From a bacterium 1XD21-70 (GTDB lineage Bacteria; Bacillota; Clostridia; Lachnospirales; Lachnospiraceae), in assembly GCA_003669055.1 (NCBI GenBank), contig RAYB01000015.1, forward strand, positions 1 to 64,000: a stretch of 64,000 bases of DNA, given 5' to 3'. A model generated the notes under the pieces. The model was not told where the DNA came from. It worked only from the letters and a program-made list of their open reading frames with translations, and did no database searches. Shown here in pieces: positions 1 to 64,000 of this stretch (position 1 is the stretch's first letter; each line of letters opens with the position of its first letter). Made by a program: the position numbers and the translations under genes.

Positions 1-36
1 TGGCTGCAGACCGCATAATTACTGGGTCTGTAGCCA
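1..36 (-). other. Hairpin in the leader of a gene outside the window
   Basis: A 12-bp stem (1-12 with 25-36, one G-U pair) closes a 12-nt loop. It lies just downstream of the leftward promoter at 67-94, so it would sit near the 5' end of that transcript. A second small hairpin (CTTG/CAAG) precedes it. I could not match it to a riboswitch class. It may be a structured leader or part of a small RNA that continues outside the window. Confidence 0.4.
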
Positions 37-66
37 CTTCTTGCTTTCACAAGTGTCAAACTTGGG

Positions 67-94
67 ATTATAGCATAAACACATTTTTTGTCAA
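67..94 (-). promoter_or_regulatory. Strong sigma-A promoter reading leftward out of the window
   Basis: On the minus strand there is a perfect -35 TTGACA (89-94), a 16-bp spacer and a perfect -10 TATAAT (67-72). It lies beyond the htrA terminator, so it drives whatever is left of the window. Confidence 0.75.
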
Positions 95-200
95 AGCAGA
101 ATCACTATTTTTGCAGGTTTTTAAACAATTTTCGACATTTTTGTAACCATCCGGGCTCCTCCTCCCTTTCTTTTTTCCGGGGCATGCCGCCACACCACAT

Positions 201-242
201 AAAAACCAGGCGGTTCTGCAGCACACCGCCGCAAAACCGCCT
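201..242 (-). terminator. Intrinsic terminator of htrA
   Basis: A 12-bp G+C-rich stem (208-219 with 231-242, one G-U pair) is followed on the minus strand by GGTTTTT. It starts about 30 nt after the htrA stop codon. Confidence 0.8.
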
Positions 243-271
243 GAAACATAAATCCTAAATCCTATTTGATT

Positions 272-1669
272 TTACTCAGCCTCTTCTTTGGGCTTGAACC
301 CCAGGGTGATCTGAACCGTCCGCTCCACATACTCCCCGTTCTCCAGGGATTGGACTGTCAGGTCAACCGTGCTGTCCCCCTCGTAGTAGGTCAGCATTTT
401 CTGCAAATCCGCCATCGAACGGATCGACTGGCCGTCAAACTTGGTAATAATGTCCTTTTCCCGCAGATCAGAAGCCGCTGCCGCCCCGCCGTCAACTATC
501 TTATAAACGTATACGCCCCTGGGCATCCCGTAGGCGGCAGCCGCCATATCGTCAATATTGGTTCCCTGGATCCCCAGATACCCCTGTTTATCTTCCTCAA
601 TCTCCACCCGCGTTTTGCGGTTCATCAGATCATTGATAATGTCCTGCACCTTAGATACCGGGATCGCATATCCCATCCCCTCTACCTCAGTGGAGGAATA
701 CTTCGCCGAGTTGATTCCGATTACCTCTCCCTGCATATTCAGCAGGGCGCCTCCGCTGTTGCCTGGGTTAATGGCGGCATCTGTCTGGAGCAGGTTCTGG
801 ATTGTCTCCTCCTGCGTCCTCACCTCACGGTCCTTTGCACTCACATAACCTACCGTCACCGACTGGCCATAGCCTAATGCATTGCCGATCGCAATTACGC
901 CCTGCCCAACCTTGAGTTCATCCGAATCTCCCAGCGTTGCCACCTTGATCTGTGCCATCGTTTCTGAACTGATCTCAGACACCGGCACTGCGATTACCGC
1001 TAAGTCATTCGTCGAATCCGTGCCTTTGATCGCCGCATTTATGGAGGTTTCATCGATAAAGGTCACTGTCAGTTCCTTAGAATCAGCCACCACATGGTTG
1101 TTCGTCACGATCAGCAGTTCATCATCGTTCCGCCCCACGATAATGCCGGAACCGCTGCTTGGGATTTCGTACCTCTGGCTGGAACCAAACCAGCTTCTCT
1201 GCTCTAACACCATCGTGTTGGTGAGCGCCACCACGGACGGCATCGCCGTCTCCACAATCGCAGAGACATCTGTCTGCAGGGCTGGCATCACCGTATTTTG
1301 TGCCCTGGCTGCCCGTGTCGCTTCCTCTGCCTTTTGGGTTTCCACGGTTGCCAGGCTGGCCTGTTCCTGTTCTTTCGGGCCGTATTGTGCCTTTAAATAT
1401 TCCCCTGCCGTATTGACACCAAACATAGTGCCTCCTGCCACGGTGCCAAACAACAGCGCCGCTGCCGTAACCCCGGCAATTTTCGCTGCCAATGGGCGCC
1501 GCTTTGCAGGCTTCTTTTCCGGTTCCGGCGGAATGTGGGACATATCCATCCGGTTGTACTGTGGTTCCTGCCCCTGGTCGTGCCATTGGCCGCCATACCC
1601 TTCCTGGCGGTTCCAGGCTTCCTGGTTTCCTTCTGCTCCCTGCCTGTAATCTCTATTATCTTCGTACAT
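272..1669 (-). CDS. htrA: HtrA/DegP-type membrane-anchored serine protease with PDZ domain
   Basis: Surface quality-control protease (S1C family) that degrades misfolded exported proteins. The protein has 465 residues. A charged, Gln-rich cytoplasmic N-terminus is followed by one membrane segment at about residues 60-85, then the trypsin-like domain. The catalytic His (NNHVVAD), Asp (TNDLAVI) and Ser (NPGNSGGALL) are all present, and a single PDZ domain follows (YLGIQG onward). The open frame reaches further upstream, but AAAGGGG nine bases before the ATG at 1669 supports this start. It follows the glycopolymer operon but has its own gap with phased repeats upstream and a terminator downstream, so separate stress regulation is plausible. 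Confidence 0.93.
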   Translation of the reverse strand: MYEDNRDYRQGAEGNQEAWNRQEGYGGQWHDQGQEPQYNRMDMSHIPPEPEKKPAKRRPLAAKIAGVTAAALLFGTVAGGTMFGVNTAGEYLKAQYGPKEQEQASLATVETQKAEEATRAARAQNTVMPALQTDVSAIVETAMPSVVALTNTMVLEQRSWFGSSQRYEIPSSGSGIIVGRNDDELLIVTNNHVVADSKELTVTFIDETSINAAIKGTDSTNDLAVIAVPVSEISSETMAQIKVATLGDSDELKVGQGVIAIGNALGYGQSVTVGYVSAKDREVRTQEETIQNLLQTDAAINPGNSGGALLNMQGEVIGINSAKYSSTEVEGMGYAIPVSKVQDIINDLMNRKTRVEIEEDKQGYLGIQGTNIDDMAAAAYGMPRGVYVYKIVDGGAAAASDLREKDIITKFDGQSIRSMADLQKMLTYYEGDSTVDLTVQSLENGEYVERTVQITLGFKPKEEAE

Positions 1670-1749
1670 AATCACAATCCCCTTTCTGCAGCCTTTCTGC
1701 AAACGGCTGTCTTCTGTTTCCTTCTTGTTATGCATTCAATATAACCGGA

Positions 1750-1790
1750 AATTGTGATAAAATTGTGATATATTTATATTTTAATTGTGA
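1750..1790 (-). promoter_or_regulatory. Three helically phased TCACAATT repeats upstream of htrA
   Basis: On the minus strand TCACAATT occurs exactly three times, at 1783-1790, 1761-1768 and 1750-1757. The starts are 22 and 11 bp apart, that is two helical turns and one. A TATATT hexamer at 1738-1743 could be the -10. The matching -35 position falls inside the middle repeat and is not a consensus hexamer. This is the layout of an activator-dependent promoter; the regulator is unknown. Confidence 0.55.
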
Positions 1791-1820
1791 ACGGCGGCCT
1801 ATGGGTGCAGTACAGGGATG

Positions 1821-3944
1821 TTACTGCCCGGGGGCGGAGACTACTCCGCCCGACCCTCCCTGCCCAGGGTTTTGGCCTCCCGTCGGCGCACCGGCGCCCC
1901 CTCCTGGTGAGGACATCCCCGGTGAAGGCTGGGCTGGGGCAGGCTGCCCGCTTCCCGGCCCTCCGCTGCTGCCATTGCCGGACGCAGTCGGGTTCACCGG
2001 ATTGGCTGTATTCCCTCCCGGCGACGGCGTGGGCTGGGGTGAAGGGTTCACGGCCTCCGTAGTTCCTGGCATATTGCTGTTGCCTCCTCCCCCCGGTCCG
2101 GCCTGGGAGTTATTGCCTGCCTCCGTCTCCGGCGACGTGGGGCGCTGGGCATCCGTGCTGTCGGTGGGGCGCAGGCCCGGCCTCGATGTGCTTTCTGCCG
2201 GTGAGGAGTCACCCGGGCGGGCCGGAAGCCTCTCCCCGCCTTCTGTCAGATCTCCGTTCTCGTCGGTCTCTGCGTCGGTGGGGCGCTGCCCCGGCCGGTC
2301 TGACACACTGCTTTCCTGGGGATCCCGCACACTTCCGTTGTTCTTGCGGCGTACCAGTTCACCATCCTCATCCAGCACCCAGCCGGTGGCAATCCCGTTC
2401 TCATCGGTCTCCTGCTCTATATAATCGCCGTCCTCATCAGTCTCCCGCGGCACCCGTTTTTTCACCTTCTTGCCGCTGGAATTAAGCACATTGATATATT
2501 CATAGCGGTCATCGTCTTCCGTCTCTGCTGCCTTCTTCGTCTCGGCCGCCGTCGTCTTGGGAGGCTGGATCACGCCTCCGTCAGTATTGACACTCTTGAC
2601 ATAATTCCCTTCTTTATACATCCCGGAATCTGCCGCAATCTTCTTGCTGATGCTTTTCACCGTCTCCGACGGCACATATTCCTCCGTACCAAACAAAAAC
2701 TGATGCAGCTTCACTACATTCGTCTCCAGTGTCTGCGGGATCACACAGGCGCCTTTTTTCCCCATCTTGGCATCTCCCCGCGCCTCCGGAAAGCCCATGG
2801 TCTCTCCCAGATGGTATTTGTTGATATTTTTGAGGCTTATATAGATGTCATCTACCCACAAACTGGTGGAAACCTGCGGGAACACTGTGCCCAGGACGCG
2901 GTTCAAGGTCTCAAAATCTGCGGTTTTTGCCTTCTCAAACGCCAGCTTGATTACTTTTCTCTGGCGTTCTGTCCGCGCAAAATCCGTATCCATCAGGCGC
3001 AGGCGCCCATAGGCCACTGCCTGGACACCGTCTAAGTGGTTCATCCCTGCATGGGTCAGCGGGGTAGACCCCACCCCCGTAACCTTCACCGTCTCCGTGA
3101 TAAAAGAATTGATGTAATAAAACTCCGCCTTGCTCAGTTCTACATCCACACCGCCCAGAATATTGATGGCATCTGCCACTGCCTTCCAGTTAAAAGTTAC
3201 ATAGTCAGTGATATTCAGGTCCAGGTTCCTGTTCAGGGCAGTCATGGCCTGCTCCGGGCCCCCTACAAAGTAAGCCTGGTTAAACTTATTGTAAGAGCCG
3301 TCCTTTGAGATATTCAGGTAAGTATCCCGAAACAGTGATACCAGCTTAATCTCACCTGTCTCCAAGTTGATGTTGCAGATAATGTTCACATCGGAATTGG
3401 TGCTTTTCTCGATCGCGTTATCCCTGGCATCCACACCAAAAACGGCAATCGTCCAATAGCCTTTCAGTTTCTCCCTGGTCACCACATCCAGGTCTTGGTT
3501 CTGTACCTGTTCCATATCGATCACAGGGCGTTTTACCTGGTTCATCAGCCTTGCCACATAGGCATACCCAAAGATAAACACCAGCGCGAAGCACTCCGCT
3601 ATGATCATCCCTATGATCCGGCGGCGCCTGCGCTTGCGGGCATTGTCCTGCCCCTTTTGCTGGAAACCGCCAGGCACCCGGCGGCCATTGGCAACAGCCC
3701 CGGCGGCTGTCTGCCCGGCGGCCTGTCTGCCCGGAGAAGCCGTCCTGCCTGTGCCGCCCTTCTTGACGGGATGCACGGACGCATCATTCATCACTCTCAG
3801 CCCATCCGCCCTCCGGCTCCCATATCCTGATCCCTGTCCCGCTGCCCCGGTCCGCCTGCCCCCCATATCCTGCCTTGCAGTCTTCGGGTTCCGGCGGCTT
3901 TTCCGTTCCGGGCGTCTCAATTCCTCATCATAATCACGGCTCAT
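1821..3944 (-). CDS. LytR-CpsA-Psr (LCP) family protein with long low-complexity tail
   Basis: LCP enzymes transfer undecaprenyl-linked glycopolymers to peptidoglycan on the outer face of the membrane, which fits a gene at the end of a glycopolymer operon. The protein has 707 residues. A basic N-terminus (about 1-105) leads to one membrane segment (about 108-135) and the LCP domain (about 165-420; motifs FGVDARD, SLFRDTYLNI, GRLRLMDTDFARTERQR). The last 230 or so residues are acidic, then Pro/Gly/Ser/Thr-rich, with repeated TDENG and RPGLRPTD-like units. The tail looks disordered and could span the wall. It starts 20 bp after the sugar transferase. Confidence 0.9.
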   Translation of the reverse strand: MSRDYDEELRRPERKSRRNPKTARQDMGGRRTGAAGQGSGYGSRRADGLRVMNDASVHPVKKGGTGRTASPGRQAAGQTAAGAVANGRRVPGGFQQKGQDNARKRRRRRIIGMIIAECFALVFIFGYAYVARLMNQVKRPVIDMEQVQNQDLDVVTREKLKGYWTIAVFGVDARDNAIEKSTNSDVNIICNINLETGEIKLVSLFRDTYLNISKDGSYNKFNQAYFVGGPEQAMTALNRNLDLNITDYVTFNWKAVADAINILGGVDVELSKAEFYYINSFITETVKVTGVGSTPLTHAGMNHLDGVQAVAYGRLRLMDTDFARTERQRKVIKLAFEKAKTADFETLNRVLGTVFPQVSTSLWVDDIYISLKNINKYHLGETMGFPEARGDAKMGKKGACVIPQTLETNVVKLHQFLFGTEEYVPSETVKSISKKIAADSGMYKEGNYVKSVNTDGGVIQPPKTTAAETKKAAETEDDDRYEYINVLNSSGKKVKKRVPRETDEDGDYIEQETDENGIATGWVLDEDGELVRRKNNGSVRDPQESSVSDRPGQRPTDAETDENGDLTEGGERLPARPGDSSPAESTSRPGLRPTDSTDAQRPTSPETEAGNNSQAGPGGGGNSNMPGTTEAVNPSPQPTPSPGGNTANPVNPTASGNGSSGGPGSGQPAPAQPSPGMSSPGGGAGAPTGGQNPGQGGSGGVVSAPGQ

Positions 3945-3964
3945 GCAACATACCTCTTCTTATC

Positions 3965-5380
3965 TTAATAGGCGTTTTTATTAATAAAGCCTTTAAATAC
4001 CGTCAGAAACAAAATCTTGAAATCCAATCCCAATGTCCAATTCTCAATATAATACAAATCATGTTCAATCCGCTTCTCTATAGAAGTATCTCCCCGGTAC
4101 CCGTTGATCTGCGCCCACCCGGTCATCCCCGGGCGCACCTGATGCTTTATCATATAGCGGGGGATCTCTTCCTTAAACCGTTCCACAAAAAACGGGCGCT
4201 CCGGCCTAGGCCCCACCAGGCTCATGCTCCCCACTAAAACATTGAAAAGCTGCGGCAGTTCATCGATGCTGGTGCTGCGGATAACCTTCCCTACCGGGGT
4301 TACCCTCGGGTCATGGGGCGTGGTCCACTGTCCCTTCTCCTGATGGGGGGACTGCACCTCCATGGAACGGAATTTATACATTTTAAATGGCCGGTTATGA
4401 AGGCCTACCCGTTCCTGGCTATAGATCACCTGTCCTGGGGACGTCAGCTTGATCACAACTGCCGTTATGAACATCACAGGGGAAAACAGAACCAGCGCCG
4501 CCACCGCACCGCACAGATCCACAACACGCTTCATTGTGGCATTGAGCAGGTCATTCAGCGGCACATGCCGGATATTGATCACCGGCAGCCCCTGCAGATC
4601 CTCCGTATAAGGCCTTGTAGGGATAAACTTATTGTAATCCGGAATGAATTTTGTATGCACACCCGACTTCTCGCACTCTGCCACCATCTTTTCCAGGCCG
4701 CCATAGTCCCGGATGCTGAGGGTAATGGCAATCTCATCCAGCAGGTTCATATCCAGGATCGTCTTCAGGTTCCCGGTAGTGCCGATCACCTTCACGCCCC
4801 GGTAGCCTTCCCCCCGTTCCTTATGGTCATCTAGGATCCCGCGGATCTGATAGCCCCACTCCGGGTTTGCCTTCACCCGGTCTATATAGCTTTCCGCTGC
4901 CCGGCTATAGCCGATTAGCAGCACATGCTTCTGGTTGTAGCCCTTGGAACGGATGGAACGCAGGCAGATGCGGATAAAATTCCGCTCCACCGTCTCCGCC
5001 ACAATATTCACCCCGAAAAAGAACACCACCAGCCTCCGGGAAAAATGCTGGAAATAGGGATTCTTCCCCCCCAGGTACAATACCATGCCGGACAGCATAA
5101 GCCCGATTAAATTTGCCTTGAAAATATTGGCAAATTCCTGCCTGCGCCCCTGTACCCGCTTTGGTGTAAACAAATGGAAAATCGTATATAACAGCAGATA
5201 TGCCGGTACGATAATCACCAGCACGCCCAGATAAATCTCCGGGCCGAGCACCTCATTGGCCGCCCGGAACCAGCCGCTGCCAATGATGATATACCAGCTC
5301 AAGATGTAGGCCGCCACAATTACCATTGCGTCAATCAGCACGTGCAGGCGGTTCAACCTTTTTTGGTTATCTTTTATCAT
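3965..5380 (-). CDS. Undecaprenyl-phosphate sugar-1-phosphate transferase (WcaJ/CpsE type)
   Basis: Starts glycopolymer synthesis by placing the first sugar-1-phosphate on undecaprenyl phosphate. The 471-residue protein has the usual family plan. There are four or five N-terminal membrane segments, a central nucleotide-binding-like domain (about 140-265), one more membrane helix, and the bacterial sugar transferase domain (about 275-471) with [18 protein letters not shown] and [10 protein letters not shown] motifs. The presence of the N-terminal domain points to a hexose-1-phosphate transferase rather than a PglC-type minimal enzyme. The sugar cannot be told from sequence. Confidence 0.92.
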
Positions 5381-5482
5381 AATGTTTTACCTTGCATGAA
5401 TTGTTGGACGGCCCCTAAGACACCGGCGCCTCTGACGGTACGATTATACACGAATTTTTCCCATTGTACTATTAAATTTCTC

Positions 5483-6487
5483 TTAAATCTCTGTGTTTTC
5501 GCCTCTCATCTGTCTTTTTTTCAGCTGCCGACGGGTGAATTCACAGATGTATAAGGCTGCCCCGTACATCAGTTCCCACTGAACCGCCAGGTAATTCCCC
5601 AGGTTTTCCCGGCGGTATGGAACCTTTTTCGTCTTGTGGGCAGTCAGGATTCCTTCCCAAAAACCGGCCAGATATTCCTTCCCAAAGCCGATTTTTCGGA
5701 AGAACACGTACTTTCCGGCTACCCCGGCCAAGATGGGGACACCATTCACCAAAAGCTGCGGCAAGGGCATGTTCTTATAATTGAGGTAAACATTGTTGCG
5801 TGCCGCCAGCCGTACCTTAAACGGATTGTATTTGGATCCGCTGGTGCCGCTCCCCACATGGTATACCACCGCCTCCGGGCAGTACCGGTTATAGTATCCC
5901 TCAATTTTGGCACGATATCCCACATCGATATCCTCAAGATAAGCAAAATGCATCTCGTCAAAGAACCCGATCTTCTCAAATACCTCCCGCCGGTAGATCG
6001 CCGCCCCGGCACAAGCAGAAAAAATATGGCAGGGGCGGTTGTAGCGCTCCACCTCCTGCCCAACCCCGCGCTGGTAAGCCCAGCCCATGACACTGTACAT
6101 ATCCCCTGCATCATCGATCAGTTCCCGGCGGTACATCTGGACCATACGCGGGCTGACCGAAAAGATCCGGGGAGAACGTTCGATTGCAGCTAAAAGTTTT
6201 TCCACATAAGCCGGGTCCGCCTCGGTATCATTATTAAGCAATATCACATAAGGTGTCCGCGCTGCGCGGATCCCTGCATTGACAGCACCGGAAAAACCTG
6301 TATTCTGAGGCAGGAGCAGAGCCTGAACCCCCTGCTCCTGCAGCCATTCGGCACTGCCGTCGCCGGAACCATTGTCCACCACCAGAACCGTAAAGTCCTG
6401 GCTGGTCTGGCGGGACAACGCATCCAGGCATAAAGGCAAAAACTTCAGGCCGTTATAATTGGGAATAATAATGGTGATCTTTTTCAT
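5483..6487 (-). CDS. GT2-family glycosyltransferase (rhamnosyltransferase-like)
   Basis: Likely adds one sugar during assembly of the glycopolymer repeat unit at the inner membrane face. The 334-residue protein has a GT-A fold. The nucleotide-binding strand is IIIPNYNGLKFL, the metal site region is LLNNDTEADP, and an acceptor region contains LEDIDVGYR. Near the C-terminus a hydrophobic stretch could associate with the membrane. AAGGAG nine bases before the ATG at 6487 and the family N-terminus (MKKITIIIPNYNG) support this start over the longer frame. The acceptor and donor are unknown. Confidence 0.88.
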   Translation of the reverse strand: MKKITIIIPNYNGLKFLPLCLDALSRQTSQDFTVLVVDNGSGDGSAEWLQEQGVQALLLPQNTGFSGAVNAGIRAARTPYVILLNNDTEADPAYVEKLLAAIERSPRIFSVSPRMVQMYRRELIDDAGDMYSVMGWAYQRGVGQEVERYNRPCHIFSACAGAAIYRREVFEKIGFFDEMHFAYLEDIDVGYRAKIEGYYNRYCPEAVVYHVGSGTSGSKYNPFKVRLAARNNVYLNYKNMPLPQLLVNGVPILAGVAGKYVFFRKIGFGKEYLAGFWEGILTAHKTKKVPYRRENLGNYLAVQWELMYGAALYICEFTRRQLKKRQMRGENTEI

Positions 6488-6539
6488 CTTTATATGCTCC
6501 TTAACCTGCCGGTACCGCATTTTCTTCTTTCTCAGCCGC

Positions 6540-8738
6540 CTAAACCTCCGCCTCCAGCTTATACGGCTCCCCGATCTTTTCTTTTAAAAGGTCACGGAGT
6601 GCGAAGTTGGATTTGCGCAGGGTCAGGTTGGGGTTGTAGTAGGGATCCCCCTTCTCAAGGATCTCGGGCCAGCGGCGGGCAAAAACCGCAATCTCCCGGT
6701 TAAACCGCGCTACCTTCTCCGGAGTGTCCTCAAGCCCGCGCGATTTCGATTCGTAATGGTACATCAGCGCATAGGGGGCATAGACAACCAAAAGCCCGGC
6801 AGCGCGAACTTTCATACAAAAATCGATATCATTGAAGGCCACTGCCAGTTCTTCCGTAAAGCCCCCCACCTCACAAAACACGCTGGCCTTCGTCATCATG
6901 CAGGCAGCCGTCACTGCACTGTAATCCTGGGCACACATTGCCCGGTGGAAATAGCTGTTCTCCGCCTGGTGCAGGCCAATGAAAGTATGCCCGGCGATCC
7001 CGCCAAAGCCTACCACAACACCTGCATGCTGGATCGTATCGTCCTGGTACAAAAGCCTGGCCCCTACAATCCCCACATCCTCCCGCTGGCAAAAGCCCAG
7101 CATCTCCTCGAACAGGCGCGGCTCAATGATTTCCGTGTCATTATTCAAAAAGAGAAGGTACTCCCCCTTCGCCTGGGAGGCGCCGAAATTGTTGATCGCC
7201 GAATAATTGAATTCGCGTTCCCAATTCACCACCCTCACCTGCGGCAGTTCCTTCTGAACCTCTTTATAGTAGGCAAAGGTCTCCTTTTTGGTGCTGTTGT
7301 TCTCAATAACGACAAATTCCAGGTTCTGGTATGACGCCTTTCGTAAAATGGAACGGATACAGAGATCCAGATCCTCTATATGATCCTTATTCGGGATCAC
7401 GACAGAAACCAGCGGGGTGCCCTTGATGCAAAAGGACGTATGGTAAATCCCATAGTCCACACCCTTTTCCACCTTCTCGGCAGCGATCCCGCAGCGCTCA
7501 TAATGCGCCATAATCGCGCGGGAACCCGCCTCGAAAGCATACAGCTTGCTTTCCGGGTTGCTGGCAGTCGAGCCCTGGTGGCACCGCCAGTGGTACAATA
7601 CCTTGGGAATATGGTAAATCCCTTTTGCTGCCTCGCTGCAGCGGAAGATAAAATCATAATCCTGGGCACCGTCAAACTCATGCCGAAGCCCCCCTACCCG
7701 TTCCATCAGCCCCCGTTTCACAACCAAAAGGTGGCAGATATAATTGACACTGGTCAAAAGGTCGGGATTGAAGTCCGGCTTAAAATGGGGGTCAAACAAC
7801 GCACCGCCGTCCATATCCAGCTTATCCTCGTCCGAGTAAAGCATGTCGCACTCCGGATGGGCCTCCACCGCCGCCGCCACCTCGTAGAGCGCATGTTCCG
7901 GCAAGGTATCGTCATGGTCAGCCAGCACGATATAATCCCCCCTTGCCATCTCAATGGCGGCATTGGTATTGCCGGAAATCCCCTTATTCCCTCCCAGGTT
8001 TTTATAACGGAACCGGCTGTCCTTCTTGGCATACCATCCCATCACCTTCTCCACCACGGCTCCCTCGCCCTCCGGGCTTCCGTTGGCCACACACACCTCC
8101 CAGTTGCTATAGGTCTGAGCCAGGATGGAGTCCATCATTTCCCGCAGGTATTTCTCCGGGGTCTTATAAGCCGGGATCACGACCGAGAGCAGCGGGCGCA
8201 CGGACAGCGGCTGTGTCCGCTGCCGCTTCAGTTCCTCTTCCCCCGGCTTGGTCAGGTCATACCATTCCTTATAATCATAATCATTGTCCAATCCCTGGAG
8301 TTTATGCTTTGATTTTAAAAACAGTGCCCTCAGCCCATACTTTTTCCCGAATTCCGCCGCCACCCGCACCGTCTCCATATTCATCAGGTCACAGATCTTC
8401 TCTAAGCGTTTGTGCGCCACGCTGGCCCGTTTTGCAATCAGTTCCTCATTAAACTTAATCCGCTTCTCCCGGCCGTCACACCGGATCCGCAGCCAGTAGC
8501 TGCGCCCCCGTTCATAGGGAAAGCAGATGTCAAATCCAAACTCCCTATCGTAAGTCTTCTTATAATAAATCTGGCTGACATCATCACGCCGGGTGGCAAC
8601 ATGGCGGAACCGGAGCGGATTCCCCGACTCATCCGTCACCCTAAAGGTTGCCCTCGACTCCGGCGCCTTCCCGATCACCCAGCCGTTCAGTGTTATGGAG
8701 TTCTCCCGGATCCTTACTACGTCTATTTTATATTTCAT
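6540..8738 (-). CDS. Two-domain GT2 glycosyltransferase
   Basis: A 732-residue bifunctional or processive glycosyltransferase. An N-terminal beta-rich region of about 100 residues precedes two GT-A domains. The first begins near residue 185 (LSVVIPAYKTPEKYL; metal motif ADHDDT). The second begins near 440 (VSVVIPNKDHIEDL; metal motif NNDTE). Tandem GT2 proteins of this kind are typical of O-antigen and wall-polysaccharide loci, where each domain may add one sugar. Its ATG overlaps the stop of the upstream gene (ATGA), so the two are translationally coupled. Confidence 0.88.
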   Translation of the reverse strand: MKYKIDVVRIRENSITLNGWVIGKAPESRATFRVTDESGNPLRFRHVATRRDDVSQIYYKKTYDREFGFDICFPYERGRSYWLRIRCDGREKRIKFNEELIAKRASVAHKRLEKICDLMNMETVRVAAEFGKKYGLRALFLKSKHKLQGLDNDYDYKEWYDLTKPGEEELKRQRTQPLSVRPLLSVVIPAYKTPEKYLREMMDSILAQTYSNWEVCVANGSPEGEGAVVEKVMGWYAKKDSRFRYKNLGGNKGISGNTNAAIEMARGDYIVLADHDDTLPEHALYEVAAAVEAHPECDMLYSDEDKLDMDGGALFDPHFKPDFNPDLLTSVNYICHLLVVKRGLMERVGGLRHEFDGAQDYDFIFRCSEAAKGIYHIPKVLYHWRCHQGSTASNPESKLYAFEAGSRAIMAHYERCGIAAEKVEKGVDYGIYHTSFCIKGTPLVSVVIPNKDHIEDLDLCIRSILRKASYQNLEFVVIENNSTKKETFAYYKEVQKELPQVRVVNWEREFNYSAINNFGASQAKGEYLLFLNNDTEIIEPRLFEEMLGFCQREDVGIVGARLLYQDDTIQHAGVVVGFGGIAGHTFIGLHQAENSYFHRAMCAQDYSAVTAACMMTKASVFCEVGGFTEELAVAFNDIDFCMKVRAAGLLVVYAPYALMYHYESKSRGLEDTPEKVARFNREIAVFARRWPEILEKGDPYYNPNLTLRKSNFALRDLLKEKIGEPYKLEAEV

Positions 8739-9721
8739 TGGTTATCATTTCCCTTTTCCCTTAATTCCGGTGCTTCCCCGTGCCGGCCTGAAAAATTGAT
8801 CCTCTCCTCCTCGATCACCAAGGGGCGTTTCATCACCCGCTGGTTGATCGAAAGCACATACTCCCCGATCATGCCGATAAAAAAGATCTGCACGGAGCCT
8901 AAAAACAGCATCCCCAACAGCATCGGAGCCATCCCTGCCGGAAAACGGTCCCACCAGACCAGCTTCATGACCAGGTAGGCAAAGGCTACCGCCAGGCTTA
9001 ACGCACAGCTGACTGCCCCGACAAAAGTTGCCAGCCGCAGCCCTGCTTTCGTATAGGAGGTAACGCTTAACATCGCCGCATCATATAGCCGGTAGAAATT
9101 GTTATGGGTCTTGCCCGCCCGCCTCTTTGGCTGCTCGTAAGGGATTTCCTTACGTTTATATCCTAGTTCCGCCACAATCCCCCGCAAGAACGGGGTGGGG
9201 TCATCCAGCCTGCGCAGCACCTCGATAAACTCCCTGTCATAAAGCCCTGAGCCCGTGAAATGTTCGATCTGCTCAACATCGGAAAGCTTGCGGATCATCT
9301 TATAATAACAGCTTCTCAGCCAGTACATCAACGGGTTCTCCCTGCTGCTCGTCTTGATGCCGATCACGATCTTATAGCCCTCTTCCCAGGCCTTGACATA
9401 TTGCGGAATCAATTCTACCGGATCCTGGAAGTCCGCCACCATGGCGATCACGCAGTCCCCCTCCACCTGCAAAAGCCCGTAATAGGGGGAATTGAACTGC
9501 CCAAAATTCCTGGCGTTGAAAATGGCCTTGACCCTGGGGTTCTCCCCGCACATCCGGCGCAGGATCGGCCTTGTATTGTCCCGGGAATCATTGTCAATAA
9601 AAACCAGTTCGTAACCATATTGCGGCAGTTCCTTTTCCAGCACCCCGATTACCGCACCGGCAATAGCCTCTACATTCTCTTCTTCATTATAACAAGGTAT
9701 CAGTACACTGATTGTCTTCAT
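8735..9721 (-). CDS. GtrB/DPM1-like polyprenyl-phosphate glycosyltransferase
   Basis: Probably transfers a sugar from a nucleotide donor to undecaprenyl phosphate, making a lipid-linked monosaccharide. The protein has 328 residues. It has a GT2 domain (VLIPCYNEEENVEAI; VADFQDP metal motif) and two C-terminal membrane helices (about 235-260 and 270-295), the plan of GtrB/ArnC. The longer open frame into the upstream gene is rejected. The family N-terminus is MKTISVLIPCYN, and its ATG overlaps the upstream stop codon (ATGA at 9718-9721). It is also coupled to the next gene by an ATGA overlap. Confidence 0.9.
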   Translation of the reverse strand: MKTISVLIPCYNEEENVEAIAGAVIGVLEKELPQYGYELVFIDNDSRDNTRPILRRMCGENPRVKAIFNARNFGQFNSPYYGLLQVEGDCVIAMVADFQDPVELIPQYVKAWEEGYKIVIGIKTSSRENPLMYWLRSCYYKMIRKLSDVEQIEHFTGSGLYDREFIEVLRRLDDPTPFLRGIVAELGYKRKEIPYEQPKRRAGKTHNNFYRLYDAAMLSVTSYTKAGLRLATFVGAVSCALSLAVAFAYLVMKLVWWDRFPAGMAPMLLGMLFLGSVQIFFIGMIGEYVLSINQRVMKRPLVIEEERINFSGRHGEAPELREKGNDNQ

Positions 9722-10680
9722 CCCAACCTCCGCGCCGCAGAACCTGCAAACTTTTCCAGCATCCTTTGAATCCCCTGGGCAAATGTAGACTGCTCCTCCC
9801 AAGTTCCCCTGGTCAGTTCCTGCAACACCTGCACAGACGGGCAGACCGAGAGCGCCCCTTCCTTCGCCTGGACAAAGGTACCGTATTCCAGCTTCCCCTT
9901 CCCTTCGCACAATCCATGGATCTCCTCCACAAACGAACGCAATGGCCGGGTATCCGCACTTGCTACATTCACCACATGCGCTTCCCCGTCCCTGCCGTCA
10001 CTCTCCTTGTAAAGCTGCACCACCGCGCTCGCAGCATCCGAAATCTCCATAAAATTCCAGTGGTGGCGGCAGGCGCTCAGCGAAACGGTATTCCCTTCCG
10101 GCAATTCCCGTACCAGGGTGGAGATAATCGACCAGGGATGATCCCCCTTCCCATATACGCTGAAAAAGCGCAGATGGTAGTATGTCATTCCCCACTGCCT
10201 GCAAAGCACCTCTGCCTGGCGGTAGAATTCCAGCTTCGCTTTGCCATACTCGTTCACCGGATGGCACTCCCGGCTCTCTTCCATAATGCCATCCGCCATG
10301 ATCCCGTACTCCACCCGCGATCCGGCATCCATAAAAATCCGGCATCCCAGCATCCGGGCCGCCTCCAGGCATGCCAGGGAATCCTCCACGTTTTTCCCCT
10401 GCACCGCCGGGGAATCGATCTCTTCCCGGTTCACTCCGCCCCATGCAAAATGGAGGAAACCGTCGGCACTCCCCGCCCCGCTAAGGCAGGCTGCAGCTTC
10501 TGAAAGCTGCCCCCCGACAAGATGCAGCCGCCCGTGCTCCGGCAGCCGGTCCCGGTGTGCAGAATCCGGGCGTACCAGGGCATATACCTCTGCTCCCTGC
10601 TCCAGCAGAAGCCCCGCCACATGGCTGCCGATAAAGCCGGTCGCCCCAGTCATCACTATCCTTTTTCCTGCCATGCCCAT
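9718..10680 (-). CDS. NAD-dependent epimerase/dehydratase (extended SDR), copy 1
   Basis: Nucleotide-sugar modifying enzyme of the extended short-chain dehydrogenase family; 320 residues. The NAD-binding GATGFIGSHVAG motif is at the N-terminus and the catalytic Tyr-Lys pair is in EYGKAK (about residue 145). GGAGG lies eight bases before the ATG at 10680. It is related to the SDR at 11825-12772, so the locus carries a pair that may act on successive intermediates. It could be an epimerase, a 4-reductase or a dehydratase. The sequence alone does not decide. Confidence 0.85.
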   Translation of the reverse strand: MGMAGKRIVMTGATGFIGSHVAGLLLEQGAEVYALVRPDSAHRDRLPEHGRLHLVGGQLSEAAACLSGAGSADGFLHFAWGGVNREEIDSPAVQGKNVEDSLACLEAARMLGCRIFMDAGSRVEYGIMADGIMEESRECHPVNEYGKAKLEFYRQAEVLCRQWGMTYYHLRFFSVYGKGDHPWSIISTLVRELPEGNTVSLSACRHHWNFMEISDAASAVVQLYKESDGRDGEAHVVNVASADTRPLRSFVEEIHGLCEGKGKLEYGTFVQAKEGALSVCPSVQVLQELTRGTWEEQSTFAQGIQRMLEKFAGSAARRLG

Positions 10681-10692
10681 CCCGGCTCCCTC

Positions 10693-11877
10693 CTACACAC
10701 TCTCAATATGGCTGGTACGGATGGCCAGGACTTTTACCTGCCTTCCCGCCTTCTCCCGAATAATCCCTGCAATCTCTTCCGTATACCCCGGCGCCACAAT
10801 CAAAACCACATCCGCCGGATCCCGGAAAAAACAGTCCGGCGCCACGATCGGCAGATGGGAAGCGGGAGCAAACCGCCCCTGCTTAAAGGGCGCAGAATCG
10901 ATGATATATTTGGCTGCCTGCCCCAGCACCGTGGTTGCCGCCAGGGTAAAGCCCTGATGGCTGGCTCCCCAGACCGCCAGGGTCTTCCCCTCCTCCTCCA
11001 GCTGCCTTGCCAGGTTTGCGACCTCATTGCTGGTTGCCTCATACCCGGCGGCCAGAGAATCCAAAGAAACCTCTTCCACCGGTTCTTTCGGCATCGCCCA
11101 GCTGCCTTTTGGCTTCTTTCTTACAACCGCCGAGATCGTATCGCGGTTGACCATCTCCTCCTCCAAAACAGCAAAGCCGTTTTGCTCCAGCAGCTGTCTC
11201 AGGGTGTGGAACGAATAGTAGGCAATATGGTCCCGAAGCAGTTCGTAATAGCTTCCATGCTCCAGGATATATTCCAAGGCCGGCACCGTGATAAGCCCCA
11301 TCCCGTCCTCTGCCAGGTTGTGGTAGATGGCCTGCAGCATCACGTCCGGCTCTGGCTGGTGTTCCAGGAAATTAAACGACAAAAACACGTCAAACGGCCC
11401 CTCGGGGCAACCGTTTTTGCCAAACACCTGCCCGGCCTCCTCCGGGAATTCCTCCCACACCTGCAGCCCGGATGCCTTCGCCTGCGCCACCAGCTGCGGG
11501 CGGTTCTCCATGCCGAACGCTTCCACCGGGAACTCCGCCAGCATGCGCAAAAATTCCCCGCCGCCGCATCCCACTTCCAGAAAACGCTTGCCCTCCAGAT
11601 GGTATGTCCCGATCAGATGGCGGTACTGGCTGCGGCGCAGGCTCTTCATCGTCTCCGAAAATCCCCCGGCCCGGATCACGTCCCGGTAATAGGGCACCGG
11701 CCGGCAGCTAAACTGCACCAGGCCGCAATGCCTGCATTGGTAAAGTTCCAGGTCGATCCCCTGATCCATGTGTACGCTTTCCTGATCCGGTATATCCTGG
11801 GCCGAAGCCGGTGCATTCTTAAGGTTAAATATTGGTTTTTCCGGAAGTTCCCTCCGGCAGGCAATGCAATGTCTCAT
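10693..11877 (-). CDS. Sugar C-methyltransferase-like SAM-dependent methyltransferase
   Basis: A 394-residue protein with the three-part plan of deoxysugar C-methyltransferases (TylC3/NovU family). It has an N-terminal zinc-binding segment (C4, C7 and the later CRHC pair), a central Rossmann SAM domain (FLEVGCGGGEFLRML) and a C-terminal domain with a second nucleotide-fold motif (LAVWGASHQG). The start at 11877 keeps the first Cys pair and has GGAGGGG just upstream. It overlaps the end of the preceding SDR gene by 53 bp. In this family the product is usually a branched (C-methylated) NDP-sugar. The substrate here is inferred only. Confidence 0.82.
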   Translation of the reverse strand: MRHCIACRRELPEKPIFNLKNAPASAQDIPDQESVHMDQGIDLELYQCRHCGLVQFSCRPVPYYRDVIRAGGFSETMKSLRRSQYRHLIGTYHLEGKRFLEVGCGGGEFLRMLAEFPVEAFGMENRPQLVAQAKASGLQVWEEFPEEAGQVFGKNGCPEGPFDVFLSFNFLEHQPEPDVMLQAIYHNLAEDGMGLITVPALEYILEHGSYYELLRDHIAYYSFHTLRQLLEQNGFAVLEEEMVNRDTISAVVRKKPKGSWAMPKEPVEEVSLDSLAAGYEATSNEVANLARQLEEEGKTLAVWGASHQGFTLAATTVLGQAAKYIIDSAPFKQGRFAPASHLPIVAPDCFFRDPADVVLIVAPGYTEEIAGIIREKAGRQVKVLAIRTSHIESV

Positions 11878-12772
11878 ATATCCCCTCCGCAAACGGTGTC
11901 TTTGGTTCCCATCCTGTCTCCGTATGGATCTTGGTGATATCCGGCAGCAAATCCGCCAAGCCTTCCGCATTCTGCGGCCTTTCCCCATATACGAAGCTTC
12001 CCCGGCACTTACAAAGCCGGTACATCTCTTCCACAAATTCCCGCAGTCTCCGGGTATCCCTGCCGGCCACATTGTAATAGCCTGCCCGCCCCTTTTCCAT
12101 CAAACAGGCAAGAGCCTCGGCGGCATCTTTTATATAGAGGAAATTCCACCACTGGGTGCACTCCCCCAGCTTGATCTCTCCCCCCTGCTGCCAGGTCCGC
12201 AGGCATGACTGCACCAAAGACCAGGGGTGGTCCCCCGGGCCGTATACACTGAAAATCCTGGCATGGATATAGTCCATCCCCAGCGTCCGGCAAAGCGGCT
12301 CGGCCTGCATGGCAAAATCCGTCTTGGCCTTGCCATATTCCGATACCGGACGGCAGGGCATCTTTTCGGTAACCGCCTCATGGCAGATCCCATACTCTGC
12401 CTGGGACCCGGTGAACACAAAACGCCTGCAGCCTGCCTCTTTTGCCGCCCTCACTGCTGCCAGGGAACCCGCCACGTTTGCCTGCTGCACGTCACGCAGG
12501 GTTCGGTTGTCACTGCCCGCCCCGCCCCAGCAGGCATGGAGCCAGCCGTCTGCCGGGCCGTGCATCCATTCCTTTATCCTGGCAATCTCCCCCATGTCAA
12601 GTTCCAATATCCGGATCCGCCCTCGGCTTTCCTCCGGTATCTGTTTTTCTAAATGCTGCAAATTGCCCGACATCGGGCGCACCACTGCGCATACCTCGTG
12701 GCCTGCCTGCAAAAGCTGCCTAATTGCCGTCGCACCGATGAAGCTGGTTGCCCCTGTTACCACTACATTCAT
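11825..12772 (-). CDS. NAD-dependent epimerase/dehydratase (extended SDR), copy 2
   Basis: A 315-residue extended SDR. The NAD motif GATSFIGATAI lies at the very N-terminus and the catalytic YGKAK motif lies mid-protein. The family start and a GGAAGGGA box just upstream favour the ATG at 12772 over an ATG at 12799 that overlaps the TPP-enzyme gene. It is a paralogue of the SDR at 9718-10680 and sits between the TPP enzyme and the C-methyltransferase. That fits a nucleotide-sugar modification series. Confidence 0.85.
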   Translation of the reverse strand: MNVVVTGATSFIGATAIRQLLQAGHEVCAVVRPMSGNLQHLEKQIPEESRGRIRILELDMGEIARIKEWMHGPADGWLHACWGGAGSDNRTLRDVQQANVAGSLAAVRAAKEAGCRRFVFTGSQAEYGICHEAVTEKMPCRPVSEYGKAKTDFAMQAEPLCRTLGMDYIHARIFSVYGPGDHPWSLVQSCLRTWQQGGEIKLGECTQWWNFLYIKDAAEALACLMEKGRAGYYNVAGRDTRRLREFVEEMYRLCKCRGSFVYGERPQNAEGLADLLPDITKIHTETGWEPKTPFAEGIYETLHCLPEGTSGKTNI

Positions 12773-12791
12773 GGCTCTTCCCTTCCTGCCG

Positions 12792-14855
12792 TCATCCATT
12801 TTGCCGAATCCTGGGGATGATCATCATCGCATCCATCTCCTCCTCCGGCAAAAACGGCGAGAGGTCTTCCAACGGCGGTGAAACCATCGTCCCGTCCGGC
12901 AGGCGTTTGGCTGCCGACTTTGGCTCGAAGTTCTGATCCATGGTTACAAACGCCTCACAGATAGCCGGCCCCTCCAAAGCCAGGGTTTCCTCCACCGCCG
13001 CCGCCAGTTCCTCGTTATGCCGGGCGGCTGCATAGGGGTAGCCATAAGCTGCCGCCAGCTTCTCCATATCCGGGAAACTCAGGTCATGGCTGTCCGTCCC
13101 AATCCCGACTAACGGCTCCCCAAAATAATTCTTCTGGGTCTGGCGGATCGAATGGTATCCCCCGTTGTTGATAAGGAAAATCTTCACCGGCATCCGGTGG
13201 TGGATGATCGTCTGCAGTTCCTGGAGGTTCATCTGGATGCTTCCGTCCCCGGTCAGCAGGATAACATCCTCCCTGCCGTCTTCCTGGCTCTCCGACAACG
13301 CCTGGCAAACGCCGATCGCCGCTGGCAGGTCATAGCCCATCGCCGCAATCGCCGAGTTGCTGATAAACCGCTGCCCTTTCTTTATGATATAGGAATGGCC
13401 TCCGGCCACACAGGCAGATCCGTTGCCAACCACTGTAATCTGGTTCTCCCTCAGCCTGCTGCTCAACTCCTTGATAAAGGCATAGACATTGGCGGCCTTT
13501 GAACTGTCTGGCTTAAGATGTTCCGGGCGGATCACCGGATACTTTTCCTTCCACATCCGGCAGGTCTCATTCCAGTTCATCCCCTTCAGCCCGCTGCCGC
13601 CGCCAAATACGGGCGACGGATATTCCTCCCTGAGCACCTGGCAAAGCGTCCCCAGCAAATCCTTCGCGTCCGCATGCACCCGCATGTCCGCATGCACGCT
13701 TGGCTTCTTTAATTCTTCCTCATCCACGTCGCTATAGATCACATAAGCCTCCCTGGCCCATGTCTGATAATTATACCCTACCTGGCGGATGCTCAAACGG
13801 CTCCCCACCGAAAACACCAAATCACTGTTCTGAACCGCAAAATTGCCCGGGCGGTCTCCCATGCTGCCGGCCCGCCCCACATACAATGGATGCCCGTCCC
13901 AGATGCAGTCCTGGCTGTTCCAGCCGGTCACGACCGGTACCCCCAGCCGCTCGGCCGCTTCCATGAATAACGGATGAGCACCCGCAATCCGGATCCCGTT
14001 GCCTGCATTGATGACAGGCCGGCTGGCTTTGCGGATCCGTTCGATGATTTCCCTCGCCGTCTCTTTTGCCACCTTCGGCGCAGGCACCTGGCGGGTCTCC
14101 CCTTTGCCCGCGTAATCCTCCGCTATCGCATGGGGCGGCTCCTCCACGGTCAGCGGCTTTGTTCCCCGGCTGCCTGCTAACACCGCTGCCTTTAAGCTGT
14201 TCTGCGCAGCGGCTGCCACCACCGGGGTTCCGGACGTATGATCCACCCCTACCGCGTGCATCGCCCAGCCGGTGCCTCCGGCCTCATAATCCGCAGCGTC
14301 AAAGCCTGCCAACTGTTCCGTATCCACATAAGCTCCCTGCACATCCAGCGGGATATCCAGCCATGCCGGCCCCGGCCTTCCGGAATATGCCAGGTACAAT
14401 GCCTTCTCCAGGCAATATCGGATCCGCAAAGGGTCGGTCACCATCTCGCTATATTTCGTCATGCAGCTGACTGCCTTCACAATATCAAATTCCTGATCCC
14501 CCATGGCGCGGATCCCTACACCCGACCAGCGTGCAGTGGTGTCATACCGCACCTGGCCCGACAGAACCAGCATCGGGATCGAGTCCAGCCACCCCCCTAC
14601 CACGCCAGTGATGGCATTCGTCCCTCCCGGGCCGGTGGTCACACACAAAAGGCCTATCCTGTTATGGATCCTGGCGTAAGCCTCTGCCGCAATCGCGCAG
14701 GCCTGCTCATGGTGCTGATAGAGGCACCGCAGCCCCGGCTGGTGGCCAAGGGCATCATTTAAATGCATCGCCCCGCCGCCGGTCACCGTAAATACCTGGC
14801 AGATTCCCGCTTCCACCAGCTTATGCGCAATATAGTTGGACACCTTTATCTTCAT
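12792..14855 (-). CDS. Thiamine diphosphate-dependent enzyme, acetolactate-synthase-like, in a polysaccharide operon
   Basis: A 687-residue member of the ThDP/acetolactate synthase superfamily. The PYR domain carries the activating Glu (YQHHEQACAIAAEAY). A central domain follows, then the PP domain with the metal motif GDGSIQMN ... INNGGY. It is about 100 residues longer than a typical AHAS. The extra length is a low-complexity segment at about residues 190-265. It is the first gene of a glycopolymer operon, with no ilvN or amino-acid genes nearby, so branched-chain amino acid synthesis is unlikely. Related enzymes such as YerE attach a two-carbon branch to NDP-sugars. That role is inferred here. 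Confidence 0.8.
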   Translation of the reverse strand: MKIKVSNYIAHKLVEAGICQVFTVTGGGAMHLNDALGHQPGLRCLYQHHEQACAIAAEAYARIHNRIGLLCVTTGPGGTNAITGVVGGWLDSIPMLVLSGQVRYDTTARWSGVGIRAMGDQEFDIVKAVSCMTKYSEMVTDPLRIRYCLEKALYLAYSGRPGPAWLDIPLDVQGAYVDTEQLAGFDAADYEAGGTGWAMHAVGVDHTSGTPVVAAAAQNSLKAAVLAGSRGTKPLTVEEPPHAIAEDYAGKGETRQVPAPKVAKETAREIIERIRKASRPVINAGNGIRIAGAHPLFMEAAERLGVPVVTGWNSQDCIWDGHPLYVGRAGSMGDRPGNFAVQNSDLVFSVGSRLSIRQVGYNYQTWAREAYVIYSDVDEEELKKPSVHADMRVHADAKDLLGTLCQVLREEYPSPVFGGGSGLKGMNWNETCRMWKEKYPVIRPEHLKPDSSKAANVYAFIKELSSRLRENQITVVGNGSACVAGGHSYIIKKGQRFISNSAIAAMGYDLPAAIGVCQALSESQEDGREDVILLTGDGSIQMNLQELQTIIHHRMPVKIFLINNGGYHSIRQTQKNYFGEPLVGIGTDSHDLSFPDMEKLAAAYGYPYAAARHNEELAAAVEETLALEGPAICEAFVTMDQNFEPKSAAKRLPDGTMVSPPLEDLSPFLPEEEMDAMMIIPRIRQNG

Positions 14856-14897
14856 AATAGCTGCTCCTTTCGTTCCCGGAAGGGAGGTTTTCTTTCG

Positions 14898-14906
14898 ATT
14901 ATAGCA
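14898..14906 (-). promoter_or_regulatory. Extended -10 promoter of the glycopolymer operon
   Basis: On the minus strand TGCTATAAT gives a perfect -10 with the extended TGn element, about 43 bp before the start codon of the first operon gene. There is no good -35. A rightward promoter lies about 100 bp away, so the region is a divergent promoter pair. Confidence 0.65.
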
Positions 14907-14998
14907 TATCCTGCAAAAAAATCCTACTCCCTAAATCTTACGCTTTCCGCCCCACCCCTCCCACGCCACGCTCTTCCAACTCTGCCAGCAACACTCAC

Positions 14999-15027
14999 TT
15001 TTCAAATCGGTAAAGATCGACTATAAT
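14999..15027 (+). promoter_or_regulatory. Promoter of the wall-binding repeat protein gene
   Basis: A -35 TTTTCA (14999-15004), a 17-bp spacer and a perfect -10 TATAAT (15022-15027) lie about 90 bp before the start codon. Confidence 0.7.
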
Positions 15028-15116
15028 CGCAGAGTAATGCAAATATGGATTTTCGGCCACCAACCAATACCGGGACAGGCAAGTCCCGACACACAAAAAA
15101 GGAGAGTAGTGAATTT

Positions 15117-16568
15117 ATGAAAAAACAAGTTCAGTTCCTGGCTGTATTATCCACCGCGGCAGTGATGACTGCGGTAGCCCCTGGTGTCTTTCAGGCAATC
15201 CCTGGATTCGCGCAGCAAAATGCATATGCTGCTTCCAAAGCAGGATGGACTGAGGAGGACGGCGACCTGCGCTATCTCGACAGCGACGGTTACCCCATCA
15301 CGGATGCCTGGAAAAAGAAAGATAATGATTGGTACTATTTAAATGATGAAGGGGTAATTGCCCGCTCTCAGATGGTAGATGAGTACTTTGTAGATGAAAA
15401 CGGCAAGCGCATTTATAACCAGTGGATCAGCGAGGAAAATGATGACTGGGATGAAGACGGTGCCGAAAACAACTGGTACTATTTTGGAAATGACGGCAAA
15501 TTTGCCGTTTCTGAATGGCAAACTATTGACGGCAAGAATTACTACTTTAATGAAGACGGCCATATGCAGTCCGGAAAACTGGAACTGGATGGCTTCACTT
15601 ATTACCTGGGTGATGACGGTGCCATGAAAACCGGTTGGATCCAGCTGGAGAATGAAGATGATACCCTGGACGCCGATACCGTCTGGCATTACTTTGACGG
15701 CAAAGGCCGGATGGTCATCAACGAGGTGGACCGCAAGATCAACGGCAACTACTATACCTTTGAAAACGGCATTATGCAGACCGGATGGTACCTGCTTCCC
15801 TCCAGCGAGGCCGAGGAGCCTGGCAGCACAGAGAACACCGGTGAGTCCGCTGCAAATGCAGAAGGCACAGAAGCCGCAGGAAATGAGGCAGGGGCTGAGG
15901 ATTCCGGCAGCAGCGAAAGCAACGGCGAAGGCAGCGTTGCCCCGGCTCTGACGGTTGGTTCCTACCAGTATTACGAGGAAGACGGCAAACGCGCTGACGG
16001 CTGGTACCAGATTGAAGGTGCCCCGGGCATCAGCGAAGAAGGCGAGATCTTTACCTTCTATTTTAAGAAGGGGCGCCCCTACTATGCTTCCACCGGCATC
16101 CAGACCTTCAACATCAATTCCCGCCGTTATGGCTTCAATACCAGAGGTGAAATGGAGACCGGCCTGCAGCTTGTAACCACTGAAGACGGAAGAACCGTGA
16201 ACTACTATTTCGGTGAGGACGGCGTCATGAAAACCGGCAAGCAGACGATCTATGATGAAGACCTGGATGAAAACCAGACCTGGTTCTTCCTGACTGACGG
16301 CGGCAACAAGGGGCAGGGCTTCCATGGTGTCCGTGACAATAATGTATACCGCCAGGGACTCCGCCTGGATGCCGACCGCGATCTCCGCTATGCCCCGGTG
16401 GAACTGGACGGTGTCCGCTATCTGGTCAATGCCTCCGGCTCCATCCAGAAAGCATCCTCCTCTTCCAAATCGGACGAAAGAGCCGACCTTGGAAAGGGTT
16501 TTAAGGATTACAAAGATACCAATGACAAAATCTGGACCGTGGATACCAACGGCGTGATCCAGCAGTAA
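15117..16568 (+). CDS. Secreted protein built of cell-wall-binding (choline-binding-like) repeats
   Basis: A 483-residue exported protein. A Sec signal peptide (basic start, hydrophobic core, likely cleavage after AYA near residue 38) is followed almost entirely by aromatic- and Gly-rich repeats of the form W-YY-DGxM-TGW (CW_binding_1 type). These bind choline or other wall-polymer groups. An acidic Glu/Ala/Gly/Ser linker (about 225-275) splits the repeats into two blocks. No catalytic domain is visible. The ATG at 15117 has AAGGAG upstream. It lies back to back with the glycopolymer operon, whose product could be its ligand, though that is inference. Confidence 0.88.
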   Translation: MKKQVQFLAVLSTAAVMTAVAPGVFQAIPGFAQQNAYAASKAGWTEEDGDLRYLDSDGYPITDAWKKKDNDWYYLNDEGVIARSQMVDEYFVDENGKRIYNQWISEENDDWDEDGAENNWYYFGNDGKFAVSEWQTIDGKNYYFNEDGHMQSGKLELDGFTYYLGDDGAMKTGWIQLENEDDTLDADTVWHYFDGKGRMVINEVDRKINGNYYTFENGIMQTGWYLLPSSEAEEPGSTENTGESAANAEGTEAAGNEAGAEDSGSSESNGEGSVAPALTVGSYQYYEEDGKRADGWYQIEGAPGISEEGEIFTFYFKKGRPYYASTGIQTFNINSRRYGFNTRGEMETGLQLVTTEDGRTVNYYFGEDGVMKTGKQTIYDEDLDENQTWFFLTDGGNKGQGFHGVRDNNVYRQGLRLDADRDLRYAPVELDGVRYLVNASGSIQKASSSSKSDERADLGKGFKDYKDTNDKIWTVDTNGVIQQ

Positions 16569-16622
16569 CTCTTAACCGGCAAAAGATAAAGCATCCGTTC
16601 ACATGCTGATACCTTATGAAAG

Positions 16623-16666
16623 AGGGTGCGGCCGCACCAAAAACATGCGGCGCACCCTTATTTTTT
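16623..16666 (+). terminator. Intrinsic terminator of the wall-binding protein gene
   Basis: A 12-bp G+C-rich stem with one bulged base (16623-16635 with 16647-16658) is followed by TTA and six T. Confidence 0.85.
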
Positions 16667-16671
16667 GCGCC

Positions 16672-18753
16672 TTATCTGCACCACTCGCTGCCCGCCCCAA
16701 CGGAGAACAATGCCCCTGTCCCCCCTGGCATATCCAGCACAAGCCTGCCGTCCGTCACTTGGTATTTCTCAATACCGGCATTATATCCCTCCGAATGGGT
16801 CAGCATGACCCTCCACAGTTCCTGCCCGTCGGCAATCCCCAGTTCCCATACCGGAACCTCCACCAGCCGCCTTTCCTCGGCATTATTTACCACCACCACA
16901 CATTGGTTGGAGCCTCTCATGCGCCCATAGGCAATCAGGTGCCTGTCTGCCAGCAGCTGTTTGATTGACCCCCGGCGCAAAGCCGGAAGCGACTTATGCA
17001 GCTGGATCATATAGCGATGGAACTCGATCAGTTCATAATCCTCCTGCCCCCAGGGATAAGTCCTGCGGTTATCCGGATCCGTCCATCCGCAGACACCGGC
17101 TTCATCGCCATAATATAACGTCGGTGCCCCCGGCCAGGTCATCTGGATCAGCACTGCCTCCCGGAACACCCCCTTCTTCACGCCCACACTGGCCATCTCG
17201 GCACCTACCGTGCCGATCCTGCCAACCATGCGGTTTGTCCGGGTCAAAAACCGGCTGTGGTCATGGTTCGACAGCTGGTTCATGGCTACCATGAGGGAAG
17301 GCGTCTGCATGCGGCTCATATGGTATTTCATATTGTTAAAGAATCCGGCGCCATCCCCCCACAAATGTTCGTTATATTCATCGCTGTGCTTTTCCATCCC
17401 TGTCAGGAACCAGGTCAGCGGCTCCATGAACGCGTCATAGTTCATGACGGAATCCCACTGGTCCCCCTGCAGCCATCCGCTGGGATCCCCATAATGCTCT
17501 GCCAGGATAATGGCATCCGGGTTTGCCTTTTTCACCTGTTCGCGAAAATCATGCCAGAACTTGTGGTTGAATTCGCTGCTGTGCCCTAAGTCTGCTGCAA
17601 CATCCAGCCTCCACCCATCGACGCAATACGGGGAGGACACCCATTTACGGGCAATCTCCATAATGTACTCATATAATTTGGGGGACTCCTCATAATTTAG
17701 TTTTGGCAATGTGTCGTGCCCCCACCAGCCGTCATAATTTGCATTGTACGGCCAGGAACCTTCCTCGTAAAACTTAAAAAAGGTATGGTAAGGGCTGTCT
17801 TCCGACTCATAAGCCCCAGGCTCATATCTGCCCTGGCGGGCATAAATCAGTTCCCGGTCCAGCCATTTGTTAAAAGAACCGCAATGATTGAACACCCCAT
17901 CGATAATCACCCTCATCCCCCGCTTATGGATCTCCTCCATAAACCGGGCAAAAAAGGCATCACTGGCCTCTAAGTTCTCCATAGAAGCAACACGGACCTG
18001 ATACCGGGTAGCTTTCTCATTGCCCGCGGCATCTTCGGCCACCAGTTCCCCGCCATCCTTCACAATCACCCCATAATGAGGGTCAATGTGGTCATAATCC
18101 TGGGTGTCATATTTGTGGTTGGAAGGCGAAACGAAAAGGGGATTAAAATAAATCACCTCCACCCCCAGATCCTGCAAGTAATCCAGCTTGTCCCATACCC
18201 CCTGCAGATCCCCGCCGTAAAAACAGCCAACATCCATGGTGGACGGGTTCTTCCCCCAGTCCTCCACATGGTAAACCGGCCTTCCTATATATACATATTC
18301 GCATGACTGCACATCATTATCCTTATTGCCGCGGCAAAAACGGTCTACAAAGATCTGATACATCACAGCCCCTTTTGCCCATTCCGGTGTATGGAACCCT
18401 GGTGTAATCCGGAAATTATACTCTGCCTGGTCTTCCCTGGCTGTCCCCAGACGGTTAAAATAGCAGGTCTCATCCCCTTTTACCACTTTAAAGCAATAGC
18501 ACCTGGGATCCTCCCCTGCTACAATTACATATTCGTAAAAGTCAAACAGCCCTTTGGAAGATACCTTTATCATCCGGGCTTCCAGCTGTCTTTCCCTCTC
18601 TACGTAAAAAACAGCATCCGCATCATCCTTTGCAGTCCGGAAACGGAGCACTACCCGGTCTCCCGCATTCGGCTCTTCCGGCCTGCGGTAGTCCGATGTC
18701 CCGTCTGCAAACAATGCCCTCTGGTTCAGCCCTGTATTATGCCCTTCATTCAT
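16672..18753 (-). CDS. GH13 alpha-amylase family protein (neopullulanase/cyclomaltodextrinase-like)
   Basis: A 693-residue cytoplasmic alpha-glucan hydrolase with no signal peptide. An N-terminal beta domain (about 1-125) precedes the catalytic barrel. The four GH13 regions are intact: the GVFNHCG region, DGWRLDVAAD with the nucleophile Asp, ILAEHYGD with the acid/base Glu, and LSNHDHSRF with the third acid. The N-terminal domain and length fit enzymes that hydrolyse cyclodextrins, pullulan or maltooligosaccharides. It is transcribed alone. It contrasts with the catalytically degenerate GH13 protein at 26586-28487. Confidence 0.9.
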   Translation of the reverse strand: MNEGHNTGLNQRALFADGTSDYRRPEEPNAGDRVVLRFRTAKDDADAVFYVERERQLEARMIKVSSKGLFDFYEYVIVAGEDPRCYCFKVVKGDETCYFNRLGTAREDQAEYNFRITPGFHTPEWAKGAVMYQIFVDRFCRGNKDNDVQSCEYVYIGRPVYHVEDWGKNPSTMDVGCFYGGDLQGVWDKLDYLQDLGVEVIYFNPLFVSPSNHKYDTQDYDHIDPHYGVIVKDGGELVAEDAAGNEKATRYQVRVASMENLEASDAFFARFMEEIHKRGMRVIIDGVFNHCGSFNKWLDRELIYARQGRYEPGAYESEDSPYHTFFKFYEEGSWPYNANYDGWWGHDTLPKLNYEESPKLYEYIMEIARKWVSSPYCVDGWRLDVAADLGHSSEFNHKFWHDFREQVKKANPDAIILAEHYGDPSGWLQGDQWDSVMNYDAFMEPLTWFLTGMEKHSDEYNEHLWGDGAGFFNNMKYHMSRMQTPSLMVAMNQLSNHDHSRFLTRTNRMVGRIGTVGAEMASVGVKKGVFREAVLIQMTWPGAPTLYYGDEAGVCGWTDPDNRRTYPWGQEDYELIEFHRYMIQLHKSLPALRRGSIKQLLADRHLIAYGRMRGSNQCVVVVNNAEERRLVEVPVWELGIADGQELWRVMLTHSEGYNAGIEKYQVTDGRLVLDMPGGTGALFSVGAGSEWCR

Positions 18754-18788
18754 TCTGCTCTACATATCCTCTCATTGTCGCTGTTCCT

Positions 18789-18817
18789 ATTTTATCCAAT
18801 TATCCCCTCAGATACAA
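18789..18817 (-). promoter_or_regulatory. Probable promoter of the GH13 gene
   Basis: On the minus strand -35 TTGTAT (18812-18817), a 17-bp spacer and -10 TAAAAT (18789-18794) lie about 36 bp before the start codon. The matches are moderate. Confidence 0.5.
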
Positions 18818-18877
18818 CCTGTTTCTTCATAAATTATTCAAAAAATTTCCAATCCCCCTTTACGGGGACATAAAAGT

Positions 18878-18907
18878 GAAAGAGCCGACGGGGTAGTCGG
18901 CTCTTTC
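18878..18907 (-). terminator. Strong hairpin terminator downstream of ftsH
   Basis: A perfect 12-bp stem with a 6-nt loop is followed on the minus strand by CACTTTTATG. It lies about 185 bp beyond ftsH. The rest of 18754-19072 is A+T-rich with no gene that I can support. Confidence 0.7.
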
Positions 18908-19072
18908 AGGAGAAGGTATTTCGTTTCTTATGGGGTGTAGCAAAAACTATATAATGTATTGGGGGGTTACGCCTATTATAATAACATAAACCTCCAAACA
19001 AGTGTGCACAAACTTGCATAAATTTTCATCTTTTTTTTATGCATATTTGCCTTTTGTTTCTTTCCCCCACCT

Positions 19073-19092
19073 AAAAAAGGCCGTTCCTTTTT
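19073..19092 (-). terminator. Short terminator overlapping the ftsH stop codon
   Basis: A 7-bp stem AAAAAGG/CCTTTTT with a short loop ends in a T run on the minus strand and begins within the ftsH stop codon. It is weaker than the hairpin at 18878. Confidence 0.5.
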
Positions 19093-20917
19093 ACAATTCC
19101 TGGGCATCCGCACCAAATAACGCCTCAAATTCCTGCTGCCCAATCTTCTCTTTTTCCATCAGAAGGTCACAGCACTTATCCAGGACATCCTTATGCTGCA
19201 GGATAATCGCCTCGGCCTTTTGGTAGCACTCATCAATAATCTTCTTCACCTCGGCATCAATGATCCCTGCAACACCCTCGCTGTAACTTTTGGCATGTGC
19301 CAGGTCACGGCCGATGAACACCTCATCCTCGTCACTGCCGTAATCAATCATGCCCACCATGTCTGACATCCCGTACTTTGTCACCATCGCGCGGGCAATC
19401 TTGCTGGCCTGTTTGATATCCTGGGACGCCCCTGTGGTCACATCCCCGAAGATGATCCCCTCTGCAATCCGCCCTCCCAGGGCAACCATGATATCCTGCA
19501 GCATCTTCCCCCTGGTGTTAAACATCTCATCCTCACTGGGCAGGGGCATTGTATAACCGGCCGCCCCCAGGCCTGTGGGGATGATGGAAACCGTGTGCAC
19601 CGGCCCTACATCCGGCAATACATGGAACAGGATCGCATGACCGGCCTCATGGTAGGCCGTGATCTTCTTCTCCTTCTCGGAAATCACGCGGCTCTTCTTC
19701 TCCGCGCCGATCCCTACCTTGACAAATGCCCTTTCAATATCGGACTGCAAGATGAACGCACGGTTGTTCTTTGCCGCATTGATTGCCGCCTCGTTCATAA
19801 GGTTTTCCAGGTCCGCACCCGTAAAACCGGAGGTGGTCCGTGCTATCCGTGTCAGATCCACATCCTCAGCCAGCGGCTTCTGCCGGGAGTGGACCTTTAA
19901 AATCTCCTCCCGCCCTTTTACATCCGGACGCCCTACCGCAACCTTGCGGTCAAAGCGCCCCGGCCTTAAAATCGCTGGATCCAAGATATCCACCCGGTTC
20001 GTTGCCGCCATGACGATAATCCCTTCATTGATGCCGAAGCCGTCCATCTCCACCAGCAGCTGGTTCAAGGTCTGCTCCCTCTCGTCATGGCCGCCCCCCA
20101 TGCCGGTGCCCCGGCGGCGCGCCACCGCATCAATCTCATCGATAAACACAATACAAGGGGCATTTTTCTTGGCATCCTCAAACAAGTCCCTCACGCGGGA
20201 TGCGCCTACCCCCACATACATCTCCACAAAATCCGAGCCGGAGATACTAAAAAACGGCACCCCCGCCTCACCTGCTACTGCTTTCGCCAACATGGTTTTC
20301 CCCGTTCCGGGAGGGCCTACCAGGATCACCCCTTTGGGGATGCGTGCCCCGACGCCGGTGTACTTCTGAGGATTTCGCAAAAAGTCCACCATCTCTTCCA
20401 GGTCTTCCTTTTCCTCCCTCAGCCCGGCCACATTTTTAAAGTTCACCAGGCTGCTGTGTATCATCCGGGCACGGCTCTTCCCGAAATTCATCATCCTGGT
20501 ATTTGCCCCGTTATTGGCGCTGGCACGCATATTCATCATAATTATCAGCACTACCGCCATCGCTACGGATACGCCTACCGGCAGGATCACGCTGATCCAG
20601 TAATTCCCCTGCGGCACATTGTTCATCAGATAATCAATGCCCCTCTCCTCCAGGAGTTTCCTTGCCTCATTGACATCTGACACATAGGCTATATATTCCT
20701 GGTCTCCGGCCAAAAATACCACCTCACCGGTAGGAGCCTGCTCGTTCTGGTTGATCGTGGCCTGGGTGATTTCTGCACCGTCCAGGATCTGCATGAACGC
20801 CTGGTTGCTCAGCCTCACCTGGCTGCCCCCCTGCAAAGCCTGGGTAAACCACAGCATCGCCACCAAAAGCAATGCCAAAAGCAGGATCCCGGTCCCTCTA
20901 AACGTCTGTTGTCTCAC
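19091..20917 (-). CDS. ftsH: ATP-dependent zinc metalloprotease FtsH
   Basis: Membrane-bound AAA+ protease for quality control of membrane and short-lived proteins. The protein has 608 residues. Two membrane segments (about 8-27 and 110-130) flank a small extracytoplasmic domain. The AAA module has Walker A (GPPGTGKT), Walker B (IVFIDEID) and the SRH, and the zinc protease domain has HEAGH. The start is GTG, with AAGGAGG eight bases upstream. It is the last gene of the tilS-hpt-ftsH series conserved in Firmicutes. Confidence 0.97.
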
Positions 20918-20990
20918 TTATCGTTGCCTCCTTGTTCACTGCCGTTTTTGATTGGCGCCGCTGCGCCCGCCGGGCGTCTTCCCCGGCATC

Positions 20991-21515
20991 TCAGAATTCC
21001 ACCACACCGATATAAGGCAGGTTCCGATACTTCTGCGCATAGTCCAACCCATACCCTACCACAAACTCATCCGGAATCGTAAAACAAGTGTAATCCACTT
21101 TCACCTGTTTTTTCACCCGGCGCTCCGGCTTATCCAGCAAAGTGCACAGGCGGATGCTTGCCGGCCCCCGCTGCTTCAAAACCTCCATCAGATAAGAAAG
21201 GGTGCGCCCGGAATCAATGATGTCTTCCACAATCAGTACATTCTTATCCTTAAGCGATTCGTCCAAATCCTTGATGATACGGACCACCCCGCTGGACTTT
21301 GTGTCATCCCCATAGCTGGATACGGACATAAAATCCAGGCTGACCGGCACCGTCAGCCTTTTTGCCAGTTCACAGGTAAAAAATACCCCGCCCTTTAAAA
21401 TACAGATCAGATGAAGTTCTTTCCCCTCATAATCCAGGCTGACCTGCCTTGCAACTTCACTGATCCTCCGGTTCACTTCCTCTTCTGACAATAATACCCG
21501 GATCTTGTCTGCCAT
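20991..21515 (-). CDS. hpt: Hypoxanthine phosphoribosyltransferase
   Basis: Purine salvage enzyme that makes IMP (and usually GMP) from hypoxanthine (guanine) and PRPP. The 174 residues match the family length. The PRPP-binding motif VLIVEDIIDSGRTL is intact, as is the substrate region near the C-terminus (FVVGYGLDYAQKYRNLPYIG). The gene overlaps the 3' end of tilS by 59 bp, an arrangement common in this conserved cluster. Confidence 0.96.
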   Translation of the reverse strand: MADKIRVLLSEEEVNRRISEVARQVSLDYEGKELHLICILKGGVFFTCELAKRLTVPVSLDFMSVSSYGDDTKSSGVVRIIKDLDESLKDKNVLIVEDIIDSGRTLSYLMEVLKQRGPASIRLCTLLDKPERRVKKQVKVDYTCFTIPDEFVVGYGLDYAQKYRNLPYIGVVEF

Positions 21516-22953
21516 ATGCTTTTCCTCCGTAAAATTCCACCTGCAATATCGTATGGGTCTCTTCTACAATCTTATAATATTCACTGATCCGGTAGCCGAC
21601 TACCCAGAGCACATGTTTTCCTTCCGCCAGCAGCCAGATTTCATCCCTATGCTCCCGGGGAACCTTCTCATCGATCAGAAACCGTTTCAATGTCTTGCAC
21701 CCTCCCCCCGGCAGCGTCAGGTAATCTCCTGGTTGCCTGTGCCGGGCAGACAGCGTACCCTTTATTTTATCATAATCAAACCATTTCGTATACTCTTTTT
21801 TAGGAATTTCTGCCCCTTTCTTCCGGGGAAATACCGCACACCTCAGTTCACCCGGCAGCAAAGGCACCGTTCCCGGCACCAATACCTCTGCCGGGCAGGC
21901 ATCCCTTCGCACTGGCAGGATCTCCTCCCCTGCCGCTGCGCCATAGTTCTCAATCCCGATTTCCTGGCTGCTGCAAAATGCCCGCAGACATCCCGGCAGA
22001 TCCAGGCTCCCACCGGCTGTGAGCCTCCCGATCAGCCCTAAGTGCCTGGCAGTGATATCCCTATGGCCGGCATCCGCCTCATCCAGCATCCGCCGGATCA
22101 GGTATATGCGGATGACCGGCTCCTGCCCCCAAAACTCCCGGGCATCCATAGATGCCCGCACCACCTGCCTGCCGCCCTTCCCTGTCCCTTTGCCGGCTTT
22201 GCCGGACTGCTGCCATACCTTCCCGGCCTGTTTTTGTAAATAATCATCCGCCTGCCGGAAAATCCCTCCCGCACGGAGCACATTTTCCACCGCGCGGCCG
22301 TTCACGTGCCCGGACACATAGGGGATCAGTTCATTCCGGATCCTGTTCCTGGTATACTCCCCCGACAGGTTTGTGGAATCTTCCCTCCATCCTATCCCCC
22401 TTGACTCCAGGTAATCCTGGATTTCCTGGCGGCGCACTGCCAAAAGAGGGCGGATCCTGTTCTTTTGCACCGGCCGCATCCCGGCCAGCCCCCTTAGGCC
22501 GCTCCCCCTAAAGAGATGGTGCAAAATCGTCTCTGCATTGTCATCTTGATGGTGCGCCACCGCTATCCATACCGGGCGCTGCCCTTCCCCATCTTCTTCC
22601 TGCTGCCAGCGCCCCGCTTCTTCCTCCATCACTTCATACCGCACGGCACGCCCCGCTTCCTCCACGGATAGGCCATGCTCCCTGGCATATCCAGGCACAT
22701 CCCGGCATACGGTTTTTTGGGGTACTCCCAGCCTCGCGCAAAACCCCTCTACATATGCCGCATCCCGGTCTGCCTCTCTTCCCCGGATCCCATGATGCAC
22801 GTGCACTGCCCGGATCTGCAGGCCGATCTCGTTTTCTGCCAGCACCAAAAGCAGGCACACCGAATCCGCGCCTCCTGACACCCCCACCACGACCCGGTCG
22901 CCTGGCTTTAACATTTCATTATCTTCTATAAACTCCCATACCTTCTCCCTCAT
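21457..22953 (-). CDS. tilS: tRNA(Ile)-lysidine synthetase TilS
   Basis: Essential ATP-dependent enzyme that converts C34 of the CAU-anticodon tRNA-Ile to lysidine, so that it reads AUA. The protein has 498 residues. The PP-loop SGGADSVCLL is near residue 26, followed by the HHGIRG and HHQDDNAET motifs. The TilS-specific C-terminal domain ends in a WxxxG-type core (LWVVGYRISEYYKI). The ATG at 22953 has GGAGG upstream and fits the family N-terminus. The longer frame adds 22 unlikely residues. The 3' end runs 59 bp into hpt. Confidence 0.95.
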   Translation of the reverse strand: MREKVWEFIEDNEMLKPGDRVVVGVSGGADSVCLLLVLAENEIGLQIRAVHVHHGIRGREADRDAAYVEGFCARLGVPQKTVCRDVPGYAREHGLSVEEAGRAVRYEVMEEEAGRWQQEEDGEGQRPVWIAVAHHQDDNAETILHHLFRGSGLRGLAGMRPVQKNRIRPLLAVRRQEIQDYLESRGIGWREDSTNLSGEYTRNRIRNELIPYVSGHVNGRAVENVLRAGGIFRQADDYLQKQAGKVWQQSGKAGKGTGKGGRQVVRASMDAREFWGQEPVIRIYLIRRMLDEADAGHRDITARHLGLIGRLTAGGSLDLPGCLRAFCSSQEIGIENYGAAAGEEILPVRRDACPAEVLVPGTVPLLPGELRCAVFPRKKGAEIPKKEYTKWFDYDKIKGTLSARHRQPGDYLTLPGGGCKTLKRFLIDEKVPREHRDEIWLLAEGKHVLWVVGYRISEYYKIVEETHTILQVEFYGGKAYGRQDPGIIVRRGSEPEDQ

Positions 22954-23033
22954 AACGTCCTCCTGCCAGCTTTGCTTTCCGCTGTTTTTAACTATACCCG
23001 GATTTCCTTCCCCTTGCAAGCCTCTCTTTCATG

Positions 23034-23060
23034 CAGAAAAAGAGAGCGGCCACGCCGCTC
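23034..23060 (-). terminator. Terminator between spoIIE and tilS
   Basis: A 7-bp G+C stem (GAGCGGC/GCCGCTC, 3-nt loop) followed on the minus strand by TCTCTTTTTC starts two bases after the spoIIE stop. It would separate spoIIE from the tilS operon. Confidence 0.6.
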
Positions 23061-23061
23061 C

Positions 23062-24468
23062 CTACCGTTTCCAGATTCCTCCTACCAGTACCATCATATC
23101 ATCCCGCGCCTCTTCCTCCTGGCTCGCAAAATTCAGGATGTCTTCTGCCATCTCCTGGACGCTGCGCACCTCCATGCCCTCTATGTACTCTTTCAGACTC
23201 CCTTCTTTGTCCTCCCCCGGACATGCTTCCAGGATGCCGTCCGTCACCATCACCACCCGGTCGCCGTCCCAAAGCTTTTTTGACAGAAGCACCGGCTCGA
23301 CGCCAGACAGGATGCCCGCAGGCACCTCCCCGGCTTCTAACACTTCCACTCCGTTTCCGCTCAGCACAAAGGTCGCCACCGCCCCTAATTTCATGGCCTC
23401 CAATACCCCTGTGTGAAGATCCACACAGCATAAATCAAGGGTCGCCGGACGCTGCTGTTCCCCTGTCAGCATCAGCACCGTATTGACCATCTTAAGCGCC
23501 GCCCGCGCCGAGAAGCCTGTTTCCAGAAGCTGCTGCGCCAGTTCCACCACACGCCTGCTCTCCGAGGATGCCTGTTCCCCGCTCCCCATCCCATCCGATA
23601 TGCTCAATATGGCCTGTCCCGGCGCCTCCTCCGAATAGGTAAAATTATCGCCGGAGAACATCTCCCCCTCCCGGGGCAGCCGGGCTACACCATACATCAT
23701 CCGGTATCTCCCTGCTTCGGAAAAATGGACCGTTGCCGCCTGTTTCGTCACCAGCGCACGCGTGTCCTTCGGGGCATACCAGCCTTTATTGCCCATCGCA
23801 CGCCCTAGGATTTCCGCCGCCTCACGCGCCGTCACGCACCGCCCGTTTAATGTCCGCACAGTCAGGTAAGCTTCCCGCTGGTGATTCTCATATTCCAAAA
23901 GCAAAAGGTTCTCAACCATCATATGGTGCTGCCGGAACATCTTTTTTACCACATCAGCCTTGCTGTCCGTGATATCCGATGCCTCCTCCATCTGGTGGGC
24001 AAATTCCTCCAGGATCACTGCCAGTTCCCTAAACTGCACGATCACCGTATCCCGGCTCTCCAAAAACCGGTTCTTCCACTCCAAATTCATGGTGGCCCGC
24101 CCCAAATTCCGGTTCAGCTGCCCCACATAAGCCTCCCTCCTCCGGCAGGTCTCCATAAAAAAGCGGGGCATGTCTTCAAACTCCACCTTCCCCTTCTGCT
24201 CGAATGCCCGCAGAAGGTAATAGAGATAATAACTATCCTCTTTGTTGCTGTCATGATACAGGTTGCAGCGGCTGCAGCCGCCGCACACCATAACAGCCGA
24301 CATCTGCATGGCCGCCAGGGCATCCTCCTTTGTCAGGCCCCGCTTGTCCTCCAGGCCATCCTGGCAGGACTTTGCCAGAAGCCCCAGCGAACGGGCCATC
24401 TCTCCTAAACGGCTGGCCGTATATACATTCACATCTGCCATATCGCGGCGTTTTGGTCGTCTCCACAC
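23062..24468 (-). CDS. spoIIE: SpoIIE-like PP2C phosphatase lacking the membrane domain
   Basis: SpoIIE dephosphorylates SpoIIAA, which frees sigma-F in the forespore. This 468-residue protein has the central region (with CGGCSRC near residue 65 and a helical stretch at about 90-215) and the C-terminal PP2C-type phosphatase domain (ILSISDGMGSG; TDGILEA; ARDDMMVLV). The roughly 300-residue, multi-pass N-terminal domain of Bacillus SpoIIE is absent. Only 53 bp separate its start from divIC, so it is not hidden in another frame. The start is GTG behind GGAGGGG. The position between divIC and tilS is the classical spoIIE position. Confidence 0.9.
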   Translation of the reverse strand: MWRRPKRRDMADVNVYTASRLGEMARSLGLLAKSCQDGLEDKRGLTKEDALAAMQMSAVMVCGGCSRCNLYHDSNKEDSYYLYYLLRAFEQKGKVEFEDMPRFFMETCRRREAYVGQLNRNLGRATMNLEWKNRFLESRDTVIVQFRELAVILEEFAHQMEEASDITDSKADVVKKMFRQHHMMVENLLLLEYENHQREAYLTVRTLNGRCVTAREAAEILGRAMGNKGWYAPKDTRALVTKQAATVHFSEAGRYRMMYGVARLPREGEMFSGDNFTYSEEAPGQAILSISDGMGSGEQASSESRRVVELAQQLLETGFSARAALKMVNTVLMLTGEQQRPATLDLCCVDLHTGVLEAMKLGAVATFVLSGNGVEVLEAGEVPAGILSGVEPVLLSKKLWDGDRVVMVTDGILEACPGEDKEGSLKEYIEGMEVRSVQEMAEDILNFASQEEEARDDMMVLVGGIWKR

Positions 24469-24521
24469 AAAAATCCCCTCCTAAACCACATTATATGCGG
24501 CAGGAAGGGATTGTATTCCCA

Positions 24522-24857
24522 TCAGTTCTTTGGAACTGGCTTTAACAGAATCTCATCAGGCTTCACCAGACCCAGTTTCTGCTTTGCCACTTCTTCCACA
24601 TACTGTTTCGTCTGCACATAGACCTCATACTCTTTTAAGTCCTCAGCCCTGCTCAGTTCCTTGTCATACTGCTGCTGAAGCAGCAGTTCCCGCTCCTGGT
24701 ACTCCTGATCCTTTTTCTCCATAGATGTAATCCTGACATTGACCACAACTCCCAGGCAGAACACTACCAGTGTAATGCCCATGATAGCCATCCGGTTGCC
24801 CCAGCGGTCTTTTTTCCTCTTTCTTGCCCCTCTTCCCATGCTGCTGTTTTTTTTCAT
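24522..24857 (-). CDS. divIC: DivIC/FtsB-type septum formation initiator
   Basis: Bitopic division protein that works with FtsL and DivIB at the septum. The protein has 111 residues. It has a very basic cytoplasmic start, one membrane segment (about 24-43) and an extracytoplasmic coiled coil (KKDQEYQERELLLQQQYDKE region). It ends in KQYVEEVAKQKLGLVKPDE, the conserved motif of the family. The ATG at 24857 is preceded by AGGTGAT, complementary to the rRNA end. A start at 24896 that overlaps the yabQ stop (ATGA) is the alternative. Confidence 0.88.
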   Translation of the reverse strand: MKKNSSMGRGARKRKKDRWGNRMAIMGITLVVFCLGVVVNVRITSMEKKDQEYQERELLLQQQYDKELSRAEDLKEYEVYVQTKQYVEEVAKQKLGLVKPDEILLKPVPKN

Positions 24858-24892
24858 AAAATCACCTGCTTTAAGCCCAACCCTATTGCCAT

Positions 24893-25237
24893 TCATCTTT
24901 GGTTCCGTCTCGATATCCTTATTCTAAAGCATCTTCCAACCTTTTTCAACACTTTTCGGAAAAATGCGCCAACCAGCCGGTCATATACCACCATGCTTAA
25001 AAGCACCGCGCTGATGACATACAGGCGTAATGCGCCGTCATTTTCCCTGTATAGCAGATAAAACACCGTAAATCCGGCAAAAACCCAGTAGCCCAGGTCT
25101 TCCACTCCCACCCACAGCCATCCGTGGCGCACCAGCACACGGAAAATCCGCAGCAGGTCGTAAAGAGCCATCAGTCCGGCACCGGTTATCATGCCCATCA
25201 CAAGCAGCCTTGCTTCAAAATGGATATTGGGGCTCAT
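24893..25237 (-). CDS. yabQ: Spore cortex biosynthesis protein YabQ
   Basis: YabQ is a mother-cell membrane protein needed for cortex formation in Bacillus. The 114-residue protein has three or four hydrophobic segments covering most of its length and a basic C-terminus (RIRISRR). Identification rests on this pattern, on the LLVMGMITGAGLMALYDLLR start typical of the family, and on its place between yabP and divIC, which is conserved in sporeformers. Confidence 0.85.
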   Translation of the reverse strand: MSPNIHFEARLLVMGMITGAGLMALYDLLRIFRVLVRHGWLWVGVEDLGYWVFAGFTVFYLLYRENDGALRLYVISAVLLSMVVYDRLVGAFFRKVLKKVGRCFRIRISRRNQR

Positions 25238-25255
25238 GCCTTGTCATCCGCCCCC

Positions 25256-25540
25256 TCACTTGAACAGCCGGACAAAAAAAGACTGCCCTGCCTTGCGGTA
25301 TGCTTCATTGGAGGAATAGGCCATGCTGTCCACAGTCCCCGTGACATCCACTTCCCCTTTTTCCACCAACAGGCGGCTGACATGCAGATCCTTCCCTTTC
25401 AGGGTCAAAAGCCCCAGGTCTGTGTCCATGACCACCTGATTCTCATCAAATGCCACTACTTCCCGCACTCCTGTCAGATTGGCTGCTGCACGGTTCTGCA
25501 GAAAACAGGCGTGGGGACGGTTTCCCGATTTTTCCTCCAT
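25256..25540 (-). CDS. yabP: Sporulation protein YabP
   Basis: Small protein of the YabP/YqfC family, produced in the mother cell and linked to cortex assembly. The 94 residues include the family core (NLTGVREVVAFDENQVVM and LLTLKGKDLHV). The ATG at 25540 has AGGAGG nine bases upstream. The longer frame adds 13 residues with no ribosome binding site. It is followed 18 bp later by yabQ. Confidence 0.88.
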   Translation of the reverse strand: MEEKSGNRPHACFLQNRAAANLTGVREVVAFDENQVVMDTDLGLLTLKGKDLHVSRLLVEKGEVDVTGTVDSMAYSSNEAYRKAGQSFFVRLFK

Positions 25541-25609
25541 GCAAAAAGACCTCCTGCTATATGAAACACCTGATTTCAATATATGAGGAGATCTCTTCCC
25601 TTATGACTT

Positions 25610-25849
25610 TTATAAATACCGGTATAATTCCTTCGCATCGTCCTTACGGACTGTCTCCTGGACATCCAGGACCTCTACCTTCACCGAACTTGTGCCAAAC
25701 TGTATCTCTATAATGTCCCCTGCCTTGACGTTCACCGACGCCTTGGCCGGTTTTCCATTGACTAGGACCCGCCCAGCGTCACAGGCCTCATTGGCCACTG
25801 TCCGGCGCTTAATCAGGCGGGAAACCTTCAGATATTTGTCTAATCTCAT
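25610..25849 (-). CDS. rqcP: S4-domain RNA-binding protein RqcP (YabO)
   Basis: A 79-residue protein that is almost entirely one S4 RNA-binding domain (MRLDKYLKVSRLIKRRTVAN and GRVLVNGKPAKASVNVKAGD). RqcP binds stalled 50S subunits and helps RqcH add alanine tails in ribosome quality control. It starts three bases after the hup stop, so the two are cotranscribed. The yabO name reflects its conserved position upstream of yabP. Confidence 0.9.
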   Translation of the reverse strand: MRLDKYLKVSRLIKRRTVANEACDAGRVLVNGKPAKASVNVKAGDIIEIQFGTSSVKVEVLDVQETVRKDDAKELYRYL

Positions 25850-25852
25850 AAA

Positions 25853-26128
25853 TTATTCGTTTACCATATCCTTTAACGCTTTGCCTGGTTTAAACTTCGG
25901 GCTCTTACAAGCCTTGATCGGCATCGACTCACCTGTCCTGGGATTCCTGCCTTCCCTCGCCGCCCTCTCAGATACCTCAAAAGTACCAAAGCCTACCAAC
26001 TGCACCTTATCGCCATTCTTCAAAGCAGCAGACACAACATCAGCAAATGCCTTCAATGCTGCTTCCGCATCCTTCTTGGATATCTCTGCCTGTTCTGCAA
26101 TTGCCGTTACTAATTCTGTTTTATTCAT
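25853..26128 (-). CDS. hup: HU-family DNA-binding protein
   Basis: Nucleoid protein that bends and compacts DNA as a dimer. The 91 residues match the family length. The N-terminal helices begin [13 protein letters not shown], the beta-arm motif is [18 protein letters not shown], and the C-terminus is a basic helix. AGGAGG lies seven bases before the ATG at 26128. Its own strong promoter (26194-26222) overlaps the end of mazG. Confidence 0.97.
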
Positions 26129-26193
26129 GATTATTCCTCCTGAAATCGTCTGGCACAGCCCTTGCCGCACCCTTGAAATAGTATACTCTACAT

Positions 26194-26222
26194 TTTATAT
26201 CTGTTTTGCTACTGTTTGTCAA
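26194..26222 (-). promoter_or_regulatory. Strong sigma-A promoter of hup
   Basis: On the minus strand there is a perfect -35 TTGACA (26217-26222), a 17-bp spacer and -10 TATAAA (26194-26199). The 8-bp palindrome AGTATACT lies just downstream, near the expected transcription start, and could be an operator. Confidence 0.85.
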
Positions 26223-26599
26223 GGTTTTTTGGCTTTTTCCTGCTTTTTAATCTCCCCCCACAGCTTCAGGCTTTCCTCCGGCGAAAGCGGCTTCATCTCC
26301 CCGAATACATGGGGATGGCGGCGGATCATCTTTTCACATATTCCGTCAACCACGTCTTCCAGCCGGAAATATCCCTGTTCCTTGGCGATCTGGCTATAGA
26401 TCAGCACATGGAAAAGCAAATCCCCCAATTCCTCACACAGATTTTCCATGTCCTTATTGTCAACCGCCGCCAGAACCTCCCCTGCCTCCTCCTCAAGGCA
26501 AGGCTTTAAACTCTCAAAAGTCTGCTTCCGATCCCAGGCACAGCCGTTTTCCGAACGGAGGGTCTCCACCACCGATATCAATTCCTCAAATGTGTGCAT
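26219..26599 (-). CDS. mazG: MazG nucleotide pyrophosphohydrolase (single domain)
   Basis: House-cleaning NTP pyrophosphatase. The 126 residues cover one MazG domain, with the metal-binding EExxE ... ExxD pattern (CLEEEAGEVLAAVDN; EELGDLLFHVL). Typical E. coli MazG has two domains; Firmicutes often carry this short form. Its start overlaps the end of the GlgX-like gene by 14 bp, so it is translated from the same mRNA. Confidence 0.92.
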   Translation of the reverse strand: MHTFEELISVVETLRSENGCAWDRKQTFESLKPCLEEEAGEVLAAVDNKDMENLCEELGDLLFHVLIYSQIAKEQGYFRLEDVVDGICEKMIRRHPHVFGEMKPLSPEESLKLWGEIKKQEKAKKP

Positions 26600-28487
26600 C
26601 CTGCTCCTCCTGAACTTTTTGTTTATGTTCTTTTCCGATCAGCACCAGGATGGACCGGGGCGGCACCATAATCTGCTTTTGGTTCCCGGCCTCAGGCTCC
26701 TCCCCCGGCTCATAATAGCCGTTATGCCCGTCATCCGCAGTGTCAAACGCCAGATGCCAGCGCAGCCCTTTCGGCAGGTGGGGGAGCGCAAACCCATGCG
26801 GCTCCCAATGCATGTTGTATGCCACAAAAAAGCTGTCATCCTCCGTCCCGTCCGGCTTCCTGCCGTACTTCCCGCAATACAGGATCCCTAATTGGCGCCG
26901 GAAATTGTCAAATTCCGGAACCCATGCCCGGACCCCATGATAGGACACATCCGGAAACCCACACATCTCATAATCCATCATCCTTGGTTCCGTGCCTCTC
27001 CTAAACACTGGGTGCGCCTTGCGGAACGCAATCACAAATTTCACAAACGTGTACAGGTCCTGGTTGCTCTTTAGCTGGCTCCAGTTAAGCCAGGAGACGG
27101 CATTGTCCTGGCAGTAGGCATTATTGTTGCCGTTCTGTGTATTGCCGAATTCATCCCCGGCCATCAAAAGCGGGGTTCCCTGGCTCAAAAACAGCAAAAG
27201 ATATGCATTGCGCAGCTGCTGTTTTCTAAGCCCTACTATCTTTTTCTTCCTCGCAGGCCCCTCTACGCCACAATTCCAGCTATAATTATAGTCACTCCCA
27301 TCGAGGTTCTTTTCCCCGTTGTCTTCGTTATGCTTCTGCTCATAGCATACCAGGTCCATCAACGTAAACCCATTGGTATTGGCCATATAATTGATGATGC
27401 CATGGGCAGCCGGGTTCCGCCTGCTGCAAAGAGCCAGCCTGCCCATCTGCCCTTCATCCCCTTTAAGCACCCTGCGCATGTCAATAAGGAAGCCGTCATT
27501 GTATTCTCCCAGGTATTTGGGTGAGGAAGGCTTTGCCACGCCTTCCCAGTAGGAAGCCCAGACCTTGCTCCCGGCCAGGTACGGATCCTGAGCCAGCAGC
27601 GCCGCCGGTGCATCCCCTGTTATGTGGATGCCGTCCAGATGATACTCCCTCACCCAGCGGCGCGCCATATCCAAGACATAGGCCGGGGATTCCTTGCCGG
27701 TAAAGAAGAGTTCTGCCACCAGTTCAATCCCCGCCCGGTGCAATTCTTTCACCAGGTGCTTAAACTCCAGGTCCGGCCGGCGTTTTTTCCCCGCATAAGA
27801 CGCTTTCGGAGCCCCGTTAAAGGCACTGCCATACCCCCAGTAATTCAGTCTCCCATCGGCCTCCCGCCTCTGGTTAGGCCCGTCATAGCACTCCTTTGCC
27901 ATCACCTCGGAAAACTCTGCCATTGGCATCAGTTCAAGTGTAGTGACCCCCAGTTCCTTCAGATAAGGGATCTTTTCCACGATTCCCCGGAAAGTCCCCT
28001 TATCCTTCACCTTCGAGGAAGAATGCCTGGTAAATCCACGCACATGGATCCGGTATACCACGCACTCCTCATAGGGGATATGCAGAGGCACATCCCCTTC
28101 CCAGTCAAAGCCTTCCTGCCCCACCGGGCAGCGCAGCAGGGCATGGACCTGGTCTTTCCCGCCCCATTCCTCCTGCCCGGTAAAGGCATGCCCATAGGGG
28201 TCGGAAAACATCTTCCCATCCGCCTCAAAGGCATACTCCATCCGTTCCAGGCCTTTGCCTAGCACGGTCATTTCCCAGACATTTCCCACCCTTTTTTCTG
28301 CCGGGAACGGGATGGAACAAAACACACCGTCCTCCTTACCGGCCGCATGGGCCGCTGACGGCGCAAACAAAACCAGGCTGCACTCCTCTGCCTCTGCCGT
28401 TACCGAAACGTGAATCCCCCCGTCTACAATTGTGAGCCCCAATGGATATGCTTTCCCGTCCGTGTTGTCAATCTTATACTGCCGCAT
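26586..28487 (-). CDS. GlgX-like GH13 protein with all catalytic residues replaced
   Basis: A 633-residue protein clearly related to isoamylase/GlgX debranching enzymes. It has an N-terminal beta domain, the barrel entry HVRGFT, YLKELGVTTLELMPMAEF, NYWGYG, and the long GlgX signature DEFGNTQNGNNNAYCQDN. All four catalytic regions are altered. The region I NH is lost (AELFFTGKES). The usual DGFRFD reads DGIHIT (nucleophile to Thr290). AEPWD reads ASYWE (acid/base to Ser312). HDGFT reads TNGFT (Asp to Asn372). It is full length and free of stops, so it is more likely a non-catalytic glucan-binding or regulatory protein than a decaying gene. Confidence 0.85.
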   Translation of the reverse strand: MRQYKIDNTDGKAYPLGLTIVDGGIHVSVTAEAEECSLVLFAPSAAHAAGKEDGVFCSIPFPAEKRVGNVWEMTVLGKGLERMEYAFEADGKMFSDPYGHAFTGQEEWGGKDQVHALLRCPVGQEGFDWEGDVPLHIPYEECVVYRIHVRGFTRHSSSKVKDKGTFRGIVEKIPYLKELGVTTLELMPMAEFSEVMAKECYDGPNQRREADGRLNYWGYGSAFNGAPKASYAGKKRRPDLEFKHLVKELHRAGIELVAELFFTGKESPAYVLDMARRWVREYHLDGIHITGDAPAALLAQDPYLAGSKVWASYWEGVAKPSSPKYLGEYNDGFLIDMRRVLKGDEGQMGRLALCSRRNPAAHGIINYMANTNGFTLMDLVCYEQKHNEDNGEKNLDGSDYNYSWNCGVEGPARKKKIVGLRKQQLRNAYLLLFLSQGTPLLMAGDEFGNTQNGNNNAYCQDNAVSWLNWSQLKSNQDLYTFVKFVIAFRKAHPVFRRGTEPRMMDYEMCGFPDVSYHGVRAWVPEFDNFRRQLGILYCGKYGRKPDGTEDDSFFVAYNMHWEPHGFALPHLPKGLRWHLAFDTADDGHNGYYEPGEEPEAGNQKQIMVPPRSILVLIGKEHKQKVQEEQDAHI

Positions 28488-28536
28488 TCTCCAGCCACCT
28501 TTCTTCTGCCCGCCTCATATGCCATCTGCTGTCTGC

Positions 28537-29454
28537 TTAATATAGCTTTTCTTTGTATATCCCTTTCTCCACCAAGTCCCGGATGGATGCCGCCACAGCT
28601 GCTTTATCCTCCTGGTACGTCACCCCAAACCATTTATCCCTGGTCTCTAACACCTTCACCCTTGCCTTCCCCTCCCGGATCAGCCGGTCAATAATCTTAG
28701 GAAGCAGGTATTCTGCCTTTAAATTGCCTGCGGCGCTGTCCAAAAAACCGGGGAAACCATATTCCAGTTCATCAAGAAATGCCGGGGGAAGCCCCCACAT
28801 GTTCATTGACACATGCTGCCCGGCAAGAACTTGCACCGGGTTGCCCTCCTCATCACTGGCAGACAGGCTGTCACCCTTTTGTTCAATGCCGTAAGTCTCT
28901 GTCACCCCGCTGAGGGTTCCGTCCCCATTCAGGCGGCAGACCCCCCTCGTCACCGCCCCGTTCTCACTTAAAGTATTGGACAGGATAAAGCCCGCCATGC
29001 ACATATCATAGGCCGCTGCCCCCTCGTCCATCTCCTTCACCATATAACCATGGATCTTAGAAAAGGCTTCCTTCCCATAATAATCGTCTGCATTAATCAC
29101 CAAAAACGGCTCTTTCACAATCCCCTTCACGGATAAAACCGCATGTCCGGTTCCCCAGGGCTTCTTCCTCCCCTCAGGCACTGCATATCCCTTTGGCAAA
29201 GCATCCAGTTCCTGGTAAGCATATGCCACATCCGCCACCTTCTCTATCCGATTGCCGATCACCCTCCTAAAATCCGCTTCCAAGTCACGGCGGATTATGA
29301 ATACCACCTTGTTAAACCCTGCCTCCCGGGCATCGTGGATGGAGTAATCCATGATGATCTCGCCGTTTGGGCCTACCGGCTCCAGCTGTTTGATCCCGCC
29401 CCCAAACCGGCTCCCCAGCCCCGCGGCCATGATCACCAATGTCGTATTTTTCAT
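28537..29454 (-). CDS. NTP-transferase-family nucleotidyltransferase
   Basis: A 305-residue GT-A-fold nucleotidyltransferase related to sugar-phosphate uridylyl- or guanylyltransferases. The signature is MAAGLGSRFGGGIKQLEPVGPNGE, with an Asp pair in VINADDYYGKEAF. AAGGGG nine bases before the ATG at 29454 sets the start. The longer frame reads through the lepB terminator. It is first in a likely operon with the GlgX-like gene and mazG. The donor nucleotide and sugar cannot be told. A link to glycogen metabolism is suggested only by the neighbour. Confidence 0.8.
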   Translation of the reverse strand: MKNTTLVIMAAGLGSRFGGGIKQLEPVGPNGEIIMDYSIHDAREAGFNKVVFIIRRDLEADFRRVIGNRIEKVADVAYAYQELDALPKGYAVPEGRKKPWGTGHAVLSVKGIVKEPFLVINADDYYGKEAFSKIHGYMVKEMDEGAAAYDMCMAGFILSNTLSENGAVTRGVCRLNGDGTLSGVTETYGIEQKGDSLSASDEEGNPVQVLAGQHVSMNMWGLPPAFLDELEYGFPGFLDSAAGNLKAEYLLPKIIDRLIREGKARVKVLETRDKWFGVTYQEDKAAVAASIRDLVEKGIYKEKLY

Positions 29455-29503
29455 TATTTTTTCCCCTTCTTTCAGACTTTTGGCCTCTTTTCTTTTACTT
29501 TTC

Positions 29504-29532
29504 ACTATACCATACAATCCGTAAAAACGCAA
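29504..29532 (-). promoter_or_regulatory. Promoter of the nucleotidyltransferase operon, embedded in the lepB terminator tail
   Basis: On the minus strand -35 TTGCGT (29527-29532), a 17-bp spacer and -10 TATAGT (29504-29509) with an extended TGn. The -35 lies in the T tract of the upstream terminator. Confidence 0.65.
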
Positions 29533-29562
29533 CAAAGGCTGCCATGCTTTGGCAGCCTTTGT
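29524..29562 (-). terminator. Intrinsic terminator of the prs-lepB operon
   Basis: A perfect 12-bp stem (29532-29543 with 29551-29562) with a 7-nt loop is followed on the minus strand by TGCGTTTTT. It begins 18 bp after the lepB stop. Confidence 0.88.
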
Positions 29563-29579
29563 CGGCATCTGTCTGTCCG

Positions 29580-30113
29580 TCATTCGATCTTCTTAAATCC
29601 CGGGAAATACCGAAACAGCACCTTTGCCACAATCTTCTTCTTTTTCACGTAAGTGTTCTTCCATACCCTGGCATCGGACGAATAATTCCGGTTATCCCCC
29701 AGCATAAAATAGCACCCTTCCGGCACCTCATAATGCGCCGGTTCTTCCGGGATCATCGGTTCCCGGATATACTCTTCCTCCAAGGGTTCTTCGGAACCGT
29801 TTAGGTAGACATGGCCGCCTCTGATATCCACGGTCTCACCCGGCAGCCCGATCACCCGCTTCACGTAATAAATTTTCTCATTGTCCGGATAATGGAAAAT
29901 CACAATATCCCCCCGCTGCGGATCGTCAAACAGATAGGACAGGCGGGAACCGATCACCCGGTCATTGGTCATAATCGTGTTCTCCATGGAGCCGCTTGGA
30001 ACCTTGCTGTTGGCAATAATAAAAGTGTTCAGCACCAACGCAATCACTGCCGCCGAGAGAATGATCTTTAGCCATTCCCAAAGTTCTTTTTTCCAGTTAA
30101 TCTTTTCTTTCAT
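29580..30113 (-). CDS. lepB: Type I signal peptidase
   Basis: Membrane peptidase that removes signal peptides from exported proteins. The protein has 177 residues. A short cytoplasmic N-terminus and one membrane helix (about 15-33) precede the catalytic Ser in SKVPSGSMENT (box B), the Lys in YYVKRVIGLPGE (box D), and GDNRNYSSDAR (box E). The ATG at 30113 is preferred over an in-frame upstream ATG that lies within prs. It follows prs by 34 bp. Confidence 0.94.
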   Translation of the reverse strand: MKEKINWKKELWEWLKIILSAAVIALVLNTFIIANSKVPSGSMENTIMTNDRVIGSRLSYLFDDPQRGDIVIFHYPDNEKIYYVKRVIGLPGETVDIRGGHVYLNGSEEPLEEEYIREPMIPEEPAHYEVPEGCYFMLGDNRNYSSDARVWKNTYVKKKKIVAKVLFRYFPGFKKIE

Positions 30114-30147
30114 AATACAATGTCCCCTATCGCTTCGGATCTTTGCA

Positions 30148-31326
30148 TCAGTTCCGCTCACTGCGGTAGCTGTCCAACAGTTTATTGATTCTTCTGGCCG
30201 GATTCAGCAGTTCGCTCAGGGAATCGTCATGGTTCAGATTATCAATAATCAAAGCAATGTACTTACTCATGTCCACATTGATATAATAAGGCCGGGACAG
30301 CAGTTCCGGGCTTTGGTATACCAGGTTTGTCGTCAGGATGCGGTCAATCAGCCCGTTCCCATAATACTCGTCAAACTTAGCCAGCCCGTTGGTAAACAGG
30401 CCGAAGGTGACGCAGATAAATACCTTCCTGGCCTTCCGCCGCTTCAATTCCTTGGCCACATCCAGCATGCTCTCCCCCGACGAAATCATATCGTCGATAA
30501 TCAGCACATCTTTCCCCTCCACGCTGGTGCCTAGGAATTCATGTGCCACAATCGGGTTCCTGCCGTCCACAATACGGGTATAATCCCGGCGTTTATAAAA
30601 CATCCCCATATCCAGCCCCAGCACATTGGCAAAATATACGGCACGGCTCATGCCTCCTTCATCCGGGCTGATCACCATCATATGGTCGCTGTCGATGTCC
30701 AGTTCCCGCTCCTTGTGCAGCAAATACTTGATAAACTGGTAAATGGGCTGCACCGTCTCAAACCCCTTTAACGGAATCGCATTCTGCACCCGCGGGTCAT
30801 GGGCATCGAAGGTAATGATATTCTCCACCCCCATATTGGTCAGTTCCTGCAAAGCCAGGGCACAGTCAAGGGACTCCCGGTTCGATCGGCGGTGCTGGCG
30901 GCTCTCATATAAAAACGGCATAATCACGTTGATCCGGCGCGCCTTGCCCGCCGCCGCCGCGATCACCCGCTTTAAATCCTGAAAATGGTCGTCCGGTGAC
31001 ATCCGGTTGGTCATGCCACACAGAGAGTAGGTAAGGCTATTGTTGCACACATCCACCATGATATAAAGATCGTCCCCGCGGACAGACTCCTCAATGGTTC
31101 CCTTCCCTTCCCCGGAGCCAAAGCGCGGTGTCCTCGCTTCCACAATATAAGAATCCCTCTGGTATCCGGCAAACGCGATGGTCGATTTATGCTCGCTCTC
31201 CCGCTCTTTCCTCCATGCTACCAGCCATTCGTTTACTTTTGTCCCCAACTCAGCACAGCTTTTCAATGGAATAAGCCCCAGCGGGCCTACCGGTATCGTC
31301 TCAATCGTCTTTTCTTCGTAAATCAT
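30148..31326 (-). CDS. prs: Ribose-phosphate pyrophosphokinase (long clostridial form)
   Basis: Makes PRPP from ribose 5-phosphate and ATP for nucleotide and amino acid synthesis. At 392 residues it is about 75 longer than the classical enzyme. The extra length is at the N-terminus and in insertions. The flexible catalytic loop region (FLYESRQHRRSNRES), FDAHDPRVQNA and the PRPP loop (VLIIDDMISSGESML) are all present. A near-consensus promoter lies just upstream and lepB follows. Confidence 0.9.
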   Translation of the reverse strand: MIYEEKTIETIPVGPLGLIPLKSCAELGTKVNEWLVAWRKERESEHKSTIAFAGYQRDSYIVEARTPRFGSGEGKGTIEESVRGDDLYIMVDVCNNSLTYSLCGMTNRMSPDDHFQDLKRVIAAAAGKARRINVIMPFLYESRQHRRSNRESLDCALALQELTNMGVENIITFDAHDPRVQNAIPLKGFETVQPIYQFIKYLLHKERELDIDSDHMMVISPDEGGMSRAVYFANVLGLDMGMFYKRRDYTRIVDGRNPIVAHEFLGTSVEGKDVLIIDDMISSGESMLDVAKELKRRKARKVFICVTFGLFTNGLAKFDEYYGNGLIDRILTTNLVYQSPELLSRPYYINVDMSKYIALIIDNLNHDDSLSELLNPARRINKLLDSYRSERN

Positions 31327-31370
31327 ACTTATCCTCCATGTATGGTTGTGTAAAACCAGGTGACGTTTCT

Positions 31371-31399
31371 TTTATATCATTATGCTTCATGCAAGTCAA
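31371..31399 (-). promoter_or_regulatory. Promoter of prs-lepB
   Basis: On the minus strand -35 TTGACT (31394-31399), a 17-bp spacer and -10 TATAAA (31371-31376) lie about 45 bp before the start codon. The -35 overlaps the dnaI stop. Confidence 0.8.
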
Positions 31400-32394
31400 G
31401 TTAATCCCCTGAAGTTTTTCTTTTTCATACGGATATCCTCCCCATACAGCGGGATGGTCGCATAATGGCTCATAATGCGGGAAGCCACCCGGTCCGAATA
31501 CATATCCCTCAGCATACCCATGGATAAATTGGTTGAGATGATCGTCCCCTTATCTCTGTTAATCCGTTCATTGACACAGTAGAAAAGCTGCGAGGAAACA
31601 AACGTATTGTTCATCTCTGTCCCCAAATCATCTATAATCAGCATCTCACAGTCCAGGATATGGCTAAACGCCTCACCGGCATCTTCCAATTGGTCACGGC
31701 CAAACCGGTAACGCGACAAAAGTTCAAACAAATCCTGCGAGGTCAGGCAGACCACCGAGATATAACGGTCAATCAAGGCTTTGGCTATACAATTGGTAAG
31801 GAACGTCTTTCCCACGCCCGTGCTTCCGGTAAAAAGGAGGTTTTTCCCCTTATCCGGGAACCCGGCAGCAAATTCCCGGCAGTTTTGCACCACCATCTGC
31901 ATATAGCCGGCCTGCGTCATCCCCAGCTGCCCTAAACGGGCGGTATCATCATACCAGGCAAAAGAAAGGGTATCAAAATTCTCCTTCTGCAATATCTGGC
32001 TGATATTGGACTGGGTATATAAAAGGCGGATCCTTGCCTGTTCAAAACAATGGCACCGGCGCCCCTGTGCATAGCCGGTATCGCGGCAATCCGGGCAGTT
32101 ATATTGCAGTTCCATATAATCCGCCGGATATCCCGCCGATGCCAGGAGGCAAAGCTTCTGCTCCCTGAGATCCTGCAGTTTCTCCTTAAACCGCGCACTG
32201 GCACCTTTTTCCCCTCCCAGGGCCTGCCTTGCCAAAGATGCCCCCCAAGCCCTGATCTCATCATCCAGCGCTTTGATTTGCGGCAGCCGCCCGTATACCT
32301 CCTCCACCCGGCTTTGCTGGCTGTACCGGTTCTTTAGCTGCTGCCTTTCATAATTCCTCATCACCTCATTGTATTGAGAATTGTTAAGTGCCAT
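31396..32394 (-). CDS. dnaI: DnaI/DnaC-type helicase loader ATPase
   Basis: Loads the replicative helicase onto DNA at initiation and restart. The 332-residue protein has an N-terminal helicase-interaction region with a zinc site (CPDCRDTGYAQGRRCHC) and a C-terminal AAA+ domain. That domain has Walker A GSTGVGKTFL, Walker B MLIIDDLG and a sensor region (IISTNLS). It follows dnaD by 17 bp on the same strand. This partnership matches the Gram-positive primosome. Confidence 0.92.
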   Translation of the reverse strand: MALNNSQYNEVMRNYERQQLKNRYSQQSRVEEVYGRLPQIKALDDEIRAWGASLARQALGGEKGASARFKEKLQDLREQKLCLLASAGYPADYMELQYNCPDCRDTGYAQGRRCHCFEQARIRLLYTQSNISQILQKENFDTLSFAWYDDTARLGQLGMTQAGYMQMVVQNCREFAAGFPDKGKNLLFTGSTGVGKTFLTNCIAKALIDRYISVVCLTSQDLFELLSRYRFGRDQLEDAGEAFSHILDCEMLIIDDLGTEMNNTFVSSQLFYCVNERINRDKGTIISTNLSMGMLRDMYSDRVASRIMSHYATIPLYGEDIRMKKKNFRGLT

Positions 32395-32410
32395 ATCCCC
32401 TCACTCTCTC

Positions 32411-33424
32411 CTACGACTGCCCGATCCAGCTTTTCACCTGGTCAAGCACCATCGCATCGTAATCCGTACTCCGCTGCTCGAAATTGTGGAACTGGTTTGC
32501 CGCCCTTTTTGCCGGCGCCCTCTTCTTGTTCTCCTGGCGTTTCCCATCCAGCGCCGCCACATCCTGCACGGATCTCACCCCTGCCTTCTTCCATTCGGCC
32601 AGGATCTTGTCCGCATACCGGAAACTGGGGGAATGCGTCGCTTCCATCGTGCGGTTGCACGCTTCCAAAACCAGTTCCCGGGTAAAACCGTATTGGGAAA
32701 ACCATTTCTCAATCATCTTTTTTTCCCCGTCCCCCGGTTTCCGATCCGTCAGGCCGAAACACCGCATCACGGCAAACGAATCCCGGGTAAAACCGCTGGC
32801 ATAGGCCCTGGCCTCCTCCACGGTATTCAGCCCCCGTTCCTGCCAGTTGAGCCCCACCGTTTCAATGTAACGGATGCTCCTATGCCCGTTCTGCACACAG
32901 TATTCTACCAGGTACTCCAAGAGTTCCGCCGTCATATGCAGCCCGTCATAAAGGTAGGCGAACACTTCACACTCCCGGGCAGTAAATACCTTGTTCATAT
33001 ATTTCTGCGCAATATACAAAAGCTGTGTGAAATCACCGTCCTCCGCCAGGCTGTTTACCTGGTCCTGGCTATAATGCGGGCGGCCGCAGGCTGTCTGCAC
33101 TGCCGCCTTTTCCTCCTCGGCGGATGCCTCCGCAGGCGGATCCTGGTTCTCGCCGCCCTCGTTTTGGATTACAACCGTCCCTCTTTCCGCTTTTGCCTGC
33201 AGCACCCCCAGTTTCTCCCAATAGGCAAGGGCACGCTTCACATCCGACTCTGTATGGTCCAGTGCATCGGCAATCCGGCCGATATCCACCGTCTCCTGCT
33301 GATGACGCAGCAGGTACAGATATACCTTTACATATTCCCCGTTGGCTGCCGCCATATAGTTATCCACGAATTCATTCGCCACCAGGGTTGCCTCCATCCG
33401 AAAACTGCAGATCATCTCCATCAT
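32411..33424 (-). CDS. dnaD: DnaD-domain primosome protein
   Basis: Primosomal DNA-remodelling protein that acts with DnaI. The 337 residues have an N-terminal winged-helix DnaD region (about 1-85) and an acidic linker (about 90-120). Two DnaB_2/DnaD C-terminal domains follow; the last ends with the family motif YADKILAEWKKAGV. A basic, Lys/Arg-rich tail follows. The start is an ATG-ATG pair behind GAGAGG. The promoter region upstream is packed with DnaA boxes. Confidence 0.9.
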   Translation of the reverse strand: MMEMICSFRMEATLVANEFVDNYMAAANGEYVKVYLYLLRHQQETVDIGRIADALDHTESDVKRALAYWEKLGVLQAKAERGTVVIQNEGGENQDPPAEASAEEEKAAVQTACGRPHYSQDQVNSLAEDGDFTQLLYIAQKYMNKVFTARECEVFAYLYDGLHMTAELLEYLVEYCVQNGHRSIRYIETVGLNWQERGLNTVEEARAYASGFTRDSFAVMRCFGLTDRKPGDGEKKMIEKWFSQYGFTRELVLEACNRTMEATHSPSFRYADKILAEWKKAGVRSVQDVAALDGKRQENKKRAPAKRAANQFHNFEQRSTDYDAMVLDQVKSWIGQS

Positions 33425-33448
33425 TTCCCATCCTCTCCGTTGTTTTCT

Positions 33449-33457
33449 ATTCTAGCA
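33449..33457 (-). promoter_or_regulatory. Extended -10 element for dnaD-dnaI
   Basis: On the minus strand TGCTAGAAT, an extended TGn with a -10 of five matches out of six (33449-33454), lies about 25 bp before the start codon. There is no clear -35, but DnaA boxes begin 38 bp upstream. Confidence 0.5.
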
Positions 33458-33486
33458 CATCCTTTTTGAAAAGAAAATAGGCGTAT

Positions 33487-33687
33487 TTATCCACCAAATG
33501 AATTGTGGACATTGTGGATAACGTGGATAATCCGTCTTCCCTGCCAGCCGGGCACATGTCAAAAACCGTCGTTTCCTGCCGAGTTACGTGGGTTTTGGGA
33601 TTTTTAGGTTTCCGAATTATGTAAATGAAAAAATCCACACAGTTTCTCGACACAAAAAGTGGAAAACTGTGTGGATATTGTGGATAA
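33487..33687. promoter_or_regulatory. Cluster of DnaA boxes between murC and dnaD
   Basis: Two perfect DnaA boxes (TTATCCACA, here as TGTGGATAA) lie at 33513-33521 and 33679-33687. One-mismatch boxes lie at 33487-33495, 33522-33530 and 33670-33678. Weaker matches are at 33506 and 33632. They form two groups at either end of a 200-bp gap without a gene. The right pair abuts the murC stop. The left group sits about 40-85 bp upstream of the dnaD -10. Confidence 0.75.
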
Positions 33688-35067
33688 CTACTGCCCGAGA
33701 AGCTTTTCCCCAACTTTTACAATGTCTCCGGCACCCATAGTTATCAACAAATCGCCTGGGGAACAATTTTTTAAAATAAATGTTTCAATTTCGTCAAACG
33801 TGTCAAAACAGCTTACCGGAGTACCATATTCCTCTATCCGTGCGGCAATATCCGCCGAACTTACCCCTTGCGTATCCGTCTCCCTGGCCGCATAAATCTT
33901 TGCCAGCACTACCTCGTCCGCCGCGGAAAGTTCCCTGGCAAAACCTTCCAGCAGCGCCTTTGTCCGCGAATAGGTATGTGGCTGGAACACACACCAAAGC
34001 TTCTTGTGCGGGTAACGCTTGGCCACTGCCAGCGTGGCGGCGATCTCCTGGGGATGGTGCGCATAGTCATCAATGATAACGACCCCGCCCACCTTCCCCT
34101 TTTTCTCAAAGCGCCGTTCCGTGCCGGAGAACCCGGCCAGGCCGCGGCGGACTGCCTCCATCGGAACCCCAAGCGCCTCCGCAGCCGCCACTGCCGCCAG
34201 GGCATTATACACATTGTGTTCCCCGGGAACCCCCAGGCATACCTGCCCGCACGGCGCCCCGTCCTTCGTCAAGGTAAACGAGGCACAGGCACATTCGTCA
34301 TAGGTGATATCCGTCGCGCCGTAATCCCCGCCCGGCCCGTGTGTTACCGTCACTACCCGGCAGGCCAGCCCGGCAGTGATCTCTTCCGGGCAGGAGATGG
34401 CTCCGTCCAGGATCAGCAGGCCTTCTGCCGGGATCTTTTTTGCAAACTCCCGAAAGGAGTGGCGGATGTCCTCCAGGTCTTTAAAAAAGTCCAGGTGGTC
34501 AGCCTCTATGTTCAGTATCACGCCTATTGTGGGAAAAAATTCCAAAAAACTGTTGGTATACTCGCAGGCCTCAGTCACAAACAATTCCTGCCCGCCCACC
34601 CGGATATTGCCGCCGATGGAAGGCAGGATCCCCCCCACGGATATTGTGGGGTCCGTCCCGGCCGCCAGCAGGATCTCGGCCACCATAGAGGTGGTTGTCG
34701 TCTTGCCATGGGTACCTGCAATGGCAAGGGCATGCCGGTAATTCCTCATCATCTGCCCCAAAAGCGCTGCCCGGCTGAGCATGGGGATCCCCCGGCGCAC
34801 AGCCTCCCCATATTCCGGATTGTCCGGATGGATGGCTGCCGTATAGACCACCAGGCTGGCGTCCTCTGGCAGGTTCCCTGCCCGGTGCCCATAAAAAACC
34901 TTTGCCCCCTGGCTTTCCAAATGGCGGGTAAGTTCGCTCTCATGGGCATCCGACCCGCTCACGTCAAACCCTTCCCGCATCAGGATCTCTGCCAGCCCGC
35001 TCATGCTGATGCCTCCAATCCCGATGAAATAAACCGGCATCGGATTTTCAAAATCAATCTGGTACAT
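33688..35067 (-). CDS. murC: UDP-N-acetylmuramate--L-alanine ligase
   Basis: Adds L-Ala to UDP-MurNAc in peptidoglycan precursor synthesis. The 459 residues are normal for the family. The UDP-binding N-terminal motif is FIGIGGISMSGLAEIL, the ATP loop is GTHGKTTTTSM, and the catalytic DDYAHHPQEI motif is present. GGGA about ten bases before the ATG at 35067 and the family N-terminus favour this start over a frame 30 codons longer. Confidence 0.96.
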   Translation of the reverse strand: MYQIDFENPMPVYFIGIGGISMSGLAEILMREGFDVSGSDAHESELTRHLESQGAKVFYGHRAGNLPEDASLVVYTAAIHPDNPEYGEAVRRGIPMLSRAALLGQMMRNYRHALAIAGTHGKTTTTSMVAEILLAAGTDPTISVGGILPSIGGNIRVGGQELFVTEACEYTNSFLEFFPTIGVILNIEADHLDFFKDLEDIRHSFREFAKKIPAEGLLILDGAISCPEEITAGLACRVVTVTHGPGGDYGATDITYDECACASFTLTKDGAPCGQVCLGVPGEHNVYNALAAVAAAEALGVPMEAVRRGLAGFSGTERRFEKKGKVGGVVIIDDYAHHPQEIAATLAVAKRYPHKKLWCVFQPHTYSRTKALLEGFARELSAADEVVLAKIYAARETDTQGVSSADIAARIEEYGTPVSCFDTFDEIETFILKNCSPGDLLITMGAGDIVKVGEKLLGQ

Positions 35068-35128
35068 AATATTCCGTCCCTTTCTGCTCCTCCGGCATCC
35101 ACACCCCTTTGCCGGGTTAATCTCTTTA

Positions 35129-35157
35129 CTTTTACTTCTTTTTTCCCTGAAAGTCAA
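35129..35157 (-). promoter_or_regulatory. Possible murC promoter
   Basis: On the minus strand -35 TTGACT (35152-35157), a 17-bp spacer and a poor -10 TAAAAG (35129-35134). The rest of 35068-35302 between murC and the divergent PBP gene is A+T-rich, with a TATTATACT segment near 35219 that may serve the PBP gene. No gene is seen. Confidence 0.4.
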
Positions 35158-35302
35158 TATTTTCTTCCTATTTTATGCATTTCAAACGTTTTTTCACTAC
35201 CGTTTTCCTACATTTTGTATTATACTATCCAGGTAAACAAGGCACAATGCGAATAAACCGGCAAAAGCTTCCCCTGATGCCGGCATCAAAGAAGGTACCC
35301 TT

Positions 35303-38125
35303 ATGAAAATAATCAAAATAATACTGAAATGCATTGCCAGTTTCCTGATCAGCCTGTTCGGCATATTAAGCTGGCTGTTCCATGGCATCTTACAGCTGCT
35401 GGCCGTCTCGCTAATTGCCGCTGTCCTCTTTGCTGTTTTTGCCTATGGCAAGGTCAAACCGGAACTCGACTATTGCCGCCAGGTAGCCTATGATAAGCTT
35501 GCCCAGATGGAACGGCAGGATTTCCGTATGCTGTCCGATACGAAGATCTATGACAAAGACGGCCGGCTCATCGGCCTGATCAATTCCGGCCATTATGAGT
35601 ACGTCCCGATCAACCAGATCAGCCTCAATATCCAGAATGCCTACATCGCCCAGGAAGACCGCCGCTTTAAAAGCCATACCGGCGTAGACTGGATTGCCAC
35701 CTTCCGGGCCGCCCTCGCCCTCGTCAAAAACCGCGGCGTCATCACCCAGGGCGGGAGCACCATCACCCAGCAGGTCATCAAGAACACATACCTGACCCAG
35801 GAAAAAAGCTTTACCCGCAAGATCGTGGAAATCCTGCTCGCCCCGGAGATCGAAAAAGAATATTCCAAGGCAGACATCATGGAATTTTACTGCAACACCA
35901 ACTTTTACGGCAACCACTGTTACGGGGTGCAGGCCGCCAGCCGCTATTATTTCGGCAAAGACGCCTCTGAACTTACCCCCGCGGATGCGGCCATCCTGGC
36001 CGGCATCAGCAACAGCCCCTCTGCCTACGACCCGGTAAAGAATCCGGACGCGGCACGGGAAAAACGCAATGATGTCCTGTACAGCATGTACGAGGTCAGC
36101 CTGCTGACCAAGGAGGAATATGATTCCTATGCTTCCCAGCCCTTAAACATCGTCCGGGAGGAAACGGAGGGCACGGACGAGAACTATTTGAGCAGCTATG
36201 CCATCCACTGCACCGCGCTGGAACTGATGAAGATGGACGGCTTCGATTTCCGCTACACCTATGAAGACAAGGAAGATTACACCTCCTACATGGAGCGCTA
36301 TCAGCCCTTATATAATGCCAAAAACGAGGAGATCCGCGCCGGGGGCTTTAGCATTTATACCTCCCTCGACCCCTCCCTTCAGGCTATCCTGCAGGCCAAA
36401 ATAGACGAGGGGCTTTCCTCCTACACAGAACTGCAGGATAACGGAAAATACGCCCTCCAGGGAGCAGGCGTCATTGTAGACAACCAGAGCAGCTATGTGG
36501 TGGCCATTGTCGGCGGGCGGGGGGAGGAGGATCCCTTTAACCGGGCTTACTTAAGCGCCCGCCAGCCAGGCAGCACCATCAAACCCCTGATCGACTATGC
36601 ACCTGCCTTTGACACAGGCGAATATTATCCGGCAAGGCTGGTGGATGACCACAAATGGGAGGACGGCCCTTCCAACAGCAGCGGCTCCTACCACGGCGAG
36701 GTCACTGTCCGTGAAGCCTTGAACCGCAGCCTCAATACAGTGGCCTGGCAGATCCTGTCGGACATCGGCGTCAACTTTGGGCTGGAATACTTAGGGCGGA
36801 TGCAATTCCAGAAGATCACTTACATAGACAACAATATCCCTTCCCTAAGCATCGGCGGCTTCACTAATGGGGTGCGGGTGGTGGATATGGCCAAGGGCTA
36901 TAGCACCCTCGCCAACAATGGCGTCTACAATGACCGTACCTGCATCCTGCGCATTGAGCATGAGCAGCAGGGGGAGATAAGCAAAACCATCAAGCCCCAA
37001 GCCCAGCAGGTTTACCAGGAAGATACTGCCTACATGATCACGGATATTTTAAAGGGTACCCTGACGGAACCTTTTGGCACCGGGCGCGGCCTGTCTTTAT
37101 CCGGCGGCATGCCTGCTGCCGGTAAAACCGGCACCACCAACAGCAGCAAGGATACCTGGTTCTGTGGCTATACCCGCTATTACACTGCCGCTATCTGGGT
37201 CGGATACGATATCCCGCGTGCTATGCCGGGCATCTTTGGCAGCACTTATGCCGGACGGATCTGGAAAAAGACCATGGATGAACTGCATGCCGGGAAAGAT
37301 CCCTGGGATTGGGAGCAGCCCTCCACGGTAGAACAGAAGGAAGACCCTAAAACAGGGATTACCGACTTAGTCAGCGTTACCGCCGAGCGCCGCGCCCAGC
37401 AGACCCTCCACGACAAAGAGCAGCGCCGCCTGGAAGAGGAACTGACTGCCGGTGTCGATGAATTCGAGAAAAAGACGATTGAGACCGTAGAGGACACCTA
37501 TTGGGTAAAAGAACGTTATCAGACGATGGTCAGCCAGCTCAACCTCATGGATGAAGGCATCCTGCGTGGGGAACTCCTCGAACGGGTAAACGCCCGGTAT
37601 GAGGTATTCTCAGTTACCATTAAAGAGATGGAGCAGACCATTGCCTTATATGAAGTGCAAAAGGCAAGGGAAGAGGCGGAAGCACAAAAAAAAGCCGAGC
37701 AGGAAGCCGCACGGCAGAGAGAACTTTTGGAGATCGAGACCCGCAAAACCGAATTCCTGGCCGCCCTGCAGGCTGTGGAAGCCCTGGAATACCAAGCCCC
37801 GGACGCGCAGGAACTGGTGCAGGCCGCTATCGGCAAGCTTCCGCTGGTCTCCAGCTATGCCGAGGCCGAATCCTATAGCCAGCGCCTCAACTCAGCCATC
37901 ACCCGCATATCATCCCTGCCGACAGCAGAGGAATGGCAGAAAACAGAAGCTTCCCGGCAATCCTCCAAAAACCAGGAACAGGCCGCTTTGCAGCAGCAGG
38001 TATCCGTCCAGCAGCAGAGGCTTTTCGCCACGCTGGAACGCGAGCGCTGGAAATGGAACAACCCGTCAGGAAGCCCCGGCGCCGGCCCTAGCGCTGTCAT
38101 TACAACCGGGGAAGGGAGGGAATAG
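35303..38125 (+). CDS. Class A penicillin-binding protein (PBP1a-like)
   Basis: Bifunctional peptidoglycan synthase of 940 residues. It has a membrane anchor (about 10-50) and a GT51 glycosyltransferase domain (EDRRFKSHTGVD with the catalytic Glu; GGSTITQQV). The transpeptidase domain has SxxK in QPGSTIKPL, SxN in NRSLNTVAW and KTG in GKTGTTNSS. About 270 residues follow it, mostly charged, Gln/Glu/Ala-rich and predicted coiled coil (about 680-900), then a Gly/Pro/Ser end. The coiled tail is unusually long for the family. GAAGG precedes the start. It is divergent from murC. Confidence 0.94.
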   Translation: MKIIKIILKCIASFLISLFGILSWLFHGILQLLAVSLIAAVLFAVFAYGKVKPELDYCRQVAYDKLAQMERQDFRMLSDTKIYDKDGRLIGLINSGHYEYVPINQISLNIQNAYIAQEDRRFKSHTGVDWIATFRAALALVKNRGVITQGGSTITQQVIKNTYLTQEKSFTRKIVEILLAPEIEKEYSKADIMEFYCNTNFYGNHCYGVQAASRYYFGKDASELTPADAAILAGISNSPSAYDPVKNPDAAREKRNDVLYSMYEVSLLTKEEYDSYASQPLNIVREETEGTDENYLSSYAIHCTALELMKMDGFDFRYTYEDKEDYTSYMERYQPLYNAKNEEIRAGGFSIYTSLDPSLQAILQAKIDEGLSSYTELQDNGKYALQGAGVIVDNQSSYVVAIVGGRGEEDPFNRAYLSARQPGSTIKPLIDYAPAFDTGEYYPARLVDDHKWEDGPSNSSGSYHGEVTVREALNRSLNTVAWQILSDIGVNFGLEYLGRMQFQKITYIDNNIPSLSIGGFTNGVRVVDMAKGYSTLANNGVYNDRTCILRIEHEQQGEISKTIKPQAQQVYQEDTAYMITDILKGTLTEPFGTGRGLSLSGGMPAAGKTGTTNSSKDTWFCGYTRYYTAAIWVGYDIPRAMPGIFGSTYAGRIWKKTMDELHAGKDPWDWEQPSTVEQKEDPKTGITDLVSVTAERRAQQTLHDKEQRRLEEELTAGVDEFEKKTIETVEDTYWVKERYQTMVSQLNLMDEGILRGELLERVNARYEVFSVTIKEMEQTIALYEVQKAREEAEAQKKAEQEAARQRELLEIETRKTEFLAALQAVEALEYQAPDAQELVQAAIGKLPLVSSYAEAESYSQRLNSAITRISSLPTAEEWQKTEASRQSSKNQEQAALQQQVSVQQQRLFATLERERWKWNNPSGSPGAGPSAVITTGEGRE

Positions 38126-38128
38126 GCT

Positions 38129-38527
38129 ATGGAGCATGAACAGATGGAACAAAAACAGATGGAACAAAAAACGGAAACCAAGCAGATCCAAAAAGCTATA
38201 GAACAGATGACAGACAACGAAACGAATTCCCTGCAAAGCCCCCCTGCCGGCACCCCCGCAGAAAACAAGGAAAGAACCAGGGAGGAAGCCTCTCAGGTCC
38301 ACCGCTGGTTCTTTACCTTCATGTGCATGAATATTCCTATTATTGGATGGATATACCTTTTTTACCTGGCATTCAGCAAAAAATACCCTGACCGCAGGAG
38401 TTTTGCCCGGGCATACCTTTTCTATAAGCTGGTCTTTTTGATCCTCAGTGTCTTAATCCTGGGAATCCTTATCTATATCGGCCTGGATCTGCTGGACCAG
38501 CTCCTTGCCTATATGGAAATGCTGTAA
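38129..38527 (+). CDS. Small two-pass membrane protein of unknown function
   Basis: A 132-residue protein starting three bases after the PBP stop, so certainly in the same operon. A hydrophilic Gln/Glu/Lys-rich N-terminus (about 1-55, with MEQKQMEQK-type repetition) is followed by two hydrophobic segments (about 60-83 and 95-120) separated by a basic loop (SKKYPDRRSFARAY). I do not recognise a named family. Proximity suggests a partner or modulator of the PBP, which is inference. Confidence 0.75.
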   Translation: MEHEQMEQKQMEQKTETKQIQKAIEQMTDNETNSLQSPPAGTPAENKERTREEASQVHRWFFTFMCMNIPIIGWIYLFYLAFSKKYPDRRSFARAYLFYKLVFLILSVLILGILIYIGLDLLDQLLAYMEML

Positions 38528-38530
38528 GCC

Positions 38531-39403
38531 TTACTCCATCGGCGCCTGATAAAACCCGCCGTAGAAATCTGCCGTCTTAATCACGTTGACAATGATATGC
38601 GGATCCTGGGCACGCAGGACTGCCATAACCTCTGATACCTCGTAGGAGGACACCACCGTGTGTAGCAGGTACATCTTTTGGCGGCTATAACCGCCGATTG
38701 CCTCCACGCACGAGATTCCGTGGCGGCAGTTAGCCACATAAGCCCGTATTACCTCATCCGCCTTCATCGTCGTAATCTGCAGCGTCACACGCTCGTAACG
38801 GTGGTGGAAGGCGGAGATCGTCTTTGTGGTAACAAACTGGAACAGGATGGAATAGCCTGCATATAGCCACCCGAACATATACCCGAACACGCACAGGATC
38901 AGCACATTCCCTGCAAACACATATTCCCAGATAGAACGGCCTGTCTTGTTGGAGACATACAGGGCAATAAAATCCGTTCCTCCAGTCGATGCATTCCCCC
39001 GCAGCGCTATAGCAATGGAAATCCCATACAAAAACCCGCCAAAGAGCACATTCAGCATCAGGTCATCAAACAATGCAGGGAATTGGAATATCTTTAAAAA
39101 CAAACTGGCCAGGAACACCTGGATCATGGAGTAAAAGGTAAAGCGCTTGCTGATGCTCCGGCTGCACATCACCGCCACCGGGATATTTAAGACAAGGATC
39201 CCCAATGATGTGGAAAAACTCTTTCCGTACAGGGATGCAATATCATCAATCAATATCGCTATACCCGTAAACCCTCCGGACAACAGCTGAGCCGGACGGA
39301 TAAACGACTGGATCACAAAGGTCTGCAAAAGCGCCGATATGACCACTGCCGCAATGGTGATTATCCTCCGGACCATAATATTATGCCTGTACTTTTCTAT
39401 CAT
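38531..39403 (-). CDS. YitT-family membrane protein (DUF161/DUF2179)
   Basis: Integral membrane protein of 290 residues with five or six hydrophobic segments, followed by a cytoplasmic DUF2179 domain (about 210-290; EVMAVLRAQDPHIIVNVIKT). Typical of the YitT/YpjC/YqfU proteins common in Firmicutes, whose transport substrate is unknown. It is the last gene of the PPase-aroK-apgM operon (14 bp after apgM) and converges on the PBP operon, with only 3 bp between stops. Confidence 0.88.
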   Translation of the reverse strand: MIEKYRHNIMVRRIITIAAVVISALLQTFVIQSFIRPAQLLSGGFTGIAILIDDIASLYGKSFSTSLGILVLNIPVAVMCSRSISKRFTFYSMIQVFLASLFLKIFQFPALFDDLMLNVLFGGFLYGISIAIALRGNASTGGTDFIALYVSNKTGRSIWEYVFAGNVLILCVFGYMFGWLYAGYSILFQFVTTKTISAFHHRYERVTLQITTMKADEVIRAYVANCRHGISCVEAIGGYSRQKMYLLHTVVSSYEVSEVMAVLRAQDPHIIVNVIKTADFYGGFYQAPME

Positions 39404-39416
39404 AAAAACCTCGATT

Positions 39417-40622
39417 CTACTTCTTTCCCAGCAGACGTCTCATCAGCCCATAGCCATGCTCCTCATAATTTCCGCTCGCTGCTGCCGTCTCCTCCGTATA
39501 AGTATCCACTCCGGATCCCTTTTTTTGTGTACTGCAATAGAGCAGGTATGGAACCGGATCCGCAATATGGGTCTTAATGGCAACCGGGGTCGGATGGTCA
39601 GGCATCACCAGTACCGCATAATCCTCCCCGGCCTTTTCAAGCCCCGCCGTAAGCGGCCCTACGATCTCTTCATCAATCCGTTCAATCGCCTGGATCTTGC
39701 CCTCCAGATCCCCGTGGTGCCCGCACTCATCGGGAGCCTCCACATGGATATAGACCAGATCCTGCCCTTCTAACAGCGTCTTAAGCGCCGCCTCCCCCTT
39801 GCCTTTAAAATTGGTATCGATATTCCCGGTGGCGCCCTCCACCTCAATCACCTTCATGCCTGCACAGATCCCGATCCCCTTGATCAGGTCCACGGCCGAA
39901 ATCACGGAACCCTTCACACCATAGGCCTCCTCAAAACGGGACACCGCCGGGCGCGTCCCCTCCCCCCACAGCCAAATTGAATTGGCCGGGTTAAGCCCTC
40001 TCGCCCGCCGGGCTTGGTTGACCGGATGGTCTTTAAGCACATCATAGCTTCGGCGCATCAGGTCAAGGATCACCGGGTTCGACGGAAGATATTGTGTGAT
40101 TTTGCGGTCAGAAATATCATGGGGCGGCGTCAGTTCCAATCCCACCGGGCCGCCATGCCAAATCATGCAATGGCGGTAGCTGATGCCGGGATAAAACAAA
40201 AGTTCATCCGTTCGGAAAGCCTCATCCACCGCCTCAATCAGCTTTGCCGCCTCTTCTGTGGTAATCTCTCCCGAACTGTAATCTGCCATGGTCTTGTCCG
40301 CGTATTCCTCTTCCTCTGTCAATGTCACCAGGTTGCAGCGGAATGCCACATCCGTATCCGACATCTCAATGCCAATGCTGACCGCCTCCAGCGGCGACCT
40401 CCCGGTATAGCAGCTGACCGGGTCATACCCCATGGCCGCCAAATTTGCCACATCGCTCCCCGGCTTCATCCCCTCGGGAACCGTTTTTACCATCCCCAGT
40501 TCGCCATGCCTGGCCATCCGGTCTATATTGGGCTTTTTTGCCACCATCAGCGGCGTTTTCCCGCCCAATGCCTCAATCGGGTAATCTGCCATCCCGTCTC
40601 CCAACATCACAATGTACTTCAT
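39417..40622 (-). CDS. apgM: Cofactor-independent phosphoglycerate mutase, ApgM type
   Basis: Interconverts 2- and 3-phosphoglycerate. The 401-residue protein belongs to the archaeal-type branch of the alkaline phosphatase superfamily. It has the N-terminal metal site MLGDGMADYP, the GRSPLEA motif, APDECGHHGD and MPDHPTPVAIKTH. Its ATG overlaps the aroK stop (ATGA), so the genes are coupled. Confidence 0.92.
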   Translation of the reverse strand: MKYIVMLGDGMADYPIEALGGKTPLMVAKKPNIDRMARHGELGMVKTVPEGMKPGSDVANLAAMGYDPVSCYTGRSPLEAVSIGIEMSDTDVAFRCNLVTLTEEEEYADKTMADYSSGEITTEEAAKLIEAVDEAFRTDELLFYPGISYRHCMIWHGGPVGLELTPPHDISDRKITQYLPSNPVILDLMRRSYDVLKDHPVNQARRARGLNPANSIWLWGEGTRPAVSRFEEAYGVKGSVISAVDLIKGIGICAGMKVIEVEGATGNIDTNFKGKGEAALKTLLEGQDLVYIHVEAPDECGHHGDLEGKIQAIERIDEEIVGPLTAGLEKAGEDYAVLVMPDHPTPVAIKTHIADPVPYLLYCSTQKKGSGVDTYTEETAAASGNYEEHGYGLMRRLLGKK

Positions 40623-41143
40623 ACAGTCCTCCTTGCTGTTATTTGTTTTTCCATAATCTCCCGCAATTCGTCCACCACAGCCCCCGGCCCCCGCCTTCCC
40701 TCGCTGACCGTAATCTGCGCATACTGCTCATACAACGGCACCCTTTCTTCATACAAATCCCGCAAGGTCATCCCGGGCCTTAGCACTACGCCCCGGTCAG
40801 CCAGGTCTCCCAGGCGCTGTTCCAGTTCATCATAGGAAAGTTTTAAATAGACCACCTGGCTGATCTGTCGGAGGTGTTCCATCGCCTCCCTGCCATAAAC
40901 CACACTCCCCCCCGGGGCAATCACACTGCGGCTGACATCCAGCCCCCGGTTAACCTGGTTCTCTATCTGCAAAAAACCTTCTATGCCTTCCTTGGCAATA
41001 ATCTCCTTTAACAGCCTGCCTGTCTTTTCCTGGATCACGATGTCCACATCCACGAAGGAATATCCCAGGCGTTTTGCCAGCAGCACGCCGATTGTGCTTT
41101 TACCAGAGGCCGGCATCCCGATCAGAGTTATGTTTGGCTTCAT
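40619..41143 (-). CDS. aroK: Shikimate kinase
   Basis: Phosphorylates shikimate in aromatic amino acid synthesis. The 174 residues match the family. P-loop GMPASGKST, shikimate-binding VDVDIVIQ (DxD), GGSVV, and a lid Arg region (LADRGVVLRPG). The surrounding genes are not aromatic-pathway genes. The cluster looks like a set of unrelated housekeeping genes with overlapping ATGA junctions on both sides. Confidence 0.93.
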   Translation of the reverse strand: MKPNITLIGMPASGKSTIGVLLAKRLGYSFVDVDIVIQEKTGRLLKEIIAKEGIEGFLQIENQVNRGLDVSRSVIAPGGSVVYGREAMEHLRQISQVVYLKLSYDELEQRLGDLADRGVVLRPGMTLRDLYEERVPLYEQYAQITVSEGRRGPGAVVDELREIMEKQITARRTV

Positions 41144-41748
41144 TTTTTCTTCCCTTCATTCGTTTTTCTCCCCTGCCCCTTTGCCCGTTTCCTCCTCACG
41201 GAATAACCAAAACTTCCCAGCTTCTCCCCCAAGGCAAAATATTCGCCGTGCGAGTACGCCACCAGCCCGCTGCTGTTAAGGTTAAACTTTCCCTTCCCGT
41301 CCAAGTACTGCTTGTCTACCGATACCCCCAGGATCTCTGCCAGGAACAAATCATGGCTTCCTAAGGGGATCCTCTGCACCACGCGGCATTCCAGGCACAC
41401 CGGGCTCTGTGCAATCCCCGGCGCCGCGATATTCCTGGAATCCAGCGGCTCCAGCCCCGTCTCCTGGTACTTGTCCACATCTCGCCCCGACTTCACCCCA
41501 CAGTAGTCCGCCGCATAAACCAGCTTCCGGTTCACGAGGTTCACTACAAACTCCCCGCTCTGGCGGATCATGTCATACGAATATCGTTCTTTCCGCACGG
41601 AGATTGACAGCATCGGCGGATCCGAGCACACCGTCCCCGCCCATGCCACAGTGATGATATTCGGCTTTTTCCCCGGGCTCATGCAGCTCACCATTACTGC
41701 AGGCACCGGATAAAGCATGTTGCCTGGCTTCCAACTCTCTCTTTGCAT
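41140..41748 (-). CDS. Flavin reductase family protein (FMN-binding split barrel)
   Basis: A 202-residue flavin reductase-like protein. The split-barrel FMN site is seen in KPNIITVAWAGTVCSDPPMLSISV, and the region SGEFVVNLVN is typical of the family. Members reduce FMN or use it with NAD(P)H; the partner is unknown. I prefer the ATG at 41748 (GGCGGGA upstream; WKPGNMLYPVP near the N-terminus). ATGs at 41763 and 41784 are possible. Its stop overlaps the aroK start. Confidence 0.85.
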   Translation of the reverse strand: MQRESWKPGNMLYPVPAVMVSCMSPGKKPNIITVAWAGTVCSDPPMLSISVRKERYSYDMIRQSGEFVVNLVNRKLVYAADYCGVKSGRDVDKYQETGLEPLDSRNIAAPGIAQSPVCLECRVVQRIPLGSHDLFLAEILGVSVDKQYLDGKGKFNLNSSGLVAYSHGEYFALGEKLGSFGYSVRRKRAKGQGRKTNEGKKK

Positions 41749-41767
41749 CTTTTGTCCCGCCATCCCT

Positions 41768-43432
41768 TTAAGCCTCACAGGCAATCATGATTGCCGGAAT
41801 CAGCTGCTTTTTCCGTGACACCACCCCCGCAAGTTCCACCACGCCTTCCGTCAGGGGAGCCTCATCCTCCATATCCAAGTGGAAGGCATTGCGGACCATG
41901 CTTTCTGCACCGCTCCCCTCACAAAGCAGTTCTGTGGATTCCGTAAGAATGTTGGTCAGCATGAAAAACAGCATGTCCACCTTATGTTCCGCCTGGGCCT
42001 TTTTGAGGTATGGCATCATCCTATCCTTTAAATCTGACAGTTCGTCTTCATTCAGCGAACTGATCTGGGCCACCCCAAAAGATACCTTGCCGGCGCTGAA
42101 GCGTTTGAAATCCTGGTAGAAAATGTCCTCGTCGCTCTTCCCCTTCAGGTTGCTCCCTGCCGCAAACATCTCTGCCGCATAGCGGTCAATATTAAGCCCC
42201 GCTATCCCTGCCAAGGCCAAAGCCGCCAGTTCGTCAATCCGTGTGCAGGTAGGCGAGCGGAACAGCAATGTATCCGAAATAATCGCACTGCACAAAAGCC
42301 CTGCCGTAACCTTATCAATCTGCACATTGTTTTCGTTGTACATCTGGTAAATGATCGTCGCGGTGCACCCCACCGGCTGGTTGCGGAAAAACACCGGTGA
42401 GATCGTCTCCACAGTCCCCAGCTTATGGTGGTCGATAATCTCTAAGATCTCTGCATTCTCAATCCCGTCCACTGCCTGGTTCCTCTCATTGTGGTCTACC
42501 AGCACAATCTGCTTCCCCCGTGCCCCTAGGAGGTTCCGCCGGGAAATCATCCCCTTATATTTCCCGTCCATATCCACGATCGGGAAATCCCGGTGCCGTT
42601 TGCTGGCCATCACATCCTTGATCTCATCAATAAAATCTGCATCCTCAAAGGTAATCAGGTTCTCCGTCCGCATAAAATAGCTGATCGGCATGCTCTGGTT
42701 AATCAGGCGTGCAGCCGTATACGTATCATACGGGGTCGTCATGACCGTGCAGCCCCGCTCCTGCGCAAGCTTGCGGATGGTCATGGATACTGCCGCGCCC
42801 TCACAGACAATAATGCAGTCGGCCTCCATCTCAATCGCGCACAGCTGGGACTCATAGCGGTTCCCCAAAATCACCAGGTCATGGGGTGAAATATAATACT
42901 CCATCATATCCGGGTTCGCCGCTGCCACCAGCACCTTCCCCTCCTGAAAATACCTCGTCTCATCCCCAACCACCAACGCCCCCTCAAGCGTCTCCAGTAT
43001 ATTGCTGTATTGTGTCCTGGCTTTAGACAAAATACTGCTGTCGTAGACATTCATGTAGGACTTCGTGATATCCCCTACCGTGATCAGCCCCTCCAATGCC
43101 CCCCGGCTATTGACTGCCGCCAGCGTGACCGCATTCACATCCTGCATCAGGTTCCAGGCTCTTTTTAAGGAAATGCTTTTGTCCACCCCTTTCGTTTCCC
43201 GGATCTCGATGTCCTTTACCTGTGTCTTCACGTTCTCTACCAGGCGCGGCGCCTCCACCCCAAAATACTTTAACACAAACTGTGTTTCCTCATTAATATG
43301 CCCGGCCCGCCCCGGCTCATACTCCCTGCCAGTCACTTCCTTTTTAAGGTTCGCATAGCAGATCGCCGAACAGATAGAATCCGTATCCGGGTTCTTATGG
43401 CCGATCACTACCGTTTTTCTTTCCTCCGGCAT
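41768..43432 (-). CDS. Manganese-dependent inorganic pyrophosphatase with CBS and DRTGG domains
   Basis: Family II pyrophosphatase of 554 residues. The DHH core (GHKNPDTDS, then IIDHHKLG) is interrupted by a regulatory insert with two CBS motifs around a DRTGG domain (about 70-300). The C-terminal DHHA2 domain follows. In characterised relatives adenine nucleotides bind the CBS pair and control activity. It is first in the operon ending at yitT. Confidence 0.93.
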   Translation of the reverse strand: MPEERKTVVIGHKNPDTDSICSAICYANLKKEVTGREYEPGRAGHINEETQFVLKYFGVEAPRLVENVKTQVKDIEIRETKGVDKSISLKRAWNLMQDVNAVTLAAVNSRGALEGLITVGDITKSYMNVYDSSILSKARTQYSNILETLEGALVVGDETRYFQEGKVLVAAANPDMMEYYISPHDLVILGNRYESQLCAIEMEADCIIVCEGAAVSMTIRKLAQERGCTVMTTPYDTYTAARLINQSMPISYFMRTENLITFEDADFIDEIKDVMASKRHRDFPIVDMDGKYKGMISRRNLLGARGKQIVLVDHNERNQAVDGIENAEILEIIDHHKLGTVETISPVFFRNQPVGCTATIIYQMYNENNVQIDKVTAGLLCSAIISDTLLFRSPTCTRIDELAALALAGIAGLNIDRYAAEMFAAGSNLKGKSDEDIFYQDFKRFSAGKVSFGVAQISSLNEDELSDLKDRMMPYLKKAQAEHKVDMLFFMLTNILTESTELLCEGSGAESMVRNAFHLDMEDEAPLTEGVVELAGVVSRKKQLIPAIMIACEA

Positions 43433-43568
43433 AATTCCCTCCCTTAGTTACAATCTATTTACATTGTGTTCATATCCTGTACACATCTTGTTTTTATACT
43501 AAATGTATAGAAAGTCAGAAAAACAATTTAGTTCACTAGTCAAATTGCACATAGATTTTTCATAATTG

Positions 43569-43595
43569 CCCCGGTTGGACGAAAGTCCTCCGGGG
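43569..43595. other. Stable stem-loop with GAAA tetraloop
   Basis: CCCCGG/CCGGGG plus an inner GGAC/GTCC stem is capped by GAAA when read on the plus strand. It lies between the ROK gene (ends 43654) and the pyrophosphatase (starts 43432). It has no U tract, so it is not a clear terminator. The rest of 43433-43653 is A+T-rich; nothing else is supported. Confidence 0.5.
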
Positions 43596-43653
43596 TCTCC
43601 TCATATACCATAACAGCCCCGGCTGCTCTTTCCTCATCCCTATCCCTGATGTT

Positions 43654-44598
43654 TTATGACAAAACTAAGCGTGCCGCACCATAGATCCCGGCATCATTCC
43701 CCAGCTTTGCCAGCCCGATCTTCGCCTTATTCTGGGAAATAGGAGAATAATGGTCATAGTATTTCTCTATCCGCTCAATCAGAAACTGCCCGGCCTTAGA
43801 CACCCCGCCGCCGATGACAAACATCTCCGGATCCACGGTCATCGCTACCTGCGCCAGCATCAGCCCCAGATAGCGCCCCACGGTCTCTGCCACCTCCAGG
43901 GCTATGGCATCTCCCGCTTTGGCCTCTTCTATGACATCCTTTGCCGTGACCGCATCCCCATACTTCCTCATGGAAGAGGGCGCATCCGTGACGGCCAGCC
44001 TTCTTTTCGCCTCCCTCGCAATCCCGGTGGCACTGGCAATCTGCTCCACACATCCCACACCGCCGCAATTGCAATGTTCCCATTCCTCATCCCGGACATG
44101 GATATGCCCGATCTCTCCGCCCAGCCCGTGCTTCCCGGAGATAATCTTCTCGTCAATGATTACGCCGCCGCCCACGCCGGTTCCCAGCGTCACCATCACA
44201 ATATCCGTATACCCCTTGCCTCCGCCCTGCCACATCTCGCCCAGGGCAGCCACATTGGCATCATTGCCGCTTTTTACCAGCAGGCCGTCCAGCAGACGGC
44301 TCAGTTCCTGCTGCGGGTTCATGTCCCGCCATCCCAGGTTCACACAGACCTCCACAGATCCGTCCGGCATCACCGGCCCCGGCACCCCCATGCCGGCGCC
44401 GGCCACAGTGTCGCTGCCAATCCCCTTATCTGCCAGCACCTTCTTAACGGAAGCCGCCACATCAGACAGTATATATCTGCCTCCCTCTTCTTTCCTGGTA
44501 AGCACCTCCCATTTATCCAGCAATTCACCCTCCGTCGTAAAAAGCCCCATTTTTACGGTGGTACCCCCTATATCAATACCGATACAATGCTTCTTCAT
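43654..44598 (-). CDS. glcK: ROK-family glucokinase
   Basis: Phosphorylates glucose with ATP. The 314-residue protein has the ROK signature. It has the ATP motif GIDIGGTTVKMG, catalytic Asp in KSGNDANVAALGE, and the zinc site H-x(n)-CNCGGVGCVEQ. It lacks the DNA-binding N-terminus of ROK repressors. It has its own promoter upstream. Confidence 0.93.
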   Translation of the reverse strand: MKKHCIGIDIGGTTVKMGLFTTEGELLDKWEVLTRKEEGGRYILSDVAASVKKVLADKGIGSDTVAGAGMGVPGPVMPDGSVEVCVNLGWRDMNPQQELSRLLDGLLVKSGNDANVAALGEMWQGGGKGYTDIVMVTLGTGVGGGVIIDEKIISGKHGLGGEIGHIHVRDEEWEHCNCGGVGCVEQIASATGIAREAKRRLAVTDAPSSMRKYGDAVTAKDVIEEAKAGDAIALEVAETVGRYLGLMLAQVAMTVDPEMFVIGGGVSKAGQFLIERIEKYYDHYSPISQNKAKIGLAKLGNDAGIYGAARLVLS

Positions 44599-44655
44599 CC
44601 TTTCCTCCTTCCCACCCGGTACTATACCATATTCTGCCAGGTGCCTTTACCTGTA

Positions 44656-44684
44656 AGTATAAAAGAAAGTATATTCGATTGCAA
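44656..44684 (-). promoter_or_regulatory. Promoter of the glucokinase gene
   Basis: On the minus strand -35 TTGCAA (44679-44684), a 17-bp spacer and -10 TATACT (44656-44661), about 58 bp before the start codon. Confidence 0.7.
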
Positions 44685-44704
44685 GCAGAAATAGGCAGAA
44701 TAAC

Positions 44705-44751
44705 ATAACAAAACGCCCGGCTCCCGCCAATCACGCGGAAGCCCGGGCGTT
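44705..44751 (-). terminator. Intrinsic terminator of the transketolase gene
   Basis: A long G+C-rich stem with one bulge (44712-44727 with 44735-44751) is followed on the minus strand by TTTGTTATGTT. It starts about 12 bp after the tkt stop. Confidence 0.85.
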
Positions 44752-44762
44752 CACCTTTCGCC

Positions 44763-46763
44763 TCACTCTGCCAGCAATCCCCTCGCGGCATTTAAAACAC
44801 TCTCTGCTGTAATGCCAAAATGCTCAAACAGCTGCTCTGCCGGGCCGCTTGCCCCGAATCCGTCCATCGTCACCAGGGCTCCGTCCAAACCGACATAACG
44901 GTGCCAGCCAAAGCCACTGAGAGCCTCCACGGCCACGCGCCTGCGCACCTGGGAAGGAAGTACCGACTCTTTGTATTCCCTGTCCTGCTCCTCAAAAAGT
45001 TCCATGGAAGGCATGGATACCACCCGCACCTTCCTCCCTTCGCCGGCCATCACTCCGGCAGCCTCCACAGCCAGCGCCACCTCAGAGCCGGATGCCATCA
45101 GAATCAGTTCCGGAAGCCCCTCACAATCCTGTACCACGTAAGCCCCACGCAAGGCTCCCTTGCCTGTTCCGGCCACCGGCGGCAGGTTCTGGCGGCTTAA
45201 AATCAGTGCCGTCGGCGTCTTCTCCGAAGCGACTGCCGCACACCACGCCGCTGCCGTCTCCACCGCATCACAGGGACGGATCACATGGAAATTGGGGATC
45301 GACCGCAGCATCGCCAGCTGCTCCACCGGCTCATGGGTAGGCCCATCCTCCCCAACCCCGATGCTGTCATGGGTAAACACGAATGTGAGCGGCAGCTGCA
45401 TCAGCGCCGAAAGCCGTGCCATCGGCTTGGTATAATCACTGAACACAAAGAAAGTTGACACATAAGCCCGCAGGCCGCCATGCAGCATCAGGCCATTGCC
45501 AATCGCCGCCATTGCCAGTTCCCTTACCCCGAAATGAAGATTGCGCCCGCTCCGGTCTTCTGCGGAGAAATACCCGGTGTTATTCATAACCGTCTTATTG
45601 GATGGAGCCAGGTCTGCGGAACCGCCCACCAAGTTCGGCAGCAGCCCGCTGATATGGTTGATCATCTTCCCGGAAAGGCTCCTGGTGGCTTCCGGCTTTT
45701 TGCCCCCTGCCCACAATACCTCATCCGCCAGGAGCGCGTCTGCCGCCTTTTTTGCGCCCCCGCCATAATAGTCCTTCCACAATGCTTCCATCTCAGGGAA
45801 TTCCTCACAGTAAGCGGCGAACATTACCTTCCAGGCCGCCTCTGCCTCTGCCTTCTCTTCCGCCGCCTTCTGGAAATGGCCGTATACCGCCTCAGGCACA
45901 TAAAACGGTTCCTGGTATTCCCAGCCTAAGTTCGCCCGCATCGCAGCCACGTTCTCCGTCCCTAACGGTTCCCCATGGGCGCTGGCCTTCCCCTGCTTAG
46001 CAGGGCATCCATAGCCTATCTCTGTACGGATCTTGATGAAAGACGGGCGCCTGGTGTCTGCCTTGGCCTCCTCGATTGCCCGCCCGATTGCTGCCAGGTC
46101 ATTGCCGTCCTCAACAAAAAGCGTCTGGAACCCGAACGCTTCCATCCTCTTTGCCACATCCTCCGTGAAAGCAATGTCCGTATTGCCCTCAATCGAAATC
46201 CCGTTGGAATCATACAGGACAATCAGCTTCCCCAGCCCCAATGTCCCTGCCAGGGAAAAGGCTTCGGAAGAAATCCCCTCCATCATGCAGCCGTCGCCGC
46301 CCAACACATAGGTATAATGATCCACCACAGGGTAATTCTCTTTATTAAATACACTGGCCAGATGTGCCTCTGCAACCGCCATGCCTACTGCCATGCCCAT
46401 CCCGGCTCCCAGCGGCCCTGTCGTTGCCTCCACGCCCACTGTATGGCGGTATTCCGGATGCCCGGGTGTCTTTGCCCCCATCTGCCGGAATTGCATAATG
46501 TCTTCCTTGGACAGGCCGCCATACCCGAACAGATGAAGCAGGGAGTAAAGCAGCATGGAACCATGCCCGCCCGACAAAATAAACCTGTCCCGGTTTTCCC
46601 ACTCCGGGTCAGCCGGGTTATGGCTTAAATGGTTCATCCACAGTTCATAAGCCACCGAGGCACAGCCCAGCGGTAAGCCCGGATGGCCGGAACCTGCCTT
46701 TTGGATCGCATCCGCTGACAATATACGGATTGCATTGACTGACATCATGTCTAACTCACTCAT
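44763..46763 (-). CDS. tkt: Transketolase
   Basis: Thiamine diphosphate enzyme of the pentose phosphate pathway. The 666 residues make it full length, not the split clostridial pair. It has the motifs AGSGHPGLPLG, GPLGAGMGMAVG, the ThDP site GDGCMMEG, and THDSIGVGEDGPTHEP. The longer frame starts inside the ribosome binding site. GAGGAGGG eight bases before the ATG at 46763 sets the start. Confidence 0.97.
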   Translation of the reverse strand: MSELDMMSVNAIRILSADAIQKAGSGHPGLPLGCASVAYELWMNHLSHNPADPEWENRDRFILSGGHGSMLLYSLLHLFGYGGLSKEDIMQFRQMGAKTPGHPEYRHTVGVEATTGPLGAGMGMAVGMAVAEAHLASVFNKENYPVVDHYTYVLGGDGCMMEGISSEAFSLAGTLGLGKLIVLYDSNGISIEGNTDIAFTEDVAKRMEAFGFQTLFVEDGNDLAAIGRAIEEAKADTRRPSFIKIRTEIGYGCPAKQGKASAHGEPLGTENVAAMRANLGWEYQEPFYVPEAVYGHFQKAAEEKAEAEAAWKVMFAAYCEEFPEMEALWKDYYGGGAKKAADALLADEVLWAGGKKPEATRSLSGKMINHISGLLPNLVGGSADLAPSNKTVMNNTGYFSAEDRSGRNLHFGVRELAMAAIGNGLMLHGGLRAYVSTFFVFSDYTKPMARLSALMQLPLTFVFTHDSIGVGEDGPTHEPVEQLAMLRSIPNFHVIRPCDAVETAAAWCAAVASEKTPTALILSRQNLPPVAGTGKGALRGAYVVQDCEGLPELILMASGSEVALAVEAAGVMAGEGRKVRVVSMPSMELFEEQDREYKESVLPSQVRRRVAVEALSGFGWHRYVGLDGALVTMDGFGASGPAEQLFEHFGITAESVLNAARGLLAE

Positions 46764-46800
46764 TGGTACCCTCCTCATATCCTATATGTAAATTTCACTG

Positions 46801-48069
46801 TTACCTTAATTTGATCTCCCGCATCTCCTGCGGCCCCATCACCAGCAATGTGTTCGGCAGCCGCCCCCTGCGGATCTTTGAAACTGCAAAATCAAAGGTA
46901 GCATCCAATTTCTCCACCCCTGCCATGTTATACACTTTACATGAATTTTCATTATACAGAAATATCAGTTCCCCGTCAATATCTGCATGGATATAATCAT
47001 AGGTAAATTCCTTGCTCAGCACATGGCTTCCATCTGCACGGAACACTTCCAGGCGCTTCTCCCCTGCCCCCGCCGTATTCCATACAATTGCCGCCACGTA
47101 TTCATCAGAATAGAAGACCCCTGCAATAGTCTCCCCGGGCAGCGCCACCTCCTTGATAAGTTCTGGCTTTGCCAGGTTTTTGGAAGAGAAAAAGGCTGGG
47201 CCCTGGCTGCTGAATGCACAAGAAAAAGGTTCTTTCAGATACGCAACCCGCGGCACAATCGTATTGGCAAACGCGTCGTCAAAGCCCCCTACCACCCGGG
47301 TGGGCACATTCTTGCCGATCTCCGAAAAATCATAAAATACAACCCTCGTTTTGGCCTCCCCGCTATCCAAATAGACATAGGAACACATCATCTGCGTACC
47401 GTCCTTCGACAGGCACAGATCCAGCGGATACCCGTTCCCCGACATATTGCTCCTGATATTCACTTTCATCTCCCCGCCATCCTTGCGGAAAAAATAGAGA
47501 TAGCTGGATGTGGAATCCTCAACGGCTGCCGCTACCATCCCCAAGCCGGACACCGCAACCCTGGTGATCGGGAGGATTGTGGTTGCCTGCCCCACCTTCC
47601 CCTCGGTATTGCAGATAATGATATCATTTCCCTGCTGATCCGCAATCACGGCAAAATTCCCGTTGACCGCTGCAACCGGCATCTTCATCTCGTAGCTTTC
47701 CGTCCAGACATTGTTCCCCCGGTCATCGATATAAGAAGCCCCATCCCGGGTATATTTAAGCACATTGCTGCCAAACGCCTCATACCCCACCAGGCTGCCC
47801 TGGTTGAGGGAAACCTGCCGAACCGTCTCATAGCTGGTATAACGGAAAATCTGCTGGTAATAAAACCAGCCGCCTGCGCCGGCAAAAACCAGCACCAGCG
47901 CCAATATGGCCAAAAACATATGGCGGCGGCGGTTTTTTTGCCGGTTCGCATGCATCTCTTCCTCTTCTAACTTCCTTCTGTTTGGAGGATAATCCTTTTC
48001 AGGAGTAATCATTTGGCGGCGCAGCTGCTGCTTTTTGCTTTCCCTGCTCATGGAACTCATATCATTCAT
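46801..48069 (-). CDS. DUF5711-like membrane-anchored beta-propeller protein
   Basis: A 422-residue protein of unknown function. A basic cytoplasmic start (about 1-48) and one membrane segment (about 51-70) are followed by a large extracytoplasmic domain of repeated beta strands with YxxxFD and VxxIxW patterns, compatible with a beta-propeller. The plan resembles DUF5711 proteins of Lachnospiraceae, from memory. AGGGGA eight bases before the ATG at 48069 supports this start over the longer frame. It follows the LysM gene closely, so the two are probably cotranscribed. Confidence 0.7.
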   Translation of the reverse strand: MNDMSSMSRESKKQQLRRQMITPEKDYPPNRRKLEEEEMHANRQKNRRRHMFLAILALVLVFAGAGGWFYYQQIFRYTSYETVRQVSLNQGSLVGYEAFGSNVLKYTRDGASYIDDRGNNVWTESYEMKMPVAAVNGNFAVIADQQGNDIIICNTEGKVGQATTILPITRVAVSGLGMVAAAVEDSTSSYLYFFRKDGGEMKVNIRSNMSGNGYPLDLCLSKDGTQMMCSYVYLDSGEAKTRVVFYDFSEIGKNVPTRVVGGFDDAFANTIVPRVAYLKEPFSCAFSSQGPAFFSSKNLAKPELIKEVALPGETIAGVFYSDEYVAAIVWNTAGAGEKRLEVFRADGSHVLSKEFTYDYIHADIDGELIFLYNENSCKVYNMAGVEKLDATFDFAVSKIRRGRLPNTLLVMGPQEMREIKLR

Positions 48070-48153
48070 GGCTTTGTCCCCTGCTTGTAAATATTGACTT
48101 TTAGTATACATCATTTCTTTTACAGGGTCAAAGGATTTTAAAAACGCCATGTT

Positions 48154-49512
48154 TTACTGGACTGGCGGCAGGTAAAGTTCCTGCCCCACCGACAAATGGT
48201 TTTCATCATTTAGCTGGTTCCACTGGCAGATCACAGGCAGGTTGTTGACACTGTGGTAGTACTCCAGGCAGATCCCATAAAGAGTCTCCCCATCCCGGAC
48301 AATATGGACGACCGCATCAGATGGCACCTGCACAGGTTCCGCCTGGGGAATTTCCGGCTGTTTTACCGCCTCCGCTGCCTCCGTATCCTGGCCTGCCGGC
48401 TGTGCCTGAGCCGCCGGTTCCTCCTGCGCCTGGCCTGGCTGTGCCCCGCCGTCCTGAGCCGGCTGCTGCCCTTTTTGCGGCTCCCCCTGCCCCGGTTCCT
48501 GCGCTTTCAGCCCGTCCGTTCCTGCCGGCCCATCCGATGCCCCGGCTTGTCCGCCGCCTTGCCGGCCTGGTTCCTGCCCTGGCGCCCCTCCCATGCTTTC
48601 CGGCTCAATCACAAGGCTGCCGCTAGTCGGGTAGATCTCCCCTGCAACCTCTTCAAACACCAATTCTCCGCCCTTTTCCGTATCCGCCTCCTGATCCTTG
48701 CCCACGAAATCCGACCACCGCTGCTCTATTTCCTCCGGCAATGCGGAAGCGATCACTGCCTCCATCTCCTTCATGCGGTGGTAATTGTTAAACAGCGTCA
48801 CCCCGCAGGCCAGCACCAGCACGGACAGCACCCCGCAGGCCGTCTGCAGCCCGCTCAAGGTTCCGCGCCGCCGCATCGCTTCCTCCTTATTATCCTCCAT
48901 CTTCTGGCGGAAATCTCGTATCACCGTATCCCGGTTCCCGGACTCCACCCGCCGCACATCCCTGCGGGAAACCATGTAGTCCTGCATCATCTGGTTCCGT
49001 TCATAGTAAATGCAATATCCCCTCAGATGGTAAAAGCCGTCCTCCGACGCCACATAGGCCGCTTCCTCCCCTTCCAGGCCGCAGCTTAGGTACATCAGCT
49101 GATTCTTCTCGGGAAAATAGCGGCTGTGCTGTTTCCAGTAGTTTAACGGGCTTAGGGGCCGGTCTGGCGCACTGCACAAAAACCATCCCAGCACGGTTCT
49201 TTTCGGAAACAGGCGGTCTACTGCACGGTACGCCTCCTCCCATGCCTTCTCGGTAAATTCTACATTTTCACCGCCCTGTACGACATCCTCCATCTCCAAG
49301 GCACCATCGGCAAAAAGGTAGGGTATCCCCTCCTGGCTTCTCATTTCCCCCAGCAAAAGCCCGACCCGCAAAGCCTGTCCGCCGGCCGGGTATAACCGTT
49401 TCAGATATGTATTGACATAATCCTCCACATATAATTTTACATTTAAATCCCGCTCCCCAATCTGACGGATATTTTTCGGCAGCTTTGGGTACGGAGCATA
49501 AAATTCTCCCAT
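48154..49512 (-). CDS. Membrane-anchored LysM-domain protein
   Basis: A 452-residue protein. An N-terminal domain of about 220 residues (with a WFLCSAPDRPLSPLNYWKQH segment) precedes one membrane helix (about 224-245). A Gly/Gln/Pro/Ala-rich linker of about 100 residues and a C-terminal LysM domain (about 402-452; VRDGETLYGICLEYYHSVNNL) follow. Topology suggests a cytoplasmic sensor-like domain and an exported peptidoglycan-binding end. The ATG at 49512 has AGGGG upstream; a GTG at 49521 lies in that box. The N-terminal domain is unknown to me. Confidence 0.82.
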   Translation of the reverse strand: MGEFYAPYPKLPKNIRQIGERDLNVKLYVEDYVNTYLKRLYPAGGQALRVGLLLGEMRSQEGIPYLFADGALEMEDVVQGGENVEFTEKAWEEAYRAVDRLFPKRTVLGWFLCSAPDRPLSPLNYWKQHSRYFPEKNQLMYLSCGLEGEEAAYVASEDGFYHLRGYCIYYERNQMMQDYMVSRRDVRRVESGNRDTVIRDFRQKMEDNKEEAMRRRGTLSGLQTACGVLSVLVLACGVTLFNNYHRMKEMEAVIASALPEEIEQRWSDFVGKDQEADTEKGGELVFEEVAGEIYPTSGSLVIEPESMGGAPGQEPGRQGGGQAGASDGPAGTDGLKAQEPGQGEPQKGQQPAQDGGAQPGQAQEEPAAQAQPAGQDTEAAEAVKQPEIPQAEPVQVPSDAVVHIVRDGETLYGICLEYYHSVNNLPVICQWNQLNDENHLSVGQELYLPPVQ

Positions 49513-49587
49513 ATGTCTCACCCCTCTGTTATGATTTCATTCTTGTATATATGGATCGATCATAACACATCCAGGGTGCTGATTTTG

Positions 49588-50187
49588 TCAAACCAAAGCC
49601 GCCCGTTCCAAAAACTGTTCGACAAGAAATACACTTTCGCAGATATAGTCCGCCATTTTCATCACCATTGACAGGCGGACGCTCTGCAGCATCAGCGGGT
49701 CGTAACTCCCATATCCGCCTACTATTCCTGTGATAAAGATGTCACCCACTGCCTGCAGGTCCTTGCAGACCCCTAACCCCGGGCGCAGCGCACCCTTTCC
49801 CAGGGTAATGCACCCCACATGATCCTGCCTGCCGACGGAAGCGTCTACCGCCACAATCACATGGTTCGGGTATTTCATGCGGATCCGGATCATGGATTGT
49901 TCCAGGTTCATGGCATGCACCGGGCGTTCCAGGGTTCCCATGATCTGGATTTGGCGTACTCGCTGCTCCTTTAGTTTGTATCCGGTCAGCGGCCCTAAAC
50001 TGTCCCCTGTGGAGCGGTCCGTACCGATGCACAGCACCAATACCCCCCGTTTCCCTTGTTCCTGTATGACCTCACCAATCATCCCATGGAGCATCCTGGC
50101 AAACTCCTCCGTTTCAAAACCCCTGCCGGAATCAAAATAATAAATTTTCCTGTCTGTCCTCCATTTTCTGTGCCAACCCGTCTTCAT
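49588..50187 (-). CDS. yyaC: Sporulation protein YyaC (GPR-fold, DUF1256)
   Basis: A 199-residue member of the YyaC family, related in fold to the germination protease GPR and found in sporeformers. The family motifs LCIGTDRSTGDSLGPLTG and VAVDASVGR are present, together with the Gly-rich C-terminal loop GIVGGYGSYDPLMLQSVRLS. Its biochemical role is not established. It supports the view that the organism sporulates. Confidence 0.88.
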   Translation of the reverse strand: MKTGWHRKWRTDRKIYYFDSGRGFETEEFARMLHGMIGEVIQEQGKRGVLVLCIGTDRSTGDSLGPLTGYKLKEQRVRQIQIMGTLERPVHAMNLEQSMIRIRMKYPNHVIVAVDASVGRQDHVGCITLGKGALRPGLGVCKDLQAVGDIFITGIVGGYGSYDPLMLQSVRLSMVMKMADYICESVFLVEQFLERAALV

Positions 50188-50287
50188 GCTGCCCTGCCTG
50201 TACTTATTTTGTTATTCTTATTATAAGCATCAGGCATGGATTTTATACTTTCAGCCACAGGATTTCCCATAGGCTTTGGCCAAACGG

Positions 50288-51385
50288 CTACCCCCGCTGC
50301 CTCTGAGCCTGATACACGGAAACCGCTTCGCTCACATTGGATGCCCTCCCCTCCTGCACAATAGCCGATAATTCCACAATCCGCTGCGAATCCATGAATT
50401 CCCTTCCCAGGTAAGTGCCATAGCGTTCTGTAACCTGCAGCCTTTGCTCTTTCACCTGCTGCATGACTGTGCGCAATTCTCCCTCCACCTGCCGGTGCCC
50501 CTCCTCCAGCTGGTCAATCTTTGCCTTGTGGTTGTGTTCAATCTCATCGACCAGGATTGTCCTTGTCACTGTCTCGAAGGCATTCATGGCATCCTTCTGC
50601 TTTGCTGCCACATCGCTCAGTTCCTGCTGGAGCCTTGCGATCTCATCATCAAAGCGTTCCAGGTTATACAAGGATTCGTTCCGGTCCTTCCTGATCCCGG
50701 AAGTGATTTTTTTGATCTTTTTCCGGTTCAAAAGGATCTGGTCATAGACCTGGCGCCCTTCTCTTAGAACCTCCATATATAACATCTTAGTCCGGTTCCC
50801 CACCGCAATGTAACTTCCGCCCACTAACAGGATATCCGCCAGGTAAATCGCTGCCAGGTACCATGGCTTCCTTTCCGGCATCAGAAAATAGATCCCGCAC
50901 GGAACTGCCAAAAAAATAACCAGCACATACAATAAAAGCAGCAAATATTCCTTTAGGCGGCGTGGGAAATACAGGCCGTAGTACAAAGCGCTGCGGCAAA
51001 AGCCCGGCACATGTTCCTTCCTCATCATAGTTTTCATCTGCACTTTCAGATCCCGGATCTGCTCCCGGAATACTGCCGTTTCTTCTTCTATCCTTCCCTT
51101 CACACCCTCGCTTTTTGCCCGCTCGCGTTTATTGCGCGTCTTTTTCAGCTGATCCTGTGCCCTGGCCATCTCTTTCTCATAAGTAATGCTGATCTCATCC
51201 CGCCGCTGCTTCACTATCTGCTGGATTGTATCCGCCACCAGTTTCTTTTCTGCCTCCAGGTTCCTCTCCAGACGCTCCTCCTCCTGCATAAGCTGCTTCT
51301 CCTGCTCCTCCAGAAGTGACAGCTCATCCAGCGCATCCCGTGCCTCATTCAGAAATAACAGGCATTCCCCCATGGTCTGCACCAT
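50288..51385 (-). CDS. Coiled-coil protein with central membrane hairpin, unknown function
   Basis: A 365-residue protein. The N-terminal (about 15-120) and C-terminal (about 205-330) regions are strongly heptad-like and rich in Glu/Lys/Gln. Two hydrophobic segments (about 145-170 and 175-198) lie between them. Both coiled coils would thus face the cytoplasm. AAAGGAGG before the ATG at 51385 sets the start. I do not recognise the family. A possible promoter (TTGCGG, 17 bp, TAAACT at 51421-51449) precedes it. Confidence 0.72.
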   Translation of the reverse strand: MVQTMGECLLFLNEARDALDELSLLEEQEKQLMQEEERLERNLEAEKKLVADTIQQIVKQRRDEISITYEKEMARAQDQLKKTRNKRERAKSEGVKGRIEEETAVFREQIRDLKVQMKTMMRKEHVPGFCRSALYYGLYFPRRLKEYLLLLLYVLVIFLAVPCGIYFLMPERKPWYLAAIYLADILLVGGSYIAVGNRTKMLYMEVLREGRQVYDQILLNRKKIKKITSGIRKDRNESLYNLERFDDEIARLQQELSDVAAKQKDAMNAFETVTRTILVDEIEHNHKAKIDQLEEGHRQVEGELRTVMQQVKEQRLQVTERYGTYLGREFMDSQRIVELSAIVQEGRASNVSEAVSVYQAQRQRG

Positions 51386-51420
51386 ATATCCGGTCCTCCT
51401 TTGCAAGTTCGCTTTTCTCT

Positions 51421-51449
51421 AGTTTACTACAGAATACACCCACCCGCAA
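51421..51449 (-). promoter_or_regulatory. Promoter of the coiled-coil gene
   Basis: On the minus strand -35 TTGCGG (51444-51449), a 17-bp spacer and -10 TAAACT (51421-51426). It is back to back with the rightward promoter at 51471. Confidence 0.5.
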
Positions 51450-51470
51450 GGCTTTGCCAAAAAGAATCCC

Positions 51471-51499
51471 TTTACACTCCTGCCAAAATCGTTTATACT
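51471..51499 (+). promoter_or_regulatory. Promoter of the 88-residue protein gene
   Basis: -35 TTTACA (51471-51476), a 17-bp spacer and -10 TATACT (51494-51499), about 37 bp before the start codon. Confidence 0.75.
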
Positions 51500-51535
51500 T
51501 TTTAAAAGATTTCTTTACAAAATGGAGGCCTTTCT

Positions 51536-51802
51536 ATGTTTCGCATGTGGGGCAAAATCTGGAAAAACAACCATATGACCCGGGACACGGTTGTCTGTAT
51601 CAACGACTACAGCCTGTCCCGCACCGCCATGGTCTTTCAGGCCCTGGACGAGATCTGCTATGAATTTGACTTAAGCAAGCCAATCTGGCTGGATTCCAAT
51701 ATCTCTGAATTCCGGCGGATTGCCAAAACCCGTTTCACCCAAGACAGCTTTATCGAACAAATCCCCTTTGATTTCTTGGAATTCCAGGTCATTGAGGAAT
51801 GA
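51536..51802 (+). CDS. Small conserved-looking protein of unknown function
   Basis: An 88-residue soluble protein (MFRMWGKIWKNNHMTRD start; ends EFQVIEE). It has its own good promoter and a GGAGG ribosome binding site, and it is oriented against all its neighbours, which argues for a real gene. Composition is mixed, with an acidic, hydrophobic C-terminal half. There is no recognisable motif, signal or membrane segment. Confidence 0.72.
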   Translation: MFRMWGKIWKNNHMTRDTVVCINDYSLSRTAMVFQALDEICYEFDLSKPIWLDSNISEFRRIAKTRFTQDSFIEQIPFDFLEFQVIEE

Positions 51803-51811
51803 TTAAGCAAA

Positions 51812-51843
51812 GGGCAGATATCCCAATTTTGAGATACCTGCCC
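51812..51843 (+). terminator. Hairpin after the 88-residue protein gene
   Basis: A 13-bp stem with two G-U pairs begins ten bases after the stop. There is no U tract on either strand, so termination is uncertain. Confidence 0.35.
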
Positions 51844-51940
51844 TCCGGGGCATGCACACAGCTTTTTGAGGCAGGCCGTCTGCGGCCTCTCATATGTAGC
51901 TTTAGCGGGCAAGGGGGTCTCGCTTGTCCACCGAGGGTAT

Positions 51941-52936
51941 TCATGCCAGATATTCCTTCAAAATATCCCCCAGAAGCTGAACCTCGTCCGGCCCTAACTC
52001 CTTCATCCAGTTTTCATCCCCATCTTTATTGCGCTCCCGGCTGGCTGCAATCTGTTCTAAGCTCCTTTTCAGATAATCCACATCCCGAATCCCTCCATGC
52101 TGCTCGTCCTTGAATTCCGTGACGGTTGCTGCCGCTTCTCTCCTTCCATTCCTCCCGGCCTTCTTCCCGCCCCCGGCGGAAACTGCCCGGATGGCCGCTC
52201 CTTCTCCCGTCCGTTCCTCATTCCCCGCCCTATCGGCACGTTCCTGGCCGGTACGGTCTGCCTGCCGCCCCCGCTCTGCCGCTTTTTGACCCGCCTGCGC
52301 TTCTTCCTCCGGATACTCCAGGCTGCCTTCTGCCGGCTGTGTACGGTCTGCTACCCGCACAATGCTTCTGACCTTTGCCCTGTACGTATCCTTCCCGTCC
52401 CCCCGGATCCCGTCCTCCAATGCAGTTCTCTCTAAGCGAGGGAAAAGCACATTTTCCAGATAATCCTGCAAGGAGGCTTCCAGCTGCTCCCGTTTCCCTC
52501 CTGCCATCCCATTGTCAAACAGCATGGTCAGCATCGCCATCAGCACGGCTCCGCCGCCGTACATGACAATATAGAACGTGTCAAACCGGTACCAATAGGA
52601 GAAAAATGCCCCAGTCCCCCCAAGCAGCAGGCAAAGCCACGTCAGCTGCAGGGACAAGTTTGCCCATCCGGCAAGCGTCATCCCCCGGAAACGCAGTTCA
52701 CATAGCTGGTGCTCCAGCCAGGCACCGCCGTCCCGCATCCCTTGGTTCATCCGGTAAGCATTCTCTGTTCTCTGCTTCAATTCCTTAAGGCTCTTATTCT
52801 TAGTGGCTGCCATATTCCCACTTTCCTTAATCAGTCTTTTGTAAAGGTTTTTTGTCATTACCCTGGTAAAGATGCCCAAAAGGCAAATTCCTGCCAGCAC
52901 ATACAGTGCCTGTCCTGTTTCTAAAAATTGCAACAT
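51941..52936 (-). CDS. Membrane protein with three hydrophobic segments, unknown function
   Basis: A 331-residue protein with an N-terminal signal-anchor-like segment (about 5-25). Two more membrane segments follow (about 93-115 and 120-140). A long cytoplasmic or extracytoplasmic tail is rich in Glu, Arg, Gly and Ala with a low-complexity stretch (about 210-280). The tail ends in a compact helical motif (LGPDEVQLLGDILKEYLA). GGGGAG before the ATG at 52936 sets the start. I do not recognise the family. Confidence 0.7.
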   Translation of the reverse strand: MLQFLETGQALYVLAGICLLGIFTRVMTKNLYKRLIKESGNMAATKNKSLKELKQRTENAYRMNQGMRDGGAWLEHQLCELRFRGMTLAGWANLSLQLTWLCLLLGGTGAFFSYWYRFDTFYIVMYGGGAVLMAMLTMLFDNGMAGGKREQLEASLQDYLENVLFPRLERTALEDGIRGDGKDTYRAKVRSIVRVADRTQPAEGSLEYPEEEAQAGQKAAERGRQADRTGQERADRAGNEERTGEGAAIRAVSAGGGKKAGRNGRREAAATVTEFKDEQHGGIRDVDYLKRSLEQIAASRERNKDGDENWMKELGPDEVQLLGDILKEYLA

Positions 52937-52980
52937 AAAAACAGCTCCCCTTTCTTTCCTGAATTTTTCAGACAAGCATC

Positions 52981-53009
52981 ATTATAGCTGTCCCGATCCG
53001 TTTTGGAAA
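52981..53009 (-). promoter_or_regulatory. Promoter of the three-segment membrane protein gene
   Basis: On the minus strand -35 TTTCCA (53004-53009), a 17-bp spacer and a perfect -10 TATAAT (52981-52986). Confidence 0.6.
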
Positions 53010-53093
53010 GTTCAGGGAGCCTAGAATCGTTCGTCAAAGTTCGCTTCAATTCGATTCTCAAGTTCCAGCCATATTTTAGGCAGCCTTCTTCTC

Positions 53094-53786
53094 TTAGGCC
53101 ATTTCAATCAACGCCCTTGTCAGATTTGTACTATGGATAATCGCCAGCCTCTCAAACTCTTCATAATCCATCTGGGCACTGTCGTCGGCCTTATCAGAAA
53201 TCGCCCGCACGATCAAAAAAGGAATCCCGTTTAGGTAGGCGGCCTGGGCTATCGCCGCCCCCTCCATCTCTGTACAGACACCGCCGAAATTCTCGGCCAG
53301 CCATGTCTTCTTCTCCTTGGATGAAACAAACTGGTCTCCCGTCAGAACCCTGCCCTCATGGACACGGATATCTGGGTTCACCCGATTACAGCATTTTGCC
53401 GCAGCTGCCCTCAGGCGGCCATCCGCCGCAAAAGAAAATACCCCCATCTGAGGAATCTGCCCGAGAGGGTAGGCAAATTGTGTCGCATCCACATCATGCT
53501 GCACGGCATCTGTAGCCAAAACCAGGTCACCGATATCAATCTCCGCCTTCAGCGAACCGGCAATCCCTGTATTCACAATCCCGTCCACCCCAAACCGGTC
53601 TGCCAGGATCTGCACACACACAGCTCCATTCACCTTGCCAACACCGGAGCGGACTACCACTACATCTTTGCCGCCGATCTTTCCCTCATAAAAATCCATC
53701 CCGGCCACGGAAGTAATCTTAGGCTGCTCCATCTCCTCCTTCAGAAGTTCCACCTCTTCTGCCATTGCTCCTATAATTCCTAGCAT
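53094..53786 (-). CDS. mtnN: 5'-methylthioadenosine/S-adenosylhomocysteine nucleosidase
   Basis: Cleaves MTA and SAH to adenine and the thioribose sugar, recycling products of polyamine synthesis and methylation. The 230 residues match the family. N-terminal GIIGAMAEEVELL, the purine-binding motif VCTEMEGAAIAQAAYLNGIPF, and the catalytic Asp in RAISDKAD. GGAGG five bases before the ATG at 53786 sets the start. Confidence 0.96.
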   Translation of the reverse strand: MLGIIGAMAEEVELLKEEMEQPKITSVAGMDFYEGKIGGKDVVVVRSGVGKVNGAVCVQILADRFGVDGIVNTGIAGSLKAEIDIGDLVLATDAVQHDVDATQFAYPLGQIPQMGVFSFAADGRLRAAAAKCCNRVNPDIRVHEGRVLTGDQFVSSKEKKTWLAENFGGVCTEMEGAAIAQAAYLNGIPFLIVRAISDKADDSAQMDYEEFERLAIIHSTNLTRALIEMA

Positions 53787-53817
53787 AAAAACCTCCATTC
53801 TGAAAATCTTCACGATT

Positions 53818-53845
53818 AGTATACCACAAATTATACGCTTGACAA
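53818..53845 (-). promoter_or_regulatory. Promoter of mtnN, overlapping a divergent promoter
   Basis: On the minus strand -35 TTGTCA (53840-53845), a 16-bp spacer and -10 TATACT (53818-53823). Its -35 shares five bases with the -35 of the rightward promoter at 53839. Confidence 0.65.
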
Positions 53846-53868
53846 TCTCTTTGTTCCCTAGATATAAT
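53839..53868 (+). promoter_or_regulatory. Promoter of the TSCPD-protein gene
   Basis: Perfect -35 TTGACA (53839-53844), an 18-bp spacer and perfect -10 TATAAT (53863-53868). Confidence 0.8.
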
Positions 53869-53914
53869 TGTGAAAAGCCATAATATTTAATATTTGAACG
53901 GAGGATGAATCATC

Positions 53915-54178
53915 ATGGTTTATAAAACACACGGCGTCTGTTCCAGGGAAATCCACTTTGAGGTCAAAGACCACAAGCTTACTAACGTCCGCTTTATCGG
54001 CGGCTGCCCCGGCAACGCCTTAGGCCTCTCCCACTTGGTAGAGGGCATGGACATCAGCGACGTGATCCGGCGCCTGGAGGGGACACGCTGCGGGTTTAAG
54101 CCCACCTCCTGCCCCGACCAGCTTACCCTCGCCTTAAAAGAATACGAAAAGGCCAATCCCGTTTCCGCAGAACCGTAA
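53915..54178 (+). CDS. TSCPD-domain protein (TIGR03905 type)
   Basis: An 87-residue protein that consists of one TSCPD domain. Its Cys residues (in HGVCS, GGCPGN, CGFKPTSCPDQL) are of the type found at the C-terminus of vitamin B12-dependent ribonucleotide reductases and probably bind a metal. Stand-alone forms are common in Clostridia and of unknown function. GGAGG precedes the start. The 54179-54316 gap downstream holds no gene that I can support. Confidence 0.88.
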   Translation: MVYKTHGVCSREIHFEVKDHKLTNVRFIGGCPGNALGLSHLVEGMDISDVIRRLEGTRCGFKPTSCPDQLTLALKEYEKANPVSAEP

Positions 54179-54316
54179 GATTTCTCCTGGATTCTGTTCC
54201 GGGCCTTTTGCCGCCTTTGAGGCAGGCATCCCCCTGGCTCGGAAACCAGAATCCGGCTGAGGTTCTGCCCTGTTCTGCCACGCCTATCCGCTGGCATGCC
54301 AAAACTCCCCCGCCCG

Positions 54317-54871
54317 TCACTGGCTGTTCAAATACTCCATAACCCCCATGTGGATCGTCCATGCCATCCGGTTCTGATATTCCTCTGTATTTAATGCGGT
54401 CGCCTCCTTCCAGTTGGAAAGGAAACCGCACTCCACAATCACGATCGGCTGCCTGACATGCAGCAGCAGATAATAATTCCCGTTTGGCTTTGCCAGGCGT
54501 TTATTTTTTTCCCCTAACACAAAGTCAAACCGCCGCTGGATAATCTCCGCCAGTTGTTTCCCCTTCTCGGAGTCCTTATAATAGAATACCTGGCCGCCGG
54601 AAACGCCCTCCTCATGATAACTGTTCTGATGGATGCTGACCACCAACTCCGGCCTGGCCTCGTTGATTAGGTTGCAGCGGTTTTTCATGTCTGACATTTT
54701 TTTGTGGCTGTCTTTTTCACCATAGAGCCCTTTATCTGCCTCCCGGGTCATCACTACCTCCACATCCGATGCCTCCAGGTATGCCTTTAGCTTCCTGGCA
54801 ATCTCCAGGTTGACATCCTTTTCCAGGCTCCCGTCCACCCCCACTTTCCCAGGGTCGTTGCCTCCATGTCC
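54317..54871 (-). pseudogene. cwlD: 3' part of cwlD, separated from its 5' part by a 5.7-kb element
   Basis: The last 184 codons of a germination-specific N-acetylmuramoyl-L-alanine amidase (Amidase_3). CwlD helps make muramic-delta-lactam, the cortex mark read by germination lytic enzymes. The piece begins exactly at the zinc-ligand motif GHGGNDPGK, contains DGSLEKDVNLEIARKL and VSIHQNSYH, and ends with the catalytic Glu segment IVIVECGFLSNWKEA. It lacks the membrane anchor and the first strand of the fold. The open frame extends 24 codons into the element, but these residues are not amidase-like. The 5' part is at 60553-60704 in the same frame. After excision a 231-residue protein results, close to the 237 of B. 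subtilis CwlD. Confidence 0.93.
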
Positions 54872-54872
54872 G
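54861..54872. repeat. Left attachment core of the cwlD element
   Basis: CCTCCATGTCCG, identical to the copy at 60553-60564 over exactly 12 bp; the flanking bases differ on both sides. On the coding strand it reads CGGACATGGAGG, the last base of a Ser or Pro codon plus the GHGG codons of cwlD. Confidence 0.9.
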
Positions 54873-54882
54873 GGAAGCGGTG

Positions 54883-54894
54883 ACAGACCAAAAA
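54883..54894. repeat. Left inner inverted arm of the element
   Basis: ACAGACCAAAAA, ten bases inside the left core. It is the exact reverse complement of 60533-60544. The two arms would flank the core in the circular form, as expected for a serine-recombinase attP. Confidence 0.82.
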
Positions 54895-54973
54895 GGATAG
54901 GGATGGAGCAGCCATACCAGGAACACGCCCGGTAAATCCCCATACTCCCTTAAGACGCTGCCATGTAAATCGT

Positions 54974-55346
54974 TCACCGATAAAGCTTCAGTTCATCTGT
55001 AAACAGCTTAGTTGCATCAATCGCGCCTTCAAAATCCTCATGCCTTTTTTGATAACATTCCATATTAATATCACAAAGAATATGTCCTAAAGGCTCATGG
55101 GTAAAACTGCAGCATGAAATGACATCATCTCCAAGCAATGCCGTAAATTCCAGTACATTTAGGAAGAAAGTAAAAGTAAAAATTTTCAAAAAAGGTTCCG
55201 GCAACTCTGACACCCTTAATACAGGCTTTATACCCATCTGTATGATGACCAAAAGCAGAATCATGTTCTAATACCCAGGACACTAATGTGGTTTTATAAG
55301 GTTTGTCGAAATAAATAATCCCATTCTTTTCGCGCATTTCTGGCAT
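54974..55346 (-). pseudogene. Frameshifted hypothetical gene in the element
   Basis: Two overlapping frames together form one protein. The first begins MPEMREKNGIIYFDKPYKT at 55346. After about residue 40 the plausible sequence continues in another frame (from KPVLRVSELPEPFLKIF) to a stop at 54974. The combined product would be about 120 residues with no recognisable domain. Its ATG lies two bases after the stop of the small ORF with a recombinase-like tail, so it was once in that operon. Confidence 0.6.
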
Positions 55347-55348
55347 GG

Positions 55349-55489
55349 CTATCCCACACTCCTTTCTAACCCATCAAACTCCCCGCTGAACTTATAGACA
55401 ATTTCAATATGCTTAACCTTTTTACAAGTGCCTACAAGCATTATATTTGGATTTTTTCTGTAGATAGTATAATAGACTTCGAACTGCAT
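55349..55489 (-). CDS. 46-codon ORF ending in a copy of the recombinase C-terminus
   Basis: The last 15 or so residues before the end (HIEIVYKFSGEFDGL) repeat the C-terminus of the recombinase at 56203-57915 (HIEIIYKFSGEFDGL). The DNA is about 90 percent identical over some 48 bp (55368-55415 against 56221-56269). The first half (MQFEVYYTIYRKNPNIM) is not recombinase-like. It is either a scar of a second recombinase gene or a small chimera. A GGAGG lies well upstream of the ATG, with no other good start between. Confidence 0.5.
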   Translation of the reverse strand: MQFEVYYTIYRKNPNIMLVGTCKKVKHIEIVYKFSGEFDGLERSVG

Positions 55490-55551
55490 GGTTTCGCGGT
55501 AAAAGATAATCTTTCCGAAGAAATTCCTCCTACAATTATGTGATTTTGTAT

Positions 55552-55779
55552 TTATGCTGCTTTGGTAAAATCAATAATGGCTAATTCGGTTAGCATATTT
55601 TTCATTTTAGCAATAATTGTTTCGATCTTTTGCATGGTACGACCATTTAAATATTCTTCTCCGCATTGACTGCATTTTGTACAAGGTACATTTTTAATGA
55701 TGATATAACAACTGTTAACTTCTGTCATATAGGTAGTGGTCGATTTTTTCACATCGCCTTTACATATAAAGCAAACCAT
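55552..55779 (-). CDS. YgiT-type zinc-finger protein (antitoxin-like)
   Basis: A 75-residue protein with two CxxC pairs (CFIC near the start; CTKCSQCGEEYL in the middle), typical of the zinc-binding N-terminal domain of MqsA/YgiT antitoxins but without the DNA-binding half. AAAGGAG precedes the ATG at 55779. It starts three bases after the stop of the DUF4258 gene. Such pairs are common on mobile elements and are regarded as toxin-antitoxin-like. Confidence 0.8.
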   Translation of the reverse strand: MVCFICKGDVKKSTTTYMTEVNSCYIIIKNVPCTKCSQCGEEYLNGRTMQKIETIIAKMKNMLTELAIIDFTKAA

Positions 55780-55781
55780 AA

Positions 55782-56096
55782 TTAAATCTCCTTTCTGGTT
55801 TTGAAATCGGATGTCCATTTATTTCTATCAGGATAATATGCAGTTATAATCCAAAGAGTATTCAAATCTGTTCCTATAACAACATGCAGAATAGTATTTT
55901 TTAATGAGATTCCTAAAACAAGACAACTTGGATAAGGATAATCTGTTGGATATTGTTCTATAATTTCTCCGGTTAAAATGCAGGATATAACATCATTGAT
56001 AGATATATTCCTTTGCTCTAAGCGTTTTGCAGCATGTAAAGTGATTTCAATATTTTCTGGGATACATAATTTTTGTAATTCTAATATTTCCAGCAT
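55782..56096 (-). CDS. DUF4258 protein (toxin-like partner)
   Basis: A 104-residue protein. The early motif ITLHAAKRLEQRNIS is followed by ISCILTGEIIEQYP and the C-terminal beta motif LWIITAYYPDRNKW, the pattern of DUF4258. Members have a small RelE/MqsR-like fold and usually precede a YgiT or other antitoxin gene, as here. AAAGGAG lies just before the ATG. Toxicity is inferred from the pairing, not from a visible active site. Confidence 0.8.
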   Translation of the reverse strand: MLEILELQKLCIPENIEITLHAAKRLEQRNISINDVISCILTGEIIEQYPTDYPYPSCLVLGISLKNTILHVVIGTDLNTLWIITAYYPDRNKWTSDFKTRKEI

Positions 56097-56202
56097 TTTA
56101 CTCCTTTCAATTCCCCAAAGTCATCATAATTGAAACAACCTTCATATAAGTATAACATTCTGCCTGGTATATTGCAAGCCATCTAAAATCTTACCGACAC
56201 GC

Positions 56203-57915
56203 TTAAACAGACTTGATAAACAACCCGTCAAACTCTCCGCTGAACTTATAGATAATTTCAATATGCTTATCTTCATACACATAAATCTTATCAATAAACT
56301 CCACCACCGTAGCACGATCAAGTTCTGTGATTACTCCATTCTCCAAAAGCCTCTCTACCCACGGGTTAGAAAGCACATCGCTGACCTTGGAAACGGACTT
56401 CTTCAGCAGCTTGATTTCATTATTTAAACGGTCAATATCTGCCTGAATTGCTGTCTTATCACTGGCGTACTCCTCTTTACTGATTGTTCCGTCATACAGC
56501 AAATTCCTGGCACTTTGTAAACGTTCTCTGTACTGATGGATTTTCCTGTTTTTGTTCTCAATCTCACGCTGAACCCCAGGGAACTCTGTCTTTGGTGTTC
56601 GTTGATGTTTCTCTGCCAGTTCTCTTAAGTTTTCTACCTGACGGATGATTTTATTCAAATCGTCAATGACAATCTTACGAAGCAGTTTATCTGACACATA
56701 ATGGCTTGTACACTTTGGAGCATTCTCTCCAAGATTCTTCTTATGCTGGCTGTAATCACGGTAAGTCGCGCAGTTATAATATAAGTACTTTGCCGCTTCG
56801 CCGGTTTTAAGCTGTGTATAAGAGTCCCACCTTTTCCGCATAGCATGGCGGCAGTCCCCGCACTTCAAAATCCCCTTAAAAATAGTCACTTCATCCTCTT
56901 TTGTACTATCCCGCTTAATCGTTTTCATCATGGACTGGGCAATCTTCCATCGCTCCCTGGAAATTATCGCTTCATGTGTACCTTCACAACGAATCCACCG
57001 GTCTTTGGCAACTTGTGTCGGCTTGTCATCGGTTAATTTTTTTTGCACCTGCTTATGCTGTACCAGTGTTCCCGTGTAGGTTTCATCCATTAGAATCTTT
57101 TTCACCCCATCACCGCGCCAATGGACTTCTTCATCAGAAATTTTTTTACTGCACCTGAAATTTGACCCATGAAGCCGCTTATAGACCGCTGGATTAACGA
57201 TTCCATCTCTGGTCAGCCCCGCCGCGATTTCCTTTGGAGAAATACCTTGAAGATATTCCTCATAAATCCGCTTTACCACAAGAGCAGCCGTAGTATCAAC
57301 AATAAGATGGTGTTTATTTTCAGGGTCTTTCTGATAACCATAGGGGGCAAATGCCCCCACAAACAGTCCTTTTCGCTGCATAGAATGCATTCCAATACTA
57401 ACATTCCGGTGCTGCTGTTCGGAGTACTCCCGGTTAATCAGCAGGCGGAACCTGTCTGCAATATCCGGTTCCTTATACAAGCTGTCATAATTGTCTCCAA
57501 TGGCAATCAGCCGGACTTCCCTGCCGTTCTGCTCAAATTCCTTTTCCAGATATTTTTGCATCTCCGTATCATACCGACCCAGGCGGGACAGGTTTTTTAC
57601 CACAATGCAGTCAATCCGGTTCTTTTTTATATCACGCATCATCTCCTGGAACCCGCCCCGGTCAAAATTCATCCCTGTGCGGTCATCATCACAGTAAACC
57701 TTATATTCCGCAAGTTCAGCCTCTTCCTCTGTCTGCCCGTTGAGGATCTCGATAAAAGCCCTGCAATAATCGGTCTGGTTTTGGATACTCTGGCTTAAAT
57801 CCGTTTTCTTTTTCTTATCCCTGTCTTCATCGGACAACCTGACATAAATACCCACGCTCCATTTATCGCCATATCTGGAATTATGCAGACAGAATCTGGC
57901 TTTTTTCTTTTCCAT
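56203..57915 (-). CDS. Large serine recombinase of the cwlD element
   Basis: A 570-residue site-specific recombinase. The resolvase-type catalytic domain (about 15-175) carries the nucleophile in GIYVRLSDEDRD and the NLSRLGRYDTEM motif. A Recombinase domain follows (about 190-320; FAPYGYQKD). A zinc ribbon (CGDC ... CATYRDYSQHKK ... KCTSHYV) and a coiled coil (about 420-510) complete it. This is the plan of SpoIVCA, TnpX and phage integrases. GGGAGG before the ATG at 57915 fixes the start; the longer frame reads through the preceding small gene. No stop or frameshift, so it is likely active. It should act on the repeats at 54861 and 60553. Confidence 0.95.
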   Translation of the reverse strand: MEKKKARFCLHNSRYGDKWSVGIYVRLSDEDRDKKKKTDLSQSIQNQTDYCRAFIEILNGQTEEEAELAEYKVYCDDDRTGMNFDRGGFQEMMRDIKKNRIDCIVVKNLSRLGRYDTEMQKYLEKEFEQNGREVRLIAIGDNYDSLYKEPDIADRFRLLINREYSEQQHRNVSIGMHSMQRKGLFVGAFAPYGYQKDPENKHHLIVDTTAALVVKRIYEEYLQGISPKEIAAGLTRDGIVNPAVYKRLHGSNFRCSKKISDEEVHWRGDGVKKILMDETYTGTLVQHKQVQKKLTDDKPTQVAKDRWIRCEGTHEAIISRERWKIAQSMMKTIKRDSTKEDEVTIFKGILKCGDCRHAMRKRWDSYTQLKTGEAAKYLYYNCATYRDYSQHKKNLGENAPKCTSHYVSDKLLRKIVIDDLNKIIRQVENLRELAEKHQRTPKTEFPGVQREIENKNRKIHQYRERLQSARNLLYDGTISKEEYASDKTAIQADIDRLNNEIKLLKKSVSKVSDVLSNPWVERLLENGVITELDRATVVEFIDKIYVYEDKHIEIIYKFSGEFDGLFIKSV

Positions 57916-58114
57916 CGGATTCCTCCCTGGCAGAGCTATGAATCTGAACCAGACGTTCCACTGCTTCCATACAGGAAAACCTTGACTGATAATTGCGGAT
58001 AACCGCCCGCCCCTCTGTCTCCTGCTTTCCAACCTTAACCTGGTTTGCCATATTGACCCACTTGCTGAGTTTTCTAACAGCGTATTCAAGGAATTTCCGG
58101 AATATGAATCTCAT
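57881..58114 (-). pseudogene. Degraded copy of the recombinase-coupled small protein
   Basis: The C-terminal half (IRNYQSRFSCMEAVERLVQIHS) matches the intact copy at 59057-59272 (VRNYQSKFSCTEVIERLIKIHS) and overlaps the recombinase start by 35 bp. The N-terminal half of the family (SYS...NTLLE) is present but in another frame, with a stop before it, so this copy has a frameshift. A shorter product from an internal ATG (MANQVKV) is possible, but no ribosome binding site supports it. Confidence 0.6.
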
Positions 58115-58193
58115 CCTGAGTCAGAATCCAAAAAGCCACTGGCATGTTACTGCCAATGGCTCTAAATGATCCTGTTTTTAGTTTAAAACCATG

Positions 58194-58826
58194 CTACTGA
58201 ACCCAAACCCCATCTGCATTTACCACATATCCGTCTGGTGTGGTGGTATTGGTGAGCATATATCCGTCAGACCCCATATAATACCATAAACCGCTCTCAG
58301 GCGACTGATACCATTGGTTCGTCAGATAGGAACCGTCCGGATTCTCAATCCACCAACCCTTACCATCCTGCTTCCAGGCTGGCGCAGTCCCGGCCTGGCT
58401 GGCTGCGGGAGTGTTGGCGTTGGAAACGCCGGGATTGCCTCCAAGCTTTATAATCAGGGCATCCAGTTCAGCCGCGTCAGCCCCTATACTAACACACCAA
58501 TCACGGCTAATGCCACCAAAAACCACACTATAAGCAACTATTACCTTTGCGTAATCAGCGTTCTGCCAATCTGCACATACTTCTTCTACAGCAAGCAGAA
58601 CCTCCTTTCCAAAATCATCACCTGCCCCCTCTACACTTAAGTGAAATTCTACCATTTCCGCAGCCATATACTTCTCATCTTCGGTTAAATTAGGAAACCG
58701 ATCACGAATCTCCCCCAAAACATATCCCGTTTCACCACTTACCGGAGGAGCTGCACTTACCGTGATCACCGGAACCATCGTCAGGGCTGCTGCTAAAGCA
58801 ATGATTTTTTTGAATATCTTTTTCAT
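58194..58826 (-). CDS. Secreted protein with wall-binding repeats carried by the element
   Basis: A 210-residue exported protein. A signal peptide (MKKIFKKIIALAAAL, likely cleavage near VSAA) is followed by a helical, acidic domain of about 100 residues (RDRFPNLTEDEKYMAAEMVE onward; two Cys flank it), a Ala/Thr/Pro linker, and two aromatic wall-binding repeats (WWIENPDGSYL, LWYYMGSDGYML). The N-terminal domain is unknown to me. As cargo it could alter the cell or spore surface while the element is integrated. Confidence 0.82.
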   Translation of the reverse strand: MKKIFKKIIALAAALTMVPVITVSAAPPVSGETGYVLGEIRDRFPNLTEDEKYMAAEMVEFHLSVEGAGDDFGKEVLLAVEEVCADWQNADYAKVIVAYSVVFGGISRDWCVSIGADAAELDALIIKLGGNPGVSNANTPAASQAGTAPAWKQDGKGWWIENPDGSYLTNQWYQSPESGLWYYMGSDGYMLTNTTTPDGYVVNADGVWVQ

Positions 58827-58994
58827 CTTTCCCTCTTTCCGCAAGATTTTGGCTTATCCTGCATTTCGTATATAACGGCATTTTCTGCCAATTTGGACTA
58901 CAGTATAATTCTAACATATCCTGGCATTGATATCAACTTGAAAATCTATTCCCTGGTCATTTCCGTCTGTAAGGCATCCCTCCCGAGTTTGCCG

Positions 58995-59054
58995 CTTACC
59001 TGATATAAGTAAATAAAAATTATGTATATGAAACCTCTCAGCTTTCGTTTCCAT
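58995..59054 (-). pseudogene. Relic of the start of a second serine recombinase
   Basis: The ATG at 59054 opens METKAERFHIHN, which matches the intact recombinase start MEKKKARFCLHN. It sits directly after the small-protein gene, as in the other copy. Similarity ends after about 12 codons, and the frame then runs about 35 unrelated codons to a stop. The rest of 58845-59056 holds nothing that I can support. Confidence 0.6.
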
Positions 59055-59056
59055 CT

Positions 59057-59272
59057 CTATTCCTCCTTGGTAACACTATGGATTTTAATCAATCGCTCAA
59101 TAACCTCTGTACAAGAAAACTTCGATTGATAGTTACGGACAATTGTCCATGTATTGACCTTTTGCTTTTTAACCTCAATCTGATTTTTCATATCTGACAA
59201 ATCCGCTGCGCTTTCTAACAACGTATTCTCAGAACTGATTGAATATGATACAGACCCTAAAACTGTAGACAT
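59057..59272 (-). CDS. Small protein coupled to a recombinase gene (candidate directionality factor)
   Basis: A 71-residue protein from an ATG with GGAGG eight bases upstream. It has a central basic stretch (KNQIEVKKQKVN) and the conserved block VRNYQSKFSCTEVIERLIKIHS. It is the only intact copy of a small gene family that sits immediately upstream of recombinase genes in this element. Size, charge and coupling fit a recombination directionality factor, but nothing in the sequence proves it. It could also be a regulator of the recombinase. Confidence 0.65.
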   Translation of the reverse strand: MSTVLGSVSYSISSENTLLESAADLSDMKNQIEVKKQKVNTWTIVRNYQSKFSCTEVIERLIKIHSVTKEE

Positions 59273-59477
59273 GCAAAATGCCTCCAACGAAAAAGATATT
59301 TTTCATGCCACATCCAAAGGCTCAGCCTTATTCCATCAGGAAAACCTGGACATCCTTTCATCGCAAAAAAGAGGTACGCTCCCCATAAAAGCCCCAAGTA
59401 GCCGGAACCACCATACTGTTTTTAGGACTCTATTTCCTTTTACCCCTCAAAAAACCGGAATTTCCTATAAACTAAAA

Positions 59478-59949
59478 TCGAGTAGGAGGTAGGCGGTTAT
59501 TTCGCCTGCCGACCTCTCACACCACCGGCGTACCGTTCGGTACACGGCGGTTCAATCAACTTAACAAGCAACACACTTTGTTGTGTAGTAGTCTAACATT
59601 GAGATTAGTCCAAACTTTGCCAGCCGTTCGTTACTTATACATTTGCAGATATTCCAACTCATACAAACTCTGGCATATCCTTTTGCGTAGGATATCCCGT
59701 GTGCTGACCGTCTGTTTAAGCCCAGCTTTACCAACATCTTTTCTCTGTTCTTTGGCGTTTTCCAGTGTTTCCATATGCACATGCGTAGACGGTATCGTAT
59801 CTGCCCGTCAGGCCAGAGGTTTGCCGACTTACAGCTTCTTTCAGATTCCACCTCACGGCGGACACCCTTGCTGTTCAGCTATGTGCTTCGCCGTTGCCTG
59901 CGCGCACTCGGGACTTGCACCCGTTAGAAAACGCCCATGCTGGGCAAAC
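59478..59949 (-). mobile_element. Group II intron remnant with internal deletion
   Basis: Read on the minus strand, the 5' end has the group II intron start region (GTTTGCCCAGCATGGGCG ... GGGTGCAAGTCCCGA). The 3' end has the domain V-VI region (GAACCGCCGTGTACCGAACG ... GGTGGTGTGAGAGG ... CCTCCTACTCGAT). Between them only about 300 bp remain, against the 1.8-2 kb of reverse transcriptase that a full intron encodes. The C-terminal LtrA-like sequence NERLAKFGLISMLDYY is still visible (59561-59851). It is not self-mobile. The 59288-59477 stretch next to it holds no supported gene. Confidence 0.75.
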
Positions 59950-60029
59950 AAAAGGAACAGAAAAACAAAATTTCTGTTCCTTAATCATTTGCTTCCTTCT
60001 TTTCTTTTTTGCTTTTAAAAAAGCTGAAA

Positions 60030-60552
60030 TCACTCAGATACCCACCCGGTTTCCACTCCGTCAAGAATGTATCTTTGGCGGTTTTCGGGAGTGTTATCTA
60101 CACCATTCAGTATTGGGTATGGTTCTGCATAAACTGAAAAATATGCTTCATATGCTGATTCATCCCTATCCTCCGGATTCCAGGAATCAAATTCAAAGTT
60201 CTTTTCCTCCATCACGCTTCCGTCCTTACGACAATAATACAGTTTCCCATCAGATGGCCTTCTGTATTCACCCGATTTTTTCTCACCGCACCAAAAGCTG
60301 TCTTCAGTTCTGTTTTGCAATGATTATATTACTTCAAAACCGGCTTCCATTCATCCGTATATAATTCCTTATCCTGGAAACACAGGCGCAGTATATCACA
60401 TTCTTCTCAGCCTTGTCAATGAATCCCATTTTTCTTCATAATAAAAGACCTGCCTTCCTAAAGACAAGTCTATCATTAAAAACCTTGCAAAACTACCCCT
60501 GGTATCGACAAACTCCCCCAGGTCGGAATCATTTTTTGGTCTGTGAAAAGCC
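60030..60552 (-). pseudogene. Broken hypothetical gene at the right end of the element
   Basis: One frame (60396-60552) continues straight out of the cwlD 5' part as FHRPKNDSDLGEFVDTRG ... GRQVFYYEEKWDSL. A second frame (60030-60320; TTG start without a ribosome binding site) encodes 96 residues with SGEYRRPSDGKLYYCRKDGS and ends GVETGWVSE. Both read like protein sequence, and a short third-frame segment links them, so a frameshifted gene is likely. No family recognised. Confidence 0.45.
60533..60544. repeat. Right inner inverted arm of the element
   Basis: TTTTTGGTCTGT, eight bases inside the right core, is the exact reverse complement of 54883-54894. Confidence 0.82.
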
Positions 60553-60564
60553 CCTCCATGTCCG
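60553..60564. repeat. Right attachment core of the cwlD element
   Basis: CCTCCATGTCCG, identical to 54861-54872. It lies at the end of the 5' part of cwlD. Confidence 0.9.
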
Positions 60565-60704
60565 CTGTCAATCACTACTACCGGTTTTGCTTTTCCTGCC
60601 ACCACATTCTGCCCAGATACCATCATCCCCGCATGCCGGGATACCAGAAAGACAAATAACAGCAAAATGGCTCCCATCCATAGTTCCGGCTTTCGACTGT
60701 TCAT
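60553..60704 (-). pseudogene. cwlD: 5' part of cwlD, separated from its 3' part by the element
   Basis: Encodes the first 47 residues of the amidase plus the GHGG motif. It has a short basic N-terminus, one hydrophobic membrane anchor or signal segment (WMGAILLLFVFLVSRHAG) and the first strand PVVVIDSGHGG of the Amidase_3 fold. GGATGGAG precedes the ATG at 60704. In the integrated state the frame runs into the element and stops at 60396, giving a 102-residue chimera without catalytic domain. It joins in frame with 54317-54871. Confidence 0.93.
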
Positions 60705-60789
60705 TCTCCATCCACCTATCGAATTGACTCCATTTCAATATATCAGACGCCGGATGAAAAAAGAACCAATAAATGGTACATTCCTGCCA

Positions 60790-62250
60790 TCAGTCTCCCG
60801 ATACCCGGTTATAATCTTGTTTTGCATCACTGATGATATATTCCACATAATCTGTCAGCACGGTAAAAGAGCCGTCTCCTGTCCAAAGCTGATAGTCCGG
60901 ATCCCGAAGCGTCTTTTCCCGGATTTGGTACGCAGTCCCCTGGTAATAATGGTAATTCAGTTCTGAGTACAGTTCTGACATCTGATCCAGCTGTTCCATG
61001 GTCAACCCGGAAATCACCTGCAGCTTGTCATAAGACTGGTTATAGAATACCCTGCGCAGAAACGGTTCTTTAAATTTATTAAATTCCAGCAAATCCTCCT
61101 CTGTCCGGTTGTGCTCCCTCGCCCACCGCTCCACATCCACGGACTGTGTCCAATAGGAAAAGCTTCCGTCATCCCGGTAAATCAGGTTTCCGTATTGGCA
61201 GGCAGGTGTCGATAAGGAACTGGTCACCATCTCCCATATGCCCCTGTCTGCCTCAGAACGCTTCGCGTGCTGCACATGCAGATGCCCGCTGAGGAAAAAA
61301 GGCACACCCCAGCCTTCTAGGATTTCTACCAGTTCCTCCCCATGCTCAATGGTGCAGTCTTCGACATAAATCTCACTCTCATCGAGGAGGTTATGATGTG
61401 CTACCGGGATTACATTCATCCCGTTATCCCAGGCATTTTCCAATTCGGCCTCAATCCATTCATAGGTACTGGTCATGATCGCTCCGCCAACCAGAGCCTT
61501 TTGCTGGTACTGGCAGGTGTCAAGCATCAGCAAACAGTTGTAATCATCCACCTCATAAACGTAGCTAAGAGTTGCCCCATCCTCACTGACCGCCTCATCA
61601 TACCCAAAATCCCTATAGATCTCCCGGAATTCCTCCGGCGTAGTAAACTCTGCCGGGAAACGCTCTTCCCCCTTGTATTGCGCCGCATGGCGGTTGTTAA
61701 TATCATGGTTCCCGGGAATTACCAGCACCGGTATCCCTGCATCCTCCACCCGGTATAATTTCTCTGCCAGTTCTTCATGGCTCTTCTTCTCACCATCCAG
61801 AGTCAGATCCCCGCTTAAGATCAGCATATCCGGCCTCTCCTGAATCACTTCTTCCAAAAAAGCATCCGTAATCTGCTCCACATAAGTCACTACCTTGCCG
61901 TCGCCATGTTCTACCATATGTTGGAATCTGCTGCCTCCATCTGTCAGGGTTCTCGACAAATAATGGATATCTGTACCGATAATCGCTTTTTTCTCCCATT
62001 TATATTCGGGTTCTTCCGGTTCGCCCTCCTGCCCGGGAAACGGTTCTATCGGCTCTTGTGCCCCAGGTTCTTCTGTCTCCTCTTCCGACAGTATTATCTC
62101 CGGTTTTGCCGTTGCCGCCTCCGTGTCCCGCTCTGCCTCATCCGTCCCGGGCGGGGCTTTCGTCTCCTTAGAACAGGCTCCCAACAGCACGATGCATAAT
62201 ACGGCCGCCAAAACCTTTCCTAGGCGCCGTTGCCCTTTATATGCTTTCAT
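60790..62250 (-). CDS. Calcineurin-like metallophosphoesterase lipoprotein
   Basis: A 486-residue exported phosphoesterase. The signal peptide ends in a lipobox (VLLGAC), so the mature protein is a membrane-anchored lipoprotein. An acidic Glu/Pro-rich linker follows (about 27-85). The metal-binding motifs of the fold are all present: GTDIHY, GDLTLDG, GNHDI, AHHNL and SGHLHVQH. The C-terminal 150 residues are helical. The substrate is unknown. It lies upstream of cwlD on the same strand, 86 bp away. Confidence 0.9.
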   Translation of the reverse strand: MKAYKGQRRLGKVLAAVLCIVLLGACSKETKAPPGTDEAERDTEAATAKPEIILSEEETEEPGAQEPIEPFPGQEGEPEEPEYKWEKKAIIGTDIHYLSRTLTDGGSRFQHMVEHGDGKVVTYVEQITDAFLEEVIQERPDMLILSGDLTLDGEKKSHEELAEKLYRVEDAGIPVLVIPGNHDINNRHAAQYKGEERFPAEFTTPEEFREIYRDFGYDEAVSEDGATLSYVYEVDDYNCLLMLDTCQYQQKALVGGAIMTSTYEWIEAELENAWDNGMNVIPVAHHNLLDESEIYVEDCTIEHGEELVEILEGWGVPFFLSGHLHVQHAKRSEADRGIWEMVTSSLSTPACQYGNLIYRDDGSFSYWTQSVDVERWAREHNRTEEDLLEFNKFKEPFLRRVFYNQSYDKLQVISGLTMEQLDQMSELYSELNYHYYQGTAYQIREKTLRDPDYQLWTGDGSFTVLTDYVEYIISDAKQDYNRVSGD

Positions 62251-62304
62251 CCTCCCGCTTACCTCTGCTTGTTGCTGTTTTCCTTTCCCATAGCTTTTTC
62301 TGCC

Positions 62305-63972
62305 TTATGGCTTCTTGGGTTTCACGATCTTCCAAACTTCCGGGGTCTCAAACCCCAGCTTCCAGCATGCCACCCCTGCCAGCCCATGCTCCCAGATCAG
62401 ATCCATCTTCCTGCTGACAGACTGCTCCTCCTCCATCCACAGGCGGTAGACCGCATTCCCTTCCTGCAGTTCCCCATAATATTGTCCTAACTCCTCGTCC
62501 CAGTCCAGAACCATCCCCTTCTCCTTCACCCAGTTCTTCGCTGCTGCAATCCCCATGGAAGTGGCGGTTGTCTCCCCTCCCTCCTCCTTCCACAGGCGGG
62601 TATAAAAGGGGATCCCATTGACAAACTTTTCCTTGGGGACTATCTGCAAAGTATCCTCTATACCCTTTTTCACATATCCCAGGGACGCAACCGAACCGGC
62701 CTCCCCCCCTGCATGATGTTCATCATATGCCATAATGATTACGTAGTCTGCCACACGCCCCTGTTCCTCCCGGTTATAGAAAGAGGAATAGGCGGCAGGA
62801 ACCGTGTTGTCCACAGAAAGGATGATCCCTTCTTTTCTGCAGCTTACCGACAGTTCACGGATAAACTGTACATAATGGGCGCCTGCCTCTTCCTTGATCC
62901 CTTCCACATCCAGGTTGATTCCGTCAAGCCCGTAAGTTTTGGCATCTGACATCAGGGACTCGATCAGCTTTTTCCGCACACTGGTTTTGGCAAACAGAAC
63001 CTCAGACTGGACATTTTCCCCTTTATTAAAATTATCCAGCACCGCCCATACCTGAACCCCCATGGCATGTGCCTTCTCCACATATCCCCGGTCTGCCAGG
63101 CATTCATAATTTCCGTCATTGTCCGTCAGCATAAACCAGGTAGGGGCAATCACATTGATCCCTTCTGTGGCAGACATCAGCTGTTCCATGGCATCGTTGG
63201 CCTGCTGGGAAAACACCTGGTGCCAGGCTAAGCATACCGGCTCCCCTAATGATATGCTGGTGTACTCCGGTTCCTGGAAGCTGCTTACAAAATGATGGTC
63301 TTGGCCTTGCTCCAGGAAACGGTTCTGAATATAGCCCACATATCCGGAACCTGTACGCACTTTAGTCCAGTTTTCCATCTTTTCTAAGGCCTGCATGGCT
63401 TCATTCTCTGCCGCCTCTGTCAGGATCGGGCTCTTGATGCCGCCCTTTACCCGGATTTTCCCTGCTTTTTTTATTATTGCCGTAGGAACCGAATCCCATG
63501 TAGTATCGATAAATACCCTTCTGGCCTCTCCTTCTGCAAAAAACTCCATCCGGACATCCGTATAGTTGAGGATCAGGCCTGCCAAGAGCCAAACCTGGCC
63601 TTCCTGTTCTATGACCAATGGCTTGCCGTTCGTCCCGGCGGTTGCGGCATCAGCATAGATGATCTCCTCCGGCAGGGTGTAGACCAGAAGTTTTTCTGTG
63701 GCATCCCAGTAAAATTTTTCGTTCAGCGCCTGGTTGACCCAATCTAAAGGAAGGTATACTTCTCCGTTTATATAGCGGCCTTTTGTACCGTCAGCCAGTT
63801 CGTTGTCCAACAGGACTGCCACGCGGTCACCGGTTACGCCAAACCACTCGTTTTGATCTGCCAGGTCATTGGTTGGCATATACTTGTGGTAGAAGAAAAA
63901 ACCAGCGCCGAGGGCTCCTGTGAAGAAAAGGACACAGAGGAATGTTACAACTGATATAAGAAATCGCTTCAT
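62305..63972 (-). CDS. Secreted GH18 glycoside hydrolase with N-terminal wall-associated domains
   Basis: A 555-residue exported protein. An N-terminal membrane or signal segment (about 5-27) is followed by a copper-amine-oxidase-N-like/beta domain (about 45-150). An SH3-like segment follows (about 200-225; VRTGSGYVGYIQNRF), then the GH18 barrel (about 245-550) with the catalytic motif YGLDGINLDVEGI (DxxDxE). This arrangement resembles spore and wall hydrolases of the YaaH/YdhD kind rather than chitinases. It starts 28 bp from the window edge, and the upstream region is not visible. Confidence 0.88.
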   Translation of the reverse strand: MKRFLISVVTFLCVLFFTGALGAGFFFYHKYMPTNDLADQNEWFGVTGDRVAVLLDNELADGTKGRYINGEVYLPLDWVNQALNEKFYWDATEKLLVYTLPEEIIYADAATAGTNGKPLVIEQEGQVWLLAGLILNYTDVRMEFFAEGEARRVFIDTTWDSVPTAIIKKAGKIRVKGGIKSPILTEAAENEAMQALEKMENWTKVRTGSGYVGYIQNRFLEQGQDHHFVSSFQEPEYTSISLGEPVCLAWHQVFSQQANDAMEQLMSATEGINVIAPTWFMLTDNDGNYECLADRGYVEKAHAMGVQVWAVLDNFNKGENVQSEVLFAKTSVRKKLIESLMSDAKTYGLDGINLDVEGIKEEAGAHYVQFIRELSVSCRKEGIILSVDNTVPAAYSSFYNREEQGRVADYVIIMAYDEHHAGGEAGSVASLGYVKKGIEDTLQIVPKEKFVNGIPFYTRLWKEEGGETTATSMGIAAAKNWVKEKGMVLDWDEELGQYYGELQEGNAVYRLWMEEEQSVSRKMDLIWEHGLAGVACWKLGFETPEVWKIVKPKKP

Positions 63973-64000
63973 GGGATGGCCTCCTGTTGATTGACGGGCA

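What the first reader, a model, noticed from the sequence alone, without database searches (positions are those of the whole stretch)
54317..60704. Skin-like excisable element splits the spore-cortex amidase gene cwlD
Seen: the 5' part (60553-60704) and 3' part (54317-54871) of one amidase gene lie on the same strand, in the same frame, and end at identical 12-bp repeats. Joining them gives 231 codons with no scar. Between them lie 5,692 bp with an intact large serine recombinase. Known: sigK is split by skin in B. subtilis and C. difficile, and spsM and spoVFB by other elements. These are removed by serine recombinases in the mother cell, which terminates, so the insertion is not inherited as damage. 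CwlD is needed for cortex muramic-lactam and hence germination. Inference: this is the same strategy applied to cwlD. I do not recall cwlD as a described host gene, so novelty needs checking. The alternative is a plain insertion that leaves a germination-defective strain.
Basis: partly seen in the sequence, partly recalled or inferred. Interest (0 to 1): 0.95.

Follow-up and report, generated by a model that had tools for sequence, protein, structure and literature searches.

The report
Removable DNA insert splitting spore gene
Several related bacteria carry a small piece of DNA, with its own cutting-and-joining enzyme, at exactly the same spot inside a gene used to make spores that can wake up, and it looks built to be removed cleanly when a spore forms, although removal itself has not been seen.

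Summary
In detail: a cwlD-type amidase gene is split by 5,692 bp between 12-bp repeats, and the halves join to 231 codons without a scar. It is not a one-off. Six of 24 genus genomes have the split at the same codons, 18 an intact gene. All 12 full-length recombinases of this lineage (56-100% identical) with a held flank lie in cwlD, in at least three genera. The element moves between hosts but is locked to this target: recombinase dS is below cwlD dS in 29 of 29 computable pairs, of 66. The predicted circle junction has symmetric arms in 9 of 9 elements. A promoter-like motif, perhaps sigma-E, precedes 12 of 13 recombinases. The six genus genes show no decay, and none of nine carriers examined has a better cwlD. 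Most likely this is a skin-like sporulation intervening element with a new target. Excision, timing and the directionality factor are unshown. sigK is also split in this genome. Ten searches of an open-access library showed no cwlD case.

The parts
60565..60704 (-). 5' part of cwlD outside the repeat: start codon, N-terminal anchor, first strand
   Evidence: 98-100% match to residues 1-51 of the joined protein, repeat included
60553..60564 (-). attL core: left copy of CGGACATGGAGG, over the GHGG codons; crossover assigned by me to the CA dinucleotide
60533..60544 (-). right arm of the predicted attP (ACAGACCAAAAA), inside the element next to attL
59754..59862 (-). group II intron domain match (RF02001), cargo or debris
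   Evidence: 35.6 bits, gathering 32
59057..59287 (-). small ORF, intact distal copy (76 aa), 96% identical to the copy directly before the recombinase in G017; candidate directionality factor
58194..58844 (-). protein with choline-binding repeats (PF19085), variable cargo
58079..58107 (-). sigma-E-like promoter motif TCATATT-N14-AATACGCT, 192 bp before the recombinase start
57881..58114 (-). small ORF, proximal copy overlapping the recombinase start; its 5' end looks frameshifted against the other elements
56203..57915 (-). large serine recombinase, 570 aa (PF00239, PF07508, PF13408), TnpX/TndX-like
55552..56096 (-). DUF4258 gene overlapping a gene with a weak YokU-like antitoxin match; cargo
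   Evidence: PF14076 1.1e-26; PF14122 0.0013, below its cut-off
55368..55415 (-). relic of the 3' end of another recombinase copy, 94% identical to 56222-56269
54883..54894 (-). left arm of the predicted attP (TTTTTGGTCTGT), inside the element next to attR
54861..54872 (-). attR core: right copy of CGGACATGGAGG
54317..54860 (-). 3' part of cwlD outside the repeat (from NDPGK on): most of the catalytic domain, without N-terminal anchor and first strand
   Evidence: PF01520 1.4e-46; TIGR02883 199 bits

Best explanation
A 5.7-kb site-specific element without recognised phage genes sits in the zinc-ligand GHGG codons of cwlD, the cortex amidase gene. Shown: the element's ends, the in-frame rejoining, an intact large serine recombinase, the association of this recombinase lineage with that one site of cwlD, its transfer between genera, and undecayed halves. 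Inferred: in the mother cell of a sporulating cell sigma-E switches on the small-ORF/recombinase operon, the recombinase with a directionality factor (perhaps the small ORF) recombines attL with attR at the CA dinucleotide, a circle is lost, and cwlD is rebuilt. CwlD, which crosses mother-cell-derived membranes by its N-terminal segment, can then modify the cortex. The forespore keeps the element, so the insertion is inherited without harm.
For: Same split at residues 47-52 in 6 of 24 genus genomes, 18 of 24 intact. All 12 full-length recombinases (56-100% identical) with a held flank are followed by the cwlD 3' half; one more (L049) has no flank; 22 more distant recombinases (25-36%) show no cwlD in the flanks held. 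An attR pattern hits 5 of 24 genus genomes, all carriers, control 0. Symmetric attP arms 14 nt either side of CA in 9 of 9 elements, perfect 7-mers on both sides in 7 of 9; ACAGACC in 0 of 18 and GGTCTGT in 1 of 18 intact sites. TCATATT-N14-AATANGYT before the recombinase in 12 of 13, two invariant blocks round a spacer that varies in letters but not in length; the genus's spoIVA has TGATAAA-N14-CATATGCT in this genome. Split-split dN/dS 0.015-0.053 for the 3' half (10 of 15 pairs computable); no excess dN over both halves against four intact sisters. In 9 of 9 carriers examined the split 3' half is the best cwlD match. spoIVA in 23 of 24 and pdaA in 24 of 24 genus genomes. In C. difficile the corresponding His49 binds zinc and CwlD is proposed to cross mother-cell-derived membranes by its N-terminal segment (PMC8496864 passages).
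Against: No joined cwlD in the six genus carriers, no circle junction in 24 genus assemblies, no attR/attP left-arm pattern in viral contigs. Because the element moves between hosts, intact halves may only mean recent insertion. In the 5' half alone G021 (dN 0.273) slightly exceeds the highest intact sister (0.262). The sigma-E consensus used for scoring was recalled: by it this genome's own spoIVA promoter scores only 9 of 14; motif scores of 11-12 also occur in shuffles (11 in 83 and 12 in 10 of 520) and in controls (one 11 and one 12 among 17, of 23 distant recombinases held); the four sigK-type recombinases score 9-11 and lack the motif; the -10 block begins with A, not C; L084 lacks it. 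The proximal small ORF looks frameshifted in the window and G018. Three carriers have a 137-148-bit amidase. The sigK halves are far apart in this genome, so its sporulation may be impaired.
Confidence: 0.72

Rival explanations
1. A selfish site-specific element that uses the conserved GHGG codons of cwlD as its attB and simply knocks the gene out. Carriers make spores that germinate poorly or not at all, and the insertions are young.
For: Recombinase synonymous divergence is below that of cwlD in 29 of 29 computable pairs (of 66), for example G021-L058 0.18 against 3.8, so insertions can be recent. Carriers are scattered over the spoIVA tree (4 changes; 150 of 500 shuffles as low). Elements carry variable cargo.
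Against: Six of the ten species of one clade in the cwlD tree carry it, with no stop in any of the six joined frames and dN over both halves within the range of intact sisters. A motif before the recombinase is conserved. Analogous sigK splits occur in the same genus.
Confidence: 0.18
2. A reversible switch in growing cells: the element leaves and re-enters cwlD at random, so a population always holds some germination-competent cells.
For: In the C. botulinum yabG element both forms were seen at all time points in culture (PMC10747680 passages). The C. difficile skin recombinase alone suffices for integration (PMC5025042 passages).
Against: No attP in 24 genus assemblies and no intact cwlD beside the split one in six carriers; no replication gene among the eight element ORFs scanned.
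Confidence: 0.08
3. Assembly artefact or chimera.
For: In 4 of the 6 genus carriers the halves lie on different contigs.
Against: Both halves lie on one contig in five elements (G000, G018, L051, L054, L058) from separate records, with the same kind of ends; in L051 the 5' half was recognised only by residues 41-51 and the core.
Confidence: 0.01

Closest known systems
skin of Clostridioides difficile and Bacillus subtilis (in sigK)
   Same: Large serine recombinase and in-frame rebuilding of a mother-cell sporulation gene; in C. difficile a directionality factor (CD1234) under sigma-E/SpoIIID (PMC5025042 abstract and passages)
   Different: Other target gene; the sigK-type recombinase of this genus and the cwlD-type one do not find each other at E 1e-60; 3.1-5.7 kb in the five elements measured (others, such as G021's, are larger); excision not shown
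gin in gerE of Bacillus cereus ATCC10987
   Same: Intervening element without phage genes (PMC5595907 abstract and passages)
   Different: 28.6 kb with three recombinases; other gene
yin in yabG of C. botulinum; vfbin in spoVFB; vrin in spoVR; SP-beta in spsM
   Same: Other sporulation genes split by excisable elements (PMC10747680 and PMC4191935 passages)
   Different: Prophage or prophage-like; yin was called unique to one strain, while this element recurs across genera
TnpX/TndX serine recombinases (of Tn4451/Tn5397 type; element names recalled)
   Same: TndX about 30% identical over 97%; TnpX N-domain among PDB relatives, beside SP-beta YokA
   Different: Site locked to cwlD; no resistance or mobilisation gene among the eight element ORFs scanned

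Membership tests
sporulation intervening (skin-like) element | Interrupts a sporulation gene, with short direct repeats and an in-frame, scarless join | tested here: met
   (6 of 6 genus elements)
sporulation intervening (skin-like) element | Encodes its own intact site-specific recombinase | tested here: met
   (13 of 13 recombinases examined are open over 568-575 codons; G022's is only partly held)
sporulation intervening (skin-like) element | No intact copy of the gene elsewhere | tested here: met
   for this genome (next 77 bits); weaker in G004, G017, G021 (137-148 bits)
sporulation intervening (skin-like) element | Host gene is used in the mother cell | not testable with these tools
   Literature only: cwlD is listed as sigma-E-controlled in B. 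subtilis (PMC517825 passage)
sporulation intervening (skin-like) element | Excision controlled by sporulation sigma factors | tested here: inconclusive
   conserved sigma-E-like motif; scores not decisive
sporulation intervening (skin-like) element | Recombination directionality factor | tested here: inconclusive
   small ORF before the recombinase matched in 12 of 13 elements by script, visible in L058 in the alignment; no function test
sporulation intervening (skin-like) element | Excision and circle observed | not testable with these tools
   no reads held; no attP in 24 assemblies
CwlD (TIGR02883) | Best and full-length match to the CwlD model | tested here: met
   207 bits, profile 2-189 of 189; best PDB match 7rag, germination-specific amidase, 5e-42
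CwlD (TIGR02883) | Curated score cut-off (221.55 bits) | tested here: not met
   207 bits; two intact genus genes score 212 and 213, so they fall short too; I therefore say CwlD-type
large serine recombinase | Resolvase, Recombinase and zinc-ribbon domains | tested here: met
prophage | Phage structural or replication genes | tested here: not met
   Pfam scan of eight element ORFs, none phage-structural; PHROGs not run

The most novel reading that the evidence does not exclude
A small, cargo-variable family of recombinase elements has made cwlD its fixed home across several Lachnospiraceae genera, spreading between them, and puts cortex maturation, and so germination, under a DNA excision licensed in the mother cell. 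In species such as this one, which also has a split sigK, a mother cell must carry out two independent genome rearrangements to make a spore that can germinate.
Probability: 0.45. Interest if true: 0.78.

Novelty: new member of a known kind. Interest (0 to 1): 0.64.

Why it matters
If true, cwlD joins sigK, spsM, spoVFB, spoVR, gerE and yabG as a gene rebuilt by developmental excision, and the phenomenon extends to Lachnospiraceae (family from record titles; that these are gut bacteria is my inference from the titles), where spores would be a route of transmission. The smallest element measured (3.1 kb, L051) gives a compact recombinase and att pair to study how excision is tied to cell fate. 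An annotator reading such a genome would take cwlD for broken and the strain for germination-defective.

Tried and rejected
Second cwlD copy: rejected for this genome. Vertical inheritance of one ancient insertion: rejected, because recombinase dS is below cwlD dS in 29 of 29 pairs where recombinase dS could be computed (the other 37 of 66 are saturated) and carriers are scattered in the spoIVA tree, from which G022 is missing because no spoIVA was found there. Note that by protein identity some pairs within the genus go the other way (G000-G021: recombinase 80%, cwlD 3' half 87%). dN/dS as proof of function: withdrawn, since it cannot date the insertions. Circle junction in assemblies: one-mismatch pattern search gave hits in 9 of 24 genomes, none with the core, and no more than the reversed control pattern. 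Phage origin: one distant relative in viral contigs, 31%; 348 phage records and 195 plasmid records match, all under 60% identity. L049 as a circular contig: no end overlap. L071, the one control recombinase scoring 12: its ORFs look to me like clpP, clpX, lon and an engB-type gene (from memory, no family search) and I saw no sporulation gene. Promoter of cwlD itself: a conserved GATATATT block in most species, not interpreted. Structure prediction was not used.

Papers: passages only were seen of PMC5595907, PMC10747680, PMC4191935, PMC5025042, PMC517825 and PMC8496864; all others were seen in listings with the start of the abstract. Literature searches. The library lacks most subscription journals and bioRxiv.
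Full report
OBSERVATION. The 12-bp repeat CGGACATGGAGG occurs exactly twice in the window, 5,692 bp apart on the minus strand, and joining the flanks gives a 231-codon open frame. The element has 41.8% G+C against 52.4% for the window. The 3' part is an Amidase_3 domain (1.4e-46). The joined protein's best NCBIfam match is CwlD, 207 bits over the profile, slightly under the curated 221.55; two intact genes of the genus score 212 and 213. Its best PDB relative is 7rag, a germination-specific amidase, 5e-42. The cut falls at GHGG; the histidine is residue 49 here, and His49 is a zinc ligand in C. difficile CwlD (passages of PMC8496864). The 5' part holds the N-terminal anchor and the 3' part most of the enzyme, so neither alone should work (inference).

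RECURRENCE. Of 24 genomes of the genus, 18 have an intact gene and six (G000, G004, G017, G018, G021, G022) have the same split at residues 47-52. A scan of genome contigs with the recombinase gave 34 loci: 12 (L047-L058) at 68-92% identity, of which L057 is a partial copy, and 22 at 25-36%. Ten of the 12 carry a cwlD 3' half downstream. The exceptions are L049, a 3.9-kb contig with no flank, and L057, a second copy at the end of the G021 contig that holds the cwlD 5' half, 92% identical over 1,105 bp to the other G021 copy. A further relative at 56% (G296, L084) is also in cwlD. With the window this makes 12 full-length recombinases with a held flank, all in cwlD, in at least three genera (g1, g112, g274). 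None of the 22 more distant loci shows cwlD in the flanks held. At E at most 1e-120 the recombinase was found in 3 of 397 family genomes, 1 of 392 order genomes, this one, and 2 of 11 genomes of genus g112; at most three candidates per genome were scored.

MOBILITY. Recombinase synonymous divergence is below that of cwlD between the same hosts in 29 of 29 pairs where it could be computed (37 of 66 pairs are saturated), for example G021-L058 0.18 against 3.8, and G000-L056 0.57 where cwlD is saturated and only 58% identical in protein. By protein identity some genus pairs go the other way. The element has therefore moved between hosts and landed at the same codons. In the spoIVA tree (23 genomes; G022 had no spoIVA) carriers need four changes, and 150 of 500 label shuffles are as low. 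Five of 18 intact genes keep the exact CATGGAGG core.

ATTACHMENT SITES. For nine elements with both ends available I derived attB and attP in a script. attP has arms GGTCTGT and ACAGACC 14 nt either side of a CA dinucleotide in 9 of 9 (perfect in 7; one mismatch in G018 and L054). Palindrome scores are 13-18 of 30, against mean 7.7 and maximum 13 at 313 control CA sites; G022 only equals that maximum. In several elements the two halves differ just left of CA, which fits a crossover there. Five elements have both halves on one contig and measure 3,092 to 5,692 bp; the others run into contig ends, and G021's is larger.

CONTROL REGION. A small ORF of about 40-45 residues lies directly before or overlapping the recombinase; the script matched it in 12 of 13 loci and it is visible in L058 in the alignment. 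About 190 bp before the recombinase (234 in G018) lies TCATATT-N14-AATANGYT in 12 of 13. TCATATT is invariant in 12 of 12, the spacer varies in sequence but not in length, and the AATA block is invariant. In L051 and G021 the small-ORF frame does not reach it, so coding alone does not explain it. It resembles the sigma-E consensus of B. subtilis (recalled by me; the passages of PMC517825 seen show it only as a logo) and, in spacing and the -10 block, the spoIVA promoter of this genus (TGATAAA-N14-CATATGCT in G000). Scores are not decisive: 11-12 of 14 here; among 520 shuffles 83 reach 11 and 10 reach 12; among 17 control recombinases (of 23 distant ones held) one reaches 11 and one 12; this genome's own spoIVA site scores only 9; the four sigK-type recombinases score 9-11 without this motif; L084 lacks it.

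SELECTION. The six split genus genes have no stop in the joined frames. Split-split dN/dS is 0.015-0.053 for the 3' half (10 of 15 pairs; five saturated) and 0-0.196 for the 45 codons of the 5' half (14 of 15 pairs). Mean dN to five outgroups over both halves is 0.121-0.147 for split and 0.128-0.187 for four intact sisters; in the 5' half alone G021 (0.273) slightly exceeds the highest intact (0.262). This fits a working gene but cannot exclude recent insertions. In nine carriers examined the split 3' half is the best cwlD match; the next is 77 bits here, and 137-148 bits in G004, G017 and G021.

HOST. spoIVA is found in 23 of 24 genomes, 22 over the cut-off. pdaA, the partner in muramic-lactam synthesis, is matched at E at most 1e-40 in 24 of 24, but over its cut-off in only 8, this genome not among them at 290 of 298 bits. 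sigK is also split in this genome. A sigK-type recombinase, which the cwlD-type one does not match at E 1e-60, lies 80 kb from the 3' half, and the 5' half is on another contig. G004, G017, G021 and G022 have split cwlD with a sigK match in one open frame, so the cwlD split is not simply part of sigK loss.

MECHANISM AND STANDING. I think it most likely (0.72) that sigma-E in the mother cell switches on the recombinase operon, attL and attR recombine at CA, and cwlD is rebuilt there only. Rivals are a selfish knock-out (0.18) and a random switch in growing cells (0.08). Known relatives in kind are skin, SP-beta in spsM, vfbin, vrin, gin and yin (passages). In the library no paper holds cwlD with serine recombinase or with gene rearrangement, sporulation and prophage; the one paper holding cwlD, sporulation, excision, recombinase and intervening mentions cwlD once, as a sigma-E-controlled cortex gene. 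I file it as a new member of a known kind, with the developmental part untested.

Noticed in passing
G000 contigs C79:3225-3509 and C43:123284-123634 (L090, L091); recombinase C43:203551-205230 (L128): sigK is also split in this genome, with the halves on different contigs. About 145 kb of C43 lies upstream of the 3' half and holds what look to me like housekeeping genes and a sigK-type recombinase. att-like ends are kept, so either the segment to be excised is huge or the halves were moved apart.
   Followed up: partly
G020 C20 (L092), G003 C118/C179 (L093, L094), G018 C29 (L095), G011 C8 (L096): Other sigK splits in the genus. G020 has a compact element of about 3.6 kb with a recombinase beside the 3' half; G003 has the recombinase beside the 3' half; in G018 it sits by the 5' half. 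No 3' half was listed for G018 or G011.
   Followed up: partly
window 59754-59862 (-): Group II intron D1-D4 match inside the element, 35.6 bits, with no long ORF beside it; probably debris.
   Followed up: no
window 55552-56096 (-): DUF4258 gene overlapping a gene with a weak YokU-like antitoxin match, perhaps a toxin-antitoxin pair that stabilises the element. G017 keeps the second gene (99%) but only a fragment of the first.
   Followed up: no
window 55368-55415 and 56222-56269; L056 359-559; G021 contigs C16 and C19: Relics or second copies of the recombinase within the same insertions, which suggests repeated insertion at the same att site.
   Followed up: partly
L053 6156-6716, L084 7631-8248: ORFs of 186 and 205 aa before the small ORF that look alike to me by eye; not aligned, function unknown.
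   Followed up: no
intact cwlD genes of the genus: Only 5 of 18 intact genes have the exact core CATGGAGG; the others carry synonymous changes there, which might make them poor targets.
   Followed up: no
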